Source of the DNA: Polaribacter atrinae
Lineage (GTDB): Bacteria; Bacteroidota; Bacteroidia; Flavobacteriales; Flavobacteriaceae
Length of the DNA: 64,000 nt
Direction: 5' to 3'
Assembly: GCF_038023995.1 (NCBI RefSeq)
Contig: NZ_CP150660.1
Span: 1,734,501-1,798,500 of the forward strand
Each line of letters starts with the position of its first letter. The stretch's first letter is position 1. The notes under the pieces are model-generated. The model did no database searches, had not been told where the DNA came from, and saw nothing but the letters and a program-made list of their open reading frames with translations. Below are positions 1 to 64,000 of the stretch, piece by piece. The position numbers and the translations under genes were made by a program.

Positions 1-1
1 T

Positions 2-676
2 TCTGTTGCAAAACAATATCAAAATCAAGGATTAACTTTACCCGATTTAATAAACGAAGGTAACTTAGGTTTAATAAAAGCGGCAAAACGTTTTGATGAA
101 ACTCGTGGTTTTAAATTTATATCTTATGCCGTTTGGTGGATTCGTCAATCTATCTTACAAGCCTTAGCAGAGCAATCTAGAATTGTACGTTTACCGTTAA
201 ATAAAATTGGTTCTATCAATAAAATTAACAAAATGTATGCTTTCTTAGAGCAAGAAAACGAAAGACCTCCAAGTCCAGAAGAAATTGCTAAGAAATTAGA
301 CATGACTGTTAATGACGTAAAAGAATCTATGAAAAATTCTGGTCGTCACGTATCTATGGATGCACCATTAATTGAAGGTGAAGATTCTAACTTATACGAC
401 GTTTTAAACTCTGGTGAGTCTCCAAACCCAGATAGAGTTTTATTACACGAATCTTTAAGAATAGAAATTAACAGAGCATTAGAAACGCTTACGCCAAGAG
501 AAGCAGATGTTGTAAAATTATACTTTGGTTTAGGTGAGCACCAACCAATGACTTTAGAAGAAATTGGTGAAACTTTCGATTTAACTCGTGAGCGTGTTCG
601 TCAAATTAAAGAAAAAGCAATTAGAAGATTAAAACACACTTCTAGATCTAAAATTTTAATGACTTACTTAGGTTAA
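2..676 (+). CDS. rpoD: RNA polymerase primary sigma factor, 3' part
   Basis: This is the C-terminal 224 residues of the housekeeping sigma-70 factor; the gene starts before the window and the frame is open to the left edge. Region 2 is visible (the [19 protein letters not shown] stretch followed by [13 protein letters not shown]), then region 3, then region 4 with [15 protein letters not shown] and the helix-turn-helix [17 protein letters not shown] that contacts the -35 element. The first ATG in the window (233) lies inside region 3 and is not the start. Bacteroidetes primary sigma factors recognise TTTG/TAnnTTTG promoters, which fits the promoters found elsewhere in this window. A terminator follows directly. 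Confidence 0.95.
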
Positions 677-700
677 TCATTATCAAAAATATAAAACTAA

Positions 701-731
701 AACTCTCGAATTCATTTTCGGGAGTTTTTTT
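701..731 (+). terminator. Terminator after rpoD
   Basis: A 10-bp stem (AACTCTCGAA with TTCGGGAGTT, one wobble pair) with a short loop is followed by a T-run, 25 nt after the rpoD stop codon. Confidence 0.85.
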
Positions 732-735
732 ATTT

Positions 736-900
736 GAAGCTATTTCCCGCTTTCCGTTATATCTTTTTATAACTGTCATTGCGAATTTTATTTTTTTTTA
801 AACTGTGGCAATCTCATATTAAACAACAGATTGCTTCGTACCTCGCAATGACGTCTTTTTTATAGAGCTAATAAAAAGGATACCACTTCAATCGGGGCTA
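736..900. repeat. Dispersed structured repeat, copy A (interrupted)
   Basis: The outer parts (736-770 and 873-900) match, in reverse complement, an element at 37801-37872 with about two to three mismatches in each half. Copy A is longer because a different palindromic repeat (775-852) sits in its middle. No coding potential is seen. It is probably a non-autonomous mobile or REP-like element; no terminal inverted repeats or target duplication could be defined by eye. Confidence 0.7.
775..852. repeat. CATTGCGA palindromic repeat nested in another repeat
   Basis: The arms GTCATTGCGA (775-784) and TCGCAATGAC (843-852) are exact reverse complements, and the right arm continues outward from AGATTGCTTCGTACC. 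The same family appears as a remnant at 1484-1509 and as a clean inverted repeat at 36585-36650. It lies inside the dispersed repeat at 736-900. Confidence 0.75.
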
Positions 901-937
901 AACTTGTTTATAAACAAACATCAAACTTTATACTGCT

Positions 938-996
938 GACCTACTTTTAATTTTTTGTAGAAATTCAAATGGTAAGAAACGGAAAGCATCCAAAGA
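938..996. repeat. 59-bp direct repeat, copy 1
   Basis: The segment beginning GACCTACTTTTAATTTTTTG recurs 227 bp downstream (1165-1223) without gaps and with only a few mismatches. It is non-coding and of unknown role; a segmental duplication within the intergenic region is likely. Confidence 0.75.
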
Positions 997-1003
997 TTAC
1001 CCA

Positions 1004-1098
1004 ATGCTGGTGCGAGCGTCTCGCTCGTACCGTTTAATAGTAAAAGATAAAATAATATGATCGCTGATTTTGGCACGAGCGAGACGCTCGCGCTAGCG
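1004..1098. repeat. Long inverted repeat with self-palindromic arms
   Basis: GCGAGCGTCTCGCTCGT (1012-1028) and its exact reverse complement ACGAGCGAGACGCTCGC (1075-1091) form a 17-bp stem that extends further with wobble pairs. Each arm also contains its own palindrome, CGAGCG/CGCTCG. The arms are far more GC-rich than their surroundings. This resembles a REP-type doublet. Confidence 0.75.
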
Positions 1099-1164
1099 GT
1101 ATTTTATTACTCCGATAAACACCTACAAATCATCTATTAAAAAAACATATAACTTCATGTTATC

Positions 1165-1223
1165 GACCTACTTTTAATTTTTTGTAGAAATTCAAATTGT
1201 ATGGAACGGCAAGCATCCAAAGA
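1165..1223. repeat. 59-bp direct repeat, copy 2
   Basis: Second copy of the repeat at 938-996, in the same orientation, with the inverted repeat 1004-1098 between the two copies. The remainder of the 677-1555 interval holds no open frame or other element that I can identify. Confidence 0.75.
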
Positions 1224-1483
1224 ACGCAGTGGTCTGGATGCGATAGTGGAATACAATGTAGAATTCTAAAAAATTAAAATCAGTCTAGATTTTTGTTTCT
1301 TTTCATCAATGGAAAAGAAAAAGAGACAAAATAAACATACAGATTATTAAATTTAACACACAAAAGAATGCCGTTTAATAAGAACTAAACTTGTTCATAT
1401 ACTTTTCTTTTTAATACAAACGCTATATTTTCTATGTCACTATGTGGTCCAAATTTATACTAAATTATTCTTATATTTTTAAG

Positions 1484-1509
1484 AGATTGCTTCGTTCGTC
1501 GCAATGACA
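1484..1509. repeat. Half-copy of the CATTGCGA repeat
   Basis: AGATTGCTTCG...CGCAATGACA matches one arm of the palindromic family at 775-852 and 36585-36650. It ends eight bases before the rpe -7 element, so it lies just upstream of, or within, the rpe promoter region. Confidence 0.6.
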
Positions 1510-1516
1510 ATTTAAT

Positions 1517-1524
1517 TACCTTTG
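1517..1524 (+). promoter_or_regulatory. rpe promoter, -7 element
   Basis: TACCTTTG matches the Bacteroidetes TAnnTTTG element, 31 nt before the rpe ATG. No clear -33 TTTG was found at the usual spacing. Confidence 0.55.
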
Positions 1525-1555
1525 CAAAATTAAATCACAACACAACAACAAAACA

Positions 1556-2212
1556 ATGAGTAATTTAATTGCACCTTCAATTTTAGCAGCAGATTTTGCT
1601 AACTTACAAAGAGACATCGAAATGGTAAACAATAGTGAAGCAGATTGGTTTCATATTGATATTATGGATGGAGTTTTTGTACCAAACATTTCTTTCGGAA
1701 TGCCAGTTTTAAAAGCGATTACTAAACACGCTAAGAAAACAATTGATGTACATTTAATGATTGTAAATCCAGATCAGTACATTCAAACTTTTGCAGATTT
1801 AGGCGCAGATATTTTAACCGTACATTATGAAGCTTGTACACATTTACACAGAACAGTACAAGCAATAAAAGCTGCAGGAATGAAAGCCGGAGTTGCTTTA
1901 AATCCGCATACACCAATTGCAGTTTTAGAAGATATTATAGAAGATTTAGATGTAGTGTGTATTATGAGTGTAAACCCTGGTTTTGGCGGACAATCATTTA
2001 TAGAAAACACCTATAAAAAAGTAAGTCAATTAAAACACTTAATAGATTTTACAGAATCTGAATGTCAGATAGAAATAGACGGAGGTGTTACTTCTTATAA
2101 CGCAAATGCATTAATAGAAGCTGGAGCAAATGTTTTAGTAGCTGGTAGTTTTGTTTTTGGATCGGAAAATCCTACACAAACTATTGCCGACTTAAAAAAG
2201 ACAATAGAATAA
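1556..2212 (+). CDS. rpe: Ribulose-phosphate 3-epimerase
   Basis: This enzyme interconverts ribulose 5-phosphate and xylulose 5-phosphate in the non-oxidative pentose phosphate pathway, in the cytoplasm. The 218-residue length is normal for the family. Visible motifs are IAPSILAADFANL at the N-terminus, HIDIMDGVFVPNISFG (metal and catalytic Asp region), DVHLMI, MSVNPGFGGQ and EIDGGV (phosphate-binding end of the TIM barrel). The ATG is preceded by a TAnnTTTG promoter. The next gene begins at the base after the rpe stop codon, so the two are translationally linked. Confidence 0.96.
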   Translation: MSNLIAPSILAADFANLQRDIEMVNNSEADWFHIDIMDGVFVPNISFGMPVLKAITKHAKKTIDVHLMIVNPDQYIQTFADLGADILTVHYEACTHLHRTVQAIKAAGMKAGVALNPHTPIAVLEDIIEDLDVVCIMSVNPGFGGQSFIENTYKKVSQLKHLIDFTESECQIEIDGGVTSYNANALIEAGANVLVAGSFVFGSENPTQTIADLKKTIE

Positions 2213-3589
2213 TTGTTATATACAGTTGTAGACATAGAAACCACAGGAAATGGATATAAAGGTTCTAAAATAACCGAAATATCCATTTTTGTTTTTGATG
2301 GAAAAGTAATTGTAGATGAGTTTACTACTTTGGTAAATCCAGAACAAAATATCCCTGCATTTATTACCGACCTTACCGGTATAACAGATGCCATGGTAAG
2401 AAATGCGCCTAAGTTTTATCAAATTGCAAAAAAGGTAGCAGAAATAACCAAAGACACAATTTTTGTAGCCCATAATGTTAATTTCGATTACAATATTATT
2501 CTAGAAGAATTTAAAAATTTAGGATTCGATTTTGAACGACAAAAGCTCTGTACAGTTCGTTTGTCTAGAAAGATTATGCCCGATTTAAGTTCTTATAGTT
2601 TAGGGAATATTTGTACCATAGAAAACATCCCTATAAACGGAAGACATCGAGCAAAAGGAGATGCAGAAGCAACTACAGAATTGTTTAAGAGATTATTAGA
2701 AAGAGATGATAATTTTACTATTAATTCCTTTTTAAACCCTAAATCTAAACCAGCAACGGTACCACCGCTTTTAGATAAAAAAATAGTAGATAACTTACCC
2801 GAAACCGTTGGCGTTTATGAGTTTAAAAACTCCAATAATGAAATTATTTATATTGGTCAATCTAACAATATAAAGCAACGTGTAATCAGTCATTTTTCTG
2901 ATAAAAAGAAAACAACACAAACTATGTGTTTAGAAATCGCAGCTATTTCTTTCACAGAAACGGGTAACGAATTACTGTCTTTATTATTAGAATCCGCAGA
3001 AATTAAACAAACTGCTCCTAAGTTTAACAAACCGCAAAAAGAGAAAAAAGAAACGTTTGGTTTGTTTATTTACGAAGATCAAAAAGGTATTATTCATTTA
3101 GGTCATAATCGGTTAAAAATGCTTCCTAATCCTATATTGAAATGTTCTTCTGTTGCTGAATGTAAAAATCATTTAGAAACCTTACAAAAGGAGTTTCAGT
3201 TATGTCAAAAATACTGCCACATAGAACCCAACACAACTAGTTGTACTCTTTATCCGTTAGAGGATTGCCAAGGTATTTGTTGCAATGAAGAGGCTGTTAA
3301 TGATTACAACGTTCGTGTAAAAGAAGCTATTAAATCAGTTGGAATTAGCTCTGAAAGTTTCGTTATTAAAGAGAAAGGTAGAACTGAAAATGAAATTGGT
3401 TTTGCATTGATTTTAGAAGGAATTTACCAAGGTTTTGGTTATGTAGATTTTCAGCAATCAGCACAATTAGAAAACCCAGAAGATTATCAGTTTTTTGTAA
3501 CACCTAAAAAAGACAGCAAAGATATTCAGCGTATTATAGCAGAATATTTAAAAAAACAAAACACTCAAAATATTGAAGTTACTTTATAA
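2213..3589 (+). CDS. DEDDh 3'-5' exonuclease fused to GIY-YIG endonuclease domain
   Basis: Residues about 1-170 form a DnaQ-like (Pol III epsilon) exonuclease with the Exo I motif DIETTG, an Exo II-like HNVNFDYN stretch and the Exo III motif HRAKGDAEAT. Residues about 195-280 form a GIY-YIG domain (VGVYEFKNSNNEIIYIGQSNNIKQR) like the UvrC N-terminus. The C-terminal part has several Cys (CQKYC, CTLYPLEDCQGICC) resembling the Cys-rich segment of Cho/UvrC proteins. A role in DNA repair is inferred. It is not the replicative proofreading subunit as such. The start is TTG immediately after the rpe stop; no ATG lies nearby, so a TTG start coupled to rpe is the best model. Confidence 0.85.
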   Translation: MLYTVVDIETTGNGYKGSKITEISIFVFDGKVIVDEFTTLVNPEQNIPAFITDLTGITDAMVRNAPKFYQIAKKVAEITKDTIFVAHNVNFDYNIILEEFKNLGFDFERQKLCTVRLSRKIMPDLSSYSLGNICTIENIPINGRHRAKGDAEATTELFKRLLERDDNFTINSFLNPKSKPATVPPLLDKKIVDNLPETVGVYEFKNSNNEIIYIGQSNNIKQRVISHFSDKKKTTQTMCLEIAAISFTETGNELLSLLLESAEIKQTAPKFNKPQKEKKETFGLFIYEDQKGIIHLGHNRLKMLPNPILKCSSVAECKNHLETLQKEFQLCQKYCHIEPNTTSCTLYPLEDCQGICCNEEAVNDYNVRVKEAIKSVGISSESFVIKEKGRTENEIGFALILEGIYQGFGYVDFQQSAQLENPEDYQFFVTPKKDSKDIQRIIAEYLKKQNTQNIEVTL

Positions 3590-3638
3590 GCAGCCTTAAT
3601 AAGTTGAGTGTTTCTTTCTATTTTAAAAAAGTAAATAA

Positions 3639-4769
3639 TTATTTTACCTTTTTAGTTTTCTTCATTTTATTGATCCAAATAATAGTTCCTGTAACCGGTA
3701 AACTTGTCGCAATTAAACACACTAAAAAATAAATTATTTTAGAAAACAAACCATAAATATCTCCGGTATGAATCGGTTTAATTAACGATGCAAATTGTAC
3801 ATTTAACGGTTTGTCTTTAAAATAATCTGCCGCTAAAATTTCTCCTGACAATGCCACATACAACCTATCTGAAGTTACCGGAGAAAAGTTGGCTTCATTC
3901 GTTTTTCTAAAACTATAATAATTACTTTTTTTAGTAGGAAAAGTGACTGACAAATCTCCTTTATAAGCAAGCGTTTTATTGGCTATTTCAATTGCTTCAT
4001 CTACTGAAATCACTTTATTTCCTGGATTCTTTTCCAAGTCAAATTTTGGACTCGAACGGTTAAAAATTTCAGCTCCTATTAAATTCCCTAAACCATCTTT
4101 ATACCCTTCAAAAGACCAACACAAACCTGTAACTCCCATAATGATAAGAAATATACACGCGTAAAACCCTAAGGTATTATGTAAATCATGATTAATACGT
4201 TTCCAATTGGCCTTGGTTTTAATTTTAAAACCTTGTTTTATATTTCGCCATTTTAGTTTCTTAGGAAACCATAAAACAATGCCAGAAAGTGAAATAATTA
4301 AAAAGATAATGGTAGCAACCCCAACAATAGGTCTTCCTATTTTAATATCTAACAACAACCATCTATGTAATTTAAACATCGATAATAAAAATGCATCTGC
4401 ACTTGTTTTTTTTACCGTTTGTATTTCACTAGAAAAAGGATTGACCAATACTTTAGATCCACGACGTTCTTTTAAATCTTTTTTTACATTAAAAACATAT
4501 GGCTCCTCCTCGTCTGCAGCAATGGTTACTCCTGTTACAAAACCCATATCTGCTACTTTTAAAGCTGTTACTAAGCCACTTATTGTTTCCTTGTTTGGTG
4601 TTTTTTCAACTATAAAATCATCAGCAAAAAAATCTTTTATTTCATGCTCAAAAGTTAAAATTGTTCCGCTTAAACACACTAAAAATAAAATAATTCCACT
4701 AGCTAAACCCAACCATAAATGAATATCGTTCATTAGTTTTCTAAAAGAATAAGGAGCTGTTTTTTTCAT
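3639..4769 (-). CDS. PepSY-associated TM helix protein (PiuB-like)
   Basis: This 376-residue inner-membrane protein has four or more hydrophobic helices: near residues 17-38 (LWLGLASGIILFLVCLSG), 145-170, 200-225 and at the C-terminus. PepSY-like periplasmic stretches lie between them. HxWLGL and LHRWLLLD are typical of the PepSY_TM family, members of which are often iron-regulated and linked to siderophore or haem iron reduction. Substrate cannot be inferred. No TonB receptor lies adjacent. It has its own promoter (4835-4865) with perfect TTTG-N19-TAnnTTTG spacing. Confidence 0.85.
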   Translation of the reverse strand: MKKTAPYSFRKLMNDIHLWLGLASGIILFLVCLSGTILTFEHEIKDFFADDFIVEKTPNKETISGLVTALKVADMGFVTGVTIAADEEEPYVFNVKKDLKERRGSKVLVNPFSSEIQTVKKTSADAFLLSMFKLHRWLLLDIKIGRPIVGVATIIFLIISLSGIVLWFPKKLKWRNIKQGFKIKTKANWKRINHDLHNTLGFYACIFLIIMGVTGLCWSFEGYKDGLGNLIGAEIFNRSSPKFDLEKNPGNKVISVDEAIEIANKTLAYKGDLSVTFPTKKSNYYSFRKTNEANFSPVTSDRLYVALSGEILAADYFKDKPLNVQFASLIKPIHTGDIYGLFSKIIYFLVCLIATSLPVTGTIIWINKMKKTKKVK

Positions 4770-4834
4770 GGTCAGTAATTATAGAAACATAACCAAAAGT
4801 TATGTAGGTAAATAAATTATTTTAAACAATTCTG

Positions 4835-4865
4835 CAAATATATAATCCATATTCAATTACTCAAA
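4835..4865 (-). promoter_or_regulatory. Promoter of the PepSY membrane gene
   Basis: On the minus strand TTTG (4862-4865) is followed after exactly 19 nt by TATATTTG (4835-4842), the full Bacteroidetes sigma consensus. The inferred transcript start leaves a leader of about 60 nt. Confidence 0.75.
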
Positions 4866-4926
4866 ACTTATTTAGATTAAATATATATAATAAAAAAAAC
4901 TATCAAAAAATAAAAATACATGGAAC

Positions 4927-4956
4927 AAAAAAAGAGGCCTCTTTAAAAGCCTCTTT
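4927..4956 (-). terminator. Terminator after the CBS gene
   Basis: AAAGAGGC (4931-4938) pairs with GCCTCTTT (4949-4956). Read on the minus strand, the hairpin ends in a seven-T run, 28 nt past the CBS stop codon. Confidence 0.85.
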
Positions 4957-4983
4957 CTTACTAACTAACCAATATAAAAACCA

Positions 4984-5400
4984 CTATAATTTGGCAACCA
5001 AATATTTTACTAAATCCCTAGTAGTTACAATACCTACTAGTTCAGAATCTTCAACTACTGGTAATGCATGAAATCCTTTTGTTGTTAACAATTCTGCTGC
5101 ATCTTTAATAGATGTATAAGGCGGAATCGCTGTAATGCTTTTATCCATAACTTGTGCTATAGAAAAATTGTTGTTTATATAACTATCTACCGATGTTTGA
5201 TCTTCATTTAAAACAGCAGAACTTACTGTTTGTATATCATAATAACTTAACATTCCTATGATTTCTTTATCACGAACTACCGGAATATGTTTTATTTTGT
5301 GTTCTATAAATAACTTTTCTGCAGTAACTAAATCATCCGTAACACATAATGTAACTAAATTTGTTGCCATTATTGTTGATATAGGCTCGTCTCTTCTCAT
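4984..5400 (-). CDS. Two-CBS-domain protein
   Basis: The 138 residues consist of two CBS domains and nothing else: residues about 1-60 (ISTIMATNLVTLCVTDDLVTAEKLF...HIPVVRDKEIIGMLSYYDI) and about 75-138 (VMDKSITAIPPYTSIKDAAELL...ALPVVEDSELVGIVTTRDLVKYL). Stand-alone CBS pairs bind adenosyl ligands and act as energy or redox sensors; the partner is unknown here. Flavobacteria commonly encode such stand-alone CBS proteins. It is a single-gene unit with a terminator behind it. Confidence 0.9.
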   Translation of the reverse strand: MRRDEPISTIMATNLVTLCVTDDLVTAEKLFIEHKIKHIPVVRDKEIIGMLSYYDIQTVSSAVLNEDQTSVDSYINNNFSIAQVMDKSITAIPPYTSIKDAAELLTTKGFHALPVVEDSELVGIVTTRDLVKYLVAKL

Positions 5401-5986
5401 AATTTAAGCTTTTTATTATACCTACAAATTTCTGCATAAAATCAAGTTTAAAAGATGATTTTTATCAGTTTTAACAAAAGTTAAGAAAACTTTTTTCTAA
5501 ATAATAGTTCTTCCTCATTAAACAACTACCAATAATACACTCTAAACAGGTTATTTTATAAAACCATAAAAGGTTATTAAGACAGCTATTATTAATTTAA
5601 AGAAATTAAGTTTATGTTAAGGTTTTTAATACCTAAATTAATGTTTTAAACTATTTTCTCTATAATTATTAAAATAAAAATGACAACTATTTATTTCATA
5701 AATTACAATTCTGTATCCTCTTAAAAAATAAATACATAAAAACCACATACTGTTTAGTTGCCTAGTAAATAGCTTTTTTTAACATTTGTTAAAAATTTGT
5801 TAATAAAAACAACAAAATAATATCATATATTTAAAAGGAGCAGTTATTCAAAAAATTCTCTTTAAGAAGTGCACAAATTACTTTATATTAAATTAAAACT
5901 AAAGTGACCTTTTAAATATCTATGTGTCTAAAGGTTAGCACTTAGTTAATTTTAATTACTATTTTTACGCCTTAAAACTACTTAAA
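5401..5986. other. Divergent intergenic region before giant gene 1
   Basis: This 586-bp AT-rich interval separates the leftward CBS gene from the rightward giant gene. The only promoter-like signal I see for the giant gene is TATTTTTA at 5960-5967, one base off TAnnTTTG, 20 nt before the ATG; an identical ACTATTTTTACGC context precedes the gene at 36658-37710. No RNA gene or repeat is recognised. Confidence 0.5.
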
Positions 5987-8900
5987 ATGATTAAAAATCT
6001 AAAAAGATCGACACTATTTGGGGAAATAGCTCGTTTCAATTTAGTTCCCCCAACAAAAAAAGCAATTGCTTTAAAATTTAATAAGGTTTCGTATCTTATA
6101 CTACCACTACTGTTTTTATTTGCCTTTCAGAATGCTTCTGGGCAAGATAGCTTCGAAAATTCTTTAGACGGCTGGGTAAATGTAAGTGGAGACGATTTTG
6201 ACTGGACTAACCTGTCAGGTCCTACTGGAAGTAGCAATACAGGACCTAATTCTGCCCAAGACGGTAGTTACTATATGTATATAGAAACTAGTGGTTTTAA
6301 TAGAGTGACAGGCGAAACGGCTTCGTTAGAAAAAGATTTTAGTCTGATAGGTAAAAAAAATGCCAAATTAACGTTTCAATATCACATGTATGGGTCAACC
6401 ATTGGAACCCTAAATGTTTATGTAAATAATACAAACCTTTTCACAAAATCTGGAAATCAAGGAAATAATTGGCTTAGTAGTGGATCTATAGACCTAAGTG
6501 CTTATGATGGGCAAAATATTACAATTAGATTTGAAGGAATCAGAGGAACTAATTACAGAGGTGATATTGCTATAGATAACGTACTTGTTACTACAGATAA
6601 TGACAATGATGGCGTCTCTGATGTTGACGATGAAGATGATGATAATGATGGTATTTTAGATATAGATGAAGGTTTATGTACATCCGTACAATCTGGAACA
6701 TGGACATCTGTAAACGCTACAACTAGAACCTTTGATTTTGGAAATGGAATAATAGCAAGAGCTGTAACAACAGCTACAACTGCGTTTTCAAATGGAAATT
6801 TTAATAATCAGAATTTTTGGTCTGAGGATCTTGGTGGTGACGTTTCTTTACAGACTTCTTATAACTGGGGATCAACTTTAACCATAACTTTTGAAAATTC
6901 AGCAGGAAATGCGGTTACAGTAGACAATTTAAAACTTCATTTCGATAGAATAGGTGGAATTGTTAATACAGGTTCTGGTCAATACACAGGAAATTCAGCT
7001 TTAATTACCTTAAATGGAGGATTAACTTGGACTAAATTAACGAATGCAACAGATGATTTTCTTGTAACATCAAACACAGTAAAAGATTCTTCTTCAGGAA
7101 ATGCTACAGCCTTTGAAGCTGAATCCAGCAAAGGTGTAAGTGACGGTACCGCTTCTGGCTCGCTCTCTATAAACGAGCCAACGAGTAGTATATCATTAGC
7201 TTTTCCACAAGATGGTACTACTGGTGCAGGAGATACCATTGAACTTATAATATCTGCGTGTAAAAATTTAGACACAGACGGAGATGGAACTCCAGATTAT
7301 TTAGACTCAGATTCAGACGGAGACGGTTGTTCAGATGCAGATGAAGCTTATTTTAGTACTGTAACAGATGCAGATTCAAATAACAACGGAACATACGGTA
7401 ATGGAACCCCAACAGTTGATACTGTTGGAAAAGTAGTTGGAGCTAGTTATACTACACCAGACGCGTATTACTTAGATGCAAGTGTAAACGCTTGTTATGA
7501 TAACGACAAGGATGGTATACCAGACGATGTAGATTTAGATGATGATAATGATGGTATACCAGATACTGAAGAAAATATAGGATGTACAGGTAGTTTAAAT
7601 TATGAATTTTATGATGCTATACCTCTCAATAATAGTGTAGACAACATCCCTACCACAGGAGCTGCAGGAGTAGGTACTGTTTCAGATTTTAATGTAGAGG
7701 CTTTACAGAATATTGTTACTCCAACTGATGATACCAACTATAGCATTAGGTATACAGGTTTTATTAATATACCCACGACAGATACTTACACTTTTTACTT
7801 AAACTCAGATGATGGATCTAAAGTATATATTGATGGAAATGAAGTTGTAGCTTATGATGGTCTGCATAGTGCAAATGGTCCAATCACAGGAAATCCCTTT
7901 GCACTAAATAAAGGTGCTCACACCATCGAAATTCTATTTTTTGAAAGGACAGGAGCACATTCTTTGAATGTCGAATACTCAAACACTACTTCACCATCAA
8001 GAATTCCAATCCCTTTTAACACTTTATCTTCTAATTGTGATAGTGATGGCGATGGGATCGCTAATTCTTTAGACTCAGACTCAGACAACGATGGTTGTCC
8101 GGATGCTTTAGAAGGAAGCGGAACTTATAGTCATACAGATATTGATACAGATCCAAGCAGCCCAACTTTTGGAATGCTTACTGCTGCTGTAGATACAGAT
8201 AAAGAAAGTGATACTTACGGAATTCCAGGTGGAATAACACAAACTATAGGTACTTCTCAAAATGCAGATATTCAAAGTCCTGCATGTTATATAGCTCCTT
8301 ATAACGATATCAATCAAACACCACAAGACACTCCTATTAACGGAGACTTGTTAACCAATGATGAAAATATAGCAAGTGTAACAAAAGTAAAAATAGGTAC
8401 CACTGATTATACAGTTCCTCCAGAAGCAAGTGGAACTCCTGGTAGTGTAACTATTACAAATGTACCTGGTGTTGATAAAAATGGAAATGCTGTTGCAAAT
8501 GCAGGTACCATTACTATAAAATCTGACGGAAACTACACTTTTGTACCTGCTGCAGGATTTACAGGAACTATTGATCCTGTTACTTACACAGGAACTGGTG
8601 ATGATGGAGCTACAGACACCGCTTCTTTATCAATTGAAGTATTGCCAAACGTTCAACCGAATAGTAATCCGCCAACGGCGCAAAATGATGTAAATACAAC
8701 AGAGTTAAACACAAATATAAATTCTAATGTAATTTCTAATGATAGTGATCCTGATGGAGATGCTTTAACCGTATCTTCTGCTGATGTAATTATTGGAACA
8801 GCAACAACAGTTGCTGGGGTTGATGAATATGGAAATGCTATTGCAAATGCAGGTACTCTTAACTTAACCAGCACTGGAACTTATGAATTTATTCCTGTGG

Positions 8901-11743
8901 ATGGATTTACAGGGACAGTAAATGATATTACATACACCATTTCTGATGGTAATGGTGGTACCGATACTGCTACCCTTAGCTTAAATGTGATTCCTAATTA
9001 TGGTAACAATACCTTTGCCAATGATGATGCTAATTCTGCTCCCCAAGGAACTACAATGAATGGTAATGTTGTTGCAAATGACTTTGACCCAGAAAATAAT
9101 GATCAAACGGTTACGGATGCAACTGCAAATGGAACGTCTATTACAATTGGAACAAAAACAACGATTCCAAATGTTGGGGATTTAACATTAAACGCTGATG
9201 GATCTTATACTTTTGAACCATTATCTAATTTTGTAGGAACAGTTCCTGTTACGTACATAATTAATGATAACGGAACAACAACTGCTAGTGATCAAGCTAC
9301 CTTGTATTTGACTTCTATTCCTGAAGTTCTTGAAGCAAACGCAATGATTACCCAAGTATATCATTTTGGTATAGAAAAATGGATTGAAATTACAAACATA
9401 GGTAGAACAGATATTCCTGCAAATACAATTAAAGTACAATTGTACAAAGATAAAGCAGGAGATCAAACAGGGATACAACCAGATGCTGATGGTGTAGTTA
9501 ATACAATATTAGAAGTTGGTAAATCTGTTTTAATAAACAATAGAGCTGCAACCTCTATTAATAATCTAGGAACTGGCAACATACAAACAAATGCTCCTTT
9601 AACAGATTTAAATGATGCTAATGATATTATTACGCTTTCTACTGCTACCGGAATAAACTCTTGGGCAAATAGATATGATGTAGCTTCTAATATTGCAAAT
9701 AAAACATCTGTTGTAAGGATAGATGAGGCATTAACAACTAATAAAAACTATACCGCTGATGAGTGGGTAGTATTTATTGATGATGCAATAACACCTTATC
9801 AACCAATTGGTGAAGCTAATATTTCAGGAACTAAAAGACACCCACAAGATCCATTAATTTCTGAAATATTAAATTCAGATACAGAAGCGAATACGCTGTT
9901 AGGTTTACATAGAATTAAAATTACAACTTCAACTGCTAGTAGTAATGTATATACGAATGGTTTTCCAGATAGATCTCGTTCTGTAGTAATTGATCAAGAT
10001 TTTGAACATACTGGTAATAGATTAAGTGCAAGAAAACTTAAAGTAGAAACAGGTACTACATTAACAGTAACAGACCAATTGTTAGTAGTTACTAATGATA
10101 TTACTTTAGATGGAGATATTCGTTTAGCAGGTACGTTAGCACAATTAGTACAAACACATACAGGTGCAAGTACAATTACAAGTACAATTGTAGGTACAAT
10201 GGGTAATCTATTAGTAGACCAAAACTCAGAAATACCAAGTTTATACAGATATGGTTATATGAGTTCTCCTGTAAATTCAGGAACCAACATCTACACAATA
10301 GAAGATGTATTAAAAGATGGTACAGACCCAACAACCCCAAAAGATATTACTTTTGTTCCTGGGTATGATGGTTCTTTTGATGAAACAAATACACTTGCCA
10401 TTTCATTAGCAGACTATTGGATATACACATATTCACCAGAATCTAATGGTAGAACTAATTGGGCACACCAATATAAAGACGGTGAAATAAATAGCGGAGA
10501 TGGATTTATTTTTAAAGGACCTGGAAAATTACTAGGACAAAATTATACATTTGTTGGTACTCCTAATGATGGTGAATTCAATACCCATAATACTTTAGGT
10601 GCAGGAGAAGATTATCTAATAGGTAACCCTTTCCCTTCTGCTATGAATGCTAAAAAGTTTATAAATGACAACTTAAATGAGACTACAGGAACACTTTACT
10701 TCTGGGAACATAAAGAAAGTGCTATTGGTGAAGGACAAGGTATTGACGGACATATATTTGGTGGTTATATTGGTGGATATGCAACATTAAACCTAAGTGG
10801 TGGTGTTGCGGCAGACTTACCTGCAAATACTAGTAATGATAACAGCGGAACTTCTGGAGTAGACAGTGCCACTGATTATACAACACCTCTTCCATACATT
10901 GCAATCGGGCAAGGATTCTTTATTGAAGGAGATCTTGGCGGAACAATAGAATTTAATAACAGCCAAAGAGCTTATGTAACAGAAGGTACTGAATCTGTTT
11001 TCTTTAAAACAAGTGAACAAGCGAGTAAGTCTAAAACTACTTCTAATGCATTACCTTTTATTAAATTAGGTTTTGAATATTACAATGAAGATAATTTATT
11101 CTTACACCATCAAATAGGAATCTCTTTCCAAGCAACAAATTCTTTTGCTTTTAATAAAGGATACGACTCGGAAGCATATGAAACTGGTAAAACAGACATG
11201 TATTGGAAATTCCCTAATGATGATAAAAATTATGTAATTGCTGGGGTTCAAGAAATCTCGAACGAGTTAGAAGTTCCTTTAGAAGTAATTGTTGATTATT
11301 CTGGACAAGTGAATATAATGGTAGATGAAACTGAAAATGTAACTAGAGATATTTATATTACAGATAAACTTACCGGAACTTCTTATGATCTTACAAGTGA
11401 TAAAATCACTTTAACTTTAGATAAAGGAAAATATACAGATCGTTTTGTACTTGCTTTTACTCCAAGTAGTACTTTAAACATAGAAAATGAAATATTAGAT
11501 GCATACACCAATATTTATGCAGACAATGAAAACCACCAAATTGTAATTTCTAAAAACAATGAAGTAGAAATTAATAAGGTAGAGATGTTTGACATTCTAG
11601 GTAAAAAAGTAAGTATTTGGAATATTAAAGAACAAAAAGACACTCACCAATTAGAGATCAAAAAACAAATTCCAACTGGTGTGTATATTGTAAAAATGAA
11701 TACCAATAAAGGTACAATAAACAAAAAGGTAGTTATTGAATAA
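5987..11743 (+). CDS. Giant T9SS-secreted multidomain protein 1
   Basis: This 1918-residue surface or secreted protein has a modular architecture. A 35-residue N-region precedes a hydrophobic signal core (residues 36-48) with cleavage near ASG-Q. Then come a MAM-like jelly-roll (about 54-202); thrombospondin type 3 Ca2+-binding repeats (203-229, 428-453, 505-530, 684-708) separated by unknown beta domains; a PA14-like domain (536-680, with YTFYLNSDDGSKVYIDG); three cadherin/Ig-like domains (770-886, 895-1002, 1008-1110); a lamin-tail-like segment (from 1117, ITQVYHFGIEKWIEITNIG); a long uncharacterised region; and a type A T9SS sorting domain (last ~80 residues, ending VYIVKMNTNKGTINKKVVIE). 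Residues 1117-1918 are paralogous to the C-terminus of the protein at 55403-62257. Adhesion or glycan binding is inferred from the domains. No catalytic domain is recognised. Confidence 0.9.
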   Translation: MIKNLKRSTLFGEIARFNLVPPTKKAIALKFNKVSYLILPLLFLFAFQNASGQDSFENSLDGWVNVSGDDFDWTNLSGPTGSSNTGPNSAQDGSYYMYIETSGFNRVTGETASLEKDFSLIGKKNAKLTFQYHMYGSTIGTLNVYVNNTNLFTKSGNQGNNWLSSGSIDLSAYDGQNITIRFEGIRGTNYRGDIAIDNVLVTTDNDNDGVSDVDDEDDDNDGILDIDEGLCTSVQSGTWTSVNATTRTFDFGNGIIARAVTTATTAFSNGNFNNQNFWSEDLGGDVSLQTSYNWGSTLTITFENSAGNAVTVDNLKLHFDRIGGIVNTGSGQYTGNSALITLNGGLTWTKLTNATDDFLVTSNTVKDSSSGNATAFEAESSKGVSDGTASGSLSINEPTSSISLAFPQDGTTGAGDTIELIISACKNLDTDGDGTPDYLDSDSDGDGCSDADEAYFSTVTDADSNNNGTYGNGTPTVDTVGKVVGASYTTPDAYYLDASVNACYDNDKDGIPDDVDLDDDNDGIPDTEENIGCTGSLNYEFYDAIPLNNSVDNIPTTGAAGVGTVSDFNVEALQNIVTPTDDTNYSIRYTGFINIPTTDTYTFYLNSDDGSKVYIDGNEVVAYDGLHSANGPITGNPFALNKGAHTIEILFFERTGAHSLNVEYSNTTSPSRIPIPFNTLSSNCDSDGDGIANSLDSDSDNDGCPDALEGSGTYSHTDIDTDPSSPTFGMLTAAVDTDKESDTYGIPGGITQTIGTSQNADIQSPACYIAPYNDINQTPQDTPINGDLLTNDENIASVTKVKIGTTDYTVPPEASGTPGSVTITNVPGVDKNGNAVANAGTITIKSDGNYTFVPAAGFTGTIDPVTYTGTGDDGATDTASLSIEVLPNVQPNSNPPTAQNDVNTTELNTNINSNVISNDSDPDGDALTVSSADVIIGTATTVAGVDEYGNAIANAGTLNLTSTGTYEFIPVDGFTGTVNDITYTISDGNGGTDTATLSLNVIPNYGNNTFANDDANSAPQGTTMNGNVVANDFDPENNDQTVTDATANGTSITIGTKTTIPNVGDLTLNADGSYTFEPLSNFVGTVPVTYIINDNGTTTASDQATLYLTSIPEVLEANAMITQVYHFGIEKWIEITNIGRTDIPANTIKVQLYKDKAGDQTGIQPDADGVVNTILEVGKSVLINNRAATSINNLGTGNIQTNAPLTDLNDANDIITLSTATGINSWANRYDVASNIANKTSVVRIDEALTTNKNYTADEWVVFIDDAITPYQPIGEANISGTKRHPQDPLISEILNSDTEANTLLGLHRIKITTSTASSNVYTNGFPDRSRSVVIDQDFEHTGNRLSARKLKVETGTTLTVTDQLLVVTNDITLDGDIRLAGTLAQLVQTHTGASTITSTIVGTMGNLLVDQNSEIPSLYRYGYMSSPVNSGTNIYTIEDVLKDGTDPTTPKDITFVPGYDGSFDETNTLAISLADYWIYTYSPESNGRTNWAHQYKDGEINSGDGFIFKGPGKLLGQNYTFVGTPNDGEFNTHNTLGAGEDYLIGNPFPSAMNAKKFINDNLNETTGTLYFWEHKESAIGEGQGIDGHIFGGYIGGYATLNLSGGVAADLPANTSNDNSGTSGVDSATDYTTPLPYIAIGQGFFIEGDLGGTIEFNNSQRAYVTEGTESVFFKTSEQASKSKTTSNALPFIKLGFEYYNEDNLFLHHQIGISFQATNSFAFNKGYDSEAYETGKTDMYWKFPNDDKNYVIAGVQEISNELEVPLEVIVDYSGQVNIMVDETENVTRDIYITDKLTGTSYDLTSDKITLTLDKGKYTDRFVLAFTPSSTLNIENEILDAYTNIYADNENHQIVISKNNEVEINKVEMFDILGKKVSIWNIKEQKDTHQLEIKKQIPTGVYIVKMNTNKGTINKKVVIE

Positions 11744-11751
11744 CACTTAAA

Positions 11752-11782
11752 ATACACCTCAATACTAAAAATTGAGGTGTAT
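11752..11782 (+). other. Hairpin after giant gene 1
   Basis: ATACACCTCAAT (11752-11763) and its exact reverse complement (11771-11782) form a 12-bp stem 8 nt after the stop codon. No T-run follows, so it may protect the 3' end while the next hairpin terminates. A related imperfect hairpin (ACCTCTAG...GAGGTG) follows giant gene 2. Confidence 0.6.
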
Positions 11783-11791
11783 CTTAAAATT

Positions 11792-11842
11792 AAAAAAGAC
11801 CATAGTAAAAGATTTTTATTTCTTTTACTATGGTCTTTTTTT
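11792..11842. terminator. Bidirectional terminator
   Basis: A perfect ~20-bp stem (AAGACCATAGTAAAAGA side at 11793-11812, complement at 11821-11841) has A/T runs on both ends. It terminates giant gene 1 from the left and the yqeY/tRNA-Arg transcript from the right. Confidence 0.9.
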
Positions 11843-11843
11843 G

Positions 11844-11917
11844 TGACCGCGAAGGGATTCGAACCCCCAACCCTCAGAGCCGAAATCTGATATTCTATCC
11901 AGTTGAACTACGCAGCC
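11844..11917 (-). tRNA. tRNA-Arg (anticodon UCG)
   Basis: A 74-nt cloverleaf reads 5'-GGCTGCG on the minus strand and closes with CGCGGTC plus discriminator A; acceptor pairing includes two wobbles. The anticodon stem TCAGA/TCTGA encloses a seven-base loop with anticodon TCG, reading CGA-type Arg codons, followed by G37. The T-arm loop TTCGAAT is canonical. CCA is not encoded. It lies 14 nt downstream of the yqeY stop on the same strand and just before the terminator, so the two are probably co-transcribed. Confidence 0.95.
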
Positions 11918-11931
11918 TAGTAAAACTTAAT

Positions 11932-12381
11932 TTACATTAAATTCTTTTTTACAAGAACAGAAATAACTTTACCATCTGCTTGTCCTGCTAATTCTTTAGA
12001 AACAACTCCCATAACTTTTCCCATATCTTTCATACCAGATGCTCCAAGTTTTTGAATAGCCGCAATAACAACTTCTTCTACTTTTTCTTCTGATAAAGCT
12101 TCTGGTAAAAACTGCTCTAAAACAGCTAATTCTGCTAACTCCGGATCAGCCAAATCTTGCCTTCCTTGTTCAATAAAAATAGCAGCACTATCTTTTCTTT
12201 GTTTAACTTGTTTCTGAATAATTTTAATTTCTTGCTCTTCTGTAATTTCTGCTTGAACACCTGTTTCTGTTTTCGCTAATAAAAATGCCGATTTAACAGC
12301 TCTTAAAGCCTGTAAAGCAACTGTGTCTTTTGCTTTCATTGCTTCTTTCATTTTATCCATTACTTGTTTTTGCAAACTCAT
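11932..12381 (-). CDS. yqeY: GatB/YqeY domain protein
   Basis: The 149 residues match the YqeY family, which resembles the tRNA-binding tail of the GatB subunit of Glu/Asp-tRNA amidotransferase. Typical features are KEAMKAKDTVALQALRAVKSA near the N-terminus, the QRKDSAAIFIEQGRQDLA segment and the C-terminal SGMKDMGKVMGVVSKEL. The biochemical role is not settled for the family; tRNA binding is the usual inference, and here the gene lies directly upstream of a tRNA gene. The preceding protease gene ends 21 nt before its start, suggesting an operon. Confidence 0.93.
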   Translation of the reverse strand: MSLQKQVMDKMKEAMKAKDTVALQALRAVKSAFLLAKTETGVQAEITEEQEIKIIQKQVKQRKDSAAIFIEQGRQDLADPELAELAVLEQFLPEALSEEKVEEVVIAAIQKLGASGMKDMGKVMGVVSKELAGQADGKVISVLVKKNLM

Positions 12382-12402
12382 TGTATTTTATTTTTAAATT
12401 AA

Positions 12403-12852
12403 TTATTTCTTTGTTTTCTTTAAGTACAACACTTTTTTATGATAATCTATAAATGCTTTTCCCTTTTGTAAAACATCTGCACCTATAATACCATGTACTT
12501 CTTTTGCTTTATGCTGTGTTAAAGCTGTATTTACATGTGATAAATTGAACAACACTAAGTGGCATTTATTTGTTTTCCAATCTCCTATTTTTAAAGAATT
12601 ATTATCAGACTGTAAAGTTTCCATATCTGTCGCTCCTGCCCCAGCCGCTTTGGTTTCACTTTCTTGAGCATCCAAATTAAAATGAGTTATCATATCTAAT
12701 CCTACACATGAGTTAGAAGCACCTGTGTCTAATATAAATCGCCCTTTTACACCATTAATTGCTGCTTTTAATTCTAGGTGATTCGTTGCAATTTTCTTTA
12801 GTTTTATTTTAACGAATTTCTTCTTCTTTAAAATTTTATCAATACTACTCAT
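12403..12852 (-). CDS. Retropepsin-like aspartic protease
   Basis: The protein is about 149 residues with the single aspartyl protease signature FILDTGASN (DTGA), then a GIIGADVLQKG segment typical of the second conserved part of clan AA single-domain proteases. It would act as a homodimer; substrates are unknown. There is no signal peptide. I chose the ATG at 12852 (MSSIDK) over the upstream ATG at 12876, because a TATTTTTG promoter element occupies 12874-12881, overlapping the longer start. It begins a short unit running into yqeY and tRNA-Arg. Confidence 0.82.
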   Translation of the reverse strand: MSSIDKILKKKKFVKIKLKKIATNHLELKAAINGVKGRFILDTGASNSCVGLDMITHFNLDAQESETKAAGAGATDMETLQSDNNSLKIGDWKTNKCHLVLFNLSHVNTALTQHKAKEVHGIIGADVLQKGKAFIDYHKKVLYLKKTKK

Positions 12853-12873
12853 TTTTTTATTCTTTGAAGTTAT

Positions 12874-12881
12874 CAAAAATA
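12874..12881 (-). promoter_or_regulatory. Promoter -7 element of the protease-yqeY-tRNA unit
   Basis: The minus-strand TATTTTTG matches TAnnTTTG, 21 nt upstream of the chosen ATG at 12852; it overlaps the alternative ATG, which argues against the longer start. Confidence 0.55.
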
Positions 12882-12904
12882 CGATTTAAAAGTTTTAAGA
12901 AGTA

Positions 12905-13696
12905 CTATCGCTCTAAAATTTCTTTTAGACTCACTTTATAAGTCACAAATTCTTTAAGATTATGATGTGTTCCTCCGTCAATCTCTACATACCTATTTTT
13001 GGTTCCTATATTCAGCTTTAACAACTTTTTAGATTGCATATAAGAAGTGGTATTGTCTTTATTTCCATGAAAAAGTGTAATAAGACATGTTACATTAGAA
13101 ACATCCTTATCAGTTCTAAAATGATACTTCAATAAAAAAGTAGGAGCAAATTTAAACTTGTAAGCAGCAGCTTTTTTAAAGTTAAAGAAAGGTGCTTCTA
13201 AAATTAATTCCTTAGGCTTATTTAGAGAAGCTATTTTGGTTGCAAAAGTACCACCTAAAGAAAAACCATACACCACAATATTCTCTTCTTTAAAATTCTT
13301 TTTTAAGTGATTGTAAACTACTAAACCATCATTATACATCGCTCCTTCATTATAATCACCTGTACTCTTTCCGTAATTCCGATAATCAAAAACCAAAACT
13401 TCATAATTGTATTCTAAAAAATGGGCAACTCTATCGCCCCATTTTGTTAGATTCCCTTTATTACCATGGCAAAATAAAACAACTCCTTTTGGATTTTGTA
13501 ATTGAAAATGAAGTGCATTAATTACATTGTCTCCATCAGTTTTTAAAAAGAGTTCTTCAAACTTGTGTATAAAGTGATATTGATGATTCTGATCTAATTG
13601 ATCTCCATTCAAAAAAATAAATTTTTCTTGAAAGAAAAAGGCACTCATAAAAAAAATAACTATGATTACAGTTAAAGAATAAAATATATAAATCAT
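12905..13696 (-). CDS. Alpha/beta hydrolase, membrane-anchored
   Basis: The 263-residue protein starts with a hydrophobic anchor (residues 2-22). An alpha/beta-hydrolase fold follows: oxyanion region LFCHGNKGN, nucleophile elbow YGFSLGG (Ser), acid region HGNKDNTT (Asp) and a terminal GGTHHNL (His). The relatives I recognise are the YqkD/BEM46-like (ABHD) hydrolases; the substrate is unknown. It has its own promoter element at 13713-13720. Confidence 0.85.
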   Translation of the reverse strand: MIYIFYSLTVIIVIFFMSAFFFQEKFIFLNGDQLDQNHQYHFIHKFEELFLKTDGDNVINALHFQLQNPKGVVLFCHGNKGNLTKWGDRVAHFLEYNYEVLVFDYRNYGKSTGDYNEGAMYNDGLVVYNHLKKNFKEENIVVYGFSLGGTFATKIASLNKPKELILEAPFFNFKKAAAYKFKFAPTFLLKYHFRTDKDVSNVTCLITLFHGNKDNTTSYMQSKKLLKLNIGTKNRYVEIDGGTHHNLKEFVTYKVSLKEILER

Positions 13697-13712
13697 TTAA
13701 AAATTTGAAAAA

Positions 13713-13720
13713 CAAAATTA
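13713..13720 (-). promoter_or_regulatory. Promoter -7 element of the hydrolase gene
   Basis: TAATTTTG on the minus strand matches TAnnTTTG, 16 nt before the start codon. Confidence 0.5.
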
Positions 13721-13925
13721 ATCATTTTTAAAGATTATAAATACAAATTACAACGATAACAAAAGTGACATAAAACAAAGACCAACAATTAAAGTAAATA
13801 CCTGAAAAGAAATATGAAAATTAAAATGATTCAAAACATTATAAAATTAGATAACTATTTCTTAAAATATAGTGACTATAATTAAAAATTATATTTAACT
13901 TACTATGAATTCAAAAAACAAAAAA

Positions 13926-14105
13926 ATGAAAAAATTATTATTTGTAGTTGTATGTTTAACATTATCGTTTAGTGCTTGTAGAGAAGATAAAAAAGAAGAA
14001 AAAAAGACAGAAGTAAAAACAGAAAATAATGTGAATATTGAAACTCCACAAGGAAGTGTAAAAACTGATGGGGACGGAAATGTTGATATTAAAATTAAAG
14101 AGTAA
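13926..14105 (+). CDS. Small lipoprotein
   Basis: This protein of about 59 residues has a lipoprotein signal peptide (KKLLFVVVCLTLSFSAC, lipobox SFSAC). After it comes a highly charged Lys/Glu linker and a short tail with VNIETPQGSVKTDGDGNVDIKIKE. Seven further in-frame codons upstream give an alternative ATG at 13905; I prefer 13926 because it places the Lys pair directly before the hydrophobic core. No function is recognised. Confidence 0.65.
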   Translation: MKKLLFVVVCLTLSFSACREDKKEEKKTEVKTENNVNIETPQGSVKTDGDGNVDIKIKE

Positions 14106-14155
14106 AACTTAAAGTAATGATCTATATTATTTAGAATATAACATTAAATATAAAA

Positions 14156-14185
14156 AAAAACCGATTCATTTCTGAATCGGTTTTT
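14156..14185. terminator. Bidirectional terminator between lipoprotein and nqrF
   Basis: AAAAACCGATTCA and TGAATCGGTTTTT form a 13-bp stem with a TTTC loop and A/T runs on both sides, serving the two convergent units. Confidence 0.9.
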
Positions 14186-14206
14186 AATATTATAATTGAT
14201 TGAAGT

Positions 14207-15517
14207 CTATCCTCCAAAGTCATCAAAACGAATATTCTCATCTGCAAGACCAAAATCTTCTCCCATTTTCTGAACAGCATTGTTCATTAAAGGTGGCCCA
14301 CAGAAATACAATTCTAAATCTTCAGGAGCTTCATGGTGATTTAAGTAGTTTTCAATAACACAGTTGTGAATAAAACCTACAAAACCGTCTCCAGACTCAT
14401 CATTAATATCTGTTTTCTTTTTCCAGTTATCTGCCTCTGTTGGATCAGACAAAGCAATATAGAATTTAAAGTTTGGAAAATCTTTTTCCAATGCTCTAAA
14501 GTGTTCGATATAGAATAATTCTGCTTTAGAACGACCTCCATACCAATAAGTAACTTTTCTACCAGTCTTTAATGTTCTGAATAAGTGATATAAGTGAGAA
14601 CGCATTGGTGCCATACCTGCTCCACCACCTACATATAACATTTCTGCATCAGATTCATTAATAAAGAATTCTCCATAAGGTCCAGAAATAACACATTTAT
14701 CACCTTTTTTAAGGTTAAAAATATATGAAGATGCAATACCTGGATTTACATCCATCCAGCCACCTTTAGCTCTATCAAAAGGAGGTGTTGCAATACGTAC
14801 ATTTAACATAATTTCTCTTCCCTCTGCTGGGTAAGAAGCCATAGAATATGCTCTTTCTATAGTTTCTGTATTTTTCATTACTAATGGTCTAAGTTTAAAC
14901 TTATCCCACTCTGCTTCGAATTTATCTGGAGTATCATGCTCTTCTGGATGTGCTGTAATATCCATATCAGCATAGTTTATTTCACAAGCTGGAATTTCAA
15001 TTTGAATATATCCACCTGCTTTATACCCCATATCTTCTGGAATTTCAACAACAAACTCCTTAATAAAAGTAGCTACGTTGTAATTTCTAACAACAACAGC
15101 ATCAAATTTCTTAATCCCGAAGATTTCTTCTGGAATAGAAATATCCATGTCTTGTTTTACTTTTACCTGACAAGCTAAACGAATACCATGTTTTAATTCT
15201 TTACGGGTAAAGTGAGGTGTTTCTGTTGGTAAAGCTTCACCTCCACCAGAATTTACGTGACACTCACATTGAACGCAAGATCCCCCACCTCCACATGCAG
15301 ATGGTAAAAATATTTTTTCGTTTCCTAAAGTTGTTAAAAGTGAACTACCAGAACCTACTTCAATTTTACGCTCACCATTAATAGTGATTGTTACCGGACC
15401 AGATGGCGATAGTTTTTGTTTTACAAATAATAATAATGCTACCAATACCAGTGTTAATACTAAAAAAGCTGCTACTGTTGCAATAATGGTTCCTGTTGTA
15501 CCTGCTGCTAATATCAT
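14207..15517 (-). CDS. nqrF: Na+-translocating NADH:quinone reductase subunit F
   Basis: NqrF takes electrons from NADH and feeds the sodium-pumping Nqr complex. The 436 residues contain an N-terminal membrane helix (residues ~5-30), a plant-type 2Fe-2S ferredoxin domain (CGGGGSCVQCECHV plus a later Cys in RLACQVKV), the FAD-binding RAYSMASYP and the NADH-binding GGGAGMAPMRSHL, ending ENIRFDDFGG. It is the last gene of nqrABCDEF. Its start lies two bases after the nqrE stop codon. Confidence 0.97.
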   Translation of the reverse strand: MILAAGTTGTIIATVAAFLVLTLVLVALLLFVKQKLSPSGPVTITINGERKIEVGSGSSLLTTLGNEKIFLPSACGGGGSCVQCECHVNSGGGEALPTETPHFTRKELKHGIRLACQVKVKQDMDISIPEEIFGIKKFDAVVVRNYNVATFIKEFVVEIPEDMGYKAGGYIQIEIPACEINYADMDITAHPEEHDTPDKFEAEWDKFKLRPLVMKNTETIERAYSMASYPAEGREIMLNVRIATPPFDRAKGGWMDVNPGIASSYIFNLKKGDKCVISGPYGEFFINESDAEMLYVGGGAGMAPMRSHLYHLFRTLKTGRKVTYWYGGRSKAELFYIEHFRALEKDFPNFKFYIALSDPTEADNWKKKTDINDESGDGFVGFIHNCVIENYLNHHEAPEDLELYFCGPPLMNNAVQKMGEDFGLADENIRFDDFGG

Positions 15518-15519
15518 AT

Positions 15520-16245
15520 CTACTCTTGGTTTGTATTTGTGTTTACAGCTACAATTTCTTTAGCTGATTTTACTTCTTCTTTCTTAATGCTAGCTTCTGT
15601 AGCTGGTTTTTCTTCTTCTTTATCGTCACCACCTGTTAACATTCCTCCAAAACTCATAAACCCAATAGCCATTAATCCTGTAATGATAAACGTAATTCCT
15701 AAACCTCTTAATGCAGGTGGAACGTTAGAGTATCTAATTTTTTCACGAATTGCAGCAATTGCTACAATTGCTAAAAACCATCCAATTCCAGAACCAACTC
15801 CGTAGGTTAAAGCTAAACCTAAGGTAGGAATCTCACGAGATTGCATAAATAAACTTCCACCTAAGATAGCACAGTTTACTGCAATTAACGGTAAGAAAAT
15901 ACCTAAAGAGTTGTATAATGAAGGTGAGAATTTTTCAACAATGATTTCTACCAACTGTACCATGGTTGCAATGGTTGCAATAAACATGATGAATGATAAG
16001 AAACTTAAGTCGTATTCTGCATACTCTGCACCCAACCATTTTAATGCACCTGGTTGTAAGATATATTGATCTAATAACCAGTTTAATGGTACAGTAACTG
16101 CTAATACAAAAATTACAGCAGCTCCTAAACCAACGGCAGTAGTTACTTTTTTAGATACTGCAAGGTAAGAACACATTCCTAAGAATACTGAAAATACCAT
16201 GTTATCTATAAATATCGATTTGAAAAATAATTCTATATGTTCCAT
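15520..16245 (-). CDS. nqrE: Na+-translocating NADH:quinone reductase subunit E
   Basis: Integral membrane subunit with six helices, including the [10 protein letters not shown] loop and [19 protein letters not shown]. The membrane core (residues 1-201) has the normal family length. It then carries an unusual ~40-residue charged tail rich in Lys/Glu (from GGDDKEEEK to the end). I chose the ATG at 16245 (MEHIEL); an upstream ATG at 16290 would add 15 residues encoded by a simple repeat that lies between nqrD and nqrE. Confidence 0.95.
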
Positions 16246-16327
16246 ATTTTTAGTTTTCAGTTTGCAGTTTGCAGTTTTCAGAATCAGCATTTACTGCCAA
16301 CTGAATACTGTTTTTACTGCCTACTTT
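16246..16327. repeat. ACTGCCAACTG/CAGTTTGCAGT repeat inside the nqr operon
   Basis: The 82-bp gap between nqrD and nqrE is made of short repeats of AGTTTGCAGTTTTCAG and ACTGCCAACTG. A related tract occurs at 52570-52606 inside the aromatic amino-acid operon. All other nqr junctions are 2-4 bp, so this looks like an insertion. Confidence 0.65.
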
Positions 16328-16975
16328 TTAATTCTCTTCTATTAATGATTTGTTTTTACTACGCTGTATCCAAATAATAATACCAACTACAATTAATGCC
16401 ATTGGAGGCATAATCATAAATCCATTATTTTCATAACCAAATGCATACAAACCTGTTTTAGTAATAGGATCTCCTAAAACTTTAAATCCTAATAAAGTAC
16501 CAGAACCTAATAATTCTCTAAAGAAACCTACAATAACTAAAATTAAACCATAACCTGCAGCATTACCAATTCCATCTAAGAAAGATTTCCACGGTCCGTT
16601 TGCTAAAGCAAAAGCTTCAAAACGTCCCATAATAATACAGTTTGTAATAATTAAACCAACAAAAACAGAAAGTGTTTTACTTAGTTCATAAGCAAAAGCT
16701 TTTAAAACTAAATCTACAACAATTACTAAAGCAGCAACTACAACTAGTTGTACAATAATTCTAATTTTAGATGGTATAATGTTACGCATTAATGAAATAA
16801 CTACGTTTCCTACAGCCAATACTGCCATTACTGAAAACGCCATAATTAAAGATGCTTTTAATTCTGCCGTAATAGCTAAAGCAGAACAAATACCTAATAC
16901 TTGTATAGTAATAGGGTTATCATCTAATAAAGGATCTGTAATTAATGCTGCGTCTTTTTTTGATAAAAGTCCCAT
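16328..16975 (-). CDS. nqrD: Na+-translocating NADH:quinone reductase subunit D
   Basis: Integral membrane subunit of 215 residues with six hydrophobic helices, homologous to NqrE with inverted topology. Family features include DNPITIQVLGICSALAIT near the N-terminus and TNCIIMGRFEAFALANG in the middle. Its start lies three bases after the end of nqrC; the gap to nqrE holds a repeat. Confidence 0.96.
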   Translation of the reverse strand: MGLLSKKDAALITDPLLDDNPITIQVLGICSALAITAELKASLIMAFSVMAVLAVGNVVISLMRNIIPSKIRIIVQLVVVAALVIVVDLVLKAFAYELSKTLSVFVGLIITNCIIMGRFEAFALANGPWKSFLDGIGNAAGYGLILVIVGFFRELLGSGTLLGFKVLGDPITKTGLYAFGYENNGFMIMPPMALIVVGIIIWIQRSKNKSLIEEN

Positions 16976-16978
16976 AAA

Positions 16979-17725
16979 CTATTTTTTTAAAGTTTTAAAA
17001 TAAGGAATGTAAAGCTTTAACTCATCTTTAATCATTGCAGACACTCCGTTACCTGTAATTGTTGCTCCAGCGATGGCATCTACTTCATTATCCGTTTTGT
17101 CTTCATTCATTGGATCATTATTTCCTTTCGCTACAGCAACTCCTTTAAAGTCTCCATTGCTAGAAAATAAGTGTTCTCCAATAAAATCATCCATAAAAAA
17201 ACGTTGTTTTATGTTTGCTCCTAAACCAGCCGTTTCTCCTTTATGATCAAAATAAGCACCTTGTATAACCATGTTCTTATCTATAGAAACATAAGCCCAA
17301 ATTGCATCCCAAAGTCCTTTTCCTCTAATTGGCGCAATATAAAAAGTCTCCCCATTTTTCTCACCAATAAACAAAGGTAAGCGACGTTCGTTTCCTTCTT
17401 TTGCGCTTGTTTGTTCTTTTTTAATATCAATTAAAAAAGCTTTTTCATCCTCAGTAACTTTATCACCTTGAATAACTATTTGCTTTTTAATATATTTTTT
17501 AAATTCTTCTTGAGCAATTTCTGTAGAAACAAAGTTTGCACTTGTTTCATCATTATCATTTACGCCCATAGCGTACAAGATATTTTGCTGTTTTTCTATA
17601 CGTTGATTCGCTGTTATGGTTGGTCTTAAAGACGAAGCCGTAAAAGCTAACATAGTACCAACAACTAATACCATTGCTACGGCAAAAATCATTGTATATG
17701 AATTACTATCTGTTCTCTTACTCAT
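16979..17725 (-). CDS. nqrC: Na+-translocating NADH:quinone reductase subunit C
   Basis: NqrC has one N-terminal membrane helix (residues ~10-30) and a periplasmic FMN-binding domain. The covalent FMN attachment motif is DAIAGATITGNGV near the C-terminus, with Thr222 as the predicted acceptor. The 248-residue length is normal. Adjacent to nqrB (2-bp gap) and nqrD (3-bp gap). Confidence 0.96.
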   Translation of the reverse strand: MSKRTDSNSYTMIFAVAMVLVVGTMLAFTASSLRPTITANQRIEKQQNILYAMGVNDNDETSANFVSTEIAQEEFKKYIKKQIVIQGDKVTEDEKAFLIDIKKEQTSAKEGNERRLPLFIGEKNGETFYIAPIRGKGLWDAIWAYVSIDKNMVIQGAYFDHKGETAGLGANIKQRFFMDDFIGEHLFSSNGDFKGVAVAKGNNDPMNEDKTDNEVDAIAGATITGNGVSAMIKDELKLYIPYFKTLKK

Positions 17726-17727
17726 AA

Positions 17728-18927
17728 TTAGGCAGTTTTAACTTTAGTACGTTTTAATCTTTTCTTTACATTTCCTTGTACCACATAATGGTCTATTGTT
17801 GGAGCAAAAACATTCATTAATAAGATTGCTAAGAATACTCCTTCTGGATATGCTGGGTTAAATACACGAATCATAATTGACATAAAACCAATTAAGAAAC
17901 CGTAAATCCATTTCCCTTTATTTGTTTGTGATGCCGTTACAGGATCTGTAGCCATATAAACAGCTCCAAATGCTAAACCACCAATCATTAAGTGTTCCCA
18001 CCAAACAGTATTCATTAATCCGTAAAACGAACTAGATTCTGTAATAATATCTGCTGCTACTATTTGATTAAAAATTAATCCCATAACTGCTGCTCCTAAA
18101 AATGTAGAAACAATTATTCTCCAACTTCCAATCTTAGTAAAGATTAAGAAAGCTGCTCCTAAAAGGATTAATAATGTAGATGTTTCTCCAACAGAGCCAG
18201 GAATGAATCCCATGAACTTATCAAAATTAGAATAAATTACTTCACTATTTTGAGCATAACTTCCTAAAATAGTTTCACCAGAAATTGCATCTGCAGTTCC
18301 TGCTCTATTTACAGCATCATGTACCCAAACTTTATCTCCAGACATCCAAGTTGGATATGCAAAAAACAAGAAAGCTCTAATGGTTAAAGCAGGGTTTAAG
18401 ATGTTCATTCCTGTACCACCAAAAACTTCTTTACCAATTACAACACCAAAAACGACTGCAACAGCTAACATCCATAACGGCGTATCAACTGGTACAATTA
18501 ATGGTACTAACATACCTGTTACTAAGTATCCTTCTTCTACTTCATGACCTTTTATAATAGCAAAAATAAATTCTACTCCAAGACCAATTCCGTAAGAAAC
18601 GATTACTAATGGTAATACTTTTATGATTCCAATCCAAAGGTTATCCAACGTAAAAAAGTTAGCTAATACATCTGCTCTTAAAGAACCATCTATAGCTGCG
18701 TAATGTTGAAAACCTGCATTAAACATTCCAAAAATCAAACAAGGAACTAAAGCCATAATTACCGTGTTCATGGTACGCTTTAAATCGTCTGCTGCTTTTA
18801 TATGTGTTCCTCCGTGAGTAACATCATTTGGTAAATATAAAAAGGTATGGATTGCATTAAATGCAGGAGCCATTTTAGTTCCTTTATATTTCTCTTTTAA
18901 ATTATGTAAATTTTGTTTTAAGCCCAT
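17728..18927 (-). CDS. nqrB: Na+-translocating NADH:quinone reductase subunit B
   Basis: The largest membrane subunit (399 residues, about ten helices), central to sodium translocation. The FMN attachment site is AISGETILG, with Thr ~219 as the predicted acceptor (the family motif is SGAT-like; this copy has Glu at the third position). GGTGMNILNPALTIRAFLFF is strongly conserved. It starts four bases after nqrA ends. Confidence 0.96.
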   Translation of the reverse strand: MGLKQNLHNLKEKYKGTKMAPAFNAIHTFLYLPNDVTHGGTHIKAADDLKRTMNTVIMALVPCLIFGMFNAGFQHYAAIDGSLRADVLANFFTLDNLWIGIIKVLPLVIVSYGIGLGVEFIFAIIKGHEVEEGYLVTGMLVPLIVPVDTPLWMLAVAVVFGVVIGKEVFGGTGMNILNPALTIRAFLFFAYPTWMSGDKVWVHDAVNRAGTADAISGETILGSYAQNSEVIYSNFDKFMGFIPGSVGETSTLLILLGAAFLIFTKIGSWRIIVSTFLGAAVMGLIFNQIVAADIITESSSFYGLMNTVWWEHLMIGGLAFGAVYMATDPVTASQTNKGKWIYGFLIGFMSIMIRVFNPAYPEGVFLAILLMNVFAPTIDHYVVQGNVKKRLKRTKVKTA

Positions 18928-18931
18928 AATC

Positions 18932-20281
18932 TTATCCTAATTCTTCTCTCATTAAATCTAAACCTTCACGTATTATTTTCTGGTGAGGTTGTTTAGATAC
19001 ACAAATAAATTCTGTTAGTGCAAAATCTTCTGGAGCTACTTCGTAACCTCCTAAAGCTTCCATTTCATCTAAATCTTTATACATACATGCTTTTAACAAC
19101 TGCATTGGATAAATATCTAAAGGAAAAACATTTTCGTAAGATCCTGTTACAACAAATGCTCTATGCTCTCCGTTTGTGTTTGTATTTAAATCGTATTTTT
19201 TCTTTGGTGTTAACCAAGAGAAAGTTAACGCTCTAGAGGCAGATATCTTATTAAAAACTGGTTTATTCCAACCAAATAATTCATAATCATCTCCTTCCGG
19301 GATCGCTGTAATTTGGTTATCATAATACCCTAAGAATTCAGTTTCTTTTACTTGCTTTCCAGAAAGTACGTTTCCACTAATAATTCTTGTATTATCATTT
19401 ACTAAATTTTTAGCGGTAATATCTGCAATAGTTGCTCCTGCAATTGCAGTTACATATTGAGGTTTGCTAAATTTAGAACCTGTTAAAGCAATTGTTCTAG
19501 TTGCATTAAACTTACCTGTTAAAAGTAATTCTCCAATAACAACTAAATCTTGTGGTGTAATTACCCAAACAACTTCTCCTTTATTAATAGGATCTATGTT
19601 TGCAATTTGAGTACTCACATTACCAGAAGGATGTGGACCAGAAACTTTATGCAACTCTACTCCTTTTATTTTAGATAAAGGCGAATTAGAATTTGCTCCT
19701 ACAGAAACATGTACTTTACCTTCCGTAAGTTTAGAAACCGCTGTAATTGCTGCTTGCAATTCGGCTTCTTTACCTGCTAAAGTAAAATCTAAATCTGCTG
19801 CTAAAGGTGCACTTGCATACGCTGACACAAAAATTGCTTTTGGGGCTTGATTTGGATTTGCAACCACGTCATACGGACGTTGTTTTACAAATGGCCAACA
19901 ACCAGAAGCAAATAGATGATTCTTCACCTCTTCTGCAGACATTTTAGCCGCATCTTTAGTACCGAAATCTTTATACTCTTGTGTTGAGTCTGCAGATATT
20001 TTAACTGCTAATACTTTTCTTCTTGCTCCACGTATTACCTCTTCTACCTTACCAGAAACAGGACTTGGAAATAAAATGCGTTCGTCACTTTTTGAATAAA
20101 AAAGTACTTCTCCTGCTTTTACTTCTGCTCCTTCTTTAGCAACAAGTTTAGGTGTAATTCCGTGAAAGTCTTCTGGCTTAACTGCATAAATGCTACTTAA
20201 AGAAACCTCTTTAGTAGTTTTATCTGCAGCGCCAACAAGCTTAATATCTAAGCCTTTTTTAATACGAATGTCTTTTGACAT
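18932..20281 (-). CDS. nqrA: Na+-translocating NADH:quinone reductase subunit A
   Basis: The peripheral 449-residue subunit, typical in length, beginning IRIKKGLDIKLVGAA and containing GVELHKVSGPHPSGNVSTQI and the C-terminal LDIYPMQLLKACMYKDLDEMEALG. NqrA distinguishes this complex from the related Rnf complex. First gene of the six-gene operon; the complex couples NADH oxidation to sodium export, consistent with a marine lifestyle. Confidence 0.97.
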   Translation of the reverse strand: MSKDIRIKKGLDIKLVGAADKTTKEVSLSSIYAVKPEDFHGITPKLVAKEGAEVKAGEVLFYSKSDERILFPSPVSGKVEEVIRGARRKVLAVKISADSTQEYKDFGTKDAAKMSAEEVKNHLFASGCWPFVKQRPYDVVANPNQAPKAIFVSAYASAPLAADLDFTLAGKEAELQAAITAVSKLTEGKVHVSVGANSNSPLSKIKGVELHKVSGPHPSGNVSTQIANIDPINKGEVVWVITPQDLVVIGELLLTGKFNATRTIALTGSKFSKPQYVTAIAGATIADITAKNLVNDNTRIISGNVLSGKQVKETEFLGYYDNQITAIPEGDDYELFGWNKPVFNKISASRALTFSWLTPKKKYDLNTNTNGEHRAFVVTGSYENVFPLDIYPMQLLKACMYKDLDEMEALGGYEVAPEDFALTEFICVSKQPHQKIIREGLDLMREELG

Positions 20282-20318
20282 AGTAAATTGGAATTGTTAG
20301 TTATCTTAAAAAATCAAG

Positions 20319-20326
20319 CAAATTTA
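20319..20326 (-). promoter_or_regulatory. nqr operon promoter, -7 element
   Basis: The minus-strand TAAATTTG matches TAnnTTTG, 37 nt upstream of the nqrA ATG. No -33 TTTG is evident at the consensus distance. Confidence 0.5.
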
Positions 20327-20449
20327 GGCTTTTTGCTATGTATGAATGAAACATTTTAACTTTTATCTTAAGCAAATGTCCTTATTTATAATAATTCTAA
20401 ATAGAACTGTTAAATGAAAACGTTGTAAGTATAATTTTTGGCTTAAATG

Positions 20450-20481
20450 TTGATAATTAAAATAAATGAACACTATTTTTG
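20450..20481 (+). promoter_or_regulatory. Promoter of the plug gene, close to the start codon
   Basis: TTG (20450-20452) and TATTTTTG (20474-20481) are spaced 21 nt apart. The -7 element ends four nt before the ATG at 20486, so transcription should begin at or next to the start codon. Confidence 0.6.
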
Positions 20482-20485
20482 TAAT

Positions 20486-21703
20486 ATGTATAAAAAGCTT
20501 TTAATTATTATCTTTATCCCATTTTGCTTAAATTCTTTTTCGCAAAATATAAAATCTATTCAGTTAAGACCGTTGCAAGAAAACAACTTTTCTGCCATTG
20601 TTCCTTTAGGTACTGTTTTAGAACTTTCGTTTGATGATTTAGATGCAGATAGCAAAGATTATCAATACAAAATAGAACACATGACGCATGATTGGAAACC
20701 TAGCAGAATGTCATCTAGCCAATACATTAATGGCTTTGACCAAAATACAATTATAGAGGTAACTAATTCCTTTAACACCCTACAAAGCTACTCTCATCAT
20801 TCTGTAGAAATACCGAATGTGAACACAGTAATCACCAAAAGCGGAAACTACCTTTTATCTGTTTTAAATAATTATGATGAACTTGTATTTACAAGGCGTT
20901 TTGTTTTGTACGAAAATGCAACAACCGTTGGTGTATCTGTAGAAAGAAGCAGAAATACAAAAACATTAAATACACAACAAACGGTACAGTTTTCTATAAA
21001 TCACCCAAATATTACAATCAACAATCCTAGTCAAGAAATAAATGTTGTAATCCTAAAAAATAATAATTGGAACGAAAAAATAACAGACTTACAGCCTACA
21101 TTCTTTAAACCAAATCAATTATTATACACTTATACCAACAAAACAAATTTTTGGGGAGGAAATGAGTTCCTCTACTTCGACAATAAAATTATCCGAAATA
21201 ATAGCTTAAATGTAGTTAAAGTAATTAAAGAAGATGTTTTTCATCATTATTTATATCCTTATACGTATAATGAATTTAGTGAATACAAATACAATCCAGA
21301 CATTAACGGACAATTTGTTGTTAGAACTATTGAAGCAGATGATTCTAGAACGGAAGCTGATTATGCAATGATGCACTTTTCTATTTTGGCCGATGAACCC
21401 ATTGCAAATAAAGACCTTTATGTTTACGGTGCTTTTAATGATTTTAATATTACCGAAGAAAATAGAATGCAGTATCATCCTGAAGAGAAATACTATACAG
21501 GCAGTATTCTATTAAAGCAAGGTTTTTATAATTATACTTTTGCAACTTTAAATGCTGACGGAAAAGTAAATACAAATGATATTCTAGGTTCACATTACGA
21601 AACCGAAAACGAATATACTGTAATTGTATACTACAAACCTTTTGGTAGTTTTTATGAACGTGTAATTGGCATTGGAACTGGTTTTTTCAATCAGAATAGA
21701 TAA
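20486..21703 (+). CDS. Type IX secretion system plug protein (DUF5103)
   Basis: The ~405-residue protein has a Sec signal peptide (KKLLIIIFIPFCLNSFSQ) followed by beta-rich domains. IKSIQLRPLQENNFSAIVPLG, MTHDWKPSRMSSSQYINGF and GSFYERVIGIGTG are features of the DUF5103 family. In Flavobacterium johnsoniae a member caps the periplasmic side of the SprA translocon (the 'Plug'). A T9SS role is from family knowledge. The longer frame from 20447 is rejected because its start precedes the promoter's -7 element. The three sorting-domain proteins in this window would be T9SS cargo. Confidence 0.82.
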   Translation: MYKKLLIIIFIPFCLNSFSQNIKSIQLRPLQENNFSAIVPLGTVLELSFDDLDADSKDYQYKIEHMTHDWKPSRMSSSQYINGFDQNTIIEVTNSFNTLQSYSHHSVEIPNVNTVITKSGNYLLSVLNNYDELVFTRRFVLYENATTVGVSVERSRNTKTLNTQQTVQFSINHPNITINNPSQEINVVILKNNNWNEKITDLQPTFFKPNQLLYTYTNKTNFWGGNEFLYFDNKIIRNNSLNVVKVIKEDVFHHYLYPYTYNEFSEYKYNPDINGQFVVRTIEADDSRTEADYAMMHFSILADEPIANKDLYVYGAFNDFNITEENRMQYHPEEKYYTGSILLKQGFYNYTFATLNADGKVNTNDILGSHYETENEYTVIVYYKPFGSFYERVIGIGTGFFNQNR

Positions 21704-21801
21704 ACAAAGTATTTATATTTTAACTTAAAAATGGTATCAGTTTTATATTTTTTACTTTTATTAAACTAAGACATACAGAAAACACGATTACCTACTCATT
21801 T

Positions 21802-24231
21802 ATGCAATCATTAAAAAAGAAAATTACTTTTAAAGTTATAATAGGCTACATAATATTGGGCCTTTTAGCTACTGTTGCTGGTTTTTTAGTGCTTTCTGAA
21901 TTAAAAACATTTACACAATTCCAAAAGCAAGATATCTCGGATAGAAACGTAATTGTTAAAACAGGAACCTTAATAGCCCACATATACAAAAATGAAAGTA
22001 TTGCCAGAGCTGCGTTGCAATTAAATTCTCCTTCAAAATTTAATGAATATCTAGAAGAAAATAAAAAATTAGTATCAAAAATAGATTCGTTAAGTCTTAT
22101 TGTTGCCAACAATTCTCAAGAATTTATTTTGGATAGTATTAAATTAATTATTGATAAAAAACTAAAGAATATTATCGATTTAAAAAATTTAAACACCAAC
22201 TACGACTCTAATAAACCTATTAATGAAGCTATAAATAAATTAGGCTCTATAGATTCTCTTCTTTTAAAAATTACAATAAATGATTTTATCAAAAACCCTT
22301 TATATTTTGATAATGGAACGGGTTCTAAATTAGAAAATTTTGCACTAGCATTAAACCAATATGTACCAAAAGATTCTATCAATAATATTGAACAAAAACA
22401 AATAGACTCTTTAGTTTCTATTTCTAGAAAAATGCTAAAAGAGGCTCAGAGTAAAAACAACAGCCAACGTTTTTCTCTTAGAAAAAAACAAAACGAGCTT
22501 ATAAATAATGATTTAACCATTTCTAGAAAATTACAAGAATTGTTAGAAAATCTTGAAAAAGATATCCTTTTCTATACTAGCAATATGGACAAACAACGAG
22601 AAGAAACGTTAAACCAAAGTAGAAAAATTATTCTATTAGCAGCAGGTATTAGTTTTATTATCATTATCATTTTTTCTATTATTATTCTAAGTGATTTCTG
22701 GAAAACCCAGCGCTACCGTATACAATTAGAAAAAGCGAACAGTACAACAAAATCTCTTTTAAAAAGTAGAGAACAGTTAATTTCTATGGTTAGTCATGAT
22801 TTAAGAACTCCACTAAGCACTATTTCTGGTTTTAGTGAACTACTTCAAAAATCGACAGCAAACACAAAAGACAAAAACTACTTAGACCATATTAGAAGCG
22901 CATCAACTTATATGGGGCAATTAGTAGATGACCTTTTAGAATTCTCTAAACTAGAAAATGGACATATTGCTATTGAATCTATTCCTTTTAACTTAGAAAG
23001 TTATATTAAAGAAATTATTCTGAATTCAAAAAGTATCATTCAAGATAAACCTGTTCGTTTTGTCGTTAAACAAGACAACTCCATCAACAGTCTTATTATT
23101 AGTGATCCGTTTCGTATTAAACAAATTTTATATAATTTAGTTGTAAACGCTTGTAAATTCACAAACGAAGGAACAATTACTATTGCAAGCTCTATAAAAC
23201 AACAGAACAATAAAAACACCTTAGAAATTTTAATTACGGATACCGGAATTGGCATTAGTAAAGACCAAAAAGCAACTATTTTTAAAGCTTTTAATCAGGC
23301 AGAAAATGCAAGCGACAATAATTTAAAAGGTTTTGGTTTGGGCTTAACCATTTCTAAAAAACTAGCAGAACTTTTAGGCGGAAAATTAACCTTAGATAGC
23401 AAACTGAATGTAGGTAGCACTTTTACTTTAAAAATACCCGTAAAATTATCTGACAAACCAATTACAAAAATTGAAGAAACTAAAAACACAACCACCTCTT
23501 TTAACCTAACTGCCGTTGTTGTGGAAGACGATGCATCTGTGCGTTTACTTTTAAATGCTTTTTTAAAACAATTTAATATTAAAGTATATACGTTTGAAAA
23601 TGCACAAAACGCTATTAAAGCTATTGATGAAATTTCGTATGATTTTGTAATCACGGACATTCAACTTCCAAAAATGAATGGTATCCATTTTATGGAAATC
23701 CTTAAAAATCATAAACTTTACAAAAGTCAACCGATCATCGCTATGACAGGGCGTGCAAATATTTCTAGAGAAGAGTATTTAAAAATTGGCTTTGCAGAAG
23801 TATTGATAAAACCTTTCAACTCAAAACAGCTTCAAGATGTTTTACAACTCTTTTTTAAATCGAGCAGTGTACCTCTTAAATCTAAAATAGATAACAATAG
23901 AGAGGGCTTAAGTGTTGGTTTTAGTATCGAATCTTTAAAGTCTTTTTTAGGTAACGATATCACCACCATAAAAAACACCTTAAATATTTTTTTAGAAGAC
24001 ACAAAAAATAATAGCTTACTGTTAGAAAAAGCAAAAAAGGACGCTGACATTAAGACCATAAATGAAATAAGCCATAAAATGCTTAGTATGTTTAAGCAAC
24101 TAGAAGTAAAAGCTGTAATACCTTATTTAGAGGTATTTGAAACTACTAAATCTATTGACAAAGCCAATTTTGCAGATTTTGAAAAACAATTAAATACCTT
24201 TATAATAATATTAGAAGACTACCTTAATTAA
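21802..24231 (+). CDS. Hybrid sensor histidine kinase with receiver and Hpt domains
   Basis: An 809-residue phosphorelay kinase. Two membrane helices (residues ~9-30 and ~272-298) flank a periplasmic sensor of about 240 residues of unknown type. HisKA carries His332 (SMVSHDLRTPLS); HATPase_c has N-box NACKFTNEG, G1 DTGIGIS and G2 GFGLGLTISKK; the receiver has acidic VVEDD and phospho-acceptor Asp619 (DFVITDIQLPKMNG); the C-terminal Hpt domain has His758 (EISHKMLSMFKQL). The complete His-Asp-His relay could hand phosphate to the convergent regulator at 24224-25573. The two genes overlap tail to tail by 8 bp. Confidence 0.93.
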   Translation: MQSLKKKITFKVIIGYIILGLLATVAGFLVLSELKTFTQFQKQDISDRNVIVKTGTLIAHIYKNESIARAALQLNSPSKFNEYLEENKKLVSKIDSLSLIVANNSQEFILDSIKLIIDKKLKNIIDLKNLNTNYDSNKPINEAINKLGSIDSLLLKITINDFIKNPLYFDNGTGSKLENFALALNQYVPKDSINNIEQKQIDSLVSISRKMLKEAQSKNNSQRFSLRKKQNELINNDLTISRKLQELLENLEKDILFYTSNMDKQREETLNQSRKIILLAAGISFIIIIIFSIIILSDFWKTQRYRIQLEKANSTTKSLLKSREQLISMVSHDLRTPLSTISGFSELLQKSTANTKDKNYLDHIRSASTYMGQLVDDLLEFSKLENGHIAIESIPFNLESYIKEIILNSKSIIQDKPVRFVVKQDNSINSLIISDPFRIKQILYNLVVNACKFTNEGTITIASSIKQQNNKNTLEILITDTGIGISKDQKATIFKAFNQAENASDNNLKGFGLGLTISKKLAELLGGKLTLDSKLNVGSTFTLKIPVKLSDKPITKIEETKNTTTSFNLTAVVVEDDASVRLLLNAFLKQFNIKVYTFENAQNAIKAIDEISYDFVITDIQLPKMNGIHFMEILKNHKLYKSQPIIAMTGRANISREEYLKIGFAEVLIKPFNSKQLQDVLQLFFKSSSVPLKSKIDNNREGLSVGFSIESLKSFLGNDITTIKNTLNIFLEDTKNNSLLLEKAKKDADIKTINEISHKMLSMFKQLEVKAVIPYLEVFETTKSIDKANFADFEKQLNTFIIILEDYLN

Positions 24232-25573
24232 GGTCATACTCTTTCATTTTATTATAAAGTGTCTTTCTTGTAATATTTAATAATTTTGCAGCTTGAGTTT
24301 TATTATTTCCGGCTTCTTCTAGCGCGCTAATAATAAGTACTTTTTCGTTTTCTTTTGTAGAAAATTTATTTGATGAAATAGTGTTTTCTTTTACCTTCGT
24401 TAACTCACTAGGCAAAACATCTACATCTATAATTTCTGACTTTGTTAATAAAGTAGCTCTTTTTATAACATTAGACAGCTCTCTTAAATTACCTGGCCAT
24501 TGATAATTCTGAAAAATAGTTAATACTTTTTTAGAAAAACCAATTACAGATTTATTCAATTGTTGGTTGGTCTTATTTAAAAAGAAATCTGCATACAAGA
24601 TTAAATCATCTTTTCTGTCTTTTAAATTAGGTACTTTAATAGAAAACTCATTTAAACGATGGTACAAATCCTCCCTAAAATCACCTTTTTCAACTGCCAA
24701 AAGTAAATCTTCATTAGTTGCCGTTATTAAACGAATATCAACCTTAATTTCTTTACTACTTCCAACAGGCTTAATTCTTCTTTCTTGCAAAGCACGCAAA
24801 AGTTGTATTTGATTTTCATAAGTTAAATTACCTACTTCATCTAAAAAAAGAGTTCCTCCATTTGCAGATTCGAAATGCCCAACTTTATCTTCATTAGCCC
24901 CCGTAAAAGAACCTTTTTTATGTCCGAAAAACTCGCTCGAAGCGATTTCTCTAGGTATTGCACCGCAATCTACCGCAATAAATGGTTTGTTATGTCTAGG
25001 ACTTTTTAAGTGAATTGTTTTTGCAACCACTTCTTTACCCGTACCACTTTCTCCAGTAATCAGCACAGACATATTAATGGGCGCAACCAAACAAATATAT
25101 TCATCAAGTACTTTTGATGAACTACTAATTCCTTTTACAAAACCGCTATCAGTTTTGCTACTTTCTTTTTCTTCTTGCTCTTCTTTTTCTTGATGATTGT
25201 CAACATCACCAGCCTTTTCCTCTAAAGCATTGCTAATAACTTCTAAAACTTCGCTTGGGTTAAAAGGTTTGGATATATAATCAAAAGCACCTTGTTTCAT
25301 TGCTTGTACAGCTGTAGAAACCTCTGCATAACTCGTCATTAAAACTACAGGAGTAGCGTGTTTACTTCCTTTTATTTGCTTTAATAAGGCAATCCCATCA
25401 CCATCTGGAAGTCGTAAATCTGTAAAAACTAAATCGTAGTTTTTCTTTTCTAGCTGCTGCAAAGCATTTTTTATGTTATAACTAACCTCCACAACATACT
25501 TATGTCGCTTAAGAAACTGCTTCAACATTTCTGAAAATGCTACATCATCTTCTACTAATAAAATCTCCTTCAT
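24224..25573 (-). CDS. Sigma54-dependent NtrC-type response regulator
   Basis: The 449-residue activator has a receiver (Asp52 in DLVFTDLRLP), a charged linker (residues ~122-142, EKEEQEEKESS), an AAA+ domain (Walker A GESGTGKE 174-181; sigma54 contact loop GSFTGA 221-226; GGTLFLDEVGNL) and a Fis-type helix-turn-helix at the end (NNKTQAAKLLNITRKTLYNKMKEY). The usual loop is GAFTGA; Ser replaces Ala at the second position. It is the likely partner of the convergent hybrid kinase. The five PepSY-like genes lie directly upstream on the same strand, behind a terminator. Confidence 0.94.
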   Translation of the reverse strand: MKEILLVEDDVAFSEMLKQFLKRHKYVVEVSYNIKNALQQLEKKNYDLVFTDLRLPDGDGIALLKQIKGSKHATPVVLMTSYAEVSTAVQAMKQGAFDYISKPFNPSEVLEVISNALEEKAGDVDNHQEKEEQEEKESSKTDSGFVKGISSSSKVLDEYICLVAPINMSVLITGESGTGKEVVAKTIHLKSPRHNKPFIAVDCGAIPREIASSEFFGHKKGSFTGANEDKVGHFESANGGTLFLDEVGNLTYENQIQLLRALQERRIKPVGSSKEIKVDIRLITATNEDLLLAVEKGDFREDLYHRLNEFSIKVPNLKDRKDDLILYADFFLNKTNQQLNKSVIGFSKKVLTIFQNYQWPGNLRELSNVIKRATLLTKSEIIDVDVLPSELTKVKENTISSNKFSTKENEKVLIISALEEAGNNKTQAAKLLNITRKTLYNKMKEYDLN

Positions 25574-25622
25574 AAAGCTTATACATTTCTTACAAAAATA
25601 TCAAGATAAATTGATTGTAATC

Positions 25623-25655
25623 AAAAAAAAGACATTTTAATTAAAAAATGTCTTT
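25623..25655 (-). terminator. Terminator of the PepSY-like array
   Basis: AAAGACATTTT (25628-25638) pairs with AAAATGTCTTT (25645-25655); on the minus strand it ends in a T-run. It separates the array from the regulator gene. Confidence 0.85.
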
Positions 25656-25695
25656 CTCTTTCAAAAATTGAGATTAAAGATCCTTAAGTCTTTAA

Positions 25696-26058
25696 TTACT
25701 CCGCTTTTTCTTCACTAACGTCTCCTTCTTCTTTTGCTGTAATAATATCTGTACCTTTTAACCAGTTCCCATCCTTATCTATGTAAACTACCCCTTCAGC
25801 TCCATCTGCAGTAATTTCAATTTTATACTGCTCACTTGCATTTACATAAGCTTTAAGAACTGTAGCTGTAGAAAAGTCTTTTTGAATTGCCTTCGTTACT
25901 GCTTCTGGTAATTCCTTTATTGAAACCTCTTTAAAATCATCATTCGTTACTACAACAACAATTTCGTCTACATTGTTATTAGTTAAATTGTTTGCTGCAA
26001 ATACTGATACTCCACTTGTTAAAAGTGCTACGGTTACTGTTAAAATTAATTTTCTCAT
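25696..26058 (-). CDS. PepSY-like periplasmic protein (DUF2874), array copy 1
   Basis: A 120-residue secreted protein with a Sec signal peptide (KLILTVTVALLTSGVSVFA, cleavage near FAANN) and one PepSY-like unit: FKEVSIKELPEAVTKAIQKDF, then KAYVNASEQYKIEIT, then VVYIDKDGNWLK. It has a longer acidic tail (KEEGDVSEEKAE) than its sisters. The DUF2874 family is described as beta-lactamase-inhibitor-like/PepSY-like; no ligand is known. Last of five tandem copies; signal peptide and upstream DNA are nearly identical to copies 2 and 3. Confidence 0.88.
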   Translation of the reverse strand: MRKLILTVTVALLTSGVSVFAANNLTNNNVDEIVVVVTNDDFKEVSIKELPEAVTKAIQKDFSTATVLKAYVNASEQYKIEITADGAEGVVYIDKDGNWLKGTDIITAKEEGDVSEEKAE

Positions 26059-26129
26059 GATATATGTTTTTATATTATTTATGGTTGACTATTTTAAAAT
26101 CTGTAATTACACTACTTTGGTACCCTAAC

Positions 26130-26456
26130 TTATTCTTTTACTATAACATCGGTTTCTTTTAACCAATTACCTTCTTTGTCTGCATACACTACACTTTCAG
26201 CTCCATCTAAAGTAAGTTCAAACTTATATTGCTCACTACCGTTTACATATGCCTTAATTGCTGTAGCTGTTCCAAAATCTTTTACAATTGCATTAGAAAC
26301 CGCTACTGGTAATTCTTTTACGCTTATTTCTTTAAAATCATCATTGGTTACTACAACAGTAATTTCATCTACATTGTTATTTAAATTGTTTGCTGCAAAA
26401 ACTGATACTCCACTTGTTAAAAGTGCTACGGTTACTGTTAAAATTAATTTTCTCAT
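26130..26456 (-). CDS. PepSY-like periplasmic protein (DUF2874), array copy 2
   Basis: A 108-residue secreted paralogue of copy 1, with an identical signal peptide and the same FKEISVKELPVAVSNAIVKDF / KAYVNGSEQYKFELT / VVYADKEGNWLK pattern. The upstream 70 bp (with TTATTTATGGTTGACTATTT on the plus strand) is almost the same as that before copy 1, indicating recent duplication of a gene-plus-leader unit. No TAnnTTTG element lies in that gap. Confidence 0.87.
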   Translation of the reverse strand: MRKLILTVTVALLTSGVSVFAANNLNNNVDEITVVVTNDDFKEISVKELPVAVSNAIVKDFGTATAIKAYVNGSEQYKFELTLDGAESVVYADKEGNWLKETDVIVKE

Positions 26457-26527
26457 GATATCTATTTTTTATATTATTTATGGTTGACTATTTTAAAATC
26501 TGTAATCTCACTACCTTTTAGGCTAAC

Positions 26528-26857
26528 TTATTCTGCTGTTACAACATCACCTTCTTCTATCCAATTCCCCTCTTTGTCTGCATAAACTACAGCATCAGTT
26601 TTATCAATAGTAAGATCAATTTTATATTGTTCACTACCATTTACATATAGTTTATTAACTGTAGCTGATGGAAAGTTTTTTATAATTGCATTAGAAACTG
26701 CTTCTGGTAATTCCTTTGCTGAAATTTCTTTAAAATCATCATTGGTTACTACAACAACAATTTCATCTACATTGTTATTAGTTAAATTGTTTGCTGCAAA
26801 TACTGATACTCCACTTGTTAAAAGTGCTACGGTTACTGTTAAAATTAATTTTCTCAT
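26528..26857 (-). CDS. PepSY-like periplasmic protein (DUF2874), array copy 3
   Basis: A 109-residue secreted paralogue; its signal peptide is identical to copies 1 and 2 at the protein level and nearly so in DNA. The mature part (KELPEAVSNAIIKNF, KLYVNGSEQYKIDLT, VVYADKEGNWIEEGD) has diverged more than the leader. This pattern of conserved leader and variable mature region could reflect recombination or selection. Confidence 0.87.
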   Translation of the reverse strand: MRKLILTVTVALLTSGVSVFAANNLTNNNVDEIVVVVTNDDFKEISAKELPEAVSNAIIKNFPSATVNKLYVNGSEQYKIDLTIDKTDAVVYADKEGNWIEEGDVVTAE

Positions 26858-26948
26858 GATTGTATGTTTTTAATTATTAATTATTTTTTTGTGATTAAGT
26901 ATTTTGAAATTTATAATTATAGACCCTCAACCTATAACTACATCACTT

Positions 26949-27269
26949 TTATGCTCTTATTTCCTTGTCCTTTAACCAATGCCCTTCTTTATCTGCAAAA
27001 ACAACAAATTTTGTTTCATCATCTATAGTAAGTGCAATTTTATATTGCTTACTCTCATTTACATAAACTTTAGTAACAAAGGCAGCTATAAAGTCTTTTA
27101 CAATAGCAGTTTTAACAGCTACCGGAACTTCTTTTAAAGTAATTTCTTTAAAATCTTTACGCATTACCTCAACATATTCGTTAGAATTAATATTGTTCTT
27201 CGCTAAAGCAGAACTTGAAATTCCACTTGTAAAGATTGCTACAGTTATAGTTAAAATTATTTCTCTCAT
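26949..27269 (-). CDS. PepSY-like periplasmic protein (DUF2874), array copy 4
   Basis: A 106-residue secreted paralogue and the most divergent of the array: signal peptide MREIILTITVAIFTSGISSSALA, then FKEITLKEVPVAVKTAIVKDF, KVYVNESKQYKIALT and FVVFADKEGHWLKDKE. It is more basic than the others. The upstream gap differs from those of copies 1 and 2. Confidence 0.85.
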   Translation of the reverse strand: MREIILTITVAIFTSGISSSALAKNNINSNEYVEVMRKDFKEITLKEVPVAVKTAIVKDFIAAFVTKVYVNESKQYKIALTIDDETKFVVFADKEGHWLKDKEIRA

Positions 27270-27324
27270 AATTAAGGACTTAATTGGTATTTAAAAATTG
27301 AGTTAAAAGTTTTTTTATTTAAAT

Positions 27325-27660
27325 CTATGCTCCTTGTTTAGCTGTAATATCTTCTTCTTTTAACCAATTACCTTCTTTATCTGCATAAACAATATTCTTA
27401 GTTTCATCAATAGTAAATTCAATTTTATATTGCTCACTTCCGTTCACATAAGCCTTCCCAATAATAGCCGTTGGATAATCTTTTAAAATTGCATTACTTA
27501 CTCCTTCTGGTAAATCTTCTAGAGCAACCTCTTTAAAGTCTTCATTAATTGTCATCACAATTACTTCATCAGCATAATTGCTATTGTTGATGTTTGCTGC
27601 AGAAATTGAAACTCCACTTGATAAGATTGCTACTGCTACTGTAAAAATTAATTTTTTCAT
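27325..27660 (-). CDS. PepSY-like periplasmic protein (DUF2874), array copy 5
   Basis: A 111-residue secreted paralogue (signal MKKLIFTVAVAILSSGVSISA; then FKEVALEDLPEGVSNAILKDY, KAYVNGSEQYKIEFT, IVYADKEGNWLKEED). It is first in the transcription direction, so signals upstream of it (27661-27850) are the best candidates for controlling the whole array. Start-to-start spacing of the five genes is 391-412 bp. Confidence 0.87.
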   Translation of the reverse strand: MKKLIFTVAVAILSSGVSISAANINNSNYADEVIVMTINEDFKEVALEDLPEGVSNAILKDYPTAIIGKAYVNGSEQYKIEFTIDETKNIVYADKEGNWLKEEDITAKQGA

Positions 27661-27702
27661 AATTTAAGTTTTTAAGGTTATTATTATTTCTGATTAGTAT
27701 AT

Positions 27703-27718
27703 AGAAATAAATATGCCA
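27703..27718 (-). promoter_or_regulatory. Possible sigma54-type promoter of the array
   Basis: TGGCATATTTATTTCT fits the sigma54 pattern TGGCAcg-N4-TTGCw at the -24 GG and the spacing, but the -12 GC is TC. It lies 43 nt before array copy 5. It is tentative; the argument is mainly the absence of TAnnTTTG and the presence of an NtrC-type gene nearby. Confidence 0.3.
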
Positions 27719-27772
27719 TTAAGAGTTACCTCCTAACAAACACCAAAAAAACACTTATAATCAACGACTTAA

Positions 27773-27844
27773 TAATTAACCCGTGTTTTACCACTATAAT
27801 TAATCCGTGTAAAACATGTGTAATTAATAGTGTAAATGAGTAAA
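27773..27844. repeat. Three tandem 24-bp repeats, possible operator
   Basis: Units start at 27773, 27797 and 27821. Each begins TAATTAA; the first two continue (C/T)CCGTGT and the third AGTGTA. Nested inverted motifs are present (GTTTTAC 27785-27791 with GTAAAAC 27809-27815; GTGTAAA 27830-27836 with TTTACAC 27846-27852). They lie 113-184 bp upstream of array copy 5 and about 200 bp before apaG. The rest of the 27661-28041 gap holds nothing else I recognise. Confidence 0.65.
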
Positions 27845-28041
27845 CTTTACACGACACAAAAGAAAAGACCTCTCATATTAAAAGGCATGGTGTACCAAAA
27901 ACTCTTATTTAGATGCAACTAGAATTCTTATAAGCTGTTTATTATAAAAACAATCATAGATTGACTGTAATTTTAAAGAAACCATAAATGAGATTAAAAA
28001 TCATTTGTAATTTAAAATCAAAAAAACTACATTTACTATTG

Positions 28042-28428
28042 ATGATAAACCAGATTACAAAAGGCATAAAAATTTCTGTTGACACAAAGTATAAAGGCAC
28101 AAACTACAGAAACAACAGACTGCACCACATTTTTGGGTACATAATTACTATTGAAAATAAATCTACAGAAACAGTAAAACTAACAGATCGTTTTTGGACC
28201 ATTTTTGATACGCTTAATAACACAGAAATTGTTAGCGGAGAAGGTGTTGTTGGGCAAACTCCAATTTTAAAACCAAACGACATGTATAAGTATGGTTCTG
28301 GTTGTTTCCTAGAATCCAACATAGGTGCTATGAAAGGTTTTTACACCATGATAAACCTAGAGACTTTTGAGCAATTTAAGGTAATAATACCAACTTTTCA
28401 ACTAACAACCCAAGCAACATTAAACTAG
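28042..28428 (+). CDS. apaG: ApaG domain protein
   Basis: The 128-residue form starting at 28042 (MINQITKGIKISVDTKYKG) matches the usual ApaG length; an ATG at 27988 would add 18 residues not seen in the family. ApaG is a small fibronectin-III-like fold; VTIENKS-type and VGQTPILKPNDMYKYGSGC segments are typical, as is GAMKGFYTMIN. It has been linked to Co2+/Mg2+ phenotypes and nucleotide binding, but the biochemical role is unsettled. The stop codon lies within a 14-bp tandem duplication. Confidence 0.9.
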   Translation: MINQITKGIKISVDTKYKGTNYRNNRLHHIFGYIITIENKSTETVKLTDRFWTIFDTLNNTEIVSGEGVVGQTPILKPNDMYKYGSGCFLESNIGAMKGFYTMINLETFEQFKVIIPTFQLTTQATLN

Positions 28429-28440
28429 CAACATTAAACT
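28413..28440. repeat. 14-bp tandem duplication at the apaG/DUF3667 junction
   Basis: AGCAACATTAAACT occurs twice back to back, followed by a partial third copy (AGCAACAT). It contains the apaG stop codon and the region where a start for the next gene would be expected. Confidence 0.8.
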
Positions 28441-29506
28441 AGCAACATCTAAAAAGAATAGAATTATTATAAAAGATCCTGCATGTTTAAATTGTGGACA
28501 TCCTTTTAGCGGACAAGAAAAATTTTGTCCAGATTGTGGGCAAGAGAATAAAGGAAATAGAATTACTTTTTACAGTTTTATTCACCAATTATTTAGTGGC
28601 TTATTCAGTTTTGACACCAAATTCTGGAAAACATTAATTCCGCTTTTAATAAAACCAGGAGAAGTTTCTAAAAATTACATTGCAGGGAAAAGGCAACGTT
28701 ATTCCAATCCATTTCAATTCTACCTGACGGTTTCTGTTGTCTTCTTTTTAATTATTGGTATCACAGATAGTTATAACGATTTTAATAATTTTAGAAATGG
28801 AAAAAAACCGAACAATACAGATGTATTTACAGCTATACAATTAGACTTAAAGGAAGCTCAAGAAAAGGATGCTACCTCTAATTTTAAAGAAACAGACTCC
28901 TTATTAACTATTCTAAAAGATTCTATTTCTAAGACACCATTTCTTAAAGTTGCGGGTAAAGAAATAAAAATTGTTAAGATGTTAAAATTTCAAAAACAAC
29001 ATCCTAATATTTATGTAGATGATGCTTTAGACAGTTTAAAAATACATAAAAGTTTTTCAAACAAATTTTGGTATTCAAGGTCGCAATTAATCAATACTAT
29101 TTTTACTGATAAAACAGTTTCTAAAAAATTAAGAAAGCAATTACTTTCATATTCCTCTATTGCGTTATTTATATTACTACCTTTATTTACACTCTTTTTA
29201 CGCTTAATTTACATCCGAAGAAAATTTACTTATATAGAGCACTTAATATTTGTGTTCCATACTCAAACAGTATTTTTCTTACTACTTTCAATGTTCTATA
29301 TTTTAAATATTTTTATAGAAACAGAGAGTTACGCAGGATTCTTTTTAATATTATTCTTGTTATATTTATTTTTAGCAATGAAAAATTTCTACGAACAAAG
29401 TTTTATAAAAACACTTTTAAAATACCTGTTTGCAAATGTTTTGTTTATGATTTTCACTTCACTAGGCATTGTTTTTATTTCATTTATTGCTTTTGCATTG
29501 TTTTAG
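28424..29506 (+). CDS. DUF3667 membrane protein with zinc ribbon, start codon unclear
   Basis: The frame is open from 28424 and encodes an N-terminal zinc ribbon (CLNCGHPFSGQEKFCPDCGQ), a conserved TFYSFIHQLFSGLFSFDTKFWKT block, the KPGEVSKNYIAGKRQRY motif and four or so C-terminal membrane helices; this is the DUF3667 layout. No ATG, GTG or TTG occurs in frame before the zinc ribbon; the first ATG (28979) would remove all of it. ATT codons at 28433, 28463 and 28466 are the only near-cognate choices. The coordinates given are the maximal open frame. Initiation from ATT, coupling to apaG, or a recent mutation are all possible. Its 3' end overlaps the convergent NRDE gene by 23 bp. Confidence 0.75.
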   Translation, partial: TSNIKLATSKKNRIIIKDPACLNCGHPFSGQEKFCPDCGQENKGNRITFYSFIHQLFSGLFSFDTKFWKTLIPLLIKPGEVSKNYIAGKRQRYSNPFQFYLTVSVVFFLIIGITDSYNDFNNFRNGKKPNNTDVFTAIQLDLKEAQEKDATSNFKETDSLLTILKDSISKTPFLKVAGKEIKIVKMLKFQKQHPNIYVDDALDSLKIHKSFSNKFWYSRSQLINTIFTDKTVSKKLRKQLLSYSSIALFILLPLFTLFLRLIYIRRKFTYIEHLIFVFHTQTVFFLLLSMFYILNIFIETESYAGFFLILFLLYLFLAMKNFYEQSFIKTLLKYLFANVLFMIFTSLGIVFISFIAFALF

Positions 29507-30188
29507 CTTTATTTACAAAATCTAAATACTGCATTTTAACATCTAAATTCTTTTTAATTACCGAAGTAATACTTACCGTTTCTACAAATTCGCGTTTCAT
29601 TTTAGGCGAAGTACCTAAAGTTCCTAAATTTTCATTTTGATGAAACTCTAATATTTTTTCTTGTTGAAACTCGTTGTTTTTTTGCAACCAACCCGCAAAC
29701 CATTCTTTCCTCATTTCTTTCATTTCTTCTGTATACAAAGTAGATGAAGACCAAATTTTTGGTTCTTGAGGCAATTTATTAAAATGTTTTATTGTTCCAT
29801 CCCAAACCAAATCATAGGTTTCTAATTCATTTTTCCAATCGACTAAAATTAAGGTAAAAGGTTCTATTTCCGTAAAATCAAAATTATTGATAAAAGAAAC
29901 TCCATCATCAGCAGATAAAATATTTTTCACAATAATTCCCCTACTCATTTTGTAAGATTTCTTTCTTGTATGTATTTTAAAACCACCATTTAAAAGGCAA
30001 ACTAATCGTTTTTTATCACTTAAACCAATCCAAGTTCCACCTGCTAATTCATCTTTTGGATACGTTAATGTAGTACCGTTCTCTATATATTTTTCTGGTG
30101 GAATTGTATTTCTTAGTGGAGTTTCATCTCTATTAGAAGTTAGAATAAAATTACCACCCTCTAAAGGCAGATAGGTTACAGTACACAT
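29484..30188 (-). CDS. NRDE/TANGO2 family protein
   Basis: The 234-residue protein begins MCTVTYLPLEGGNFILTSNRDETP with the family-defining NRDE motif and an N-terminal Cys at position 2, as in Ntn-hydrolase-like TANGO2 relatives. GGTWIGLSDKKRLVCLLNGG is also typical. Function in bacteria is unknown. It overlaps the DUF3667 gene tail to tail. Confidence 0.9.
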   Translation of the reverse strand: MCTVTYLPLEGGNFILTSNRDETPLRNTIPPEKYIENGTTLTYPKDELAGGTWIGLSDKKRLVCLLNGGFKIHTRKKSYKMSRGIIVKNILSADDGVSFINNFDFTEIEPFTLILVDWKNELETYDLVWDGTIKHFNKLPQEPKIWSSSTLYTEEMKEMRKEWFAGWLQKNNEFQQEKILEFHQNENLGTLGTSPKMKREFVETVSITSVIKKNLDVKMQYLDFVNKAKTMQKQ

Positions 30189-30293
30189 ATATCTTATAAT
30201 TATTTATGATAAACTTTACGTTTAGACAATATATTTATATATTCCTTAACAAAGGACATCAAAATTCAGTTAAAATTATTGAAACAAAAATTG

Positions 30294-30301
30294 TAACTTT
30301 G
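30294..30301 (+). promoter_or_regulatory. pruA promoter, -7 element
   Basis: TAACTTTG matches TAnnTTTG, 41 nt before the ATG. Confidence 0.55.
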
Positions 30302-30342
30302 AAACTCAAAATTAGTCGATTAAAATTTAAAAAACATACAAA

Positions 30343-31968
30343 ATGGCAAGAGGATTTTTTAATGTTCCGAAAGCAGTAAACGAACCTGTAAAAGGGTACG
30401 CTCCGGGCTCTCCTGAAAAGGAAGAATTATTAGCTACATATAAAGCAATGTTTAACAGCAATATTGATGTGCCAATGCACATTAATGGTGAAGAAGTTAG
30501 AACAGGAAACACTAAAAATATTACACCTCCTCATGATCATAAACATGTAGTTGGGCAATATCACACAGCAGATAAATCGCACGTAGATGCTGCAATTTCT
30601 ACTGCTTTAGCTGCAAGAGAGGCTTGGTCTAGCGTTAGTTGGATGGAAAGAGCTGCAATTTTCTTAAAGGCTGCAGAATTATTAGCAGGTCCTTATAGAG
30701 CAAGAATGAATGCTGCAACAATGATTGCACAATCTAAAAATGTGTACCAAGCAGAAATTGATGCTGCTTGTGAAATGATCGATTTCTTCCGTTTTAACGT
30801 AGAATATATGACGGATATCTTTAAAGATCAACCAACATCTTCTCCAGGAGTATGGAACAGAGTTGAGTACAGACCTTTAGAAGGATTTATATATGCAATT
30901 TCTCCTTTTAACTTTACATCTATTGCTGCAAACTTACCTGCATCAGCAGCTTTAATGGGAAATGTTGTTGTTTGGAAACCGTCTGATCATCAAGCATATT
31001 CTGCACAAGTAATTGTAGATTTATTTAAAGAAGCTGGTTTGCCAGATGGTGTTATAAACGTTGTTTACGGAGATCCTGTTATGATTTCTGATACTGTTTT
31101 AGCTTCTCCAGATTTCTCTGGATTACATTTTACAGGTTCTACTCATGTTTTTAAAGAATTATGGAAACAAATAGGTAACAACATTCATACCTATAAAACA
31201 TATCCAAGAATTGTTGGAGAAACTGGTGGAAAAGACTTTATCTGGGTACACAACTCATCTAACCCTTTACAAGTTGCTACTGCAATGACAAGAGGTGCTT
31301 TTGAATACCAAGGTCAAAAATGTTCTGCAGCTTCACGTTCTTACATTCCTGCGTCACTTTGGCCAGAAATTAAACAACATTTAACAGCACAAGTTGGTGA
31401 GTTAAAAATGGGGTCTCCAGAAGACACTAATAACTTTATTAACGCTGTTATTCATGAAGGTTCTTTTGATAAAATAGCAAGTTATATTGATGCAGCTAAA
31501 GCTGATAAAGATGCAGAAATAATTATTGGTGGAAACCATGACAAATCTGTTGGATACTTTATTGAGCCAACTGTAATTGTTACTAAATCTCCTAAATACG
31601 CAACAATGCATACAGAGTTATTTGGACCTGTAATGACCGTTTACGTATATGAAGATGCTGAGTGGGAAGCTTCATTAAAATTAGTTGATGAAACATCTGA
31701 ATATGCCTTAACAGGAGCTATCTTTTCTAGAGATAGATATATTGTTGAGCAAGCTTCTAAAGCATTAGAAAATGCTGCAGGAAACTTCTATATTAACGAC
31801 AAACCATCAGGAGCAGTTGTTGGTCAGCAACCATTTGGAGGCGCAAGAGCTTCTGGAACAAATGATAAAGCTGGTTCTGCACAAAACTTATTACGTTGGA
31901 CTTCTGTTAGATTGATAAAAGAAACATTGGTATCACCAACAGATTATAAATATCCTTTCTTAGGATAA
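30343..31968 (+). CDS. pruA: L-glutamate gamma-semialdehyde (P5C) dehydrogenase
   Basis: This aldehyde dehydrogenase converts 1-pyrroline-5-carboxylate/glutamate semialdehyde to glutamate, the second step of proline catabolism. The 541-residue length matches the stand-alone enzyme. Visible: the EGFIYAISPFNFTSIA nucleotide-binding stretch, GLHFTGST, catalytic Glu in GETGGKD and catalytic Cys in YQGQKCSAASR, and the GQQPFGGARASGTNDKAG end. Proline dehydrogenase is not in the window. Single-gene unit with its own promoter and terminator. Confidence 0.96.
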   Translation: MARGFFNVPKAVNEPVKGYAPGSPEKEELLATYKAMFNSNIDVPMHINGEEVRTGNTKNITPPHDHKHVVGQYHTADKSHVDAAISTALAAREAWSSVSWMERAAIFLKAAELLAGPYRARMNAATMIAQSKNVYQAEIDAACEMIDFFRFNVEYMTDIFKDQPTSSPGVWNRVEYRPLEGFIYAISPFNFTSIAANLPASAALMGNVVVWKPSDHQAYSAQVIVDLFKEAGLPDGVINVVYGDPVMISDTVLASPDFSGLHFTGSTHVFKELWKQIGNNIHTYKTYPRIVGETGGKDFIWVHNSSNPLQVATAMTRGAFEYQGQKCSAASRSYIPASLWPEIKQHLTAQVGELKMGSPEDTNNFINAVIHEGSFDKIASYIDAAKADKDAEIIIGGNHDKSVGYFIEPTVIVTKSPKYATMHTELFGPVMTVYVYEDAEWEASLKLVDETSEYALTGAIFSRDRYIVEQASKALENAAGNFYINDKPSGAVVGQQPFGGARASGTNDKAGSAQNLLRWTSVRLIKETLVSPTDYKYPFLG

Positions 31969-31988
31969 TAGTAAAGTTCGTTTTACAA

Positions 31989-32020
31989 AAAAAGCCTCAT
32001 CAAATTTGATGAGGCTTTTT
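31989..32020. terminator. Terminator after pruA
   Basis: A perfect 16-bp palindrome (AAAAAGCCTCATCAAA and its complement) with T-runs, 20 nt after the stop codon. Confidence 0.9.
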
Positions 32021-32054
32021 ATTTCCCTTATTTTGGCAAAAACTTATCAAACCT

Positions 32055-32444
32055 ATGGCATATCAATATTTAATGTACTCTCATTTGGTAACTGTTGTTC
32101 CTTGTATTTTTATTGGCGGGTATCTTTTAGCCGTAAGAAAAGGAACTCCTTTTCATAAACTATTAGGCAAAATCTATATGTCTTTAATGGTAATTACAGC
32201 AATTATTACATTGTTTATGCCTGCTTATGTAGGTGTTCAATTTTTGAATCATTTTGGTTATATACATCTATTTAGTATCCTAACATTGTACAGTGTTCCT
32301 ACAGCTATAATTGCCATAAAAAAAGGACAAATAAAAAAACATAAACTAAAAATGATTTTCCTTTATTTTGGAGCAATCGTTATTGCCGGAGGCTTTACTT
32401 TAACTCCAGGTCGTTTTTTACACACTTTCTTTTTTGGTAATTAA
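32055..32444 (+). CDS. Small membrane protein, DUF2306-like
   Basis: The 129-residue protein has four predicted membrane helices (about residues 5-27, 38-58, 65-87 and 101-120). The pattern HLVTVVPCIFIGGYLL, then KGTPFHKLLGKIYMSLMVITA, then a final helix ending GRFLHTFFFG matches the DUF2306 family. No function is known. It stands between pruA and the convergent protease gene. Confidence 0.75.
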   Translation: MAYQYLMYSHLVTVVPCIFIGGYLLAVRKGTPFHKLLGKIYMSLMVITAIITLFMPAYVGVQFLNHFGYIHLFSILTLYSVPTAIIAIKKGQIKKHKLKMIFLYFGAIVIAGGFTLTPGRFLHTFFFGN

Positions 32445-32450
32445 GCATAA

Positions 32451-32480
32451 AAAAAACCACACTATTAAAACAATGTGGTT
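32451..32480 (-). terminator. Terminator of the metalloprotease gene
   Basis: AACCACA (32455-32461) pairs with TGTGGTT (32474-32480); on the minus strand it is followed by a T-run. Confidence 0.75.
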
Positions 32481-32502
32481 CATTTAAATTATTTACTAAG
32501 AC

Positions 32503-35500
32503 TTACTTTATAAGAAGCTTTCTAGTTGTTTGTTTATCTCCGTTTATAACCCTCAACAAATACAAACCTGATTTGGCTTCCTCAAAAAGAACTCTTTCAG
32601 AAAAATTAGTTACGGTGTTATAATATGTTTTTTGATCAATTAACCTACCTCTAACATCATATAACTGCACTGAAACTTTATCCGTATTTACAACCTGTAA
32701 GTTAAGTGTAAATTCACCTTTTGTAGGGTTCGGAAACAAATTAAATCCTTCAAAAGCAACTCCATCAATAGAAGCTGTATTATCTACAATAACCGTATAA
32801 TCTTCTGTTTCTCCCCACTCTGTTAAATGATCGGCATCACAAGCTCCCTCTCCATAACCATCATCATATTCTATAACAACTCTCATTCTTGTAGATCCAA
32901 ACTTAGCATCTTCCGGAACTGTTATATTATAGGTTACAGTACTTGTATTTGTAGTATTGACATCTCCATCATCATCTAATTTTGTACCCAAATCATACCT
33001 CTCAGTTGTCTTATCAAATACATAATCTTGATTCCAATCGATAAAAACAAAACAATGATCTCGGTATCCTCCTGTATCAAATGTTACAGATATTAAATGC
33101 TCGTCACCTCTTTTAACATTTGTTTCATTAGCTGTAAAATCTTCATACCCATCATCAGCTGCATTTCCAGAATTATTATCTATTGTATTAAATGTTACAT
33201 TTGTAATAAACTCTGTACCATTAATATCATCTGTAAAATCAGAAACACAATACGTAGGTTTTAATGTTTTAAAATTAAATACAGCAGAATCACTTCCTTC
33301 TCCACAAGTATTTTTTGCTTTTACCTTCCAGTAATAAGTAGTATTTGCATCAAGATCAGATAAATAAAGCTCATTTATAATTGTATTTTCAGAGGTTATT
33401 AAGTTTATAAAACCACTATCTGTTGCTACTAGCACATCATAATTACTTGCGTTTGTGTCAGCATTCCAACTTAACGTTGTACTCAAATCTACTTCAACAG
33501 CATCATTAGCAGGAGATGTTAATGTTAAAGCATCAAAACTAGAGGTTGTTACATTTAACTGAACATCAATGTTTTCTGAGATACTGGTAGAATTCCCTAG
33601 AATATTAATAGTGTAAGGCTGCACTATGCTTCCATTTAAACCTGTTACATTCATGGTTACATTTCCATCTGTACTTATGGTTGATGGACTAAAACTCACT
33701 GTTGCACTAGCTGGTTGCCCAGTAGCGGAAAGAGACACATTTTCTGAAAATCCGTTTACAAAATCAAAATTTAAAATATAACTTACAGATTGATTCCCAG
33801 TGTTACAAGCAGATTGAGTCCCACTTGTATTTGTCATAACAAATGTTGGAGTTGATGATTTTATTATAAAATTGGTTGCATTTACATTGTAAAAAATATT
33901 ATCTGCCGCTTCTACCATAATTCTAGCAGACGTTGTTGGAGTATCCGGAATCTCTATATTTTCAGATCCATCATTAGGTGTATTTTCTTTTAAGATAATA
34001 GGAAACGTAACTCCACCATCTATAGACAATTTTATTGTTACATTTTGACAATTTATAGGAGCAACATCCGTAGTTCCTTTAGTCCAAGTTATGGTTTGTG
34101 TAGAACCAGAAAACCAAGAAACAGCTGCACTTGGCGCCGATACCGTAAAAGCAGCTGCATCTTCTACAGTGACTGTCATATTATCTCTTCCAGTACTTCC
34201 ACCGCCCGCATGATTATCTCTAACAATAAAAGAAAAATTTAAATCTCTAGCCACAGATGGTAACACTTCCCAAGTGGAAGCGGTATTACCTGCAACCACA
34301 GTTGCTAATTCTGGCATATATCTTTCTGAAGTAGTTGCAGATGGTAATGATCTAAACATTGGTCCTCCAGAATTTGTTGCAACCGGAGGCATTGTTGCAG
34401 ATTCATTATCTGTTTGCTCCCAATTATACGTTAAACTAGCAGTACCATCTGCATCTGTACCGATTCCTTTTAATAAAAAAGGGGTTGATTTTGGAATACT
34501 AAAATCCAATCCCGCATTTGCTATTGGAGCAGTATTATTGGTATCTGTTAAAACAGCACAATTAGCAAAAGATTCTATAAGGCTCCACATTTCTGTGATA
34601 CTAACAGCATGAAAATAATCATCACTTTTAGATTGTACGTTGGGCGCACAAATACCAGCATATCCCATTATAGTAGAAGCACTTCCTGGTTCTACAGCTG
34701 TACTGCTATATCTATTACAACTGCTATTACTCTGTGTATGATTTGCACCAAATTGATGTCCCATTTCATGCGCAACATAATCTATATCATAAGCATCTCC
34801 AATTGGTTCACTTCTACCAGTTACACCTTTAGCTTTTTGACCTGTACTACAAACTACGCCACCTCCTGCTAAACCATCTCCTCCAACACTAAAAATATGT
34901 CCAATATCATAATTAGCATTTCCTATTTCAGTATCACAAATAGTCTGTACTTCATTAATCATTTTATCAGGGTCTCCATCTGTAATATTGTCTGTTGCTG
35001 CATCTAAAAAAACTAATTTATCATTATCTCCAACAATAGTCATTCTTACAGATAAGTCTCTTTCAAAAACACCATTAACCCTAGTCATAGTTGTGTTCAT
35101 TGCAGAAAGTACTGCTGCTTTTTTTACTTCGTCTGTAGCAAGTGTAGATATGTTTTGATTTGTTAAGTGAAATTGTGCGTATTCTCCACTACAAACTAAA
35201 GCCAAACGAAAAGTTCTTAGTTTTCCATCATTTGCATTCTTAAAACTGCTTGTTTCTGTAACACTTCTACGTGCAACTTCATCTACATGACAGGTAAAAC
35301 TATCATTATCTGCTTCTAAGTCACTTCTTTTGTAAACTATTAGAGATTTTTTATCCTTAGAATATGGATCTATATATAATGTTTTTTCTACACCAGAATA
35401 CACCACTGCATGAAAACCATCTGTACCAATACTAATTTTTGCTACTGCCGTAGGATCATCTATTCCTTGTGCGGAATAAGATTTTATCATTGAATATTTT

Positions 35501-35814
35501 TCTGATAATTTAGTTTCAAAGTTTGAAGTCTCATTTATTACAAAATTTGAAAATCCCCCATTAGAATTTGGTAATTGTATTGTTTTCTGATCTGATTTTA
35601 AACTAGATTTTGACTTTAATGCCGTATTAAAATTATTTACATCTATAGAAACCAAGCTATATGCTTTAGGGAAATTTTTCTTAGAATATACCTGATCTTC
35701 TTGAATGGTAAAATTGTCTTTATCAATTTTCTTCAAAAAAGTCTGAGCATTTATTACCTGGACAGAAGAAAAAAAGGTTACAAAAATAAGTAACAGCAAT
35801 AATCTTGTTTTCAT
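32503..35814 (-). CDS. T9SS-secreted reprolysin-like zinc metalloprotease
   Basis: About 1103 residues from the ATG at 35814 (MKTRLLLLLIFVTFFSSVQVINA signal peptide); the longer frame to 35892 would run into lipB and through the promoter. A propeptide is followed by an M12-type catalytic domain with the zinc motif HEMGHQFGANH (His349, His353, His359; Glu350) and a downstream met-turn candidate (STIMGYAGIC). Next come beta domains, a fibronectin III domain (LTLTSPANDAVEVDLSTTLS), a GEVED-type domain (FVFIDWNQDYVFDK...WGETEDYTVIV) and a type A T9SS sorting tail (NLFPNPTKGEFTLNL...GLYLLRVINGDK). A secreted peptidase for polymer degradation is inferred. Confidence 0.93.
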   Translation of the reverse strand: MKTRLLLLLIFVTFFSSVQVINAQTFLKKIDKDNFTIQEDQVYSKKNFPKAYSLVSIDVNNFNTALKSKSSLKSDQKTIQLPNSNGGFSNFVINETSNFETKLSEKYSMIKSYSAQGIDDPTAVAKISIGTDGFHAVVYSGVEKTLYIDPYSKDKKSLIVYKRSDLEADNDSFTCHVDEVARRSVTETSSFKNANDGKLRTFRLALVCSGEYAQFHLTNQNISTLATDEVKKAAVLSAMNTTMTRVNGVFERDLSVRMTIVGDNDKLVFLDAATDNITDGDPDKMINEVQTICDTEIGNANYDIGHIFSVGGDGLAGGGVVCSTGQKAKGVTGRSEPIGDAYDIDYVAHEMGHQFGANHTQSNSSCNRYSSTAVEPGSASTIMGYAGICAPNVQSKSDDYFHAVSITEMWSLIESFANCAVLTDTNNTAPIANAGLDFSIPKSTPFLLKGIGTDADGTASLTYNWEQTDNESATMPPVATNSGGPMFRSLPSATTSERYMPELATVVAGNTASTWEVLPSVARDLNFSFIVRDNHAGGGSTGRDNMTVTVEDAAAFTVSAPSAAVSWFSGSTQTITWTKGTTDVAPINCQNVTIKLSIDGGVTFPIILKENTPNDGSENIEIPDTPTTSARIMVEAADNIFYNVNATNFIIKSSTPTFVMTNTSGTQSACNTGNQSVSYILNFDFVNGFSENVSLSATGQPASATVSFSPSTISTDGNVTMNVTGLNGSIVQPYTINILGNSTSISENIDVQLNVTTSSFDALTLTSPANDAVEVDLSTTLSWNADTNASNYDVLVATDSGFINLITSENTIINELYLSDLDANTTYYWKVKAKNTCGEGSDSAVFNFKTLKPTYCVSDFTDDINGTEFITNVTFNTIDNNSGNAADDGYEDFTANETNVKRGDEHLISVTFDTGGYRDHCFVFIDWNQDYVFDKTTERYDLGTKLDDDGDVNTTNTSTVTYNITVPEDAKFGSTRMRVVIEYDDGYGEGACDADHLTEWGETEDYTVIVDNTASIDGVAFEGFNLFPNPTKGEFTLNLQVVNTDKVSVQLYDVRGRLIDQKTYYNTVTNFSERVLFEEAKSGLYLLRVINGDKQTTRKLLIK

Positions 35815-35841
35815 AAATAGTAATTTATATAAAATCGTTAT

Positions 35842-35849
35842 CAAATATA
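35842..35849 (-). promoter_or_regulatory. Metalloprotease promoter, -7 element
   Basis: TATATTTG on the minus strand, 27 nt before the ATG at 35814. It lies only 10 bp from the lipB -7 element on the other strand. Confidence 0.55.
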
Positions 35850-35859
35850 ATGAAATAAT

Positions 35860-35867
35860 TATCTTTG
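35860..35867 (+). promoter_or_regulatory. lipB promoter, -7 element
   Basis: TATCTTTG matches TAnnTTTG and ends 8 nt before the lipB ATG, implying a very short leader. Confidence 0.55.
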
Positions 35868-35875
35868 TAGTCGCA

Positions 35876-36580
35876 ATGATGAATAGAAACATACTATTAA
35901 AAGACTTATCTGTAAAAGATTATAAGGAAACTTGGGAGTATCAAACTGAATTATTACAAGAAATTGTAGCTATTAAAATTGATAACCGAAGAAATGAAAA
36001 CAACAATCCTACAAAAAATTACTTTTTATTTGTAGAGCACCCACACGTGTACACTTTAGGTAAAAGTGGAGATTTAAGTAATTTATTACTGAATGAAAGG
36101 CAGTTAGCAGAAAAAGAAGCAACTTTTTATAAAATAAATCGTGGTGGAGATATTACGTATCACGGACCTGGGCAAATTGTTGGTTACCCCATTTTAGATT
36201 TAGAAAACTTCTTTACAGACATACATAAATACTTACGTTTTTTAGAGGAAGCTATTATTTTAACCATTGCAGAATATGGTATAAAAGCAGAAAGAAGCCC
36301 TGGAGAAACCGGAGTTTGGCTAGATGTTGGAACACCATTTGCTCGTAAAATTTGTGCTATGGGTATTCGTTCTTCTCGTTGGGTAACGATGCATGGGTTT
36401 GCTTTAAATGCAAACGTAAATTTAGGGTATTTTGATAATATTATTCCTTGTGGAATTAAAGGGAAAGCAGTAACTTCTATGGAAGCTGAATTAAACAGAA
36501 AAGTAGATATAGAAGAAGTAAAAGCTAAAATTTTAAAGCATTTTAAAGTGCTTTTTGAAGTTGAAGAGTTTATAAAATAA
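35876..36580 (+). CDS. lipB: Octanoyl-[ACP]:protein N-octanoyltransferase
   Basis: LipB transfers octanoate from acyl carrier protein to lipoyl domains, the first step of lipoate synthesis. The 234 residues show HPHVYTLGKSGD, the RGGDITYHGPGQIVGYP motif, the catalytic Lys in RKICAMGIR and the catalytic Cys in IIPCGI. Two adjacent ATGs (35876 and 35879) both fit. lipA is not in the window. Confidence 0.96.
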   Translation: MMNRNILLKDLSVKDYKETWEYQTELLQEIVAIKIDNRRNENNNPTKNYFLFVEHPHVYTLGKSGDLSNLLLNERQLAEKEATFYKINRGGDITYHGPGQIVGYPILDLENFFTDIHKYLRFLEEAIILTIAEYGIKAERSPGETGVWLDVGTPFARKICAMGIRSSRWVTMHGFALNANVNLGYFDNIIPCGIKGKAVTSMEAELNRKVDIEEVKAKILKHFKVLFEVEEFIK

Positions 36581-36584
36581 TTGG

Positions 36585-36650
36585 TCATTGCGAGTTTACG
36601 AAGCAATCTGTAAGTTTTAATTAACAGATTGCTTGGTAAACTAGCAATGA
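36585..36650. repeat. CATTGCGA palindromic repeat, clean copy
   Basis: Two 26-bp arms (36585-36610 and 36625-36650) are inverted with two mismatches. It sits between the convergent lipB and nucleoid-protein genes and could act as a terminator-like hairpin. Same family as 775-852 and 1484-1509. Confidence 0.8.
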
Positions 36651-36657
36651 AAAACAA

Positions 36658-37710
36658 TTATTTCTCTTCGTTGAAATATACTTTATAAAATTTCATTTTC
36701 TTTTCTTCATCATATCCTCTTTCTAAATATTCTGATGCCGCTTCTGGTGCATCTACATCTAATTTTATGTTGATGTTAGTGTCTAACTTAATTTCTGTTT
36801 TTAACTTGTTTTTCTCTTTCTTTAAAACAACTCCAGAAACGTCAAAATTATTTCTGATTAACACATCGTTTAGCTTTTCGAAGTGGTTTTTATACTCGTC
36901 AAACTTTTCTTTGTGTTTCTCATCTTCAAAAACCTCATCTTTAAAAGTAGCATAATCTACAGCTTCATTTTCTTTAAAATAATCTACTGTACTTGCTAAG
37001 AAGTTTCCTTTTTCGTGCATTCCTAATTCTGGCTGAATTACTTCTTCAGAAAACTCTTTACACATTTCTAAATAGTTCTGTGTATGAGAATTGTAATCGT
37101 CTGCTAATTTTACAGATAAAAAGTTTTTAACCCAATACTGTGCATCGTAATTGTTATTATCTACAGAAAAAACAACAGTACCTTCTTCATCAGATGTGTT
37201 TAAAACCAAACATCCTTTATCTATTCTTTTTGTAGAAATTCCTTTTTGAACAACAACATCAAAACTTTCATTATCATCTAAATAAGTTTGAAAGAAATCT
37301 ACTTTATTTTCAATTTTAAAAATTCCAATTGCTTCTGTTAATACATCTTTGTATTCGATACCTTCTATATAAACAACAAGTACGTCTCCGGTTTTTATTT
37401 GGGCAGAATTAGATTGCTCAAATAAATGATTTACAATACTTTTAGAGTATTCTACAAAGCTTTCTTCATCACTAAAAATTTCTGAAGCAAACTTATTAAC
37501 CTCGTTTAAACGTACATCTTCATGCTTTGTAAAACGATAGCTCTGTGTTAAGTTTCCGAATGGTTTTAATAAAAAACCTTTCATTAAGTCGTAACTTTCT
37601 TGATCGAAACGAATTAAGTCTTCAGAAAAAACATTTTGTCCGCTATTAAACTTATTGGCAACTTTATGTAAAATACATTTGGTAATTTCTGCTTTGGTTT
37701 TTCTAATCAT
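36658..37710 (-). CDS. Nucleoid-associated protein (NdpA/YejK family)
   Basis: The 350-residue protein matches the nucleoid-associated family (PF04245 type): an N-terminal KCILHKVANKF segment, GDVLVVYIEGIEYKDVLTEAIGIFKI and KGCLVLNTSDEEGTVVFSVD with AQYWVKNFL. Members bind double-stranded DNA in the nucleoid; the exact role is unsettled. It appears to be a single-gene unit. Confidence 0.88.
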   Translation of the reverse strand: MIRKTKAEITKCILHKVANKFNSGQNVFSEDLIRFDQESYDLMKGFLLKPFGNLTQSYRFTKHEDVRLNEVNKFASEIFSDEESFVEYSKSIVNHLFEQSNSAQIKTGDVLVVYIEGIEYKDVLTEAIGIFKIENKVDFFQTYLDDNESFDVVVQKGISTKRIDKGCLVLNTSDEEGTVVFSVDNNNYDAQYWVKNFLSVKLADDYNSHTQNYLEMCKEFSEEVIQPELGMHEKGNFLASTVDYFKENEAVDYATFKDEVFEDEKHKEKFDEYKNHFEKLNDVLIRNNFDVSGVVLKKEKNKLKTEIKLDTNINIKLDVDAPEAASEYLERGYDEEKKMKFYKVYFNEEK

Positions 37711-37800
37711 TACTTAAAATTTTGGAGCGTAAAAATAGTCGAAGTTTTTAAATAAATAGAAAATAAATGAATGAGATTTTCTAAAAGCTTGAAAGAATTT

Positions 37801-37872
37801 TAGCCCTGATTGAAATGGCATCCTTTTTTCTTTTTCGGAAAAAAGATATAATGGAAAGCAGGAAATAGCTTC
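37801..37872. repeat. Dispersed structured repeat, copy B (uninterrupted)
   Basis: TAGCCCTGATTGAAATGGCA...GGAAATAGCTTC is the reverse-complement counterpart of 736-900, without the nested palindrome. Internal symmetry (CTTTTTCGGAAAAAAG) suggests a hairpin. It lies just past the rnhB stop codon. Confidence 0.75.
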
Positions 37873-37883
37873 TGAAAAAAAAA

Positions 37884-38483
37884 TTACAGTTCTAACTTTA
37901 CCTGATCTGGCAGCAACTTAAAAGTTTTTCTATGGTATTTAGTGGCACCAAATTCTCTAATTCCGTTTCTATGTTCTTTTGTTGGATAGCCTTTATTTTT
38001 AGCCCAATTGTACATAGGGAATTCTAAGTGAATCTTTGCCATATACTCATCTCTATACGTTTTTGCAAGAACAGAAGCTGCGGCAATACTCAAATATTTT
38101 GCATCACCTTTTACAATAGTTTCATGCGGAATCTCTTTGTATTTTCTAAACTTATTTCCGTCTACAATAATGTATTCTGGCTGGGTTTTAAGCATTTCTA
38201 TAGAACGGTGCATGCCCGTTATAGAAGCTTGCAAAACATTTATTTGATCTACTTCTTCTTGCCAAACAAAAGAAACCCCAAAAGCAATGGCATTTTCTTC
38301 TATAAAAGGACGTAATTCTTCTCGCTTTTTTTCTGATAATTGCTTAGAGTCATTTAAAAAAGGATGGGTAAAATCTTTTGGTAAAATTACGGCTGCAGCT
38401 ACCACGGGACCACATAAACAACCTCTACCGGCTTCGTCTGTACCTGCTTCTAAAATAAAACCACTATAATTTGATGCTAACAT
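37884..38483 (-). CDS. rnhB: Ribonuclease HII
   Basis: RNase HII cleaves RNA of RNA/DNA hybrids and single ribonucleotides in DNA. The 199-residue protein has the [17 protein letters not shown] motif with the first catalytic Asp-Glu, a central VDGNK Asp and the [21 protein letters not shown] segment. Standard length. No partner genes adjoin it. Confidence 0.96.
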
Positions 38484-38612
38484 TTTACAAAGAAAAGAAA
38501 ACTTTTTCTTTTAGGTTCTTGTTTCTCTTGGAATGACACCTTTTTAAGGAAACAAGGAATAAAACACAAATAATATGCTTTAATTAACAGATTTCATGAT
38601 AATTATTAACGA

Positions 38613-38640
38613 TTGTTTTCGTTAAATTATTTTACATTTG
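38613..38640 (+). promoter_or_regulatory. Porin gene promoter
   Basis: TTG (38613-38615), a 17-nt spacer and TACATTTG (38633-38640), 18 nt before the ATG at 38659. It supports the ATG rather than the TTG at 38638, which lies within the element. Confidence 0.6.
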
Positions 38641-38658
38641 CCGTTGCAGCAACAATCT

Positions 38659-40629
38659 ATGAACAAATCGTTATTTTTTTTATCAATACTTGTTTTCTTT
38701 ATTACAAGTACGCTATATTCTCAAACAGATTTTCAATTGGGAAGAGGTGGCACTGGTACTGGAAAAAGACCTGAATCTCAGAATGATTCAATTAGAAACT
38801 CTGGTGAGATTTCTGTAACTTTATCTGGAAAAACAAAGTATACAGACTACAAAATATTCTCTCACCAAAGAGACACTACCTATATAGATACCACTTTATC
38901 GATTCAGAAAGATTATAAGTTTAATTATTTACGAACAGATAATTTTGAGTTATTAGCTTTTCATAATCAAGGGCAAACTTTTACTAATTTAGGATATGAT
39001 TTTAGCAATTTAAAGTTAATGCCAGATATTGGTTTTACAGCAAAACAGTTTAGCTATTTAGATATTGATGAAATAAAATATTACGAGGTACCTACACCAA
39101 CTACAGAAATTACCTACAGAACAGGTTTACAACAAGGTCAGGTTTTAGACGCTATTTTTACTGTAAACTTTTCTCGTAGATTAAATGTGTCTCTTTCTTA
39201 TAAAGGAATTCGTTCTTTGGGAGCTTATAGAAGATCTTTAGCGAGTCATGGAAATTTTAGAGGTGCTTTTCATTACAGAACAGAAGATAATCAATATGAA
39301 ATCCGTGGACATTTAACGTCTCAAGATTTCTTTAATGAAGAAAGCGGTGGATTGCCAGAAGCTGAAATTGCTAAATTTGAAAGCAACGATTCTGACTATA
39401 GCACTAGATCTTATTTAGATGTAAATTTAGATGATGCAGAAAATGATTTTGAAGGTAGAAGGGTTTATTTAGAGCATAGTTATAAGCTCTTGGCTAATAA
39501 AGACACCGTCAATAAAAAAGATTTTAGCAACTTAAAAGTTGGACATATTTTTACAACAGAAACTAAAGAATATAGCTTTACGCAACCTACAATAACAACA
39601 ACTTTTTTTGGTGAATCTAATGCTTCTGGAGCAAGTAATAATCAAGCTAAAAATACCATTACAAATAATGAAATGAACTTAGAATTTAATTCTAAATATG
39701 TACTTGGTAAATTTAAAGCCAAAGTAAATATTACGAATTATTCTTACGGATACGACTCTATTTTAAATTCTAATAGCGATATTTCTAAAATAAAATTAGA
39801 AGGAAATGCAGTTTCTGTAGGTGCAGATTGGAATGCTAAAATTAAAAACTTTCATTTAAACGCTACAGGTAATTTAGCTCCAGGGAGTGGTAGATTGTCT
39901 GGGAGTTTTCTACAAGGAGAAGCACTATATAAAAAAGATAGTCTTTTTGCTGTAAAAGGAAGTTTGTTAATTAGTTCTAAGTCGCCAAATTTTAACACCT
40001 TATTACATCAAAGTAAATATGATGACTACAACTGGTACAACGATTTTAACTCTGTAAACACAAGAGATTTAGGGTTTTCTTTAAGTTCTAAATGGTTAAA
40101 TGGTTCTCTAAATTTTACCAATATTGACAACTACACGTATTTTGATGAAAATAACAAACCGCAACAGTTTGATGGTCAGATTACATATTTAAAAGTAAAA
40201 GCAAGTAAAGAGTTTAGGTATAAAAAGTTTGCTTTAGACAATACATTCATGTACCAAAATGTTAGCAGCGGAAGTTCTGTTTTTAGAGTCCCAGAAATGG
40301 TTACAAGAAACACTTTATACTACCAAGATTATTGGTTTAAAGGTAAACCAATGCTAGTAAATATTGGTGCCACTTTTAACTATTTTTCTAAGTATAAAAT
40401 GAATGCTTATAACCCGTTATTAGCAGAGTTTACTTTACAAAACGAACAAGAAATAGGATTTCCTTCTATAGATGTGTTCTTTAATGCACAAGTGCGAAGA
40501 ACGCGTTTGTTTCTTAAAATAGAGAATGTAACTTCTGGCTTTACAGAGAAAAACTACTACTCTGCACCGAATTACCCTTATAGAGATTTTGTAATTCGTT
40601 TTGGGTTGGTTTGGAACTGGTTTATTTAA
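38659..40629 (+). CDS. Putative outer-membrane porin
   Basis: The ~656-residue protein has a Sec signal peptide (NKSLFFLSILVFFITSTLYSQ) and then long stretches of alternating beta-strand sequence (for example GQVLDAIFTVNFSRRLNVSLSYKG), ending FVIRFGLVWNWFI with an aromatic C-terminal residue typical of beta-barrel proteins. It fits the Bacteroidetes 'putative porin' family (Porin_10 type). Substrate unknown. Confidence 0.85.
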   Translation: MNKSLFFLSILVFFITSTLYSQTDFQLGRGGTGTGKRPESQNDSIRNSGEISVTLSGKTKYTDYKIFSHQRDTTYIDTTLSIQKDYKFNYLRTDNFELLAFHNQGQTFTNLGYDFSNLKLMPDIGFTAKQFSYLDIDEIKYYEVPTPTTEITYRTGLQQGQVLDAIFTVNFSRRLNVSLSYKGIRSLGAYRRSLASHGNFRGAFHYRTEDNQYEIRGHLTSQDFFNEESGGLPEAEIAKFESNDSDYSTRSYLDVNLDDAENDFEGRRVYLEHSYKLLANKDTVNKKDFSNLKVGHIFTTETKEYSFTQPTITTTFFGESNASGASNNQAKNTITNNEMNLEFNSKYVLGKFKAKVNITNYSYGYDSILNSNSDISKIKLEGNAVSVGADWNAKIKNFHLNATGNLAPGSGRLSGSFLQGEALYKKDSLFAVKGSLLISSKSPNFNTLLHQSKYDDYNWYNDFNSVNTRDLGFSLSSKWLNGSLNFTNIDNYTYFDENNKPQQFDGQITYLKVKASKEFRYKKFALDNTFMYQNVSSGSSVFRVPEMVTRNTLYYQDYWFKGKPMLVNIGATFNYFSKYKMNAYNPLLAEFTLQNEQEIGFPSIDVFFNAQVRRTRLFLKIENVTSGFTEKNYYSAPNYPYRDFVIRFGLVWNWFI

Positions 40630-40724
40630 ACATCTACCAAGATCTTACACAAAAGAACTCGAGCAAAAATAAAATATCTCGATACAAATTTATTTTATAT
40701 AGAATAAAAACTCGATGTAAGCAA

Positions 40725-40985
40725 ATGGATATACAAAACCTACTTAAAGATAACTGGAAACTCTTTGTAATAGCAAGTTTAACTTTAGGACTAGCTCCTT
40801 TTAATCCGCCACATATTTTAGGTAAAATTGAATGGATTTTAGGTGGAAGTGCATTTTCTGAAACACATGCAATGCAAGCTAAAGATTGGTTTGATGTTTT
40901 GCTTCACGGAAGTCCGTGGTTGCTATTAATAATTTCTATTGTTTTAAATCTTTTTGCATTAAAGACAAAAAACGCCCCAAAATAG
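40725..40985 (+). CDS. Small two-helix membrane protein
   Basis: An 86-residue protein from the ATG at 40725; a longer frame begins inside the porin gene but its first 38 residues look non-coding. Two hydrophobic segments (KLFVIASLTLGLAPF and WLLLIISIVLNLFAL) flank a loop with HILGKIEWILGG and DWFDVLLHGSPW. I recognise it only as a conserved flavobacterial small protein. It overlaps the convergent acetyltransferase gene by 50 bp. Confidence 0.65.
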   Translation: MDIQNLLKDNWKLFVIASLTLGLAPFNPPHILGKIEWILGGSAFSETHAMQAKDWFDVLLHGSPWLLLIISIVLNLFALKTKNAPK

Positions 40986-41388
40986 CACTCCCTATTTGTT
41001 CCTTTTCTACAAAACCTTGAGACTTATAAAAAGGAATAGCATTAGGATCTGCAACTAACTCTATTGTTTTTGCGTTAGAAACGGTTGCTTTTTCCAAGGC
41101 ATGTATTAGTAGTTTTTTACCGATACCTTTTCTTATAAATTTAGGTAAAACAAATAACATTTCTAATTTAACAATTTCTTCTTTCGGATTGTTTAAAACA
41201 TAGAAACCAACAGCAACGTCATCAACCATAAATTTATACACATTGCAAGTTTGTATGGTTTTAGAAGTTACGGTTAGATCTGCTCTCCAACCTTCTATCA
41301 AATCACTAGAATATCCCCAAAAAGCTTTCGATTTTAAAGCTATATGGGTGAGTTGTTCTGCTTCTAAAAAATCAGCGGGAACAATCAT
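40936..41388 (-). CDS. GNAT family N-acetyltransferase
   Basis: The 150-residue GNAT fold shows the acetyl-CoA-binding stretch LFVLPKFIRKGIGKKLL (R-x-x-G-x-G-like) and a C-terminal AIPFYKSQGF, typical of motif B. Substrate unknown. Its start lies one base after the end of the antiporter gene, so they form a two-gene unit. Confidence 0.85.
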   Translation of the reverse strand: MIVPADFLEAEQLTHIALKSKAFWGYSSDLIEGWRADLTVTSKTIQTCNVYKFMVDDVAVGFYVLNNPKEEIVKLEMLFVLPKFIRKGIGKKLLIHALEKATVSNAKTIELVADPNAIPFYKSQGFVEKEQIGSAILGRFLSLMQKDLKQ

Positions 41389-41389
41389 C

Positions 41390-42874
41390 TTATTTTTTAA
41401 TTAATTGCTTTATTTTTATATTAAAAGCAGCAAAAATTAAAGTCATAATAGGACTTAACCAGTTAAAAATAGCAAAGAAAAAATATTCTGAAACACCTAC
41501 TCCTAAAACTCCAGATTGATATGCTCCACAGGTATTCCATGGAATTAAAACAGAAGTTACCGTACCAGAATCTTCTAATGTTCTACTTAAATTTTCTGGA
41601 GCTAAGCCTTTATCTTCATACGCTTTTTTAAACATCTTTCCTGGTACAACAATGGCCAAATACTGGTCTGAAGCCGTTACGTTTAATGCCAAACAACTCG
41701 CAACAGTACTTGCAAACAAACCAAAAACAGAAGATGCCATACTTAATAAAGCTTTACTAATTCTTGCCAAAGCTCCAATTGCATCCATAATTCCACCAAA
41801 AACCATTGCACAAATTATCAGCCAAATAGTCCCCAACATTCCATTCATTCCTCCGGCAGAAAATAAATCATTTAATTCTACACTTGTAGTTTCTACAGCA
41901 GAATCTACAGTAATTGCATTCATGACTCCTTTATATGCTGAATTAAAAGTTAAAGAATCTGCGCCGGCAACACTCACAACAATATCTGGTTGTGCAATTA
42001 CAGCAACAATACCTGCAAATAAAATACCCACTAATAAAGCTACTAAAGGTTCTGTTTTTTTGATGATTAAAAATATCACCGTTATTGGTACAATAAATAA
42101 CCAAGGAGAAATATTAAAAGCAGCATCTATAGCCGCTAATTTATCTGAAACATCTGGTGTACCTGTTGTTTCTATAGAAAAACCAATAATTACAAAAACC
42201 AATAATGTAATTATAATTGTTGGCACTGTAGTTAACGCCATGTATTTAATATGGGTAAACAAATCTCCACCTGCCATTGTAGGTGCAAGATTTGTAGTAT
42301 CTGATAAAGGTGACATTTTATCTCCAAAATAAGCACCAGACAATACTGCTCCTGCCGTCATACCTGCAGGAATACCTAATGTATTCCCAATACCCACCAA
42401 AGCAATACCAACGGTTGCAGAAGTAGTCCAAGAACTACCCGTTGCAATAGAAATAATGGCACAAATTATTACAGAAGCGGCTAAAAATATTGTTGGGTTT
42501 AAGATTTGTAATCCGTAATAAATCATAGAAGGAATGATACCACTTATTAACCAAGTTCCTGCCAAAGCACCAACCATTAACAAGATTAAAAGAGCACTAG
42601 AAGTAGATTTTATATTTTCAGAGACTTCTTCCATCATTTGTTTGTAAGAAACCTTATTCTTAAAACCTACAATGGCAGCTACCGCTGCTCCCATTAACAA
42701 AATAAATTGATTACTACCACTTAAAGCATCATCTCCATAAACAAAGAAAACATTGTAAAACAACATAGCAACCAATACAAAAACCGGTATTAGAGCCTCC
42801 CAAATATTAAGTTCTTGATTTTCTATAATATTTTCGTCTTCCAGGTTTGTTGGTCTAATATTTTGGCTCTCCAT
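41390..42874 (-). CDS. nhaC: Na+/H+ antiporter, NhaC family
   Basis: A 494-residue membrane protein with about 11-12 helices. The NhaC-family signature is clear: GDKMSPLSDTTNLAP and a later EDSGTVTSVLIPWNTCGAYQ. NhaC exchangers couple proton entry to Na+ export, consistent with the sodium economy set up by the Nqr complex; a few relatives exchange malate/lactate, so the substrate is inferred. First gene of the pair with the acetyltransferase. Confidence 0.9.
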   Translation of the reverse strand: MESQNIRPTNLEDENIIENQELNIWEALIPVFVLVAMLFYNVFFVYGDDALSGSNQFILLMGAAVAAIVGFKNKVSYKQMMEEVSENIKSTSSALLILLMVGALAGTWLISGIIPSMIYYGLQILNPTIFLAASVIICAIISIATGSSWTTSATVGIALVGIGNTLGIPAGMTAGAVLSGAYFGDKMSPLSDTTNLAPTMAGGDLFTHIKYMALTTVPTIIITLLVFVIIGFSIETTGTPDVSDKLAAIDAAFNISPWLFIVPITVIFLIIKKTEPLVALLVGILFAGIVAVIAQPDIVVSVAGADSLTFNSAYKGVMNAITVDSAVETTSVELNDLFSAGGMNGMLGTIWLIICAMVFGGIMDAIGALARISKALLSMASSVFGLFASTVASCLALNVTASDQYLAIVVPGKMFKKAYEDKGLAPENLSRTLEDSGTVTSVLIPWNTCGAYQSGVLGVGVSEYFFFAIFNWLSPIMTLIFAAFNIKIKQLIKK

Positions 42875-42954
42875 ATGGTAAAAATTTCGTTTGGTAATGT
42901 TACGATTTTACTAAGTTTTACGCAAATTGAATTCAGTAACTTACATTTACCCTT

Positions 42955-43155
42955 ATAGATTTGTGATCTCTATTTTTTTTAGTCTGTTTTTTTTAAGAAA
43001 ATATATTATAAGAATGGTAAAAAACAATAACCTGTATTTTTATGAAATTCTAAAAAAAAGATGCAACCAAACTTCCACCAAAGCTATACAAGACAACTTT
43101 ATAGACTCTTATAACATTTAAAAATAAAAACCCAAAACATGCGTTTTGGGTTTTT
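42955..43155 (+). other. Possible short transcript (sRNA or 35-aa peptide)
   Basis: A TAGATTTG -7 element (42955-42962) is followed by a short frame from ATG 43014 to 43121 (35 codons) and a strong terminator (43126-43155). The longer frame from 42927 starts upstream of the promoter element and is not favoured. No homologue is recognised; either a small RNA or a short peptide gene is possible. Confidence 0.35.
43126..43155. terminator. Bidirectional terminator
   Basis: AAAAACCCAAAAC and its complement form a 13-bp stem with an ATGC loop and T-runs both ways; it serves the transglutaminase pair from the right and any rightward short transcript from the left. Confidence 0.85.
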
Positions 43156-43202
43156 AAAATAAAGAAATTTCTCTAAAACAAGTCTAGAAGATTTTTTTTA
43201 AA

Positions 43203-45221
43203 TTAAATTTTAATTAAAACAATTTTCTCTGATTGCTTTTCTACTAATTGACTATAAAAACCTTTTAATGCTGCATAATATTGAGGAGCAATTAGAGCAT
43301 TGTTAAATTGTAAAACAGATAAGGTTCTTATTTTATTTCCTTGTTGTGTTACTTGAAATTTAAATACACCCAAACTATCTGGCAACCCAATAGCCAAGGG
43401 TTCTGGTAGCGTTTCTACTTTATACCCTTCTGGAACCTGAATAGAAACAGTATTACTCTCTTTCCATGGAGTTGCAAAATCTACAGGGAATTTTCTATCT
43501 TCTAATTTAAACGGATTTTGATGTTCTGATAAAAATAATAAAGGCTCAACATACAGTTTTCCGTTTACGTTTTCTACTAAATTATCACTACTAAACTGAA
43601 GAGTTCTAACAATAGGTTTGTCTAAGTATTCTTTATTTACAACCCTATACCCATCTATTTCAAATCCATATTTTTCTTCTAAACTTTCTTTTAACTCTTC
43701 TTCTTTTATATGGTTATAATTCTTTCTGTAATTTAAGGCATTTAGGTTATCATAATTTGTTCTAATTAATCCTTTTACAAGCATGTCTTCAGAAATTTTA
43801 ACCATAACATTATGATCTTCTAATGCATGTTTAGAAGATGTTAACTGAATCCAAGAAGAAGTTCCATCCTTAGCAACCTTTCTACCTTTCCAATTTAACG
43901 CTCTCGTTGGTAAAATATTTGGTACACTAAATTCTTCTGAAGCATCCAATAAAACAGTCTCTCCACTTTGAAGCGCTACGGTAGCAATTACATAATTAAA
44001 ACCCTCTATTGTAGGAAAAAAAGGAACACCATTTACCCTTGTACTTAATAATACAGGGTTTGCATCTAAACCTGCAGATCGCAACATAGAAGTTAGCATT
44101 AAATTGATATCTGCAATATTACCAACCCTTTCTTTAAACGCCTTTCTAACTCCATTATCTGTGTAAATACCATTATAGTTATTCCATTTTACTTGATTTT
44201 TTACAAATTGAAAAATAGCATCAATCTTTTCTGATTCTGTTTTTGTCGTTTTTAAAATTTCTTCTAAATCGTCTTTGTAATAGCTAGTTTTTTCTAATTC
44301 TGCACCAAAACTTTCCGATTTATAAATTTGCTCACTTACATCCTCCCAATTATTTGAATAGAATTTTAAGATAGAATTTGGAAACTTTGTAGAAGCTAAT
44401 TCATATTTAACTCCTCCTCTATAATTTTTAACATCTGTTACATAAGGTTCGTTATTTTTTAAAGCTGGTATGTTTTCCGATTCATAAATATCAATATTGG
44501 TTTTAAGATTAACTTTAGAGGTAACCACTTGAGATGTTAAAGTTTCCCCCATACTTTTTTCTGACGTCCTTACTCTTTGAGACATTGTAATACTTCCGTT
44601 TTCTATACCTTCTTTAATATCTATAAAATAATATCCTTTCGTTTTTTTAGTAAAACTATAATACTCTGGTATTTCAATTTTATAATTTAATAATTTTACA
44701 GGAATATCAAATTGGTAATCTACGTCGTCAATAGAACGGTATGGAGAAATTATTTTATATTCTAAATCTAACACTGAACCAACTTTAACATTAGGAAACG
44801 TAATTTTTTTAATACTTCTATATCTAGATAATTTCTCATCAAAAATTGAAGATTTAGAAAGCTTTTCCTTTTTTACTTTACCAGATTCTAATGCAAAACT
44901 ATACCCTTTAATAGAGGTTACCTTTTCATTATCTCCTTTTTCTGGTTTATAATAAGTGATCGATTTTGTAGCTTTATCAAAACCCGACTTATTATAAATT
45001 TTAATACGTTCATGAATTTCAGTGATTACTTGAAAACCTTTATCTTGAACATAGGTAAAATAAGTTCTTCTACTTTTATATAAATAAGCAGCATCTGCAG
45101 AAGCATCAGAAGGGTAAAACTCCTCTTTTAATTCTTCTTTAGACACTTTACCAAACTTGTAATCTTGAGCAACCAAAGAAATTTGACTTAATAATAGTAA
45201 TACAATTGTAATTTTCTTCAT
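43203..45221 (-). CDS. DUF3857/transglutaminase-like protein lacking the catalytic Cys
   Basis: The 672-residue secreted protein has a signal peptide (KKITIVLLLLSQISLVA), an N-terminal DUF3857 beta domain (KKITFPNVKVGSVLDLEYKI) and a transglutaminase-like core (residues ~330-440). Where active members have GDC-K-D, this one reads VGNIADIN, so the nucleophilic Cys is gone. A binding or scaffold role is inferred. It lies five bases after the end of its paralogue and is co-transcribed with it. Confidence 0.88.
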   Translation of the reverse strand: MKKITIVLLLLSQISLVAQDYKFGKVSKEELKEEFYPSDASADAAYLYKSRRTYFTYVQDKGFQVITEIHERIKIYNKSGFDKATKSITYYKPEKGDNEKVTSIKGYSFALESGKVKKEKLSKSSIFDEKLSRYRSIKKITFPNVKVGSVLDLEYKIISPYRSIDDVDYQFDIPVKLLNYKIEIPEYYSFTKKTKGYYFIDIKEGIENGSITMSQRVRTSEKSMGETLTSQVVTSKVNLKTNIDIYESENIPALKNNEPYVTDVKNYRGGVKYELASTKFPNSILKFYSNNWEDVSEQIYKSESFGAELEKTSYYKDDLEEILKTTKTESEKIDAIFQFVKNQVKWNNYNGIYTDNGVRKAFKERVGNIADINLMLTSMLRSAGLDANPVLLSTRVNGVPFFPTIEGFNYVIATVALQSGETVLLDASEEFSVPNILPTRALNWKGRKVAKDGTSSWIQLTSSKHALEDHNVMVKISEDMLVKGLIRTNYDNLNALNYRKNYNHIKEEELKESLEEKYGFEIDGYRVVNKEYLDKPIVRTLQFSSDNLVENVNGKLYVEPLLFLSEHQNPFKLEDRKFPVDFATPWKESNTVSIQVPEGYKVETLPEPLAIGLPDSLGVFKFQVTQQGNKIRTLSVLQFNNALIAPQYYAALKGFYSQLVEKQSEKIVLIKI

Positions 45222-45226
45222 TTCAT

Positions 45227-47140
45227 TTATTTTGGGGTTATAGCAATTCTTAAATTTTCATATTTTGAAATACTTCTTCTAAAGTTTCGATAATTATTAT
45301 AGTCTTCTTTAGCATAAACTCCAGCCTTAATTACCATTGTTTTATGATAGTTAAAAGTGGTATCATCTATTTTAGTAAAAGTAATTTTGTAGGTTCCAAA
45401 TTTTGTAGAAATTACTTTTTCTGAAGGTAAAGTACTCAAAACATATCCTTCCGGAAGTGTAAATTTATATATTGTATCATCTTTATAACCTCTAGAAATT
45501 TTTAAGGGTAACTCTCTACTTCTATATCTTTTAGGTACAAAACTATTTTTGTTAAAAACATTTACCCTAAATAAATATTCTTGTTCATTTACAGAAGCAT
45601 AGCTCTTAATAGTCATTTTTAAATCTTCTTTAAAAACGACTTCTTCTTTATCATTTAATAAATCTACTGCTGTAATTTCTAAGTTATTATTATACTCCCA
45701 AACGTTAGATTTATAATTCTTAACAAGTTCTTCTTCTGTAAGTTTTTCATAATATGATTTATCATCATATTGAATTCCTTTAGAAACTCTATGCAAATCA
45801 GCAGATAAATTTCCGTTTTTTTCTAATTGAATACTTGCCTTTATTTCTTGTAGATTTGTTTTATCTTTATAAGCTGGTGTACGTTTAACAACACCACCTT
45901 CTGGCGTCATTACCAACACATTTCTGTCATCTGTAAAGTCTCCTAAAAAACCAAACGGAATTGTCTGACTTGTACATTCTAGCCAAATATCATTACCATT
46001 ATTTGGAATATTTAAAATAACATGATTTCCTTGCATTCCAAAAAAATCTTTTTCTACATCTCGCTTTTCTGCTCCTGCCCAAATTACTGCATAATGAGAT
46101 TTAACTCCTACTGCATCCAATAATGTTTTGGTATAATTAGTTAGCCCTTTACAATCCCCATAACCAACTTTATCAACTTCATTTGCAGGTATTGGCATCC
46201 AACCACCTACACCTTCTTGCACGCTTATATAGCGCGTTTTATTTTGCATAAAAGCATATACTATTTTAGCTTTTTCAATTGGGTCTGTTATGCCTTCAAC
46301 CAATTTTCTAACCTTTGTTTTTATAGCTTCAGAAAGTTCATCATTACCATTTTTTAAATAGTCATAACGCCACTTACCAAATTCGCTCCAATTAGTAGCT
46401 TCTCCTACTATTTTTTTTAAGGAAAATTGATTTATCCCAACCATTAAATAAGGCATAATATCTATAGACAGAGGCGCATTATTTTCATACTTAACCACTT
46501 TTTGATTGCTTATTGCATAGTTTACATTAAACTCACTAGAGGTATTTTCTATAGCATAAGAATTAAAGTTTTTTTCTTTTGTTCTAACCGTAAATTGCTT
46601 TGGGTTTAAAAGTTTGTAGCTGCTTTTCTCTATAGATAAAAAATAACTTTCTACAGGAAACCAACTAGGAATAAAACCTGTAGATGATGTTTTATATTCA
46701 GATTCAAAAACTACGGTATACGGATAAGAAACAGGTGTATGATCTATATACTTTACTCTAGAATCAGAGTACAAAGTACCTCCACTTACAGCACTAACGT
46801 CTAGAAAATCTCTTTCTTTATACTTTTTAATTTGTCGACCAAAAGCATCATAAATATTTGCAGAAAGTGCCGTAATCTTAGTATCATTATCATAGTGTGC
46901 AGACATGCTAACATATCTGTTTCCTAATTTATTTAATACCGTAATCACTTCTCTATTGTACACCGTCATTTCATCAACATCCTCTATAGTTATTTCTATA
47001 GAATTGTCTCTAATAACTGCATTTGCATCTTCTGTTAATGCACTGGGAATTAATAAGGTTGGGTAATTTTCTTTTTGACTAAAAGTAGTAGTTATTGAAA
47101 ATAAGGAAATAAATAGCCAAAGGCAATTAAACTTTTTCAT
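45227..47140 (-). CDS. DUF3857/transglutaminase-like protein, catalytic
   Basis: This ~637-residue secreted protein (signal KKFNCLWLFISLFSITTTFS) has a DUF3857 domain followed by a transglutaminase-like domain with VGYGDCKGLTNYTKTLL (catalytic Cys), a GNHVILNIP His region and a WLECTSQ Asp/Glu region. Substrates are unknown; the fold covers cysteine peptidases as well as transglutaminases. I chose ATG 47140 over 47164, because a TAACTTTG promoter element at 47162-47169 precludes the longer form. The paralogue with a degenerate active site follows in the operon. Confidence 0.88.
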   Translation of the reverse strand: MKKFNCLWLFISLFSITTTFSQKENYPTLLIPSALTEDANAVIRDNSIEITIEDVDEMTVYNREVITVLNKLGNRYVSMSAHYDNDTKITALSANIYDAFGRQIKKYKERDFLDVSAVSGGTLYSDSRVKYIDHTPVSYPYTVVFESEYKTSSTGFIPSWFPVESYFLSIEKSSYKLLNPKQFTVRTKEKNFNSYAIENTSSEFNVNYAISNQKVVKYENNAPLSIDIMPYLMVGINQFSLKKIVGEATNWSEFGKWRYDYLKNGNDELSEAIKTKVRKLVEGITDPIEKAKIVYAFMQNKTRYISVQEGVGGWMPIPANEVDKVGYGDCKGLTNYTKTLLDAVGVKSHYAVIWAGAEKRDVEKDFFGMQGNHVILNIPNNGNDIWLECTSQTIPFGFLGDFTDDRNVLVMTPEGGVVKRTPAYKDKTNLQEIKASIQLEKNGNLSADLHRVSKGIQYDDKSYYEKLTEEELVKNYKSNVWEYNNNLEITAVDLLNDKEEVVFKEDLKMTIKSYASVNEQEYLFRVNVFNKNSFVPKRYRSRELPLKISRGYKDDTIYKFTLPEGYVLSTLPSEKVISTKFGTYKITFTKIDDTTFNYHKTMVIKAGVYAKEDYNNYRNFRRSISKYENLRIAITPK

Positions 47141-47161
47141 ACAATTATAGGGATAGCAGTC

Positions 47162-47169
47162 CAAAGTTA
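47162..47169 (-). promoter_or_regulatory. Promoter -7 element of the DUF3857 pair
   Basis: TAACTTTG on the minus strand, 21 nt before the ATG at 47140. Confidence 0.55.
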
Positions 47170-47186
47170 AAAAAATAAAAAAGAAA

Positions 47187-47216
47187 AGAGGCTAAAAACA
47201 GATGTTTTTAGCCTCT
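47187..47216 (-). terminator. Terminator of the YceI gene
   Basis: AGAGGCTAAAAAC and its complement form a 13-bp stem with a four-base loop; a T-rich tail follows on the minus strand. Confidence 0.85.
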
Positions 47217-47235
47217 AAAATTGAATTAATCTAAT

Positions 47236-47877
47236 TTACGCTTTCGTTTTTACAACAAAAGAGAAAGTCATAATATCATCTATAAATTTATCTTTTAAAC
47301 CTTCAAAGAATTTTTTAGAACCATATTTTACATTAAAATCTGATCTATCTACATTAAAAGATTCACTTGTAAATACTGTAACTCCATTTTCTGTAGAGAT
47401 AGTTGCAGGTATTGTTATACTTTTTGTTACATCTTTAATTTGTAAATTTCCTGTAACTGCTAATTTTCCTTCCACCTCTTCTACATTAGTAATTACAAAT
47501 TTCGAAATAGGATAAACATCTACTTCAAAAAAGTCTTCATTACTTAAATGTCCTACTAATTTTGCATTTCCTTCTTTATCTGCAGGAATATCTAAACATA
47601 CAATAGTAGTCATGTCAATTACAAACTCACCATTAGTAAGTTTACCATTCTCTACCAATAAACCTCCACTTTTTAAAGCTACAGTACCATTGTGTGCTCC
47701 ACCAGGTTTTGTTCCTTTCCAATTTAATACAGAAACAGTAGTATCAACATTATTTAATTCTGCAGCATTAACTTTAACTTCTACAGCCTCTTTAACTTCT
47801 ACTTTTTCCTTTTTTTCTCCTTTACATGCAGTTAAAACTGATGCTACTAATACTAATGATAAGATTATTTTTTTCAT
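47236..47877 (-). CDS. YceI-family lipoprotein
   Basis: The 213-residue protein has a lipoprotein signal (LVLVASVLTAC) and a charged linker. A YceI-like lipocalin barrel follows: VLNWKGTKPGGAHNGTVALKSG near the start, GHLSNEDFFEVDVYPISKF and ITGNLQIKDVTKSITIP-type strands, then the FNVDRSDFNVKYGSKKF region. YceI proteins bind isoprenoid-like lipids; this one lies on a membrane surface. Partner genes are not evident. Confidence 0.93.
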   Translation of the reverse strand: MKKIILSLVLVASVLTACKGEKKEKVEVKEAVEVKVNAAELNNVDTTVSVLNWKGTKPGGAHNGTVALKSGGLLVENGKLTNGEFVIDMTTIVCLDIPADKEGNAKLVGHLSNEDFFEVDVYPISKFVITNVEEVEGKLAVTGNLQIKDVTKSITIPATISTENGVTVFTSESFNVDRSDFNVKYGSKKFFEGLKDKFIDDIMTFSFVVKTKA

Positions 47878-47932
47878 TTTGTTTGATTTTAATTTAAATT
47901 AACTTTTTTTTATTTCCCATGGCAAATATATG

Positions 47933-47940
47933 TTATTTAT
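47933..47940 (-). promoter_or_regulatory. YceI gene promoter, -7 element
   Basis: TATATTTG on the minus strand, 55 nt before the ATG. Confidence 0.5.
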
Positions 47941-48012
47941 GTTCCTTGGAAAATAATACACCTACTTTTTTCATAAAATTAACAGTTTCTCTATTTTTAA
48001 AGTATTTAGTAT

Positions 48013-48465
48013 TTACTCTTTAGCTTTAGAATCGATAATAATTGTAACCGGACCATCATTTACCAAGGCGACTTTCATATCCGCTCCAAATTGACCAGTT
48101 TGTACTTTATTATCTATTTCTTTCTCTAATGTTTGTACAAAACACTCATACAATGGTATGGCAATATCAGGTTTGGCTGCCTTAATATAACTTGGTCGGT
48201 TTCCTTTTTTGGTTGCTGCGTATAATGTAAACTGACTTACAACAATTACTTCTCCTGTAATATCTATAAGTGATTTGTTCATCACACCGTTTTCATCATT
48301 AAAAATACGAAGATTAGCGGTTTTTCTAACCAAGTAATTAATATCTTCTTGATTATCATCTTCTACAATACCTAACAAGACTAAAAGTCCGTTTTTTATT
48401 TCTGCAACTTTATCATGATTAATAGTTACACTTGCTTCCGATACGCGCTGAATTACTATTTTCAT
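48013..48465 (-). CDS. dtd: D-aminoacyl-tRNA deacylase
   Basis: DTD removes D-amino acids mischarged onto tRNA. The 150 residues start MKIVIQRVSEASVTI and carry the diagnostic VVSQFTLYA and C-terminal NDGPVTIIID (the GPVT motif) regions. It lies four bases from the end of rsgA, forming an operon with it. Confidence 0.97.
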   Translation of the reverse strand: MKIVIQRVSEASVTINHDKVAEIKNGLLVLLGIVEDDNQEDINYLVRKTANLRIFNDENGVMNKSLIDITGEVIVVSQFTLYAATKKGNRPSYIKAAKPDIAIPLYECFVQTLEKEIDNKVQTGQFGADMKVALVNDGPVTIIIDSKAKE

Positions 48466-48468
48466 GAA

Positions 48469-49434
48469 TTATTCATTATCTTCTTCGTTCCAAACATCTG
48501 TTCTAAAATGTTCTTTGTCTTCATCTCCACTTAAAATTTGAAGATAACTTTTATAACGAGACCAAGAAACACGCTCTTCTTCTAAGGCTTCTTTTACAGC
48601 ACATTGTGGTTCTTTGGTATGAATACAATTATTGAATTTACAGTCTTGTTTTAAGGCAAAAAACTCAGGAAAATAATCTCCCAATTCGTATTTATCAATA
48701 TCTACAACACCAAAACCTTTAATTCCGGGTGTGTCTATAATTCTTGCATCGAAACTTAAATCGAACATTTCTGCAAAAGTAGTAGTGTGTTTCCCTTGAT
48801 TGTGCTGGTCTGAAATTTCTTTAGTCTTTAAATTTAAAGAAGGTTCTATAGCGTTTACTAAAGTAGATTTACCAACACCAGAATGACCAACAAACATAGA
48901 CGTTTTACCTGTCATGATTTCTTTTATCGTTTCTACATTTTTATTCTGGGTAGAAGAAACCTCAACACAACGATAACCAATGGCTTCGTAAATATCTTTT
49001 AAATATAAAATTTCTGCACGTTCTTCGAGCTCATAAGAATCTATTTTATTAAAAACTAAAACAGTATCTATTCTATACGCTCTTGTTGCTACTAAAAATC
49101 GATCTATAAATGTGGCAAATGTAGGCGGATTGTTAATAGTAATCAACAAGAAAACTTGGTCTATATTAGAAGCAATAATATGGGTCTGCTTAGAAAGATT
49201 TACAGATTTACGTACAATAAAATTGTCTCTATCTAATATCTTTTTAATGACACCTGTTTCTTCGTCATTCTTATTCTCTAAATCGAACACCACTTTATCA
49301 CCAACCGCAATTGGGTTGGTACTTTTGATATCTTTTATTCTGAATTTCCCTTTGATTCTACATTTGTAAAATTCTCCGTTATCAGCTTTTACTTGATACC
49401 AACTACCTGTAGATTTATATACGATTCCTTTCAT
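48469..49434 (-). CDS. rsgA: Ribosome small-subunit-dependent GTPase A
   Basis: RsgA is a circularly permuted GTPase that checks 30S subunit maturation. The 321 residues contain an N-terminal OB fold, a G4-like VFNKIDSY, the P-loop GHSGVGKSTLVNAI, switch-like DTPGIKGFG and a C-terminal zinc site (CKFNNCIHTKEPQCAV). Normal length and order. Followed directly by dtd. Confidence 0.97.
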   Translation of the reverse strand: MKGIVYKSTGSWYQVKADNGEFYKCRIKGKFRIKDIKSTNPIAVGDKVVFDLENKNDEETGVIKKILDRDNFIVRKSVNLSKQTHIIASNIDQVFLLITINNPPTFATFIDRFLVATRAYRIDTVLVFNKIDSYELEERAEILYLKDIYEAIGYRCVEVSSTQNKNVETIKEIMTGKTSMFVGHSGVGKSTLVNAIEPSLNLKTKEISDQHNQGKHTTTFAEMFDLSFDARIIDTPGIKGFGVVDIDKYELGDYFPEFFALKQDCKFNNCIHTKEPQCAVKEALEEERVSWSRYKSYLQILSGDEDKEHFRTDVWNEEDNE

Positions 49435-49583
49435 TACTACAAAGATGCTGAATTAAAATTGAATTAAGAAAAATAGTCACTAATTCAATAGTTATTTCAT
49501 TAATCAAGTTAAAAAACAAATTAAATCTTAAAATAAATGTTAAAGTTACCCCTATATTCGTTTTTTTTAACCAAAACTTATTT

Positions 49584-50225
49584 ATGAAAAAAATTATCTC
49601 CCTATTTGCACTTGTAATTTGTATAACAGCAACAAAAGCACAAACAAAATTATATGTACATGATGACGCAGACACGTATGTTGAAAACACCAAAACAATA
49701 GCGATTCTTCCTTTACATGTTCAAGTAAAATTAAGGCCAAAGCAATTGAAGGATTTTACTTCTGAACAAATTATTGAAATGGGTAAAAGTGAGGCTTTAG
49801 ATATACAAAAAGCAATGTATTCTTGGTTCTTAACTAGAAAAAAAAGAGGAACTCTATTGGTTACGGTTCAAAATCCTACAAGAACGAATGCTTTATTAAA
49901 AAAGAAAGGAATAGATATTCATTCTTATGATGAATATTTACCAAGTGAATTAGGTGAAATTTTAGGTGTAGAAGCAATTATTTCTGGAACTTACGAAACT
50001 TCTAAACCAATGTCTAATGGAGCTGCAATTGGACTCGCTGTTTTAACAGGTGGAATGTTTGCAACCAATACCGCAACTATGAATATGGATTTCACAAGTA
50101 CTATAGATGATGAATTAGTAGTTAATTATCATAAAAAAATTAAAGGATCTCTTGGTTCTGATGCTCAAGATTTAATTAATATTTTAATGAGAAAAGTATC
50201 TAGAAGAATTCCTTATACAAAATAA
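49584..50225 (+). CDS. Conserved secreted protein of unknown function
   Basis: A 213-residue protein with a Sec signal peptide (KKIISLFALVICITATKA-Q). The mature part has KTIAILPLHVQVKLRPKQL, LGVEAIISGTYETSKPMSNGAAIG and ends in a basic MRKVSRRIPYTK. The 'AILPL ... GVEAIISGTYE' pattern resembles the fold of CsgG/LpoB-like and other outer-membrane-associated nucleotide-binding-like domains, but I cannot assign a family. It has its own terminator and stands between rsgA and the aromatic operon. Confidence 0.7.
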   Translation: MKKIISLFALVICITATKAQTKLYVHDDADTYVENTKTIAILPLHVQVKLRPKQLKDFTSEQIIEMGKSEALDIQKAMYSWFLTRKKRGTLLVTVQNPTRTNALLKKKGIDIHSYDEYLPSELGEILGVEAIISGTYETSKPMSNGAAIGLAVLTGGMFATNTATMNMDFTSTIDDELVVNYHKKIKGSLGSDAQDLINILMRKVSRRIPYTK

Positions 50226-50246
50226 TAAATAGTATTATATAATTAT

Positions 50247-50272
50247 AAAAGACTACCAATTGGTAGTCTTTT
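50247..50272 (+). terminator. Terminator after the secreted protein gene
   Basis: A perfect 13-bp palindrome (AAAAGACTACCAA and complement) followed by a T-run, 22 nt past the stop. Confidence 0.88.
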
Positions 50273-50343
50273 TTTTGTTTACACTAGTTATTACTTAGTT
50301 TTATAATATTTTATAAAACTATATTTTTAGTAGTTTGCAATTC

Positions 50344-50463
50344 GCGTTAGGGATTGAGCAATTGTTTGAGCTCTTTTTTGTTTTTTTTACAAAAAAAGCG
50401 AGTGCCATTCGACTTCGCTCAAGGTAAACTCGAGCCTGACCAAGCTTTTTTGCTTGGTAACGC
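50344..50463. repeat. Structured intergenic repeat bounded by GCGTTA/TAACGC
   Basis: The 120-bp segment begins GCGTTAGGGATTGAGCA and ends TTGCTTGGTAACGCC. It has nested hairpins: GCTCTTTTTTGT with ACAAAAAAAGCGAG in the centre and ACCAAGC/GCTTGGT near the right end, inside outer arms GCGTTA/TAACGC. It also holds CATTCGACTTCGCTCAAGG. Its layout resembles the repeat at 37801 but the sequence differs. No open frame. Confidence 0.6.
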
Positions 50464-50470
50464 CCAAAAA

Positions 50471-50504
50471 AAATACCTTCAAATTATAAAACTTGAAGGT
50501 ATTT
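50471..50504 (-). terminator. Terminator of the aromatic amino-acid operon
   Basis: AAATACCTTCAA (50471-50482) pairs with TTGAAGGTATTT (50493-50504); the minus-strand tail is a T-run. It lies 22 nt past the last stop codon. Confidence 0.88.
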
Positions 50505-50525
50505 AAATAAATATATGTTTAAAAA

Positions 50526-51608
50526 TTATCCGTTGATAATTTTTTCTTGGTGAACGATAGATTCTTGGTGAATTGCCTTAAACATTTTTAAAACAAATTC
50601 TTCACTTAAACCTTTGCTACTACCTTCCATAACCATGTTTCCTAAAATCTCGTTCCAACGACGTGATTGTAAAACAGCTACGTTTTGATCTTTCTTTAAT
50701 TGACCAATTTTATCGGCAACTTGCATTCTTTTACCTAATAAATCAATTAATTGATCATCTACCACATTAATCTGTGCTCTTAAGTTTTCTAAAGGCTCTC
50801 TGTAACTAACTGCAGTTTCAGTTTCTTTTTTAACTTTTAAGTCTACCATTATTTGCTTTAAAGCATCTGGTGTTACTTGTTGTGCAGCATCTGACCAAGC
50901 GTTTTCAGGGTCATAATGAGTTTCTATCATTAAACCATCAAAGTTTAAATCTAAAGCAGTTTGACAAACATCAAAAACCATATCTCTCTTTCCTGTAATA
51001 TGAGATGGATCGTTGATTAATGGTAAATCTGGAAATTTATTTTGAAACTCAATAGCTAATTGCCATTCTGGTGTATTTCTATATTTAGATTTTTCATACG
51101 TTGAAAATCCTCTGTGAATTGCTCCTAAATTTTTAATTCCTGCTGTATATAATCTTTCGATACCACCTAACCATAAAGCTAAATCTGGATTTACTGGATT
51201 TTTAACCAATACAATTTTATCTGTACCTGCCAAAGCATCTGCAATTTCTTGCATGATAAAAGGTGATACTGTAGAACGTGCACCAATCCACAATAAATCT
51301 ACATCGTGCTCTAAAGCTAACTTTACATGTGCTGCATTTGCAACCTCTGTACAGGTTTTCATACCTGTCTCTTCTTTTACTTTCTTTAACCAGTGTAAAC
51401 CAATTTCTCCAACACCTTCAAACATTCCTGGTCTTGTTCTTGGTTTCCATATACCTGCTCTAAAATAGCTTACATCAGAATCTTTTAGTTCGTGTGCAAT
51501 CTTTAAAACCTGTTCTTCGGTTTCTGCACTACAAGGCCCTGCTATTACTAGTGGATGATTTAATTTCATATCGTCCAACCATGTTCTTAATTCTTTAGTA
51601 TTCTCCAT
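50526..51608 (-). CDS. DAHP synthase / chorismate mutase fusion
   Basis: The 360-residue bifunctional enzyme makes 3-deoxy-D-arabino-heptulosonate 7-phosphate (first shikimate step) and converts chorismate to prephenate. Residues 1-~265 form a type Iβ-like DAHP synthase (PLVIAGPCSAETEEQ, GIWKPRTRPGMFEG, LLWIGARSTVSPF, DPSHITGKR). Residues ~268-355 form an AroQ-type mutase (LRAQINVVDDQLIDLLGKRMQVADKIGQLK). Last gene of the pheA operon, so entry into the pathway is controlled together with the Phe/Tyr branch. Confidence 0.95.
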   Translation of the reverse strand: MENTKELRTWLDDMKLNHPLVIAGPCSAETEEQVLKIAHELKDSDVSYFRAGIWKPRTRPGMFEGVGEIGLHWLKKVKEETGMKTCTEVANAAHVKLALEHDVDLLWIGARSTVSPFIMQEIADALAGTDKIVLVKNPVNPDLALWLGGIERLYTAGIKNLGAIHRGFSTYEKSKYRNTPEWQLAIEFQNKFPDLPLINDPSHITGKRDMVFDVCQTALDLNFDGLMIETHYDPENAWSDAAQQVTPDALKQIMVDLKVKKETETAVSYREPLENLRAQINVVDDQLIDLLGKRMQVADKIGQLKKDQNVAVLQSRRWNEILGNMVMEGSSKGLSEEFVLKMFKAIHQESIVHQEKIING

Positions 51609-51629
51609 TTTTCTACTTGTTGTGGCCTA

Positions 51630-52481
51630 TTATTTTATGCCGTTTAAAATTTGTTTTATGTGATTTGTATTCTCCATTTCGTTAAAAATTTCAGAGAAAT
51701 TATCTTTTTGCATCAACTCTTTAAACTGTTGTAAATTATTGATGTATTCTTCTAACGTTTCTATTACGTTTTCTTTGTTTTGTTTAAATATTGGTGTCCA
51801 CATTGCTGGCGAACTTTTTGCCAAGCGAACTGTGGATGCAAAACCAGAACCTGCCATATCAAAAATATCGCGTTCATTTTTTGCTTTATCAATGACCGTT
51901 TTTCCTAACATAAATGAACTTATGTGAGATAAGTGCGAAACATACGCAATATGCTTGTCATGAGAAACCGGATCCATGTAACGAATACGCATTCCAATAT
52001 CCATAAAAAGCTTTAATGCTTTTTCTTGAAGCTTAAAAGTTGTCTTCTCTACTTCGCAAATAATATTGGTTTTTCCAACGTATAAGCCGGATATAGCTGC
52101 TGTTGGCCCAGAATTTTCTGTTCCTGCAATTGGATGACATGCTAAAAAATTTCTTCTTTTTGGATGATGTTCAACAACTTTACAAATTGCTTCTTTTGTA
52201 GAACCTGCATCGATAACCAAACCATCTTCAGAAATTTTATCTAAAATTGTTGGTAATAATTTTACCGTAGCATCTACCGGAATTGAGACAATTACCAAGT
52301 CTGCATTTTCAATATCGTCTAAAGTTGCCTTCTTATCAATTAGATTTAATTCTAACGCCTTATTTAAGGTTTCGTCCTTTCTACTAATTCCGTGAATTAC
52401 AACATCTGGATTGTTTTTTTTAATATCGATAGCAAAACTACCGCCTATTAAACCAATACCAATCATGTATATATTTTTCAT
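51630..52481 (-). CDS. tyrA: Prephenate dehydrogenase
   Basis: TyrA oxidatively decarboxylates prephenate to 4-hydroxyphenylpyruvate for tyrosine synthesis. The 283-residue protein has the Rossmann motif IGIGLIGGSFA, ACHPIAGTENSGP (the HPxxG active-site region) and VSHLSHISSFML (conserved His). It lacks an ACT domain. Genes on either side are in the same operon; the upstream gap of 128 bp holds repeats. Confidence 0.95.
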   Translation of the reverse strand: MKNIYMIGIGLIGGSFAIDIKKNNPDVVIHGISRKDETLNKALELNLIDKKATLDDIENADLVIVSIPVDATVKLLPTILDKISEDGLVIDAGSTKEAICKVVEHHPKRRNFLACHPIAGTENSGPTAAISGLYVGKTNIICEVEKTTFKLQEKALKLFMDIGMRIRYMDPVSHDKHIAYVSHLSHISSFMLGKTVIDKAKNERDIFDMAGSGFASTVRLAKSSPAMWTPIFKQNKENVIETLEEYINNLQQFKELMQKDNFSEIFNEMENTNHIKQILNGIK

Positions 52482-52496
52482 TTTATTTTCTCTTTA

Positions 52497-52606
52497 AGTG
52501 AGATTCCTCTTCGTTCCTCATTCGGAATGACACTCTTTAATTTTTAATTAGATAAAGTCTCTTTTTAGTAACCAAACTAACTGCCAACTGCTACTGAAAA
52601 ACTGCC
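52497..52606. repeat. Intra-operon repeats between the aminotransferase gene and tyrA
   Basis: The gap contains GAGATTCCTCTTCG...ATTCGGAATGACA (a half-palindromic repeat; GGAATGACA recurs at 38531) and a tract of ACTGCCAACTGCTACTG like that between nqrD and nqrE. No promoter element is evident. Confidence 0.55.
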
Positions 52607-52609
52607 AAC

Positions 52610-53758
52610 TTATTTATCAAACCTACTAATTGCTTCTTTAATAATATCTGTTGTTACACATAACGAAAAACGGATATATCCCTCTCCTTGAGAACCAAAA
52701 ATGGTTCCTGGTGTAATAAAAATATCATAATCGTATAAAACTGAATCTGTAACTTCTTCAGATTTTTTTCCTGCTAGTATTTTTGCCCAAACAAATAATC
52801 CTGTGGAGTTTTTATCATAAACAGCCTCTAATTTGTCTGCCAATTGCCAAATTAAATTTCTACGTTCTTCGTATATTTTATTTTGTGCTAAAAACCAATC
52901 GTCTGATAATTGTAATGCTTCTATGGCTCCTTTTTGAATTCCGTAAAACATACCAGAATCCATATTAGATTTTACTTTTAAGATCTCGTTGATGTAAGAT
53001 TCTTTTCCGATTACCATTCCAACTCTCCAACCTGCCATATTAAAGGTCTTACTTAAAGAATTTAGTTCTAAAGCAATGTCTTTTGCACCTTCTACTTGTA
53101 AAATACTAATAGGATTATCGTTTAAAATAAAACTATACGGATTGTCGTTGATAATTAAAATATGATGCTTTTTACCAAAAGCAACTAATTTTTCAAATGT
53201 TTCTAAGGTTGCGTTTGTACCTGTTGGCATGTGCGGATAATTTACCCACATAATTTTTACATCTGTTAAATCTTGTGCTTCTAACTCGTCAAAATTTGGT
53301 TGCCAATTGTTAGCATCACTTAAATTATAAAAAAGAGGTTCTGCGCCTACCAATTTCGTTACAGAAGTATAGGTTGGATACCCAGGATTCGGAATTAACA
53401 CTTTATCGCCTTCGTTTAAAAAAGCCATAGAAATATGCATAATTCCTTCTTTACTTCCCATTAAAGGCAATACTTCATTTTCTGGATTTGAATCTACAGA
53501 AAACTTGTTTTTATAAAAAGTAGCAATTGCATTTCTTAATTCTGGTAATCCTTGATAAGATTGATACTTGTGTGCGCTCGCATCTCCTAAACTACTCTGA
53601 ATTGCTTCTAAAACAGTAGTTGGTGGTTGCAAATCTGGAGACCCAATTCCCATATTAATAATTGGTTTTCCTGCTGCTACTAAACCTCTAACTTCTCTTA
53701 ATTTTTTAGAGAAATAGTATTCTTGAACTGTATCTAATCTTTTGGCTGGTTGTATCAT
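52610..53758 (-). CDS. PLP-dependent aminotransferase class I/II (aromatic pathway)
   Basis: A 382-residue fold-type I aminotransferase with NPGYPTYTSVTKLVGAEP, ICNDNPY-like IINDNPYSFI, the PLP-Lys in ELNSLSKTFNMAGWRVG and an Arg near the C-terminus (YIRFSLC). Its place between pheA and tyrA suggests that it aminates phenylpyruvate, hydroxyphenylpyruvate or prephenate; sequence alone does not settle which. It resembles LL-diaminopimelate/aspartate aminotransferases. Confidence 0.9.
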   Translation of the reverse strand: MIQPAKRLDTVQEYYFSKKLREVRGLVAAGKPIINMGIGSPDLQPPTTVLEAIQSSLGDASAHKYQSYQGLPELRNAIATFYKNKFSVDSNPENEVLPLMGSKEGIMHISMAFLNEGDKVLIPNPGYPTYTSVTKLVGAEPLFYNLSDANNWQPNFDELEAQDLTDVKIMWVNYPHMPTGTNATLETFEKLVAFGKKHHILIINDNPYSFILNDNPISILQVEGAKDIALELNSLSKTFNMAGWRVGMVIGKESYINEILKVKSNMDSGMFYGIQKGAIEALQLSDDWFLAQNKIYEERRNLIWQLADKLEAVYDKNSTGLFVWAKILAGKKSEEVTDSVLYDYDIFITPGTIFGSQGEGYIRFSLCVTTDIIKEAISRFDK

Positions 53759-53796
53759 TTTATTTTGTTTTAATTCTGAAACATGTTCAGAACTGG

Positions 53797-54621
53797 CTAA
53801 AGCCTGCCGTTTTTATAAACTCCTAAAATTTTAAATTCTTCTGCCATTATTTCTATAATAGCTTGTGCTTTTTCGTAATCTTTATATGCTTCAAAAGTTA
53901 CATCCACAAAAAAGGAATATTTCCAAGGTGTTTCTATAACTGGTAAAGATTGTATTTTAGTTAAGTTCATTTTGCAATCACTCATTACATTTAAGATGGC
54001 TGCTAAACTTCCTCTTTTATGACTTAATTGAAATTTTAACGAAGCTTTATTTACTTCTTCATCAATTGCTGGCTTTTCTGTTTGTACAATTACAAAACGT
54101 GTAGAGTTGTCTTTTATGGTTTGAAGCTCATCTTCTATCACCTCTAAATCAAAAATTTCTGCTGCAATTCTTGGTGCAATTGCTGCAATACCTACTAAGT
54201 TTTCTTTAGATATTCTTTTAGCAACTTCTGCCGTATCTACATCTTCTACTAATTTAATATGAGGATACTTTTTAAAGAATTCTTTACATTGTAACAATGC
54301 CATTGGATGCGACCAAACTTCTTTTATATCTTCAATTCCCTGACCTTTTAAAGCCATTAAATGGTGATGAATATTCAAGTATTCTTCTCCTATAATATGA
54401 AGATTATTTTGATCTATTAAAGCATAATTAGGGATTATAGAACCCGCAATGGTGTTCTCTAAAGCCATAATACCCAAATCTGCGGTATTATCTAACAAAC
54501 TATCTACCAAGACATCAAAAGACATACATTCTTTTAAATCTATAGATGTTCCGTAAAAGTCTCTTGCAACTTTATGGTGGTTTGAGCCTTCGGCTCCCTG
54601 TATGGCTATAATTTTATTCAT
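53797..54621 (-). CDS. pheA: Prephenate dehydratase
   Basis: PheA converts prephenate to phenylpyruvate, the committed step to phenylalanine. The 274-residue form has a PDT domain (IAIQGAEGSNHHKVARDFYG, MALENTIAGSIIPNYALI, and the DNSTRFVIV Thr-Arg-Phe motif) and a C-terminal ACT domain (FQLSHKRGSLAAILNVMSDCKMNLTKIQSLP with the ESRP-like site replaced by QSLP). No chorismate mutase domain; that activity comes from the fusion protein at the operon's end. First gene of the operon, directly behind the leader attenuator. Confidence 0.95.
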   Translation of the reverse strand: MNKIIAIQGAEGSNHHKVARDFYGTSIDLKECMSFDVLVDSLLDNTADLGIMALENTIAGSIIPNYALIDQNNLHIIGEEYLNIHHHLMALKGQGIEDIKEVWSHPMALLQCKEFFKKYPHIKLVEDVDTAEVAKRISKENLVGIAAIAPRIAAEIFDLEVIEDELQTIKDNSTRFVIVQTEKPAIDEEVNKASLKFQLSHKRGSLAAILNVMSDCKMNLTKIQSLPVIETPWKYSFFVDVTFEAYKDYEKAQAIIEIMAEEFKILGVYKNGRL

Positions 54622-54638
54622 TTATTACAAATAATGTC

Positions 54639-54669
54639 AAAAAAAAAGCCTCGAATGAAATTCGAGACT
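54639..54669 (-). terminator. Attenuator terminator upstream of pheA
   Basis: On the minus strand AGTCTCGAA (54661-54669) pairs with TTCGAGGCT (54647-54655), followed by nine Ts. It lies 18 nt before the pheA start, i.e. inside the leader. Its 5' arm overlaps AAAGTCTC (54664-54671), which can instead pair with GAGACTTT (54705-54712) inside the leader-peptide frame. Confidence 0.88.
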
Positions 54670-54712
54670 TTATATGATATGAATGTTACTTAAAAACATG
54701 ATACAAAGTCTC
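54664..54712 (-). promoter_or_regulatory. Antiterminator hairpin of the pheA leader
   Basis: GAGACTTT (54705-54712) is the exact reverse complement of AAAGTCTC (54664-54671); pairing extends through TAT/ATA and ATG/CAT segments. It excludes the terminator stem. The 5' arm covers the G-D-F codons near the end of the leader peptide, so a ribosome reaching the stop codon would mask it. Confidence 0.8.
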
Positions 54713-54770
54713 CTCTCTTACTAAAAAAGTAAAAGTAAAAATAGAAACGAGTAAAATAGTTATTTAACAT
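54690..54770 (-). CDS. pheA operon leader peptide (Phe/Tyr-rich)
   Basis: A 26-codon frame from ATG (54768-54770) to TAA (54690-54692). It begins MLNNYFTRFYFYFYFF and contains 8 Phe and 4 Tyr, almost half of the peptide. It lies between a consensus promoter and the antiterminator/terminator pair, 69 nt upstream of the pheA ATG. This is the composition expected of a ribosome-stalling sensor of charged tRNA-Phe and tRNA-Tyr. Stalling within the aromatic run would leave the antiterminator arm free; rapid translation would allow termination. I know of this mechanism from proteobacterial amino-acid operons; I infer it here. Confidence 0.82.
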   Translation of the reverse strand: MLNNYFTRFYFYFYFFSKRGDFVSCF

Positions 54771-54794
54771 TTGTATTCTCTTTGTTTAATGGAA

Positions 54795-54825
54795 CAAATC
54801 TAAAGATTAAATTGAGACCAACAAA
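54795..54825 (-). promoter_or_regulatory. pheA operon promoter
   Basis: On the minus strand TTTG (54822-54825), exactly 19 nt, then TAGATTTG (54795-54802): a full match to the Bacteroidetes consensus. The expected transcript start is about 20 nt before the leader-peptide ATG. Confidence 0.82.
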
Positions 54826-55402
54826 TTAAATAGCATTTTTTATAAAAAAAATGACAAATTATTAAAAACTACATAAAATACATCGTTACAATTATGAATT
54901 TCTTTAACTACAAAGAGATTAAAAACAATATTCTAAATTTTAAACGCCCTTTCTTCATTTTTTTTCGATTAGAACTGATATTTTGTCGCTGTAACCTTAT
55001 TTAATTACCTCATATATAAGATAATTAGACTATTTACATAAATTTTATATAACAATTTAATTATACTACAGTTTATAAAAGCACTCTTAAAGTTACATGA
55101 CACTCACTAATGTTAGGAACACATAATACAATTACATATAAATATCAATAGCTATTTCTGTACCTCTATTTACTAAAAAAAGAGCCTTATTATTGTTACA
55201 TATTTTAAAAAATGACAAAGGTGTCCTCACTAATTAATAGATAAATATTATAAAATAATTCTTCCCTTTTATTTGTGCATTTGTCAACTTAATACTAATT
55301 TTGCTTCCCCTCAACTGCGCCCCTAAGCAGATTTCACAATATCCCCTACGTATTTTTTAAATTTTAACAACTCCCCCAAAGAACTATAAAATCAAAAAAA
55401 CC
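54826..55402. other. Intergenic region before giant gene 2
   Basis: About 580 bp of AT-rich DNA between the leftward pheA promoter and the rightward giant gene. Apart from the giant gene's promoter at 55272-55303 I see no gene, RNA or repeat in it. Confidence 0.6.
55272..55303 (+). promoter_or_regulatory. Promoter of giant gene 2
   Basis: TTTG (55272-55275), 20 nt, TAATTTTG (55296-55303). The implied leader of about 95 nt contains a short GC-richer stretch (CAACTGCGCCCCTAAGCAG). Confidence 0.65.
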
Positions 55403-58400
55403 ATGAAAAATAATACTTTTCAGGTATGTGAATTTGGGGAAATTCAATACCTATTAAAAAACAAAGCATTACACCTAACTTTACTTACATTATTAGCATT
55501 TTCGAACTTTTTTACTACAAATGCTCAGGACACTAATGATAATATTTCTTTTTATAAAAAATTCTCAGGTGCTAACCTAACTTATAAACAAATAGGGAAT
55601 AGCGAAATTAAATATAACACAGATCCAAATGACACTTCCTGTTCTAAAAACGACGGTGCAGCTACGAGCGCTAATTTAACATTACCTGAAGATGCTTTAA
55701 TACAAGCTGTTTACATACAATGGTTTGCACTTGTAAAGCATAATCGAAAAAATATAGAAGAATACGCACCTTTATCAAACTCAATACCCATCACTTATCC
55801 TGACGGAACAACAGAAACCATTTATAGCGATAAAAGCTACAGAGAAAGTATTACATCTAACTCTACAACCCTTCGCCCAATATACGAAGGCCAATTAGCC
55901 GATATTACCGAACAGGTAAAAGCTAAAGGAGCAGGAACCTATAAAGCAGATATAATATTAAATAACGACTATAATGCCTTATTAAAAGCATGTGCCTATT
56001 CTCAAGAAAATGTAAGAGCTTGGCAAATGTTGGTAGTATATAAATCTCCTACAGATGAGAGCGGTATAAATCAAGTATATGTATATGATGGTTTAAAAAA
56101 TTTTTTAAATCAAACTATAAAAGTGCCCGTAACTGACTATAAAGTATATAGTGGTGATACCGCTGGTAGTATTTCTGTTGGTTCATTACAAGGAGCAGCA
56201 AATCTAACGGGAGAATATATAAATGTTTCAGACAATTCGTTTTCTAATTTCCCTGCTGATTTTTCAAATTCTGGAGGTGTTTCTGACCCAGCACCTGGTG
56301 CAAACGGAACAAATAGAAGTGCTTATGGAGGTTGGGATATTGATGTTATGAACAGTAACTTCACACCAAACACTACTAACTTAAATTTATATGCAGGATC
56401 TAAAGGAGACCTTATATTAATAGACTTAATTGTTTTAAAAATACCAACTGGAGGTTTAGTTGTAACAAAAAAAACAACCACACCTAATGTTAATATTGGT
56501 GAAAACGGTACCTACGAAATAACTTTAACAAACGCGACTAATGTAGATTTAAAAGGTATAAAAGCCAAAGATATTCTACCCACAGGTTTCACCTATGTAT
56601 CTGGAGCCAATGTTGTGTTAAACAATGCTAGACAAACTGCTACAACAAAACCACAAGTAGGAGATACTACACTAAATTGGGGTACTTTTGATATTGATGG
56701 TAAAGGAAGTGTAACCATTATCTTTGATATAGCAGTCCCTGAAAACCAAAATTTAGGAACCTATCAAAACGGAGTAACAGCTACTGTTACAAGTCCAAAT
56801 GATACAGTTATTACAAATTATGATTCTGGAGACTCTACAAATGATGACATAACCGTAGGGAATCGTTGTGATGCAGCTTCTTCTGGTAACTTAGATACAG
56901 ACGGAGATGGTATTAGTGACATTTGTGATTTAGATGACGACAACGATGGTATATTAGATGTTGATGAAGATACTTGTGATATCTATGGAACTCCTTTACT
57001 TAATGAAGATTTTGGAATAGGAAACAATATAAGTACTCCTTTATCTGGAGGAGCGTCTACAAATTATAACTATTTAGAATTAAAAAATCCACGTAGCAAT
57101 AATACTAGTCGTGATTTACAGGATGACCTTTACGCAGTATTTAATAACATCCCTAACTCTGCAAGTTGGGCAGATGATAAATGGCAAACTGTAGGAGATC
57201 ACACAAGTGGTAACTTAACACCTACAAATGACAATATGTTAATGGTAAATGCAGGTAAAACACTTGATGTTATTTATCAGAAAACAATATCAGGTATTAC
57301 AGCCGGTGCACTTTTAGATGTATCTTTTTGGGTCTTAAATTTAGATGTTGATAATAACATTAATAATGATCCTCTTAGAGTTTTACCTAACATACAAATA
57401 GAACTTTGGCAAAACGGAGTACTTTTAGGTCCTCCTGTAAATACAGGAAACATTGTTAGAGAAGAAGCAGGCAGTAAAGATGCATGGAAATATTATGGTA
57501 CAAAAGCACCTTTAACTACATTAAATAGCAGCAATATAACCGTTGTTATTAGAAACAACACGAAAGCAGAATATGGAAACGATTTAGCTATTGATGATAT
57601 TCTAGTAAGACAATTATGTAATACAGATTCAGATGGAGATGGGATCCCTAATCGTTTAGATTTAGACTCAGATAACGATGGTATTCCAGATGTTATAGAA
57701 GCTGGTGGTAAAGACGACAACAATGATGGGATGGCAGATGGAGTAGTTGGTACAACACCATCAACTAACGGAATTCCACAAAGTGCAGGTACAGGTAATA
57801 CACCAACATCTACAGACGGAGATGGCATACCAGATTATCTAGACATAGATGCAGACAATGATGGTATACCAGATAATATAGAAGTACAAACTTCTGCTAA
57901 TTACATAAAACCTAGTGGAAAAGGAACCAATATGACAGATACCAATAAGAACGGTATAGATGATAATTATGAAATAAATGGTAACGTTTTTGTTCCAATT
58001 GATACCGACGGAGATGAAACACCAGATTACTTAGACACAGACTCAGACAATGATCAAATCTTAGATATTGAGGAAAATGGTCATCCTGCTAATGCAATTT
58101 TAGATGTAAATGCAGATGCTGATGGAGATGGTTTAAATGATCTTTTTGATAATAATTTAGACAATCCTAATACTGGTTTTACAGTAAATGACGGATTTTT
58201 AAGCCCAAACAATAAGGTAACCAACCTAACAAGCTTAGAAAACTCTTTTGGAGATGAAGACAATGATTTTAATCCAGGAAACGGAGACCTTAATTATAGA
58301 GATATCAAAGATAATGACAATGATGGTATTCCTGATGCTATTGACTTAGATGATGACAACGACGGTATTCCTGATCTTATTGAAAGCGGAAGTAATAACC

Positions 58401-61400
58401 CTGATGGAGATGAAGATGGAGACGGTATTCCAAACTACTTAGACACTACAGATAATGGTAATGCTGGCGACGGAAGTGCAACAAACTATACCGATTCTAA
58501 CAATGATGGTATTCCTGATGTATATGATACAGATAAAGACGGTGTTCCAAATCACTTCGATTTAGACTCAGACAACGACGGAATTCCAGATATTGTAGAA
58601 GCAGGTGGCGAAGATACAGATGGTAATGGTAAAGTAGATGATATCAAAACAGATGACACCCTTAAAAATGATGCTAATAAAAACGGTTTAGACGATCGTT
58701 ATGATGGCAGCGAAGGAGGAAATAACCTTACCAACACAGATACAGATGGAGATGGAATTCCAAACAGTCAAGATTTAGATTCAGACAACGACGGAATTAC
58801 AGATGTTATTGAAGCAGGCGGATCAGATACAAATAGAGACGGAATTGCAGATAATTTTGTAGATACAGACAATGACGGATTTAACGACCTTGTAGATGGA
58901 GATGTTGGTCAAGATGGTAATTCAGAAAACACTGCAAATGCACTAATTCTTACAGGTGATGACGCTAATAATGATGGAACACCAGACTCATATCCAAATG
59001 GAGACGCAGATGGTGATGGTAAATTAAATCACTTAGATATTGATGCGGATAATGATGGAATTCCAGATAATATTGAAGCACAACCTTCTATTGGATATAT
59101 AGCTCCTAGTAATCCTAACGGAGCAATGATTGATGTTAATAAAAATGGTGTAGATGATAATTATGAAGGAAGTGGTATTGGTTTTATTCCAGAAAACACA
59201 GACAGTGCCAATGATAATATTCCAGATTATTTAGACACCGATTCAGATAATGATGGGGTTCCTGACATTGCAGAAAACGGACATCCTGCTAATGCAATTC
59301 TAGATATTACCGCAGATACGGATGGAGATGGACTAAATGATCTTTTTGATGATAATAATGATCCAACAAACACTAGAATTACTGTAAATGATGGTTTAAA
59401 CCCTAATAACAAAGTAACAAATACAGCTACTTTAGAGGCTAGTTTTGGTGATATAGATAACGATTTTAACCCCGGTACTGGAGATCTAGATTATAGAGAC
59501 AAGCTAGAAGCTGCTAATGTTATGATTACGCAAGTATATCAGTTTGGTTCAGAAAGATGGATCGAAATTACAAACGTAGGTTCTGTAGATATACCTGCAG
59601 ATAATATAAAAATACATTTATATAAAAATACATCTCTTAATGATCTAACAAATATAGAACCAGATGCTTCAGATAAAGTTAACTCTGTACTACAAGTTGG
59701 TAAATCGGTATTATTTAAAAATAGCGCAAATTCTATTATTACAAATTTAGGAAATGCAGATATTATACAAAATAATGACTTAACAGAGTTTGATGGAGCA
59801 GATGATATTATTGTACTTTCATCTGCAGATGGACTTTATGCATGGGCAAAAAGGTATGACCTTGTTGCTAACATTGCCAACAAAACTTCTTTTGTTAGAA
59901 TAGACGAATCTTCTGCACCTAATAAAACGTACACAGAAGATGAATGGGTAGTGTTTGTAGACGATGCTATAAATTCATACCAATCTGGATACGGAACGGG
60001 AGACAACAGTACAAAAAGACATTCTCAAGATCCATTAATTTCAGAAATAAAAGATTCTAACACAGAAGCTAACACATTGTTAGGCTTACATAGAATTGAA
60101 GAAACCACTACAAATACGGATGATACTTGGGATAACGGTTATCCAGATAGATCTCGTTATGTTGTAATTGATAAAAATTACACACATACAGACACTAGAT
60201 TAAGTGCTCGAAAACTAAACGTTGATGCAAGTGCAAAATTAACAGTAACAGATCAATTATTAGTAGTTACAAATGATATTGAATTAAACGGAGAAATTCG
60301 TTTATCAGGTTCGTTAGCACAATTAATACAAACACATAACAATACAAGTGCAGTTACTGGTAATGGACAATTATTTGTAGATCAAAACTCAGAAGTACCA
60401 AGTAAATACCGTTATAACTATATGAGTTCTCCGGTTACTACTTTAAATAAGGCAACCTATTCTTTAGAAACTGTTCTTAGAGATGGTACTGATTTATACA
60501 ACCCTAAAACAATTAATTTTGTTTCTGGTTATGATGGTTCATATACAGGAACCAACATATCGTTAGCTGATTATTGGGTATATACCTATGCTCCTGCTAG
60601 CAACGGAAGAGCAAATTGGTCGCATAAATATAAAAACGGACTTATTGATAGAGGTGATGGTTATACTTTTAAAGGTCCTGGAAGAAACCAAAACTATACA
60701 TTTGTAGGGACACCAAATGATGGTGAGTTTACAACAAAAAATATAACTGCCGGTCAATCGTATTTAATAGGGAACCCTTTCCCTTCTGCTTTAAATGCAA
60801 GAAAATTCTTGGATGACAATAACGATTTAATATCAACACTTTATTTTTGGCAACATGTAGCAGAAACAGAAGCATCTGGAACTGCTGGCCATAACTTTGG
60901 AGGATATATTGGTGGTTATGCTGCTCAAAACGTAAGTATGGCAACAGCAGTAAAAACAGGTGAAGTAGGTCCTGTTGACTACACGTTAGAAGCTAAACAT
61001 GTGCCTGATGCAGATACAGATGGTTTTAAATTATCACTTCTAGATATTATAGGTACAGTCGTTTCTTTAAATGATAGAAATTTTATTAAATTTTCGAATA
61101 TACCTAGAGGAGTAGAAACTTTAAAAATAAATTACGCATCATCCTTTACTAAAACTTTTAACATAAAAATTAATAACGTAGATAAAGGAGAGTTTACTTT
61201 TCCTTCTACTGGTCTATTTTACAGTAATATAACATTTAAATTATGCATACCTGCTGGTAGTGATATTACTTTTACAGGAACCAACGATAATGGATTTTTG
61301 CGTATGAATAATTTAACATTTCAAGATGATGATGGGCTTATTTCTTGCGTAGCGAACTCTGGTGGTAGTGAGTATGCTAATTTATATAAAACGCCAGAGC

Positions 61401-62257
61401 CTTATATTGCAATTGGCCAAGGGTTCTTTGTTGAGGGGATTAGCACTGGAGAAATTAAATTTAATAATAGTCAAAGAGAATATAAAACAGAAGGAGATGG
61501 TAAATCTATATTCTTAAAAAGCGATCAGAAAACAGCTCTAAAAGCAGTTAACAACAACCTATCTATATTAAAATTAGGAATGAGCTACTCTAATGATGAA
61601 GGAAGCAATTTACACCGTCAAATAGGAATTTCTTTTAATCAGGCAAATTCTTTTGAATATGAAAAAGGGTATGACTCTGAAATGTATGATGTGAATACTA
61701 CAGATTTCTATTGGAAATTCCCGAACAATAACAGTAAATATGTAATTGCAGGAGTCCAAGAAATAACAAACGCACTAGAAGTACCTTTAGAACTTGTAGT
61801 AAATAAAAATAGTATTGTTCTTATTGGTATAGATGAAATAAATAACATCAACCAAAATGTATATATCAAAGACAAATTAACAGGTAAAACACAGAAAATA
61901 AATGATATTAATGCAGCATATCAATTAAAAGAAGGTACTTACACAGACAGATTTGTTTTGGCTTTTGAAGCAACAGAAGATACTGCGCTTAGTGTAGAAG
62001 AAGATCTACTTGCTAGACAAACCAATATTTATGCAGATAACAAAAACAACAAAATTGTAATTTCTAAAAATCAAGAAGTGTATATCAATAATGTTGAATT
62101 GTTTGATATTCTTGGTAAAAAAATAAGTCTTTGGACTATTAAAGAACAAAAAGAAACCTACCAATTAGAAATCAAAAAACAAATACCAACTGGTATTTAC
62201 ATTGTTAAAATGAACACAGATAAAGGAACAATAAATAAGAAAGTAGTAATTGAATAG
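55403..62257 (+). CDS. Giant T9SS-secreted multidomain protein 2
   Basis: A 2284-residue secreted protein. An N-region with FGEI (shared with giant 1) leads into a signal core ending near TTNA-Q (residue ~41). Next are a beta domain of ~290 residues of unknown type, a DUF11-type repeat (about 352-470, VVTKKTTTPNVNIGENGTYEI), a jelly-roll-like domain (~528-740), and a very long run of thrombospondin type 3 Ca2+ repeats (about 497-527 and 741-1366, D-x-D-x-D-G-x-x-D pattern). The C-terminal cassette (about 1367-2284) is homologous to giant 1 (ITQVYQFGSERWIEITNVG onwards) and ends in a type A sorting domain. A ~130-residue carbohydrate-binding-like insert lies near 1853-1990. Adhesin or polymer-binding roles are inferred; no enzyme domain is seen. 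Confidence 0.9.
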   Translation: MKNNTFQVCEFGEIQYLLKNKALHLTLLTLLAFSNFFTTNAQDTNDNISFYKKFSGANLTYKQIGNSEIKYNTDPNDTSCSKNDGAATSANLTLPEDALIQAVYIQWFALVKHNRKNIEEYAPLSNSIPITYPDGTTETIYSDKSYRESITSNSTTLRPIYEGQLADITEQVKAKGAGTYKADIILNNDYNALLKACAYSQENVRAWQMLVVYKSPTDESGINQVYVYDGLKNFLNQTIKVPVTDYKVYSGDTAGSISVGSLQGAANLTGEYINVSDNSFSNFPADFSNSGGVSDPAPGANGTNRSAYGGWDIDVMNSNFTPNTTNLNLYAGSKGDLILIDLIVLKIPTGGLVVTKKTTTPNVNIGENGTYEITLTNATNVDLKGIKAKDILPTGFTYVSGANVVLNNARQTATTKPQVGDTTLNWGTFDIDGKGSVTIIFDIAVPENQNLGTYQNGVTATVTSPNDTVITNYDSGDSTNDDITVGNRCDAASSGNLDTDGDGISDICDLDDDNDGILDVDEDTCDIYGTPLLNEDFGIGNNISTPLSGGASTNYNYLELKNPRSNNTSRDLQDDLYAVFNNIPNSASWADDKWQTVGDHTSGNLTPTNDNMLMVNAGKTLDVIYQKTISGITAGALLDVSFWVLNLDVDNNINNDPLRVLPNIQIELWQNGVLLGPPVNTGNIVREEAGSKDAWKYYGTKAPLTTLNSSNITVVIRNNTKAEYGNDLAIDDILVRQLCNTDSDGDGIPNRLDLDSDNDGIPDVIEAGGKDDNNDGMADGVVGTTPSTNGIPQSAGTGNTPTSTDGDGIPDYLDIDADNDGIPDNIEVQTSANYIKPSGKGTNMTDTNKNGIDDNYEINGNVFVPIDTDGDETPDYLDTDSDNDQILDIEENGHPANAILDVNADADGDGLNDLFDNNLDNPNTGFTVNDGFLSPNNKVTNLTSLENSFGDEDNDFNPGNGDLNYRDIKDNDNDGIPDAIDLDDDNDGIPDLIESGSNNPDGDEDGDGIPNYLDTTDNGNAGDGSATNYTDSNNDGIPDVYDTDKDGVPNHFDLDSDNDGIPDIVEAGGEDTDGNGKVDDIKTDDTLKNDANKNGLDDRYDGSEGGNNLTNTDTDGDGIPNSQDLDSDNDGITDVIEAGGSDTNRDGIADNFVDTDNDGFNDLVDGDVGQDGNSENTANALILTGDDANNDGTPDSYPNGDADGDGKLNHLDIDADNDGIPDNIEAQPSIGYIAPSNPNGAMIDVNKNGVDDNYEGSGIGFIPENTDSANDNIPDYLDTDSDNDGVPDIAENGHPANAILDITADTDGDGLNDLFDDNNDPTNTRITVNDGLNPNNKVTNTATLEASFGDIDNDFNPGTGDLDYRDKLEAANVMITQVYQFGSERWIEITNVGSVDIPADNIKIHLYKNTSLNDLTNIEPDASDKVNSVLQVGKSVLFKNSANSIITNLGNADIIQNNDLTEFDGADDIIVLSSADGLYAWAKRYDLVANIANKTSFVRIDESSAPNKTYTEDEWVVFVDDAINSYQSGYGTGDNSTKRHSQDPLISEIKDSNTEANTLLGLHRIEETTTNTDDTWDNGYPDRSRYVVIDKNYTHTDTRLSARKLNVDASAKLTVTDQLLVVTNDIELNGEIRLSGSLAQLIQTHNNTSAVTGNGQLFVDQNSEVPSKYRYNYMSSPVTTLNKATYSLETVLRDGTDLYNPKTINFVSGYDGSYTGTNISLADYWVYTYAPASNGRANWSHKYKNGLIDRGDGYTFKGPGRNQNYTFVGTPNDGEFTTKNITAGQSYLIGNPFPSALNARKFLDDNNDLISTLYFWQHVAETEASGTAGHNFGGYIGGYAAQNVSMATAVKTGEVGPVDYTLEAKHVPDADTDGFKLSLLDIIGTVVSLNDRNFIKFSNIPRGVETLKINYASSFTKTFNIKINNVDKGEFTFPSTGLFYSNITFKLCIPAGSDITFTGTNDNGFLRMNNLTFQDDDGLISCVANSGGSEYANLYKTPEPYIAIGQGFFVEGISTGEIKFNNSQREYKTEGDGKSIFLKSDQKTALKAVNNNLSILKLGMSYSNDEGSNLHRQIGISFNQANSFEYEKGYDSEMYDVNTTDFYWKFPNNNSKYVIAGVQEITNALEVPLELVVNKNSIVLIGIDEINNINQNVYIKDKLTGKTQKINDINAAYQLKEGTYTDRFVLAFEATEDTALSVEEDLLARQTNIYADNKNNKIVISKNQEVYINNVELFDILGKKISLWTIKEQKETYQLEIKKQIPTGIYIVKMNTDKGTINKKVVIE

Positions 62258-62302
62258 CAAATACTCCATACCTCTAGTTCAAAAATGAGGTGTCGATTTA
62301 AT

Positions 62303-62338
62303 AAAAAACTCTAAAGACAATAATCTTTAGAGTTTTTT
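62303..62338 (+). terminator. Terminator after giant gene 2
   Basis: AAAAAACTCTAAAGA (62303-62317) and its complement (62324-62338) form a 15-bp stem ending in a T-run, 45 nt past the stop codon. Confidence 0.88.
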
Positions 62339-62600
62339 TTTAGGAAATTTTTAATGGCAATATTAGTTCTATTACCCCCAACTATTAAAGTTCTTTTCTG
62401 AATAGTACTAGTACTCATTCCAAAAAGTCTTGGTTGTTTTTAGAATGCAAGCCAACCTCTACTATTATAAATCATCTACAGAATTATACGATGTAATAAT
62501 ATGTAATGTGATAATTAAAAGGACCTAATATATGATACCTACTTCAATACAGTTAGGTTCTATCAATAGAACAAATAATTGTAATTAGATGTTAATATTT
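62339..62600. other. Intergenic region with no recognised feature
   Basis: AT-rich DNA between the convergent giant gene 2 and the broken regulator. I see no open frame, RNA or clear repeat. Confidence 0.6.
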
Positions 62601-64000
62601 TTATGAGGAAAAAGAGGTTGTATCCTTAAAGGTTTCTTTTAAATAATCTACCAATTTAAAATCTTCTTTTTTAATACCTAACTTATTTGTAATTCGATAT
62701 CTTTTACTCTCTACAGATCTAACAGAGGTGTTTAAGAAAACACTAATCTCTTTCGTTTTAAAGCCCATAAATAGATAGTAACATATAATCACTTCAGAAG
62801 GATTTAACTCTGGGTGTTTTATAGACATTTGATTAAAAAACTCTGCATTAAGATTATTTATTAAATCTAAATGATCTTCGCCTTTTACTAAAAGAACAGA
62901 AGAACTATGATGAATATCTTTATGAAGGCTTTTAATTTTATTTCTTTAGTCATCTATATTTGTAATTGAAGAAATGTTTTTAATTTCCTTCTTTAAATCT
63001 ACGATATAGTTTTCTAAGCTTTTAACTTTAATTTATCATGATTATTCTCAATTAGAGAATATTCTCTTCTCCGTTTAGAAAAATCTTTTAAAACTCTTTT
63101 TAGACTCTTATATTTTACAAAAACAAAAACAACACCTACTACTAAAAGAGTAACTAAAAATGCAATCCAATTTCTATTTAAAAAATTCTTCTTAGTTTCT
63201 ACTTCTAGAATTTTAGAATTCTTTATAAATGATTCATTAATATTATAACTGGCATTTATGTTTTCATTAATTAAGTTTTGATTATGGTTTTTAAGGGAAT
63301 CTATATAATTGTTCTTATTTTGTGTGTCCTTTAATTCTTCATAATATGCAATATAATTTTTAAACTGATTTTCCTTATCAAAATTATTCATGTAAAGACG
63401 CATATCATCTACCTTTTTTAAATAAAAAGCCGTAGAATCTAATTCCTTTCTAGTCAAAAACATCTTAGAAAAACTGATATTTAAAGAAACATCATGTATT
63501 TTATAAAGGTATTTTGTAATGGTAGTATCGTTCTCTAAAGTTTTAAAATCAGTATAATATTTTATTCTATTTGCATCATCATTTAGATCTACAAAATTAG
63601 TTACAAGCATAAATAAAGCATATAACTGATAAAAAGAATCCTCTTTTATTGACTTATAACAATCTAACTTAGAACGGATTAATTCGTTACTTTTTTTGTA
63701 ATTCTTATTATACAACTCAATGTATGCTTTCATTTGCATTACATCTATCAAGCCATATTTATGATTGTATAGAATTTTTCTGCTTTTTTAAGATAATTTA
63801 AGGCAGAAGTATCCTTTTTAACAATATATAAATTATAGAATAACTCTATGCTAGCTGCACCAGCTAACTCATAATTCTTCTCTAATTCTGCATATTTTAG
63901 TCCAAGAATATTATAATGATAAACTTCGGCACTCCTATTTAAGTGACTACTTAAAACTGCTTTAAGATGATAATAATCTGCAAGTTTACCTTTAATATTT
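62601..64000 (-). pseudogene. Broken TPR/LuxR-type transcriptional regulator (runs off the window)
   Basis: Three pieces in different frames read as one protein. From the right edge: TPR-like helices (NIKGKLADYYHLKAVLSSHL ... LNYLKKAEKF); then further TPR-like sequence (63014-63751) with a membrane helix (WIAFLVTLLVVGVVFVFV); then coiled-coil and a LuxR/GerE-type HTH (LNPSEVIICYYLFMGFKTKEISVFLNTSVRSVESKRYRI) ending at 62601. Breaks: apparent loss of one base in an A-run at 63775-63779, another in the A-run at 63020-63023, and an in-frame TAA at 62946-62948. Intact relatives in flavobacteria are membrane-anchored TPR regulators with a cytoplasmic HTH. The rest of the window shows no such lesions, so decay rather than poor sequence is favoured. 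Confidence 0.8.

Follow-up and report, generated by a model that had tools for sequence, protein, structure and literature searches.

The window, by which we mean the whole 64,000-nt stretch of DNA that was analysed, comes from a genome of 4.01 Mb. Its minus strand carries an operon for aromatic amino acid synthesis at 50526-54621, which runs from pheA through an aminotransferase gene and tyrA to a gene for a fused DAHP synthase and chorismate mutase (Table 1). Among the 80 named loci used for comparison, the operon order was identical in all 74 that had at least 3600 nt of sequence past pheA; the remaining six were cut off early, and the portion present fits the same order.

The next long ORF upstream of the operon (55403-62257, plus strand) points the opposite way, which rules out that the terminator hairpin ahead of pheA belongs to an upstream gene. 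This ORF has 2284 codons, many D-rich repeats of the DTDGDGIP type and a sorting-like C-terminal end, and its product looks like a secreted surface protein of the type IX secretion pathway. The window also contains a tRNA gene at 11844-11917 (minus strand) and two matches to the Flavo-1 RNA motif (RF01705), at 37798-37869 on the plus strand and 739-903 on the minus strand, with 74.6 and 60.2 bits, respectively. For this motif, the relevant part of an earlier study states that a real functional clue was not found (PMC9723704).

Anatomy of the region ahead of pheA

A first-pass annotation of this DNA had proposed that a consensus promoter, a 26-codon leader with 12 aromatic codons clustered as FYFYFYFF, an antiterminator with its 5' arm inside the leader frame, and an overlapping terminator with nine T all lie ahead of pheA. 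Direct reading of the minus strand bore out the promoter and the leader. The promoter is laid out as TTTG-N19-TAGATTTG, followed by 24 nt before the leader ATG, and transcription is predicted to start at about 54790. The sigma-A box TAnnTTTG has been placed at -12 to -5 (PMC9723704). The leader, MLNNYFTRFYFYFYFFSKRGDFVSCF, has 26 codons, of which 12 specify Phe or Tyr and none Trp.

The terminator and its nine T were likewise confirmed, by direct reading together with folding. The hairpin (54671..54645) has 12 pairs and a 3-nt loop, and its last three T open a nine-T run that ends at 54639. Its fold of -12.8 kcal/mol (z -5.9) was equalled in stability by 0 of 200 shuffles. In the antiterminator, GAGACUUUGUAU at 54712-54701 pairs with AUAUAAAGUCUC at 54675-54664; this stretch has a folding energy of -14.2 kcal/mol (z -3.5), with one of 200 shuffles equally stable, and its 5' arm does fall within the leader ORF (54770..54690), as had been claimed. 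Folding also revealed an additional pairing that was absent from the first-pass annotation, a 1:2 hairpin in which the aromatic codons at 54748-54734 pair with 54722-54708. This hairpin has an energy of -11.4 kcal/mol (z -2.2), and 5 of 200 shuffles equalled it in stability. In the fold models, the 1:2, 2:3 and 3:4 pairings exclude one another.

Table 1. Coordinates of the predicted leader elements and of the operon genes, all within the window.
Feature	Position	Strand	Basis
-33 element TTTG, sigma-A-type promoter	54822..54825	-	Sequence
-7 element TAGATTTG (TAnnTTTG)	54795..54802	-	Sequence
Leader peptide ORF, MLNNYFTRFYFYFYFFSKRGDFVSCF plus stop codon	54690..54770	-	Sequence; aromatic leader in 111/111 close loci
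Regulatory codons FYFYFYFF, codons 9-16	54723..54746	-	Aromatic at each codon in 45 to 48 of 48 26-codon relatives
Segment 1 of 1:2 protector hairpin	54734..54748	-	Fold; synonymous-codon null
Segment 2, 1:2 hairpin form	54708..54722	-	Fold
Segment 2, 2:3 antiterminator form, GAGACTTTGTAT	54701..54712	-	Fold; cross-genus pairing conservation
Segment 3, antiterminator form, ATATAAAGTCTC	54664..54675	-	Fold
3:4 intrinsic terminator hairpin, T run to 54639	54645..54671	-	Sequence; fold
pheA, prephenate dehydratase	53797..54621	-	Pfam PDT 1.6e-52; NCBIfam prephenate dehydratase models 1e-51, under curated cut-offs
Class I aminotransferase	52610..53758	-	Best NCBIfam aminotransferase model 3.7e-122, under cut-offs
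tyrA, prephenate dehydrogenase	51630..52481	-	NCBIfam NF006307, 383 bits vs cut-off 295
DAHP synthase/chorismate mutase fusion	50526..51608	-	Both domains matched in NCBIfam, under cut-offs

Spread and conservation of the leader

A leader was scored wherever an ATG-started ORF of 10-60 codons had F, Y or W at no fewer than 7 of 10 consecutive residues. Such an ORF was found in none of 120 other upstream regions from the 80 named loci and in none of 18 other regions within the window. These control regions, together with codon changes that preserve the aromatic residues (see below), rule out a chance T-rich ORF. An aromatic leader with a terminator was present at 111 of 111 close pheA loci, a set in which the window is counted twice and which reduces to 99 distinct upstream stretches once 12 duplicates are dropped. 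The family sample consisted of one genome per genus, with a pheA match in 84 of 100 genomes (our own included). From the 83 genomes of other genera 79 loci were read, G059, G072, G092 and G105 being left out with the gene near a contig end, and leader and terminator were both found in 75 of the 79. Loci L219 and L229 fell short: their leaders reach 6 of 10 aromatic residues, and a terminator-like hairpin is present by eye; in L192 and L222 an aromatic leader was looked for and none was found. The first-pass annotation had suggested comparing relatives for the leader ORF and the competing stems, and both turned out to be conserved, the leader with its terminator in the close (111/111) and family (75/79) sets and the competing stems as described below.

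Searches of the order and phylum yielded loci L141-L185, which include more members of the same genus and family; leader and terminator occurred in 29 of 44, L168 being excluded for having no upstream DNA. L247 was left out, having no match. In the class sample, the query used matched pheA in 31 of 109 genomes, and 8 of the 19 new class loci (L321-L339) had a leader with at least 7 of 10 aromatic residues, judged by the leader criterion alone. Class loci at 5 or 6 of 10 were not counted because the controls reach 6. Outside the class, an aromatic leader was seen at 2 of 16 loci (L178 and L182); in the other 14 loci labelled as outside the class, scans that began at the first in-frame ATG gave at most 4 of 10 aromatic residues. 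The counts cover the pheA matches whose locus was retrieved. Based on the family, class and outside-class counts, the element occurs commonly within the family, extends into the class where pheA can be found, and appears infrequent beyond it, in a small sample. Seven 0.6-Mb genomes of one family (L156, L158-L163) have kept pheA, and an aromatic leader at the set threshold was not found in them; one of these, L160, has a TTG-started stretch near pheA. In two class relatives (L171 and L172) an ORF directly precedes pheA, without an intergenic leader, and the end of this ORF resembles EPSP synthase (aroA).

The exact box TAnnTTTG was found no more than 60 nt ahead of the leader ATG in 102 of 111 close loci. 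A minority of the family loci, 17 of 75, had it, as compared to a shuffle mean of 3.9 and a maximum of 11. A relaxed pattern, TAnnTT[ACT]G, occurred in 72 of 75 family loci (shuffle mean 8.4, maximum 17); this pattern was picked post hoc, from inspecting the family loci missed by the exact box. Since a promoter box precedes the leader ATG in close and family loci alike, it is unlikely that transcription starts downstream of the leader.

Conservation of the individual residues was counted on 48 of the 99 distinct close stretches, picked solely by their 26-codon length. Each of codons 9-16 was aromatic in 45 to 48 of the 48, and codon 22 was Phe in all of them, with codons 2-5 and 7 variable and seldom or never aromatic. 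Codon 6 was aromatic in 47 of 48 relatives, with Phe in 25, Trp in 21 and Tyr in 1, and was Cys in the remaining one; at codon 16 Phe and Tyr interchange (Tyr 25, Phe 22). The codons that keep this aromatic identity differ from relative to relative: TTT, TGG and TAT at codon 6, and TTT and TAC at codon 16. In a further alignment of 87 relatives by pattern, the equivalent of codon 6 was Trp in 48, Phe in 29 and Tyr in 7 (84/87 aromatic). The pattern demands an aromatic run, so its run columns are partly conserved by construction, and we took from this alignment only codon -3, a position that the pattern does not touch. The mixed Phe and Tyr run pointed out in the first-pass annotation is itself conserved, F and Y both being present in 180 of 180 distinct leader peptides that qualified.

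Tryptophan is enriched as well. It occurs 51 times in the 75 family leaders, compared to a shuffled mean of 15.9 and a maximum of 27, and 50 of 76 leaders of the family set have at least one Trp. With Phe, Trp or Tyr at codon 6 in 47 of the 48 relatives of equal leader length, some relatives may sense Trp too. As we read the geometry, stalling at codon 6 would place the ribosome over the outer part of segment 1, which is the part that competes with the antiterminator.

Conserved pairing and geometry of the RNA

RNA tests were run on 104 representatives: the window itself, 75 genera of the family and 28 loci from the order, class or phylum. L181 was dropped from the duplex test on account of its 216-nt linker. 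The 2:3 duplex had a mean of -11.9 kcal/mol, compared to -6.0 kcal/mol in dinucleotide-shuffled linkers (n = 104). It was better than at least 95% of shuffles in 94 of 104 representatives, with the other 10 below that mark. At least six perfect Watson-Crick pairs were found in 67 of 104, compared to an average of 6.8 and at most 13 in shuffles. The same representatives carry 44 distinct segment-3 cores, a few of which are simple A/T strings. Hence, given the excess in duplex strength and pairing across 44 distinct cores, the 2:3 pairing has been retained despite changes of its letters. Swapping segment 3 between loci was a weak test, since the stems of different genera resemble one another. 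The own segment outperformed the average swap at 96 of the 104 loci, but surpassed 95% or more of the swaps at no more than 39. Within the close set, the antiterminator arm hardly varies, with the identical perfect 8-mer GAGACTTT in 69 of 99 loci; under strict pairing, the best match was only 5 nt long in 11 of 99.

A ribosome reaches past its A site by about the 10 nt that separate the aromatic run from segment 2. From the last codon of the run to the start of segment 2 the median distance was 10 nt (middle half 9-11 nt), and this gap fell within 7-14 nt in 94% of cases, compared to 15% for shuffled linkers. By this measure, the antiterminator starts where the footprint of a ribosome would require it to start. 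The 1:2 pairing was compared with synonymous shuffles in which the peptide was held fixed. It was better than the shuffled mean in 155 of 198 distinct stretches; ranked against their own shuffles, 55 stretches fell into the best tenth and 2 into the worst. To judge from this ranking, synonymous codon choice favours 1:2 pairing. Four sequence features of an attenuator are thus present, namely an aromatic leader ORF, an intrinsic terminator, an antiterminator that excludes it and lies at footprint distance, and a 1:2 hairpin.

Probable attenuation, its alternatives and related systems

We interpret the element as a transcription attenuator that works through the ribosome and responds to charged tRNA-Phe and tRNA-Tyr, with a probability of roughly 0.93; as such, it very probably tells this marine bacterium when to make aromatic amino acids. 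Transcription would begin near 54790, and a ribosome would enter the 26-codon leader. With Phe or Tyr in short supply, the ribosome would stall in FYFYFYFF, covering segment 1 and leaving segment 2 free. Segments 2 and 3 could then pair, the terminator would be blocked, and the genes from pheA through the aminotransferase and tyrA to the DAHP synthase/chorismate mutase would be transcribed. With Phe and Tyr plentiful, the ribosome would proceed over segment 2, and the 3:4 terminator would halt transcription before pheA. If no ribosome started, segments 1 and 2 would pair and the terminator would prevail too. The anatomy, its conservation, the geometry and the conserved alternative pairing described above agree at each step with classical attenuation, and from them we infer the stalling, the efficiency of termination and the regulatory response.

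A nascent aromatic peptide might alternatively stall the ribosome from within the exit tunnel upon binding of a ligand, and not via uncharged tRNA. In favour of such an arrest peptide, the run FYFYFYF is very similar across Polaribacter and Tenacibaculum relatives. Across genera, however, the length and the residues of the peptides vary a great deal, and it is chiefly the aromatic content that is preserved, whereas arrest peptides require specific residues. The same genome also has Trp-, His- and Ile/Val-rich leader candidates before trpE, hisG and ilvD, which further argue against ligand-dependent arrest, and we consider it very unlikely.

Slightly less probable still is that the T-rich tract goes untranslated and that its terminator is controlled by an RNA-binding protein, by a riboswitch ligand or not at all. 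In its favour, no G-rich, Shine-Dalgarno-like stretch was found ahead of the leader ATG in the family set, but flavobacteria usually do without a Shine-Dalgarno sequence (PMC9723704), and its absence is normal for this group. Translation is favoured by the aromatic identity kept through codon changes at codons 6 and 16, by the fixed distance from the run to segment 2 and by the absence of leaders from the control regions; at the element, every Rfam family scored under its cut-off. A translated leader that acts on translation of pheA by re-initiation or start masking, as the short distances to the pheA ATG could suggest (68 nt from the leader stop codon and 23 nt from the terminator stem), is equally improbable given the canonical nine-T terminator hairpin and the position of a terminator between run and pheA in every leader-positive locus (111 close, 75 family).

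Attenuation ahead of pheA has a well-known counterpart in the proteobacterial Phe leader, which likewise combines an aromatic leader, an antiterminator and a terminator before pheA; the pheL of E. coli is Phe-rich, without a Tyr run. The window element would work alike but differs in sequence and structure. Its covariance-model score of 18.3 bits (E 1.2) falls short of the gathering cut-off of 55, which places it outside the Rfam family Phe_leader (RF01859, pheL-pheA). The classical trp, his and ilv leaders share the mechanism. In Bacteroidetes, Bacteroid-trp (RF01692) is a listed cis-regulatory motif (PMC2864571). Both this motif and the classical trp, his and ilv leaders belong to other operons and other amino acids than the pheA element. 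Upstream ORFs containing F and Y ahead of shikimate-pathway genes are similar to the window leader, but the survey that reported them covered five other bacterial genomes (PMC6429828). In Bacteroides thetaiotaomicron, long 5' UTRs contain short ORFs reminiscent of leader peptides (PMC7366714).

The first-pass annotation knew of no description of this element for flavobacteria, which does not wholly hold. Work on Flavobacterium psychrophilum reported strong clues that leader peptides attenuate amino-acid operons, and it lists structured 5' elements of pheA and hisG as present in other Flavobacteriaceae genera (PMC9723704, 2021). Since that study reports both a pheA 5' element and clues to leader peptides, the idea of attenuation is not new to flavobacteria. 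Its pheA element concerns the same family and the same gene, and we liken it to ours by its description; section 19, which deals with it, gives no peptide, no 1:2, 2:3 and 3:4 anatomy, and no spread beyond the family. In the literature found on attenuators of Bacteroidetes and flavobacteria, this was the sole flavobacterial match on point, and Lopatovskaya et al. 2010 (cited in PMC4833913) may cover Bacteroidetes. We regard the window element as a well-supported instance of a textbook type of switch, and the use of Trp in relatives as the point most worth testing.

Further leader candidates were found in the same genome before trpE (L256; MKNNTINTGWWNSLI, with WW), hisG (L280; MTFIQNHHHHFYNCSQAI, with HHHH) and ilvD (L293; MKKQLLNIISIINVNVIITNW, rich in Ile and Val), and a terminator-like hairpin lies after each of them. 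By the thresholds applied, candidate leaders were present at 11 of 12 strong TrpE loci (L250-L261) and at 0 of 12 weaker ones (L262-L273), at 11 of 13 hisG loci, and at 6 of 11 ilvD loci, to which the ilvD candidate of the own genome was added by a looser look. A Thr/Ile leader before homoserine-dehydrogenase genes was found neither at the threshold used (23 loci) nor by a looser look at the two homoserine-dehydrogenase loci of the own genome.

Classical attenuation requires a prompt ribosome start and a ribosome that stays close to RNA polymerase. Because the pheA attenuator is widespread in the family and this genome also has candidate leaders for Trp, His and Ile/Val, transcription and translation would be closely coupled in flavobacteria; the element occurs in most of the family genera read, within a group reported to lack Shine-Dalgarno sequences. 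Such leaders would be simple native reporters for testing this coupling, and for annotation they would offer a rule by which leader genes still unlabelled in the class could be recognised. Through its mixed Phe and Tyr codons, joined in relatives by Trp codons, a single leader would gauge several end products at once. Tentatively, and with somewhat less than even confidence, we extend this to a family-wide picture in which one switch pools Phe, Tyr and often Trp, controls the branch-point operon with DAHP synthase/chorismate mutase, reaches deep into the class, and operates in bacteria in which ribosomes initiate without a Shine-Dalgarno sequence.
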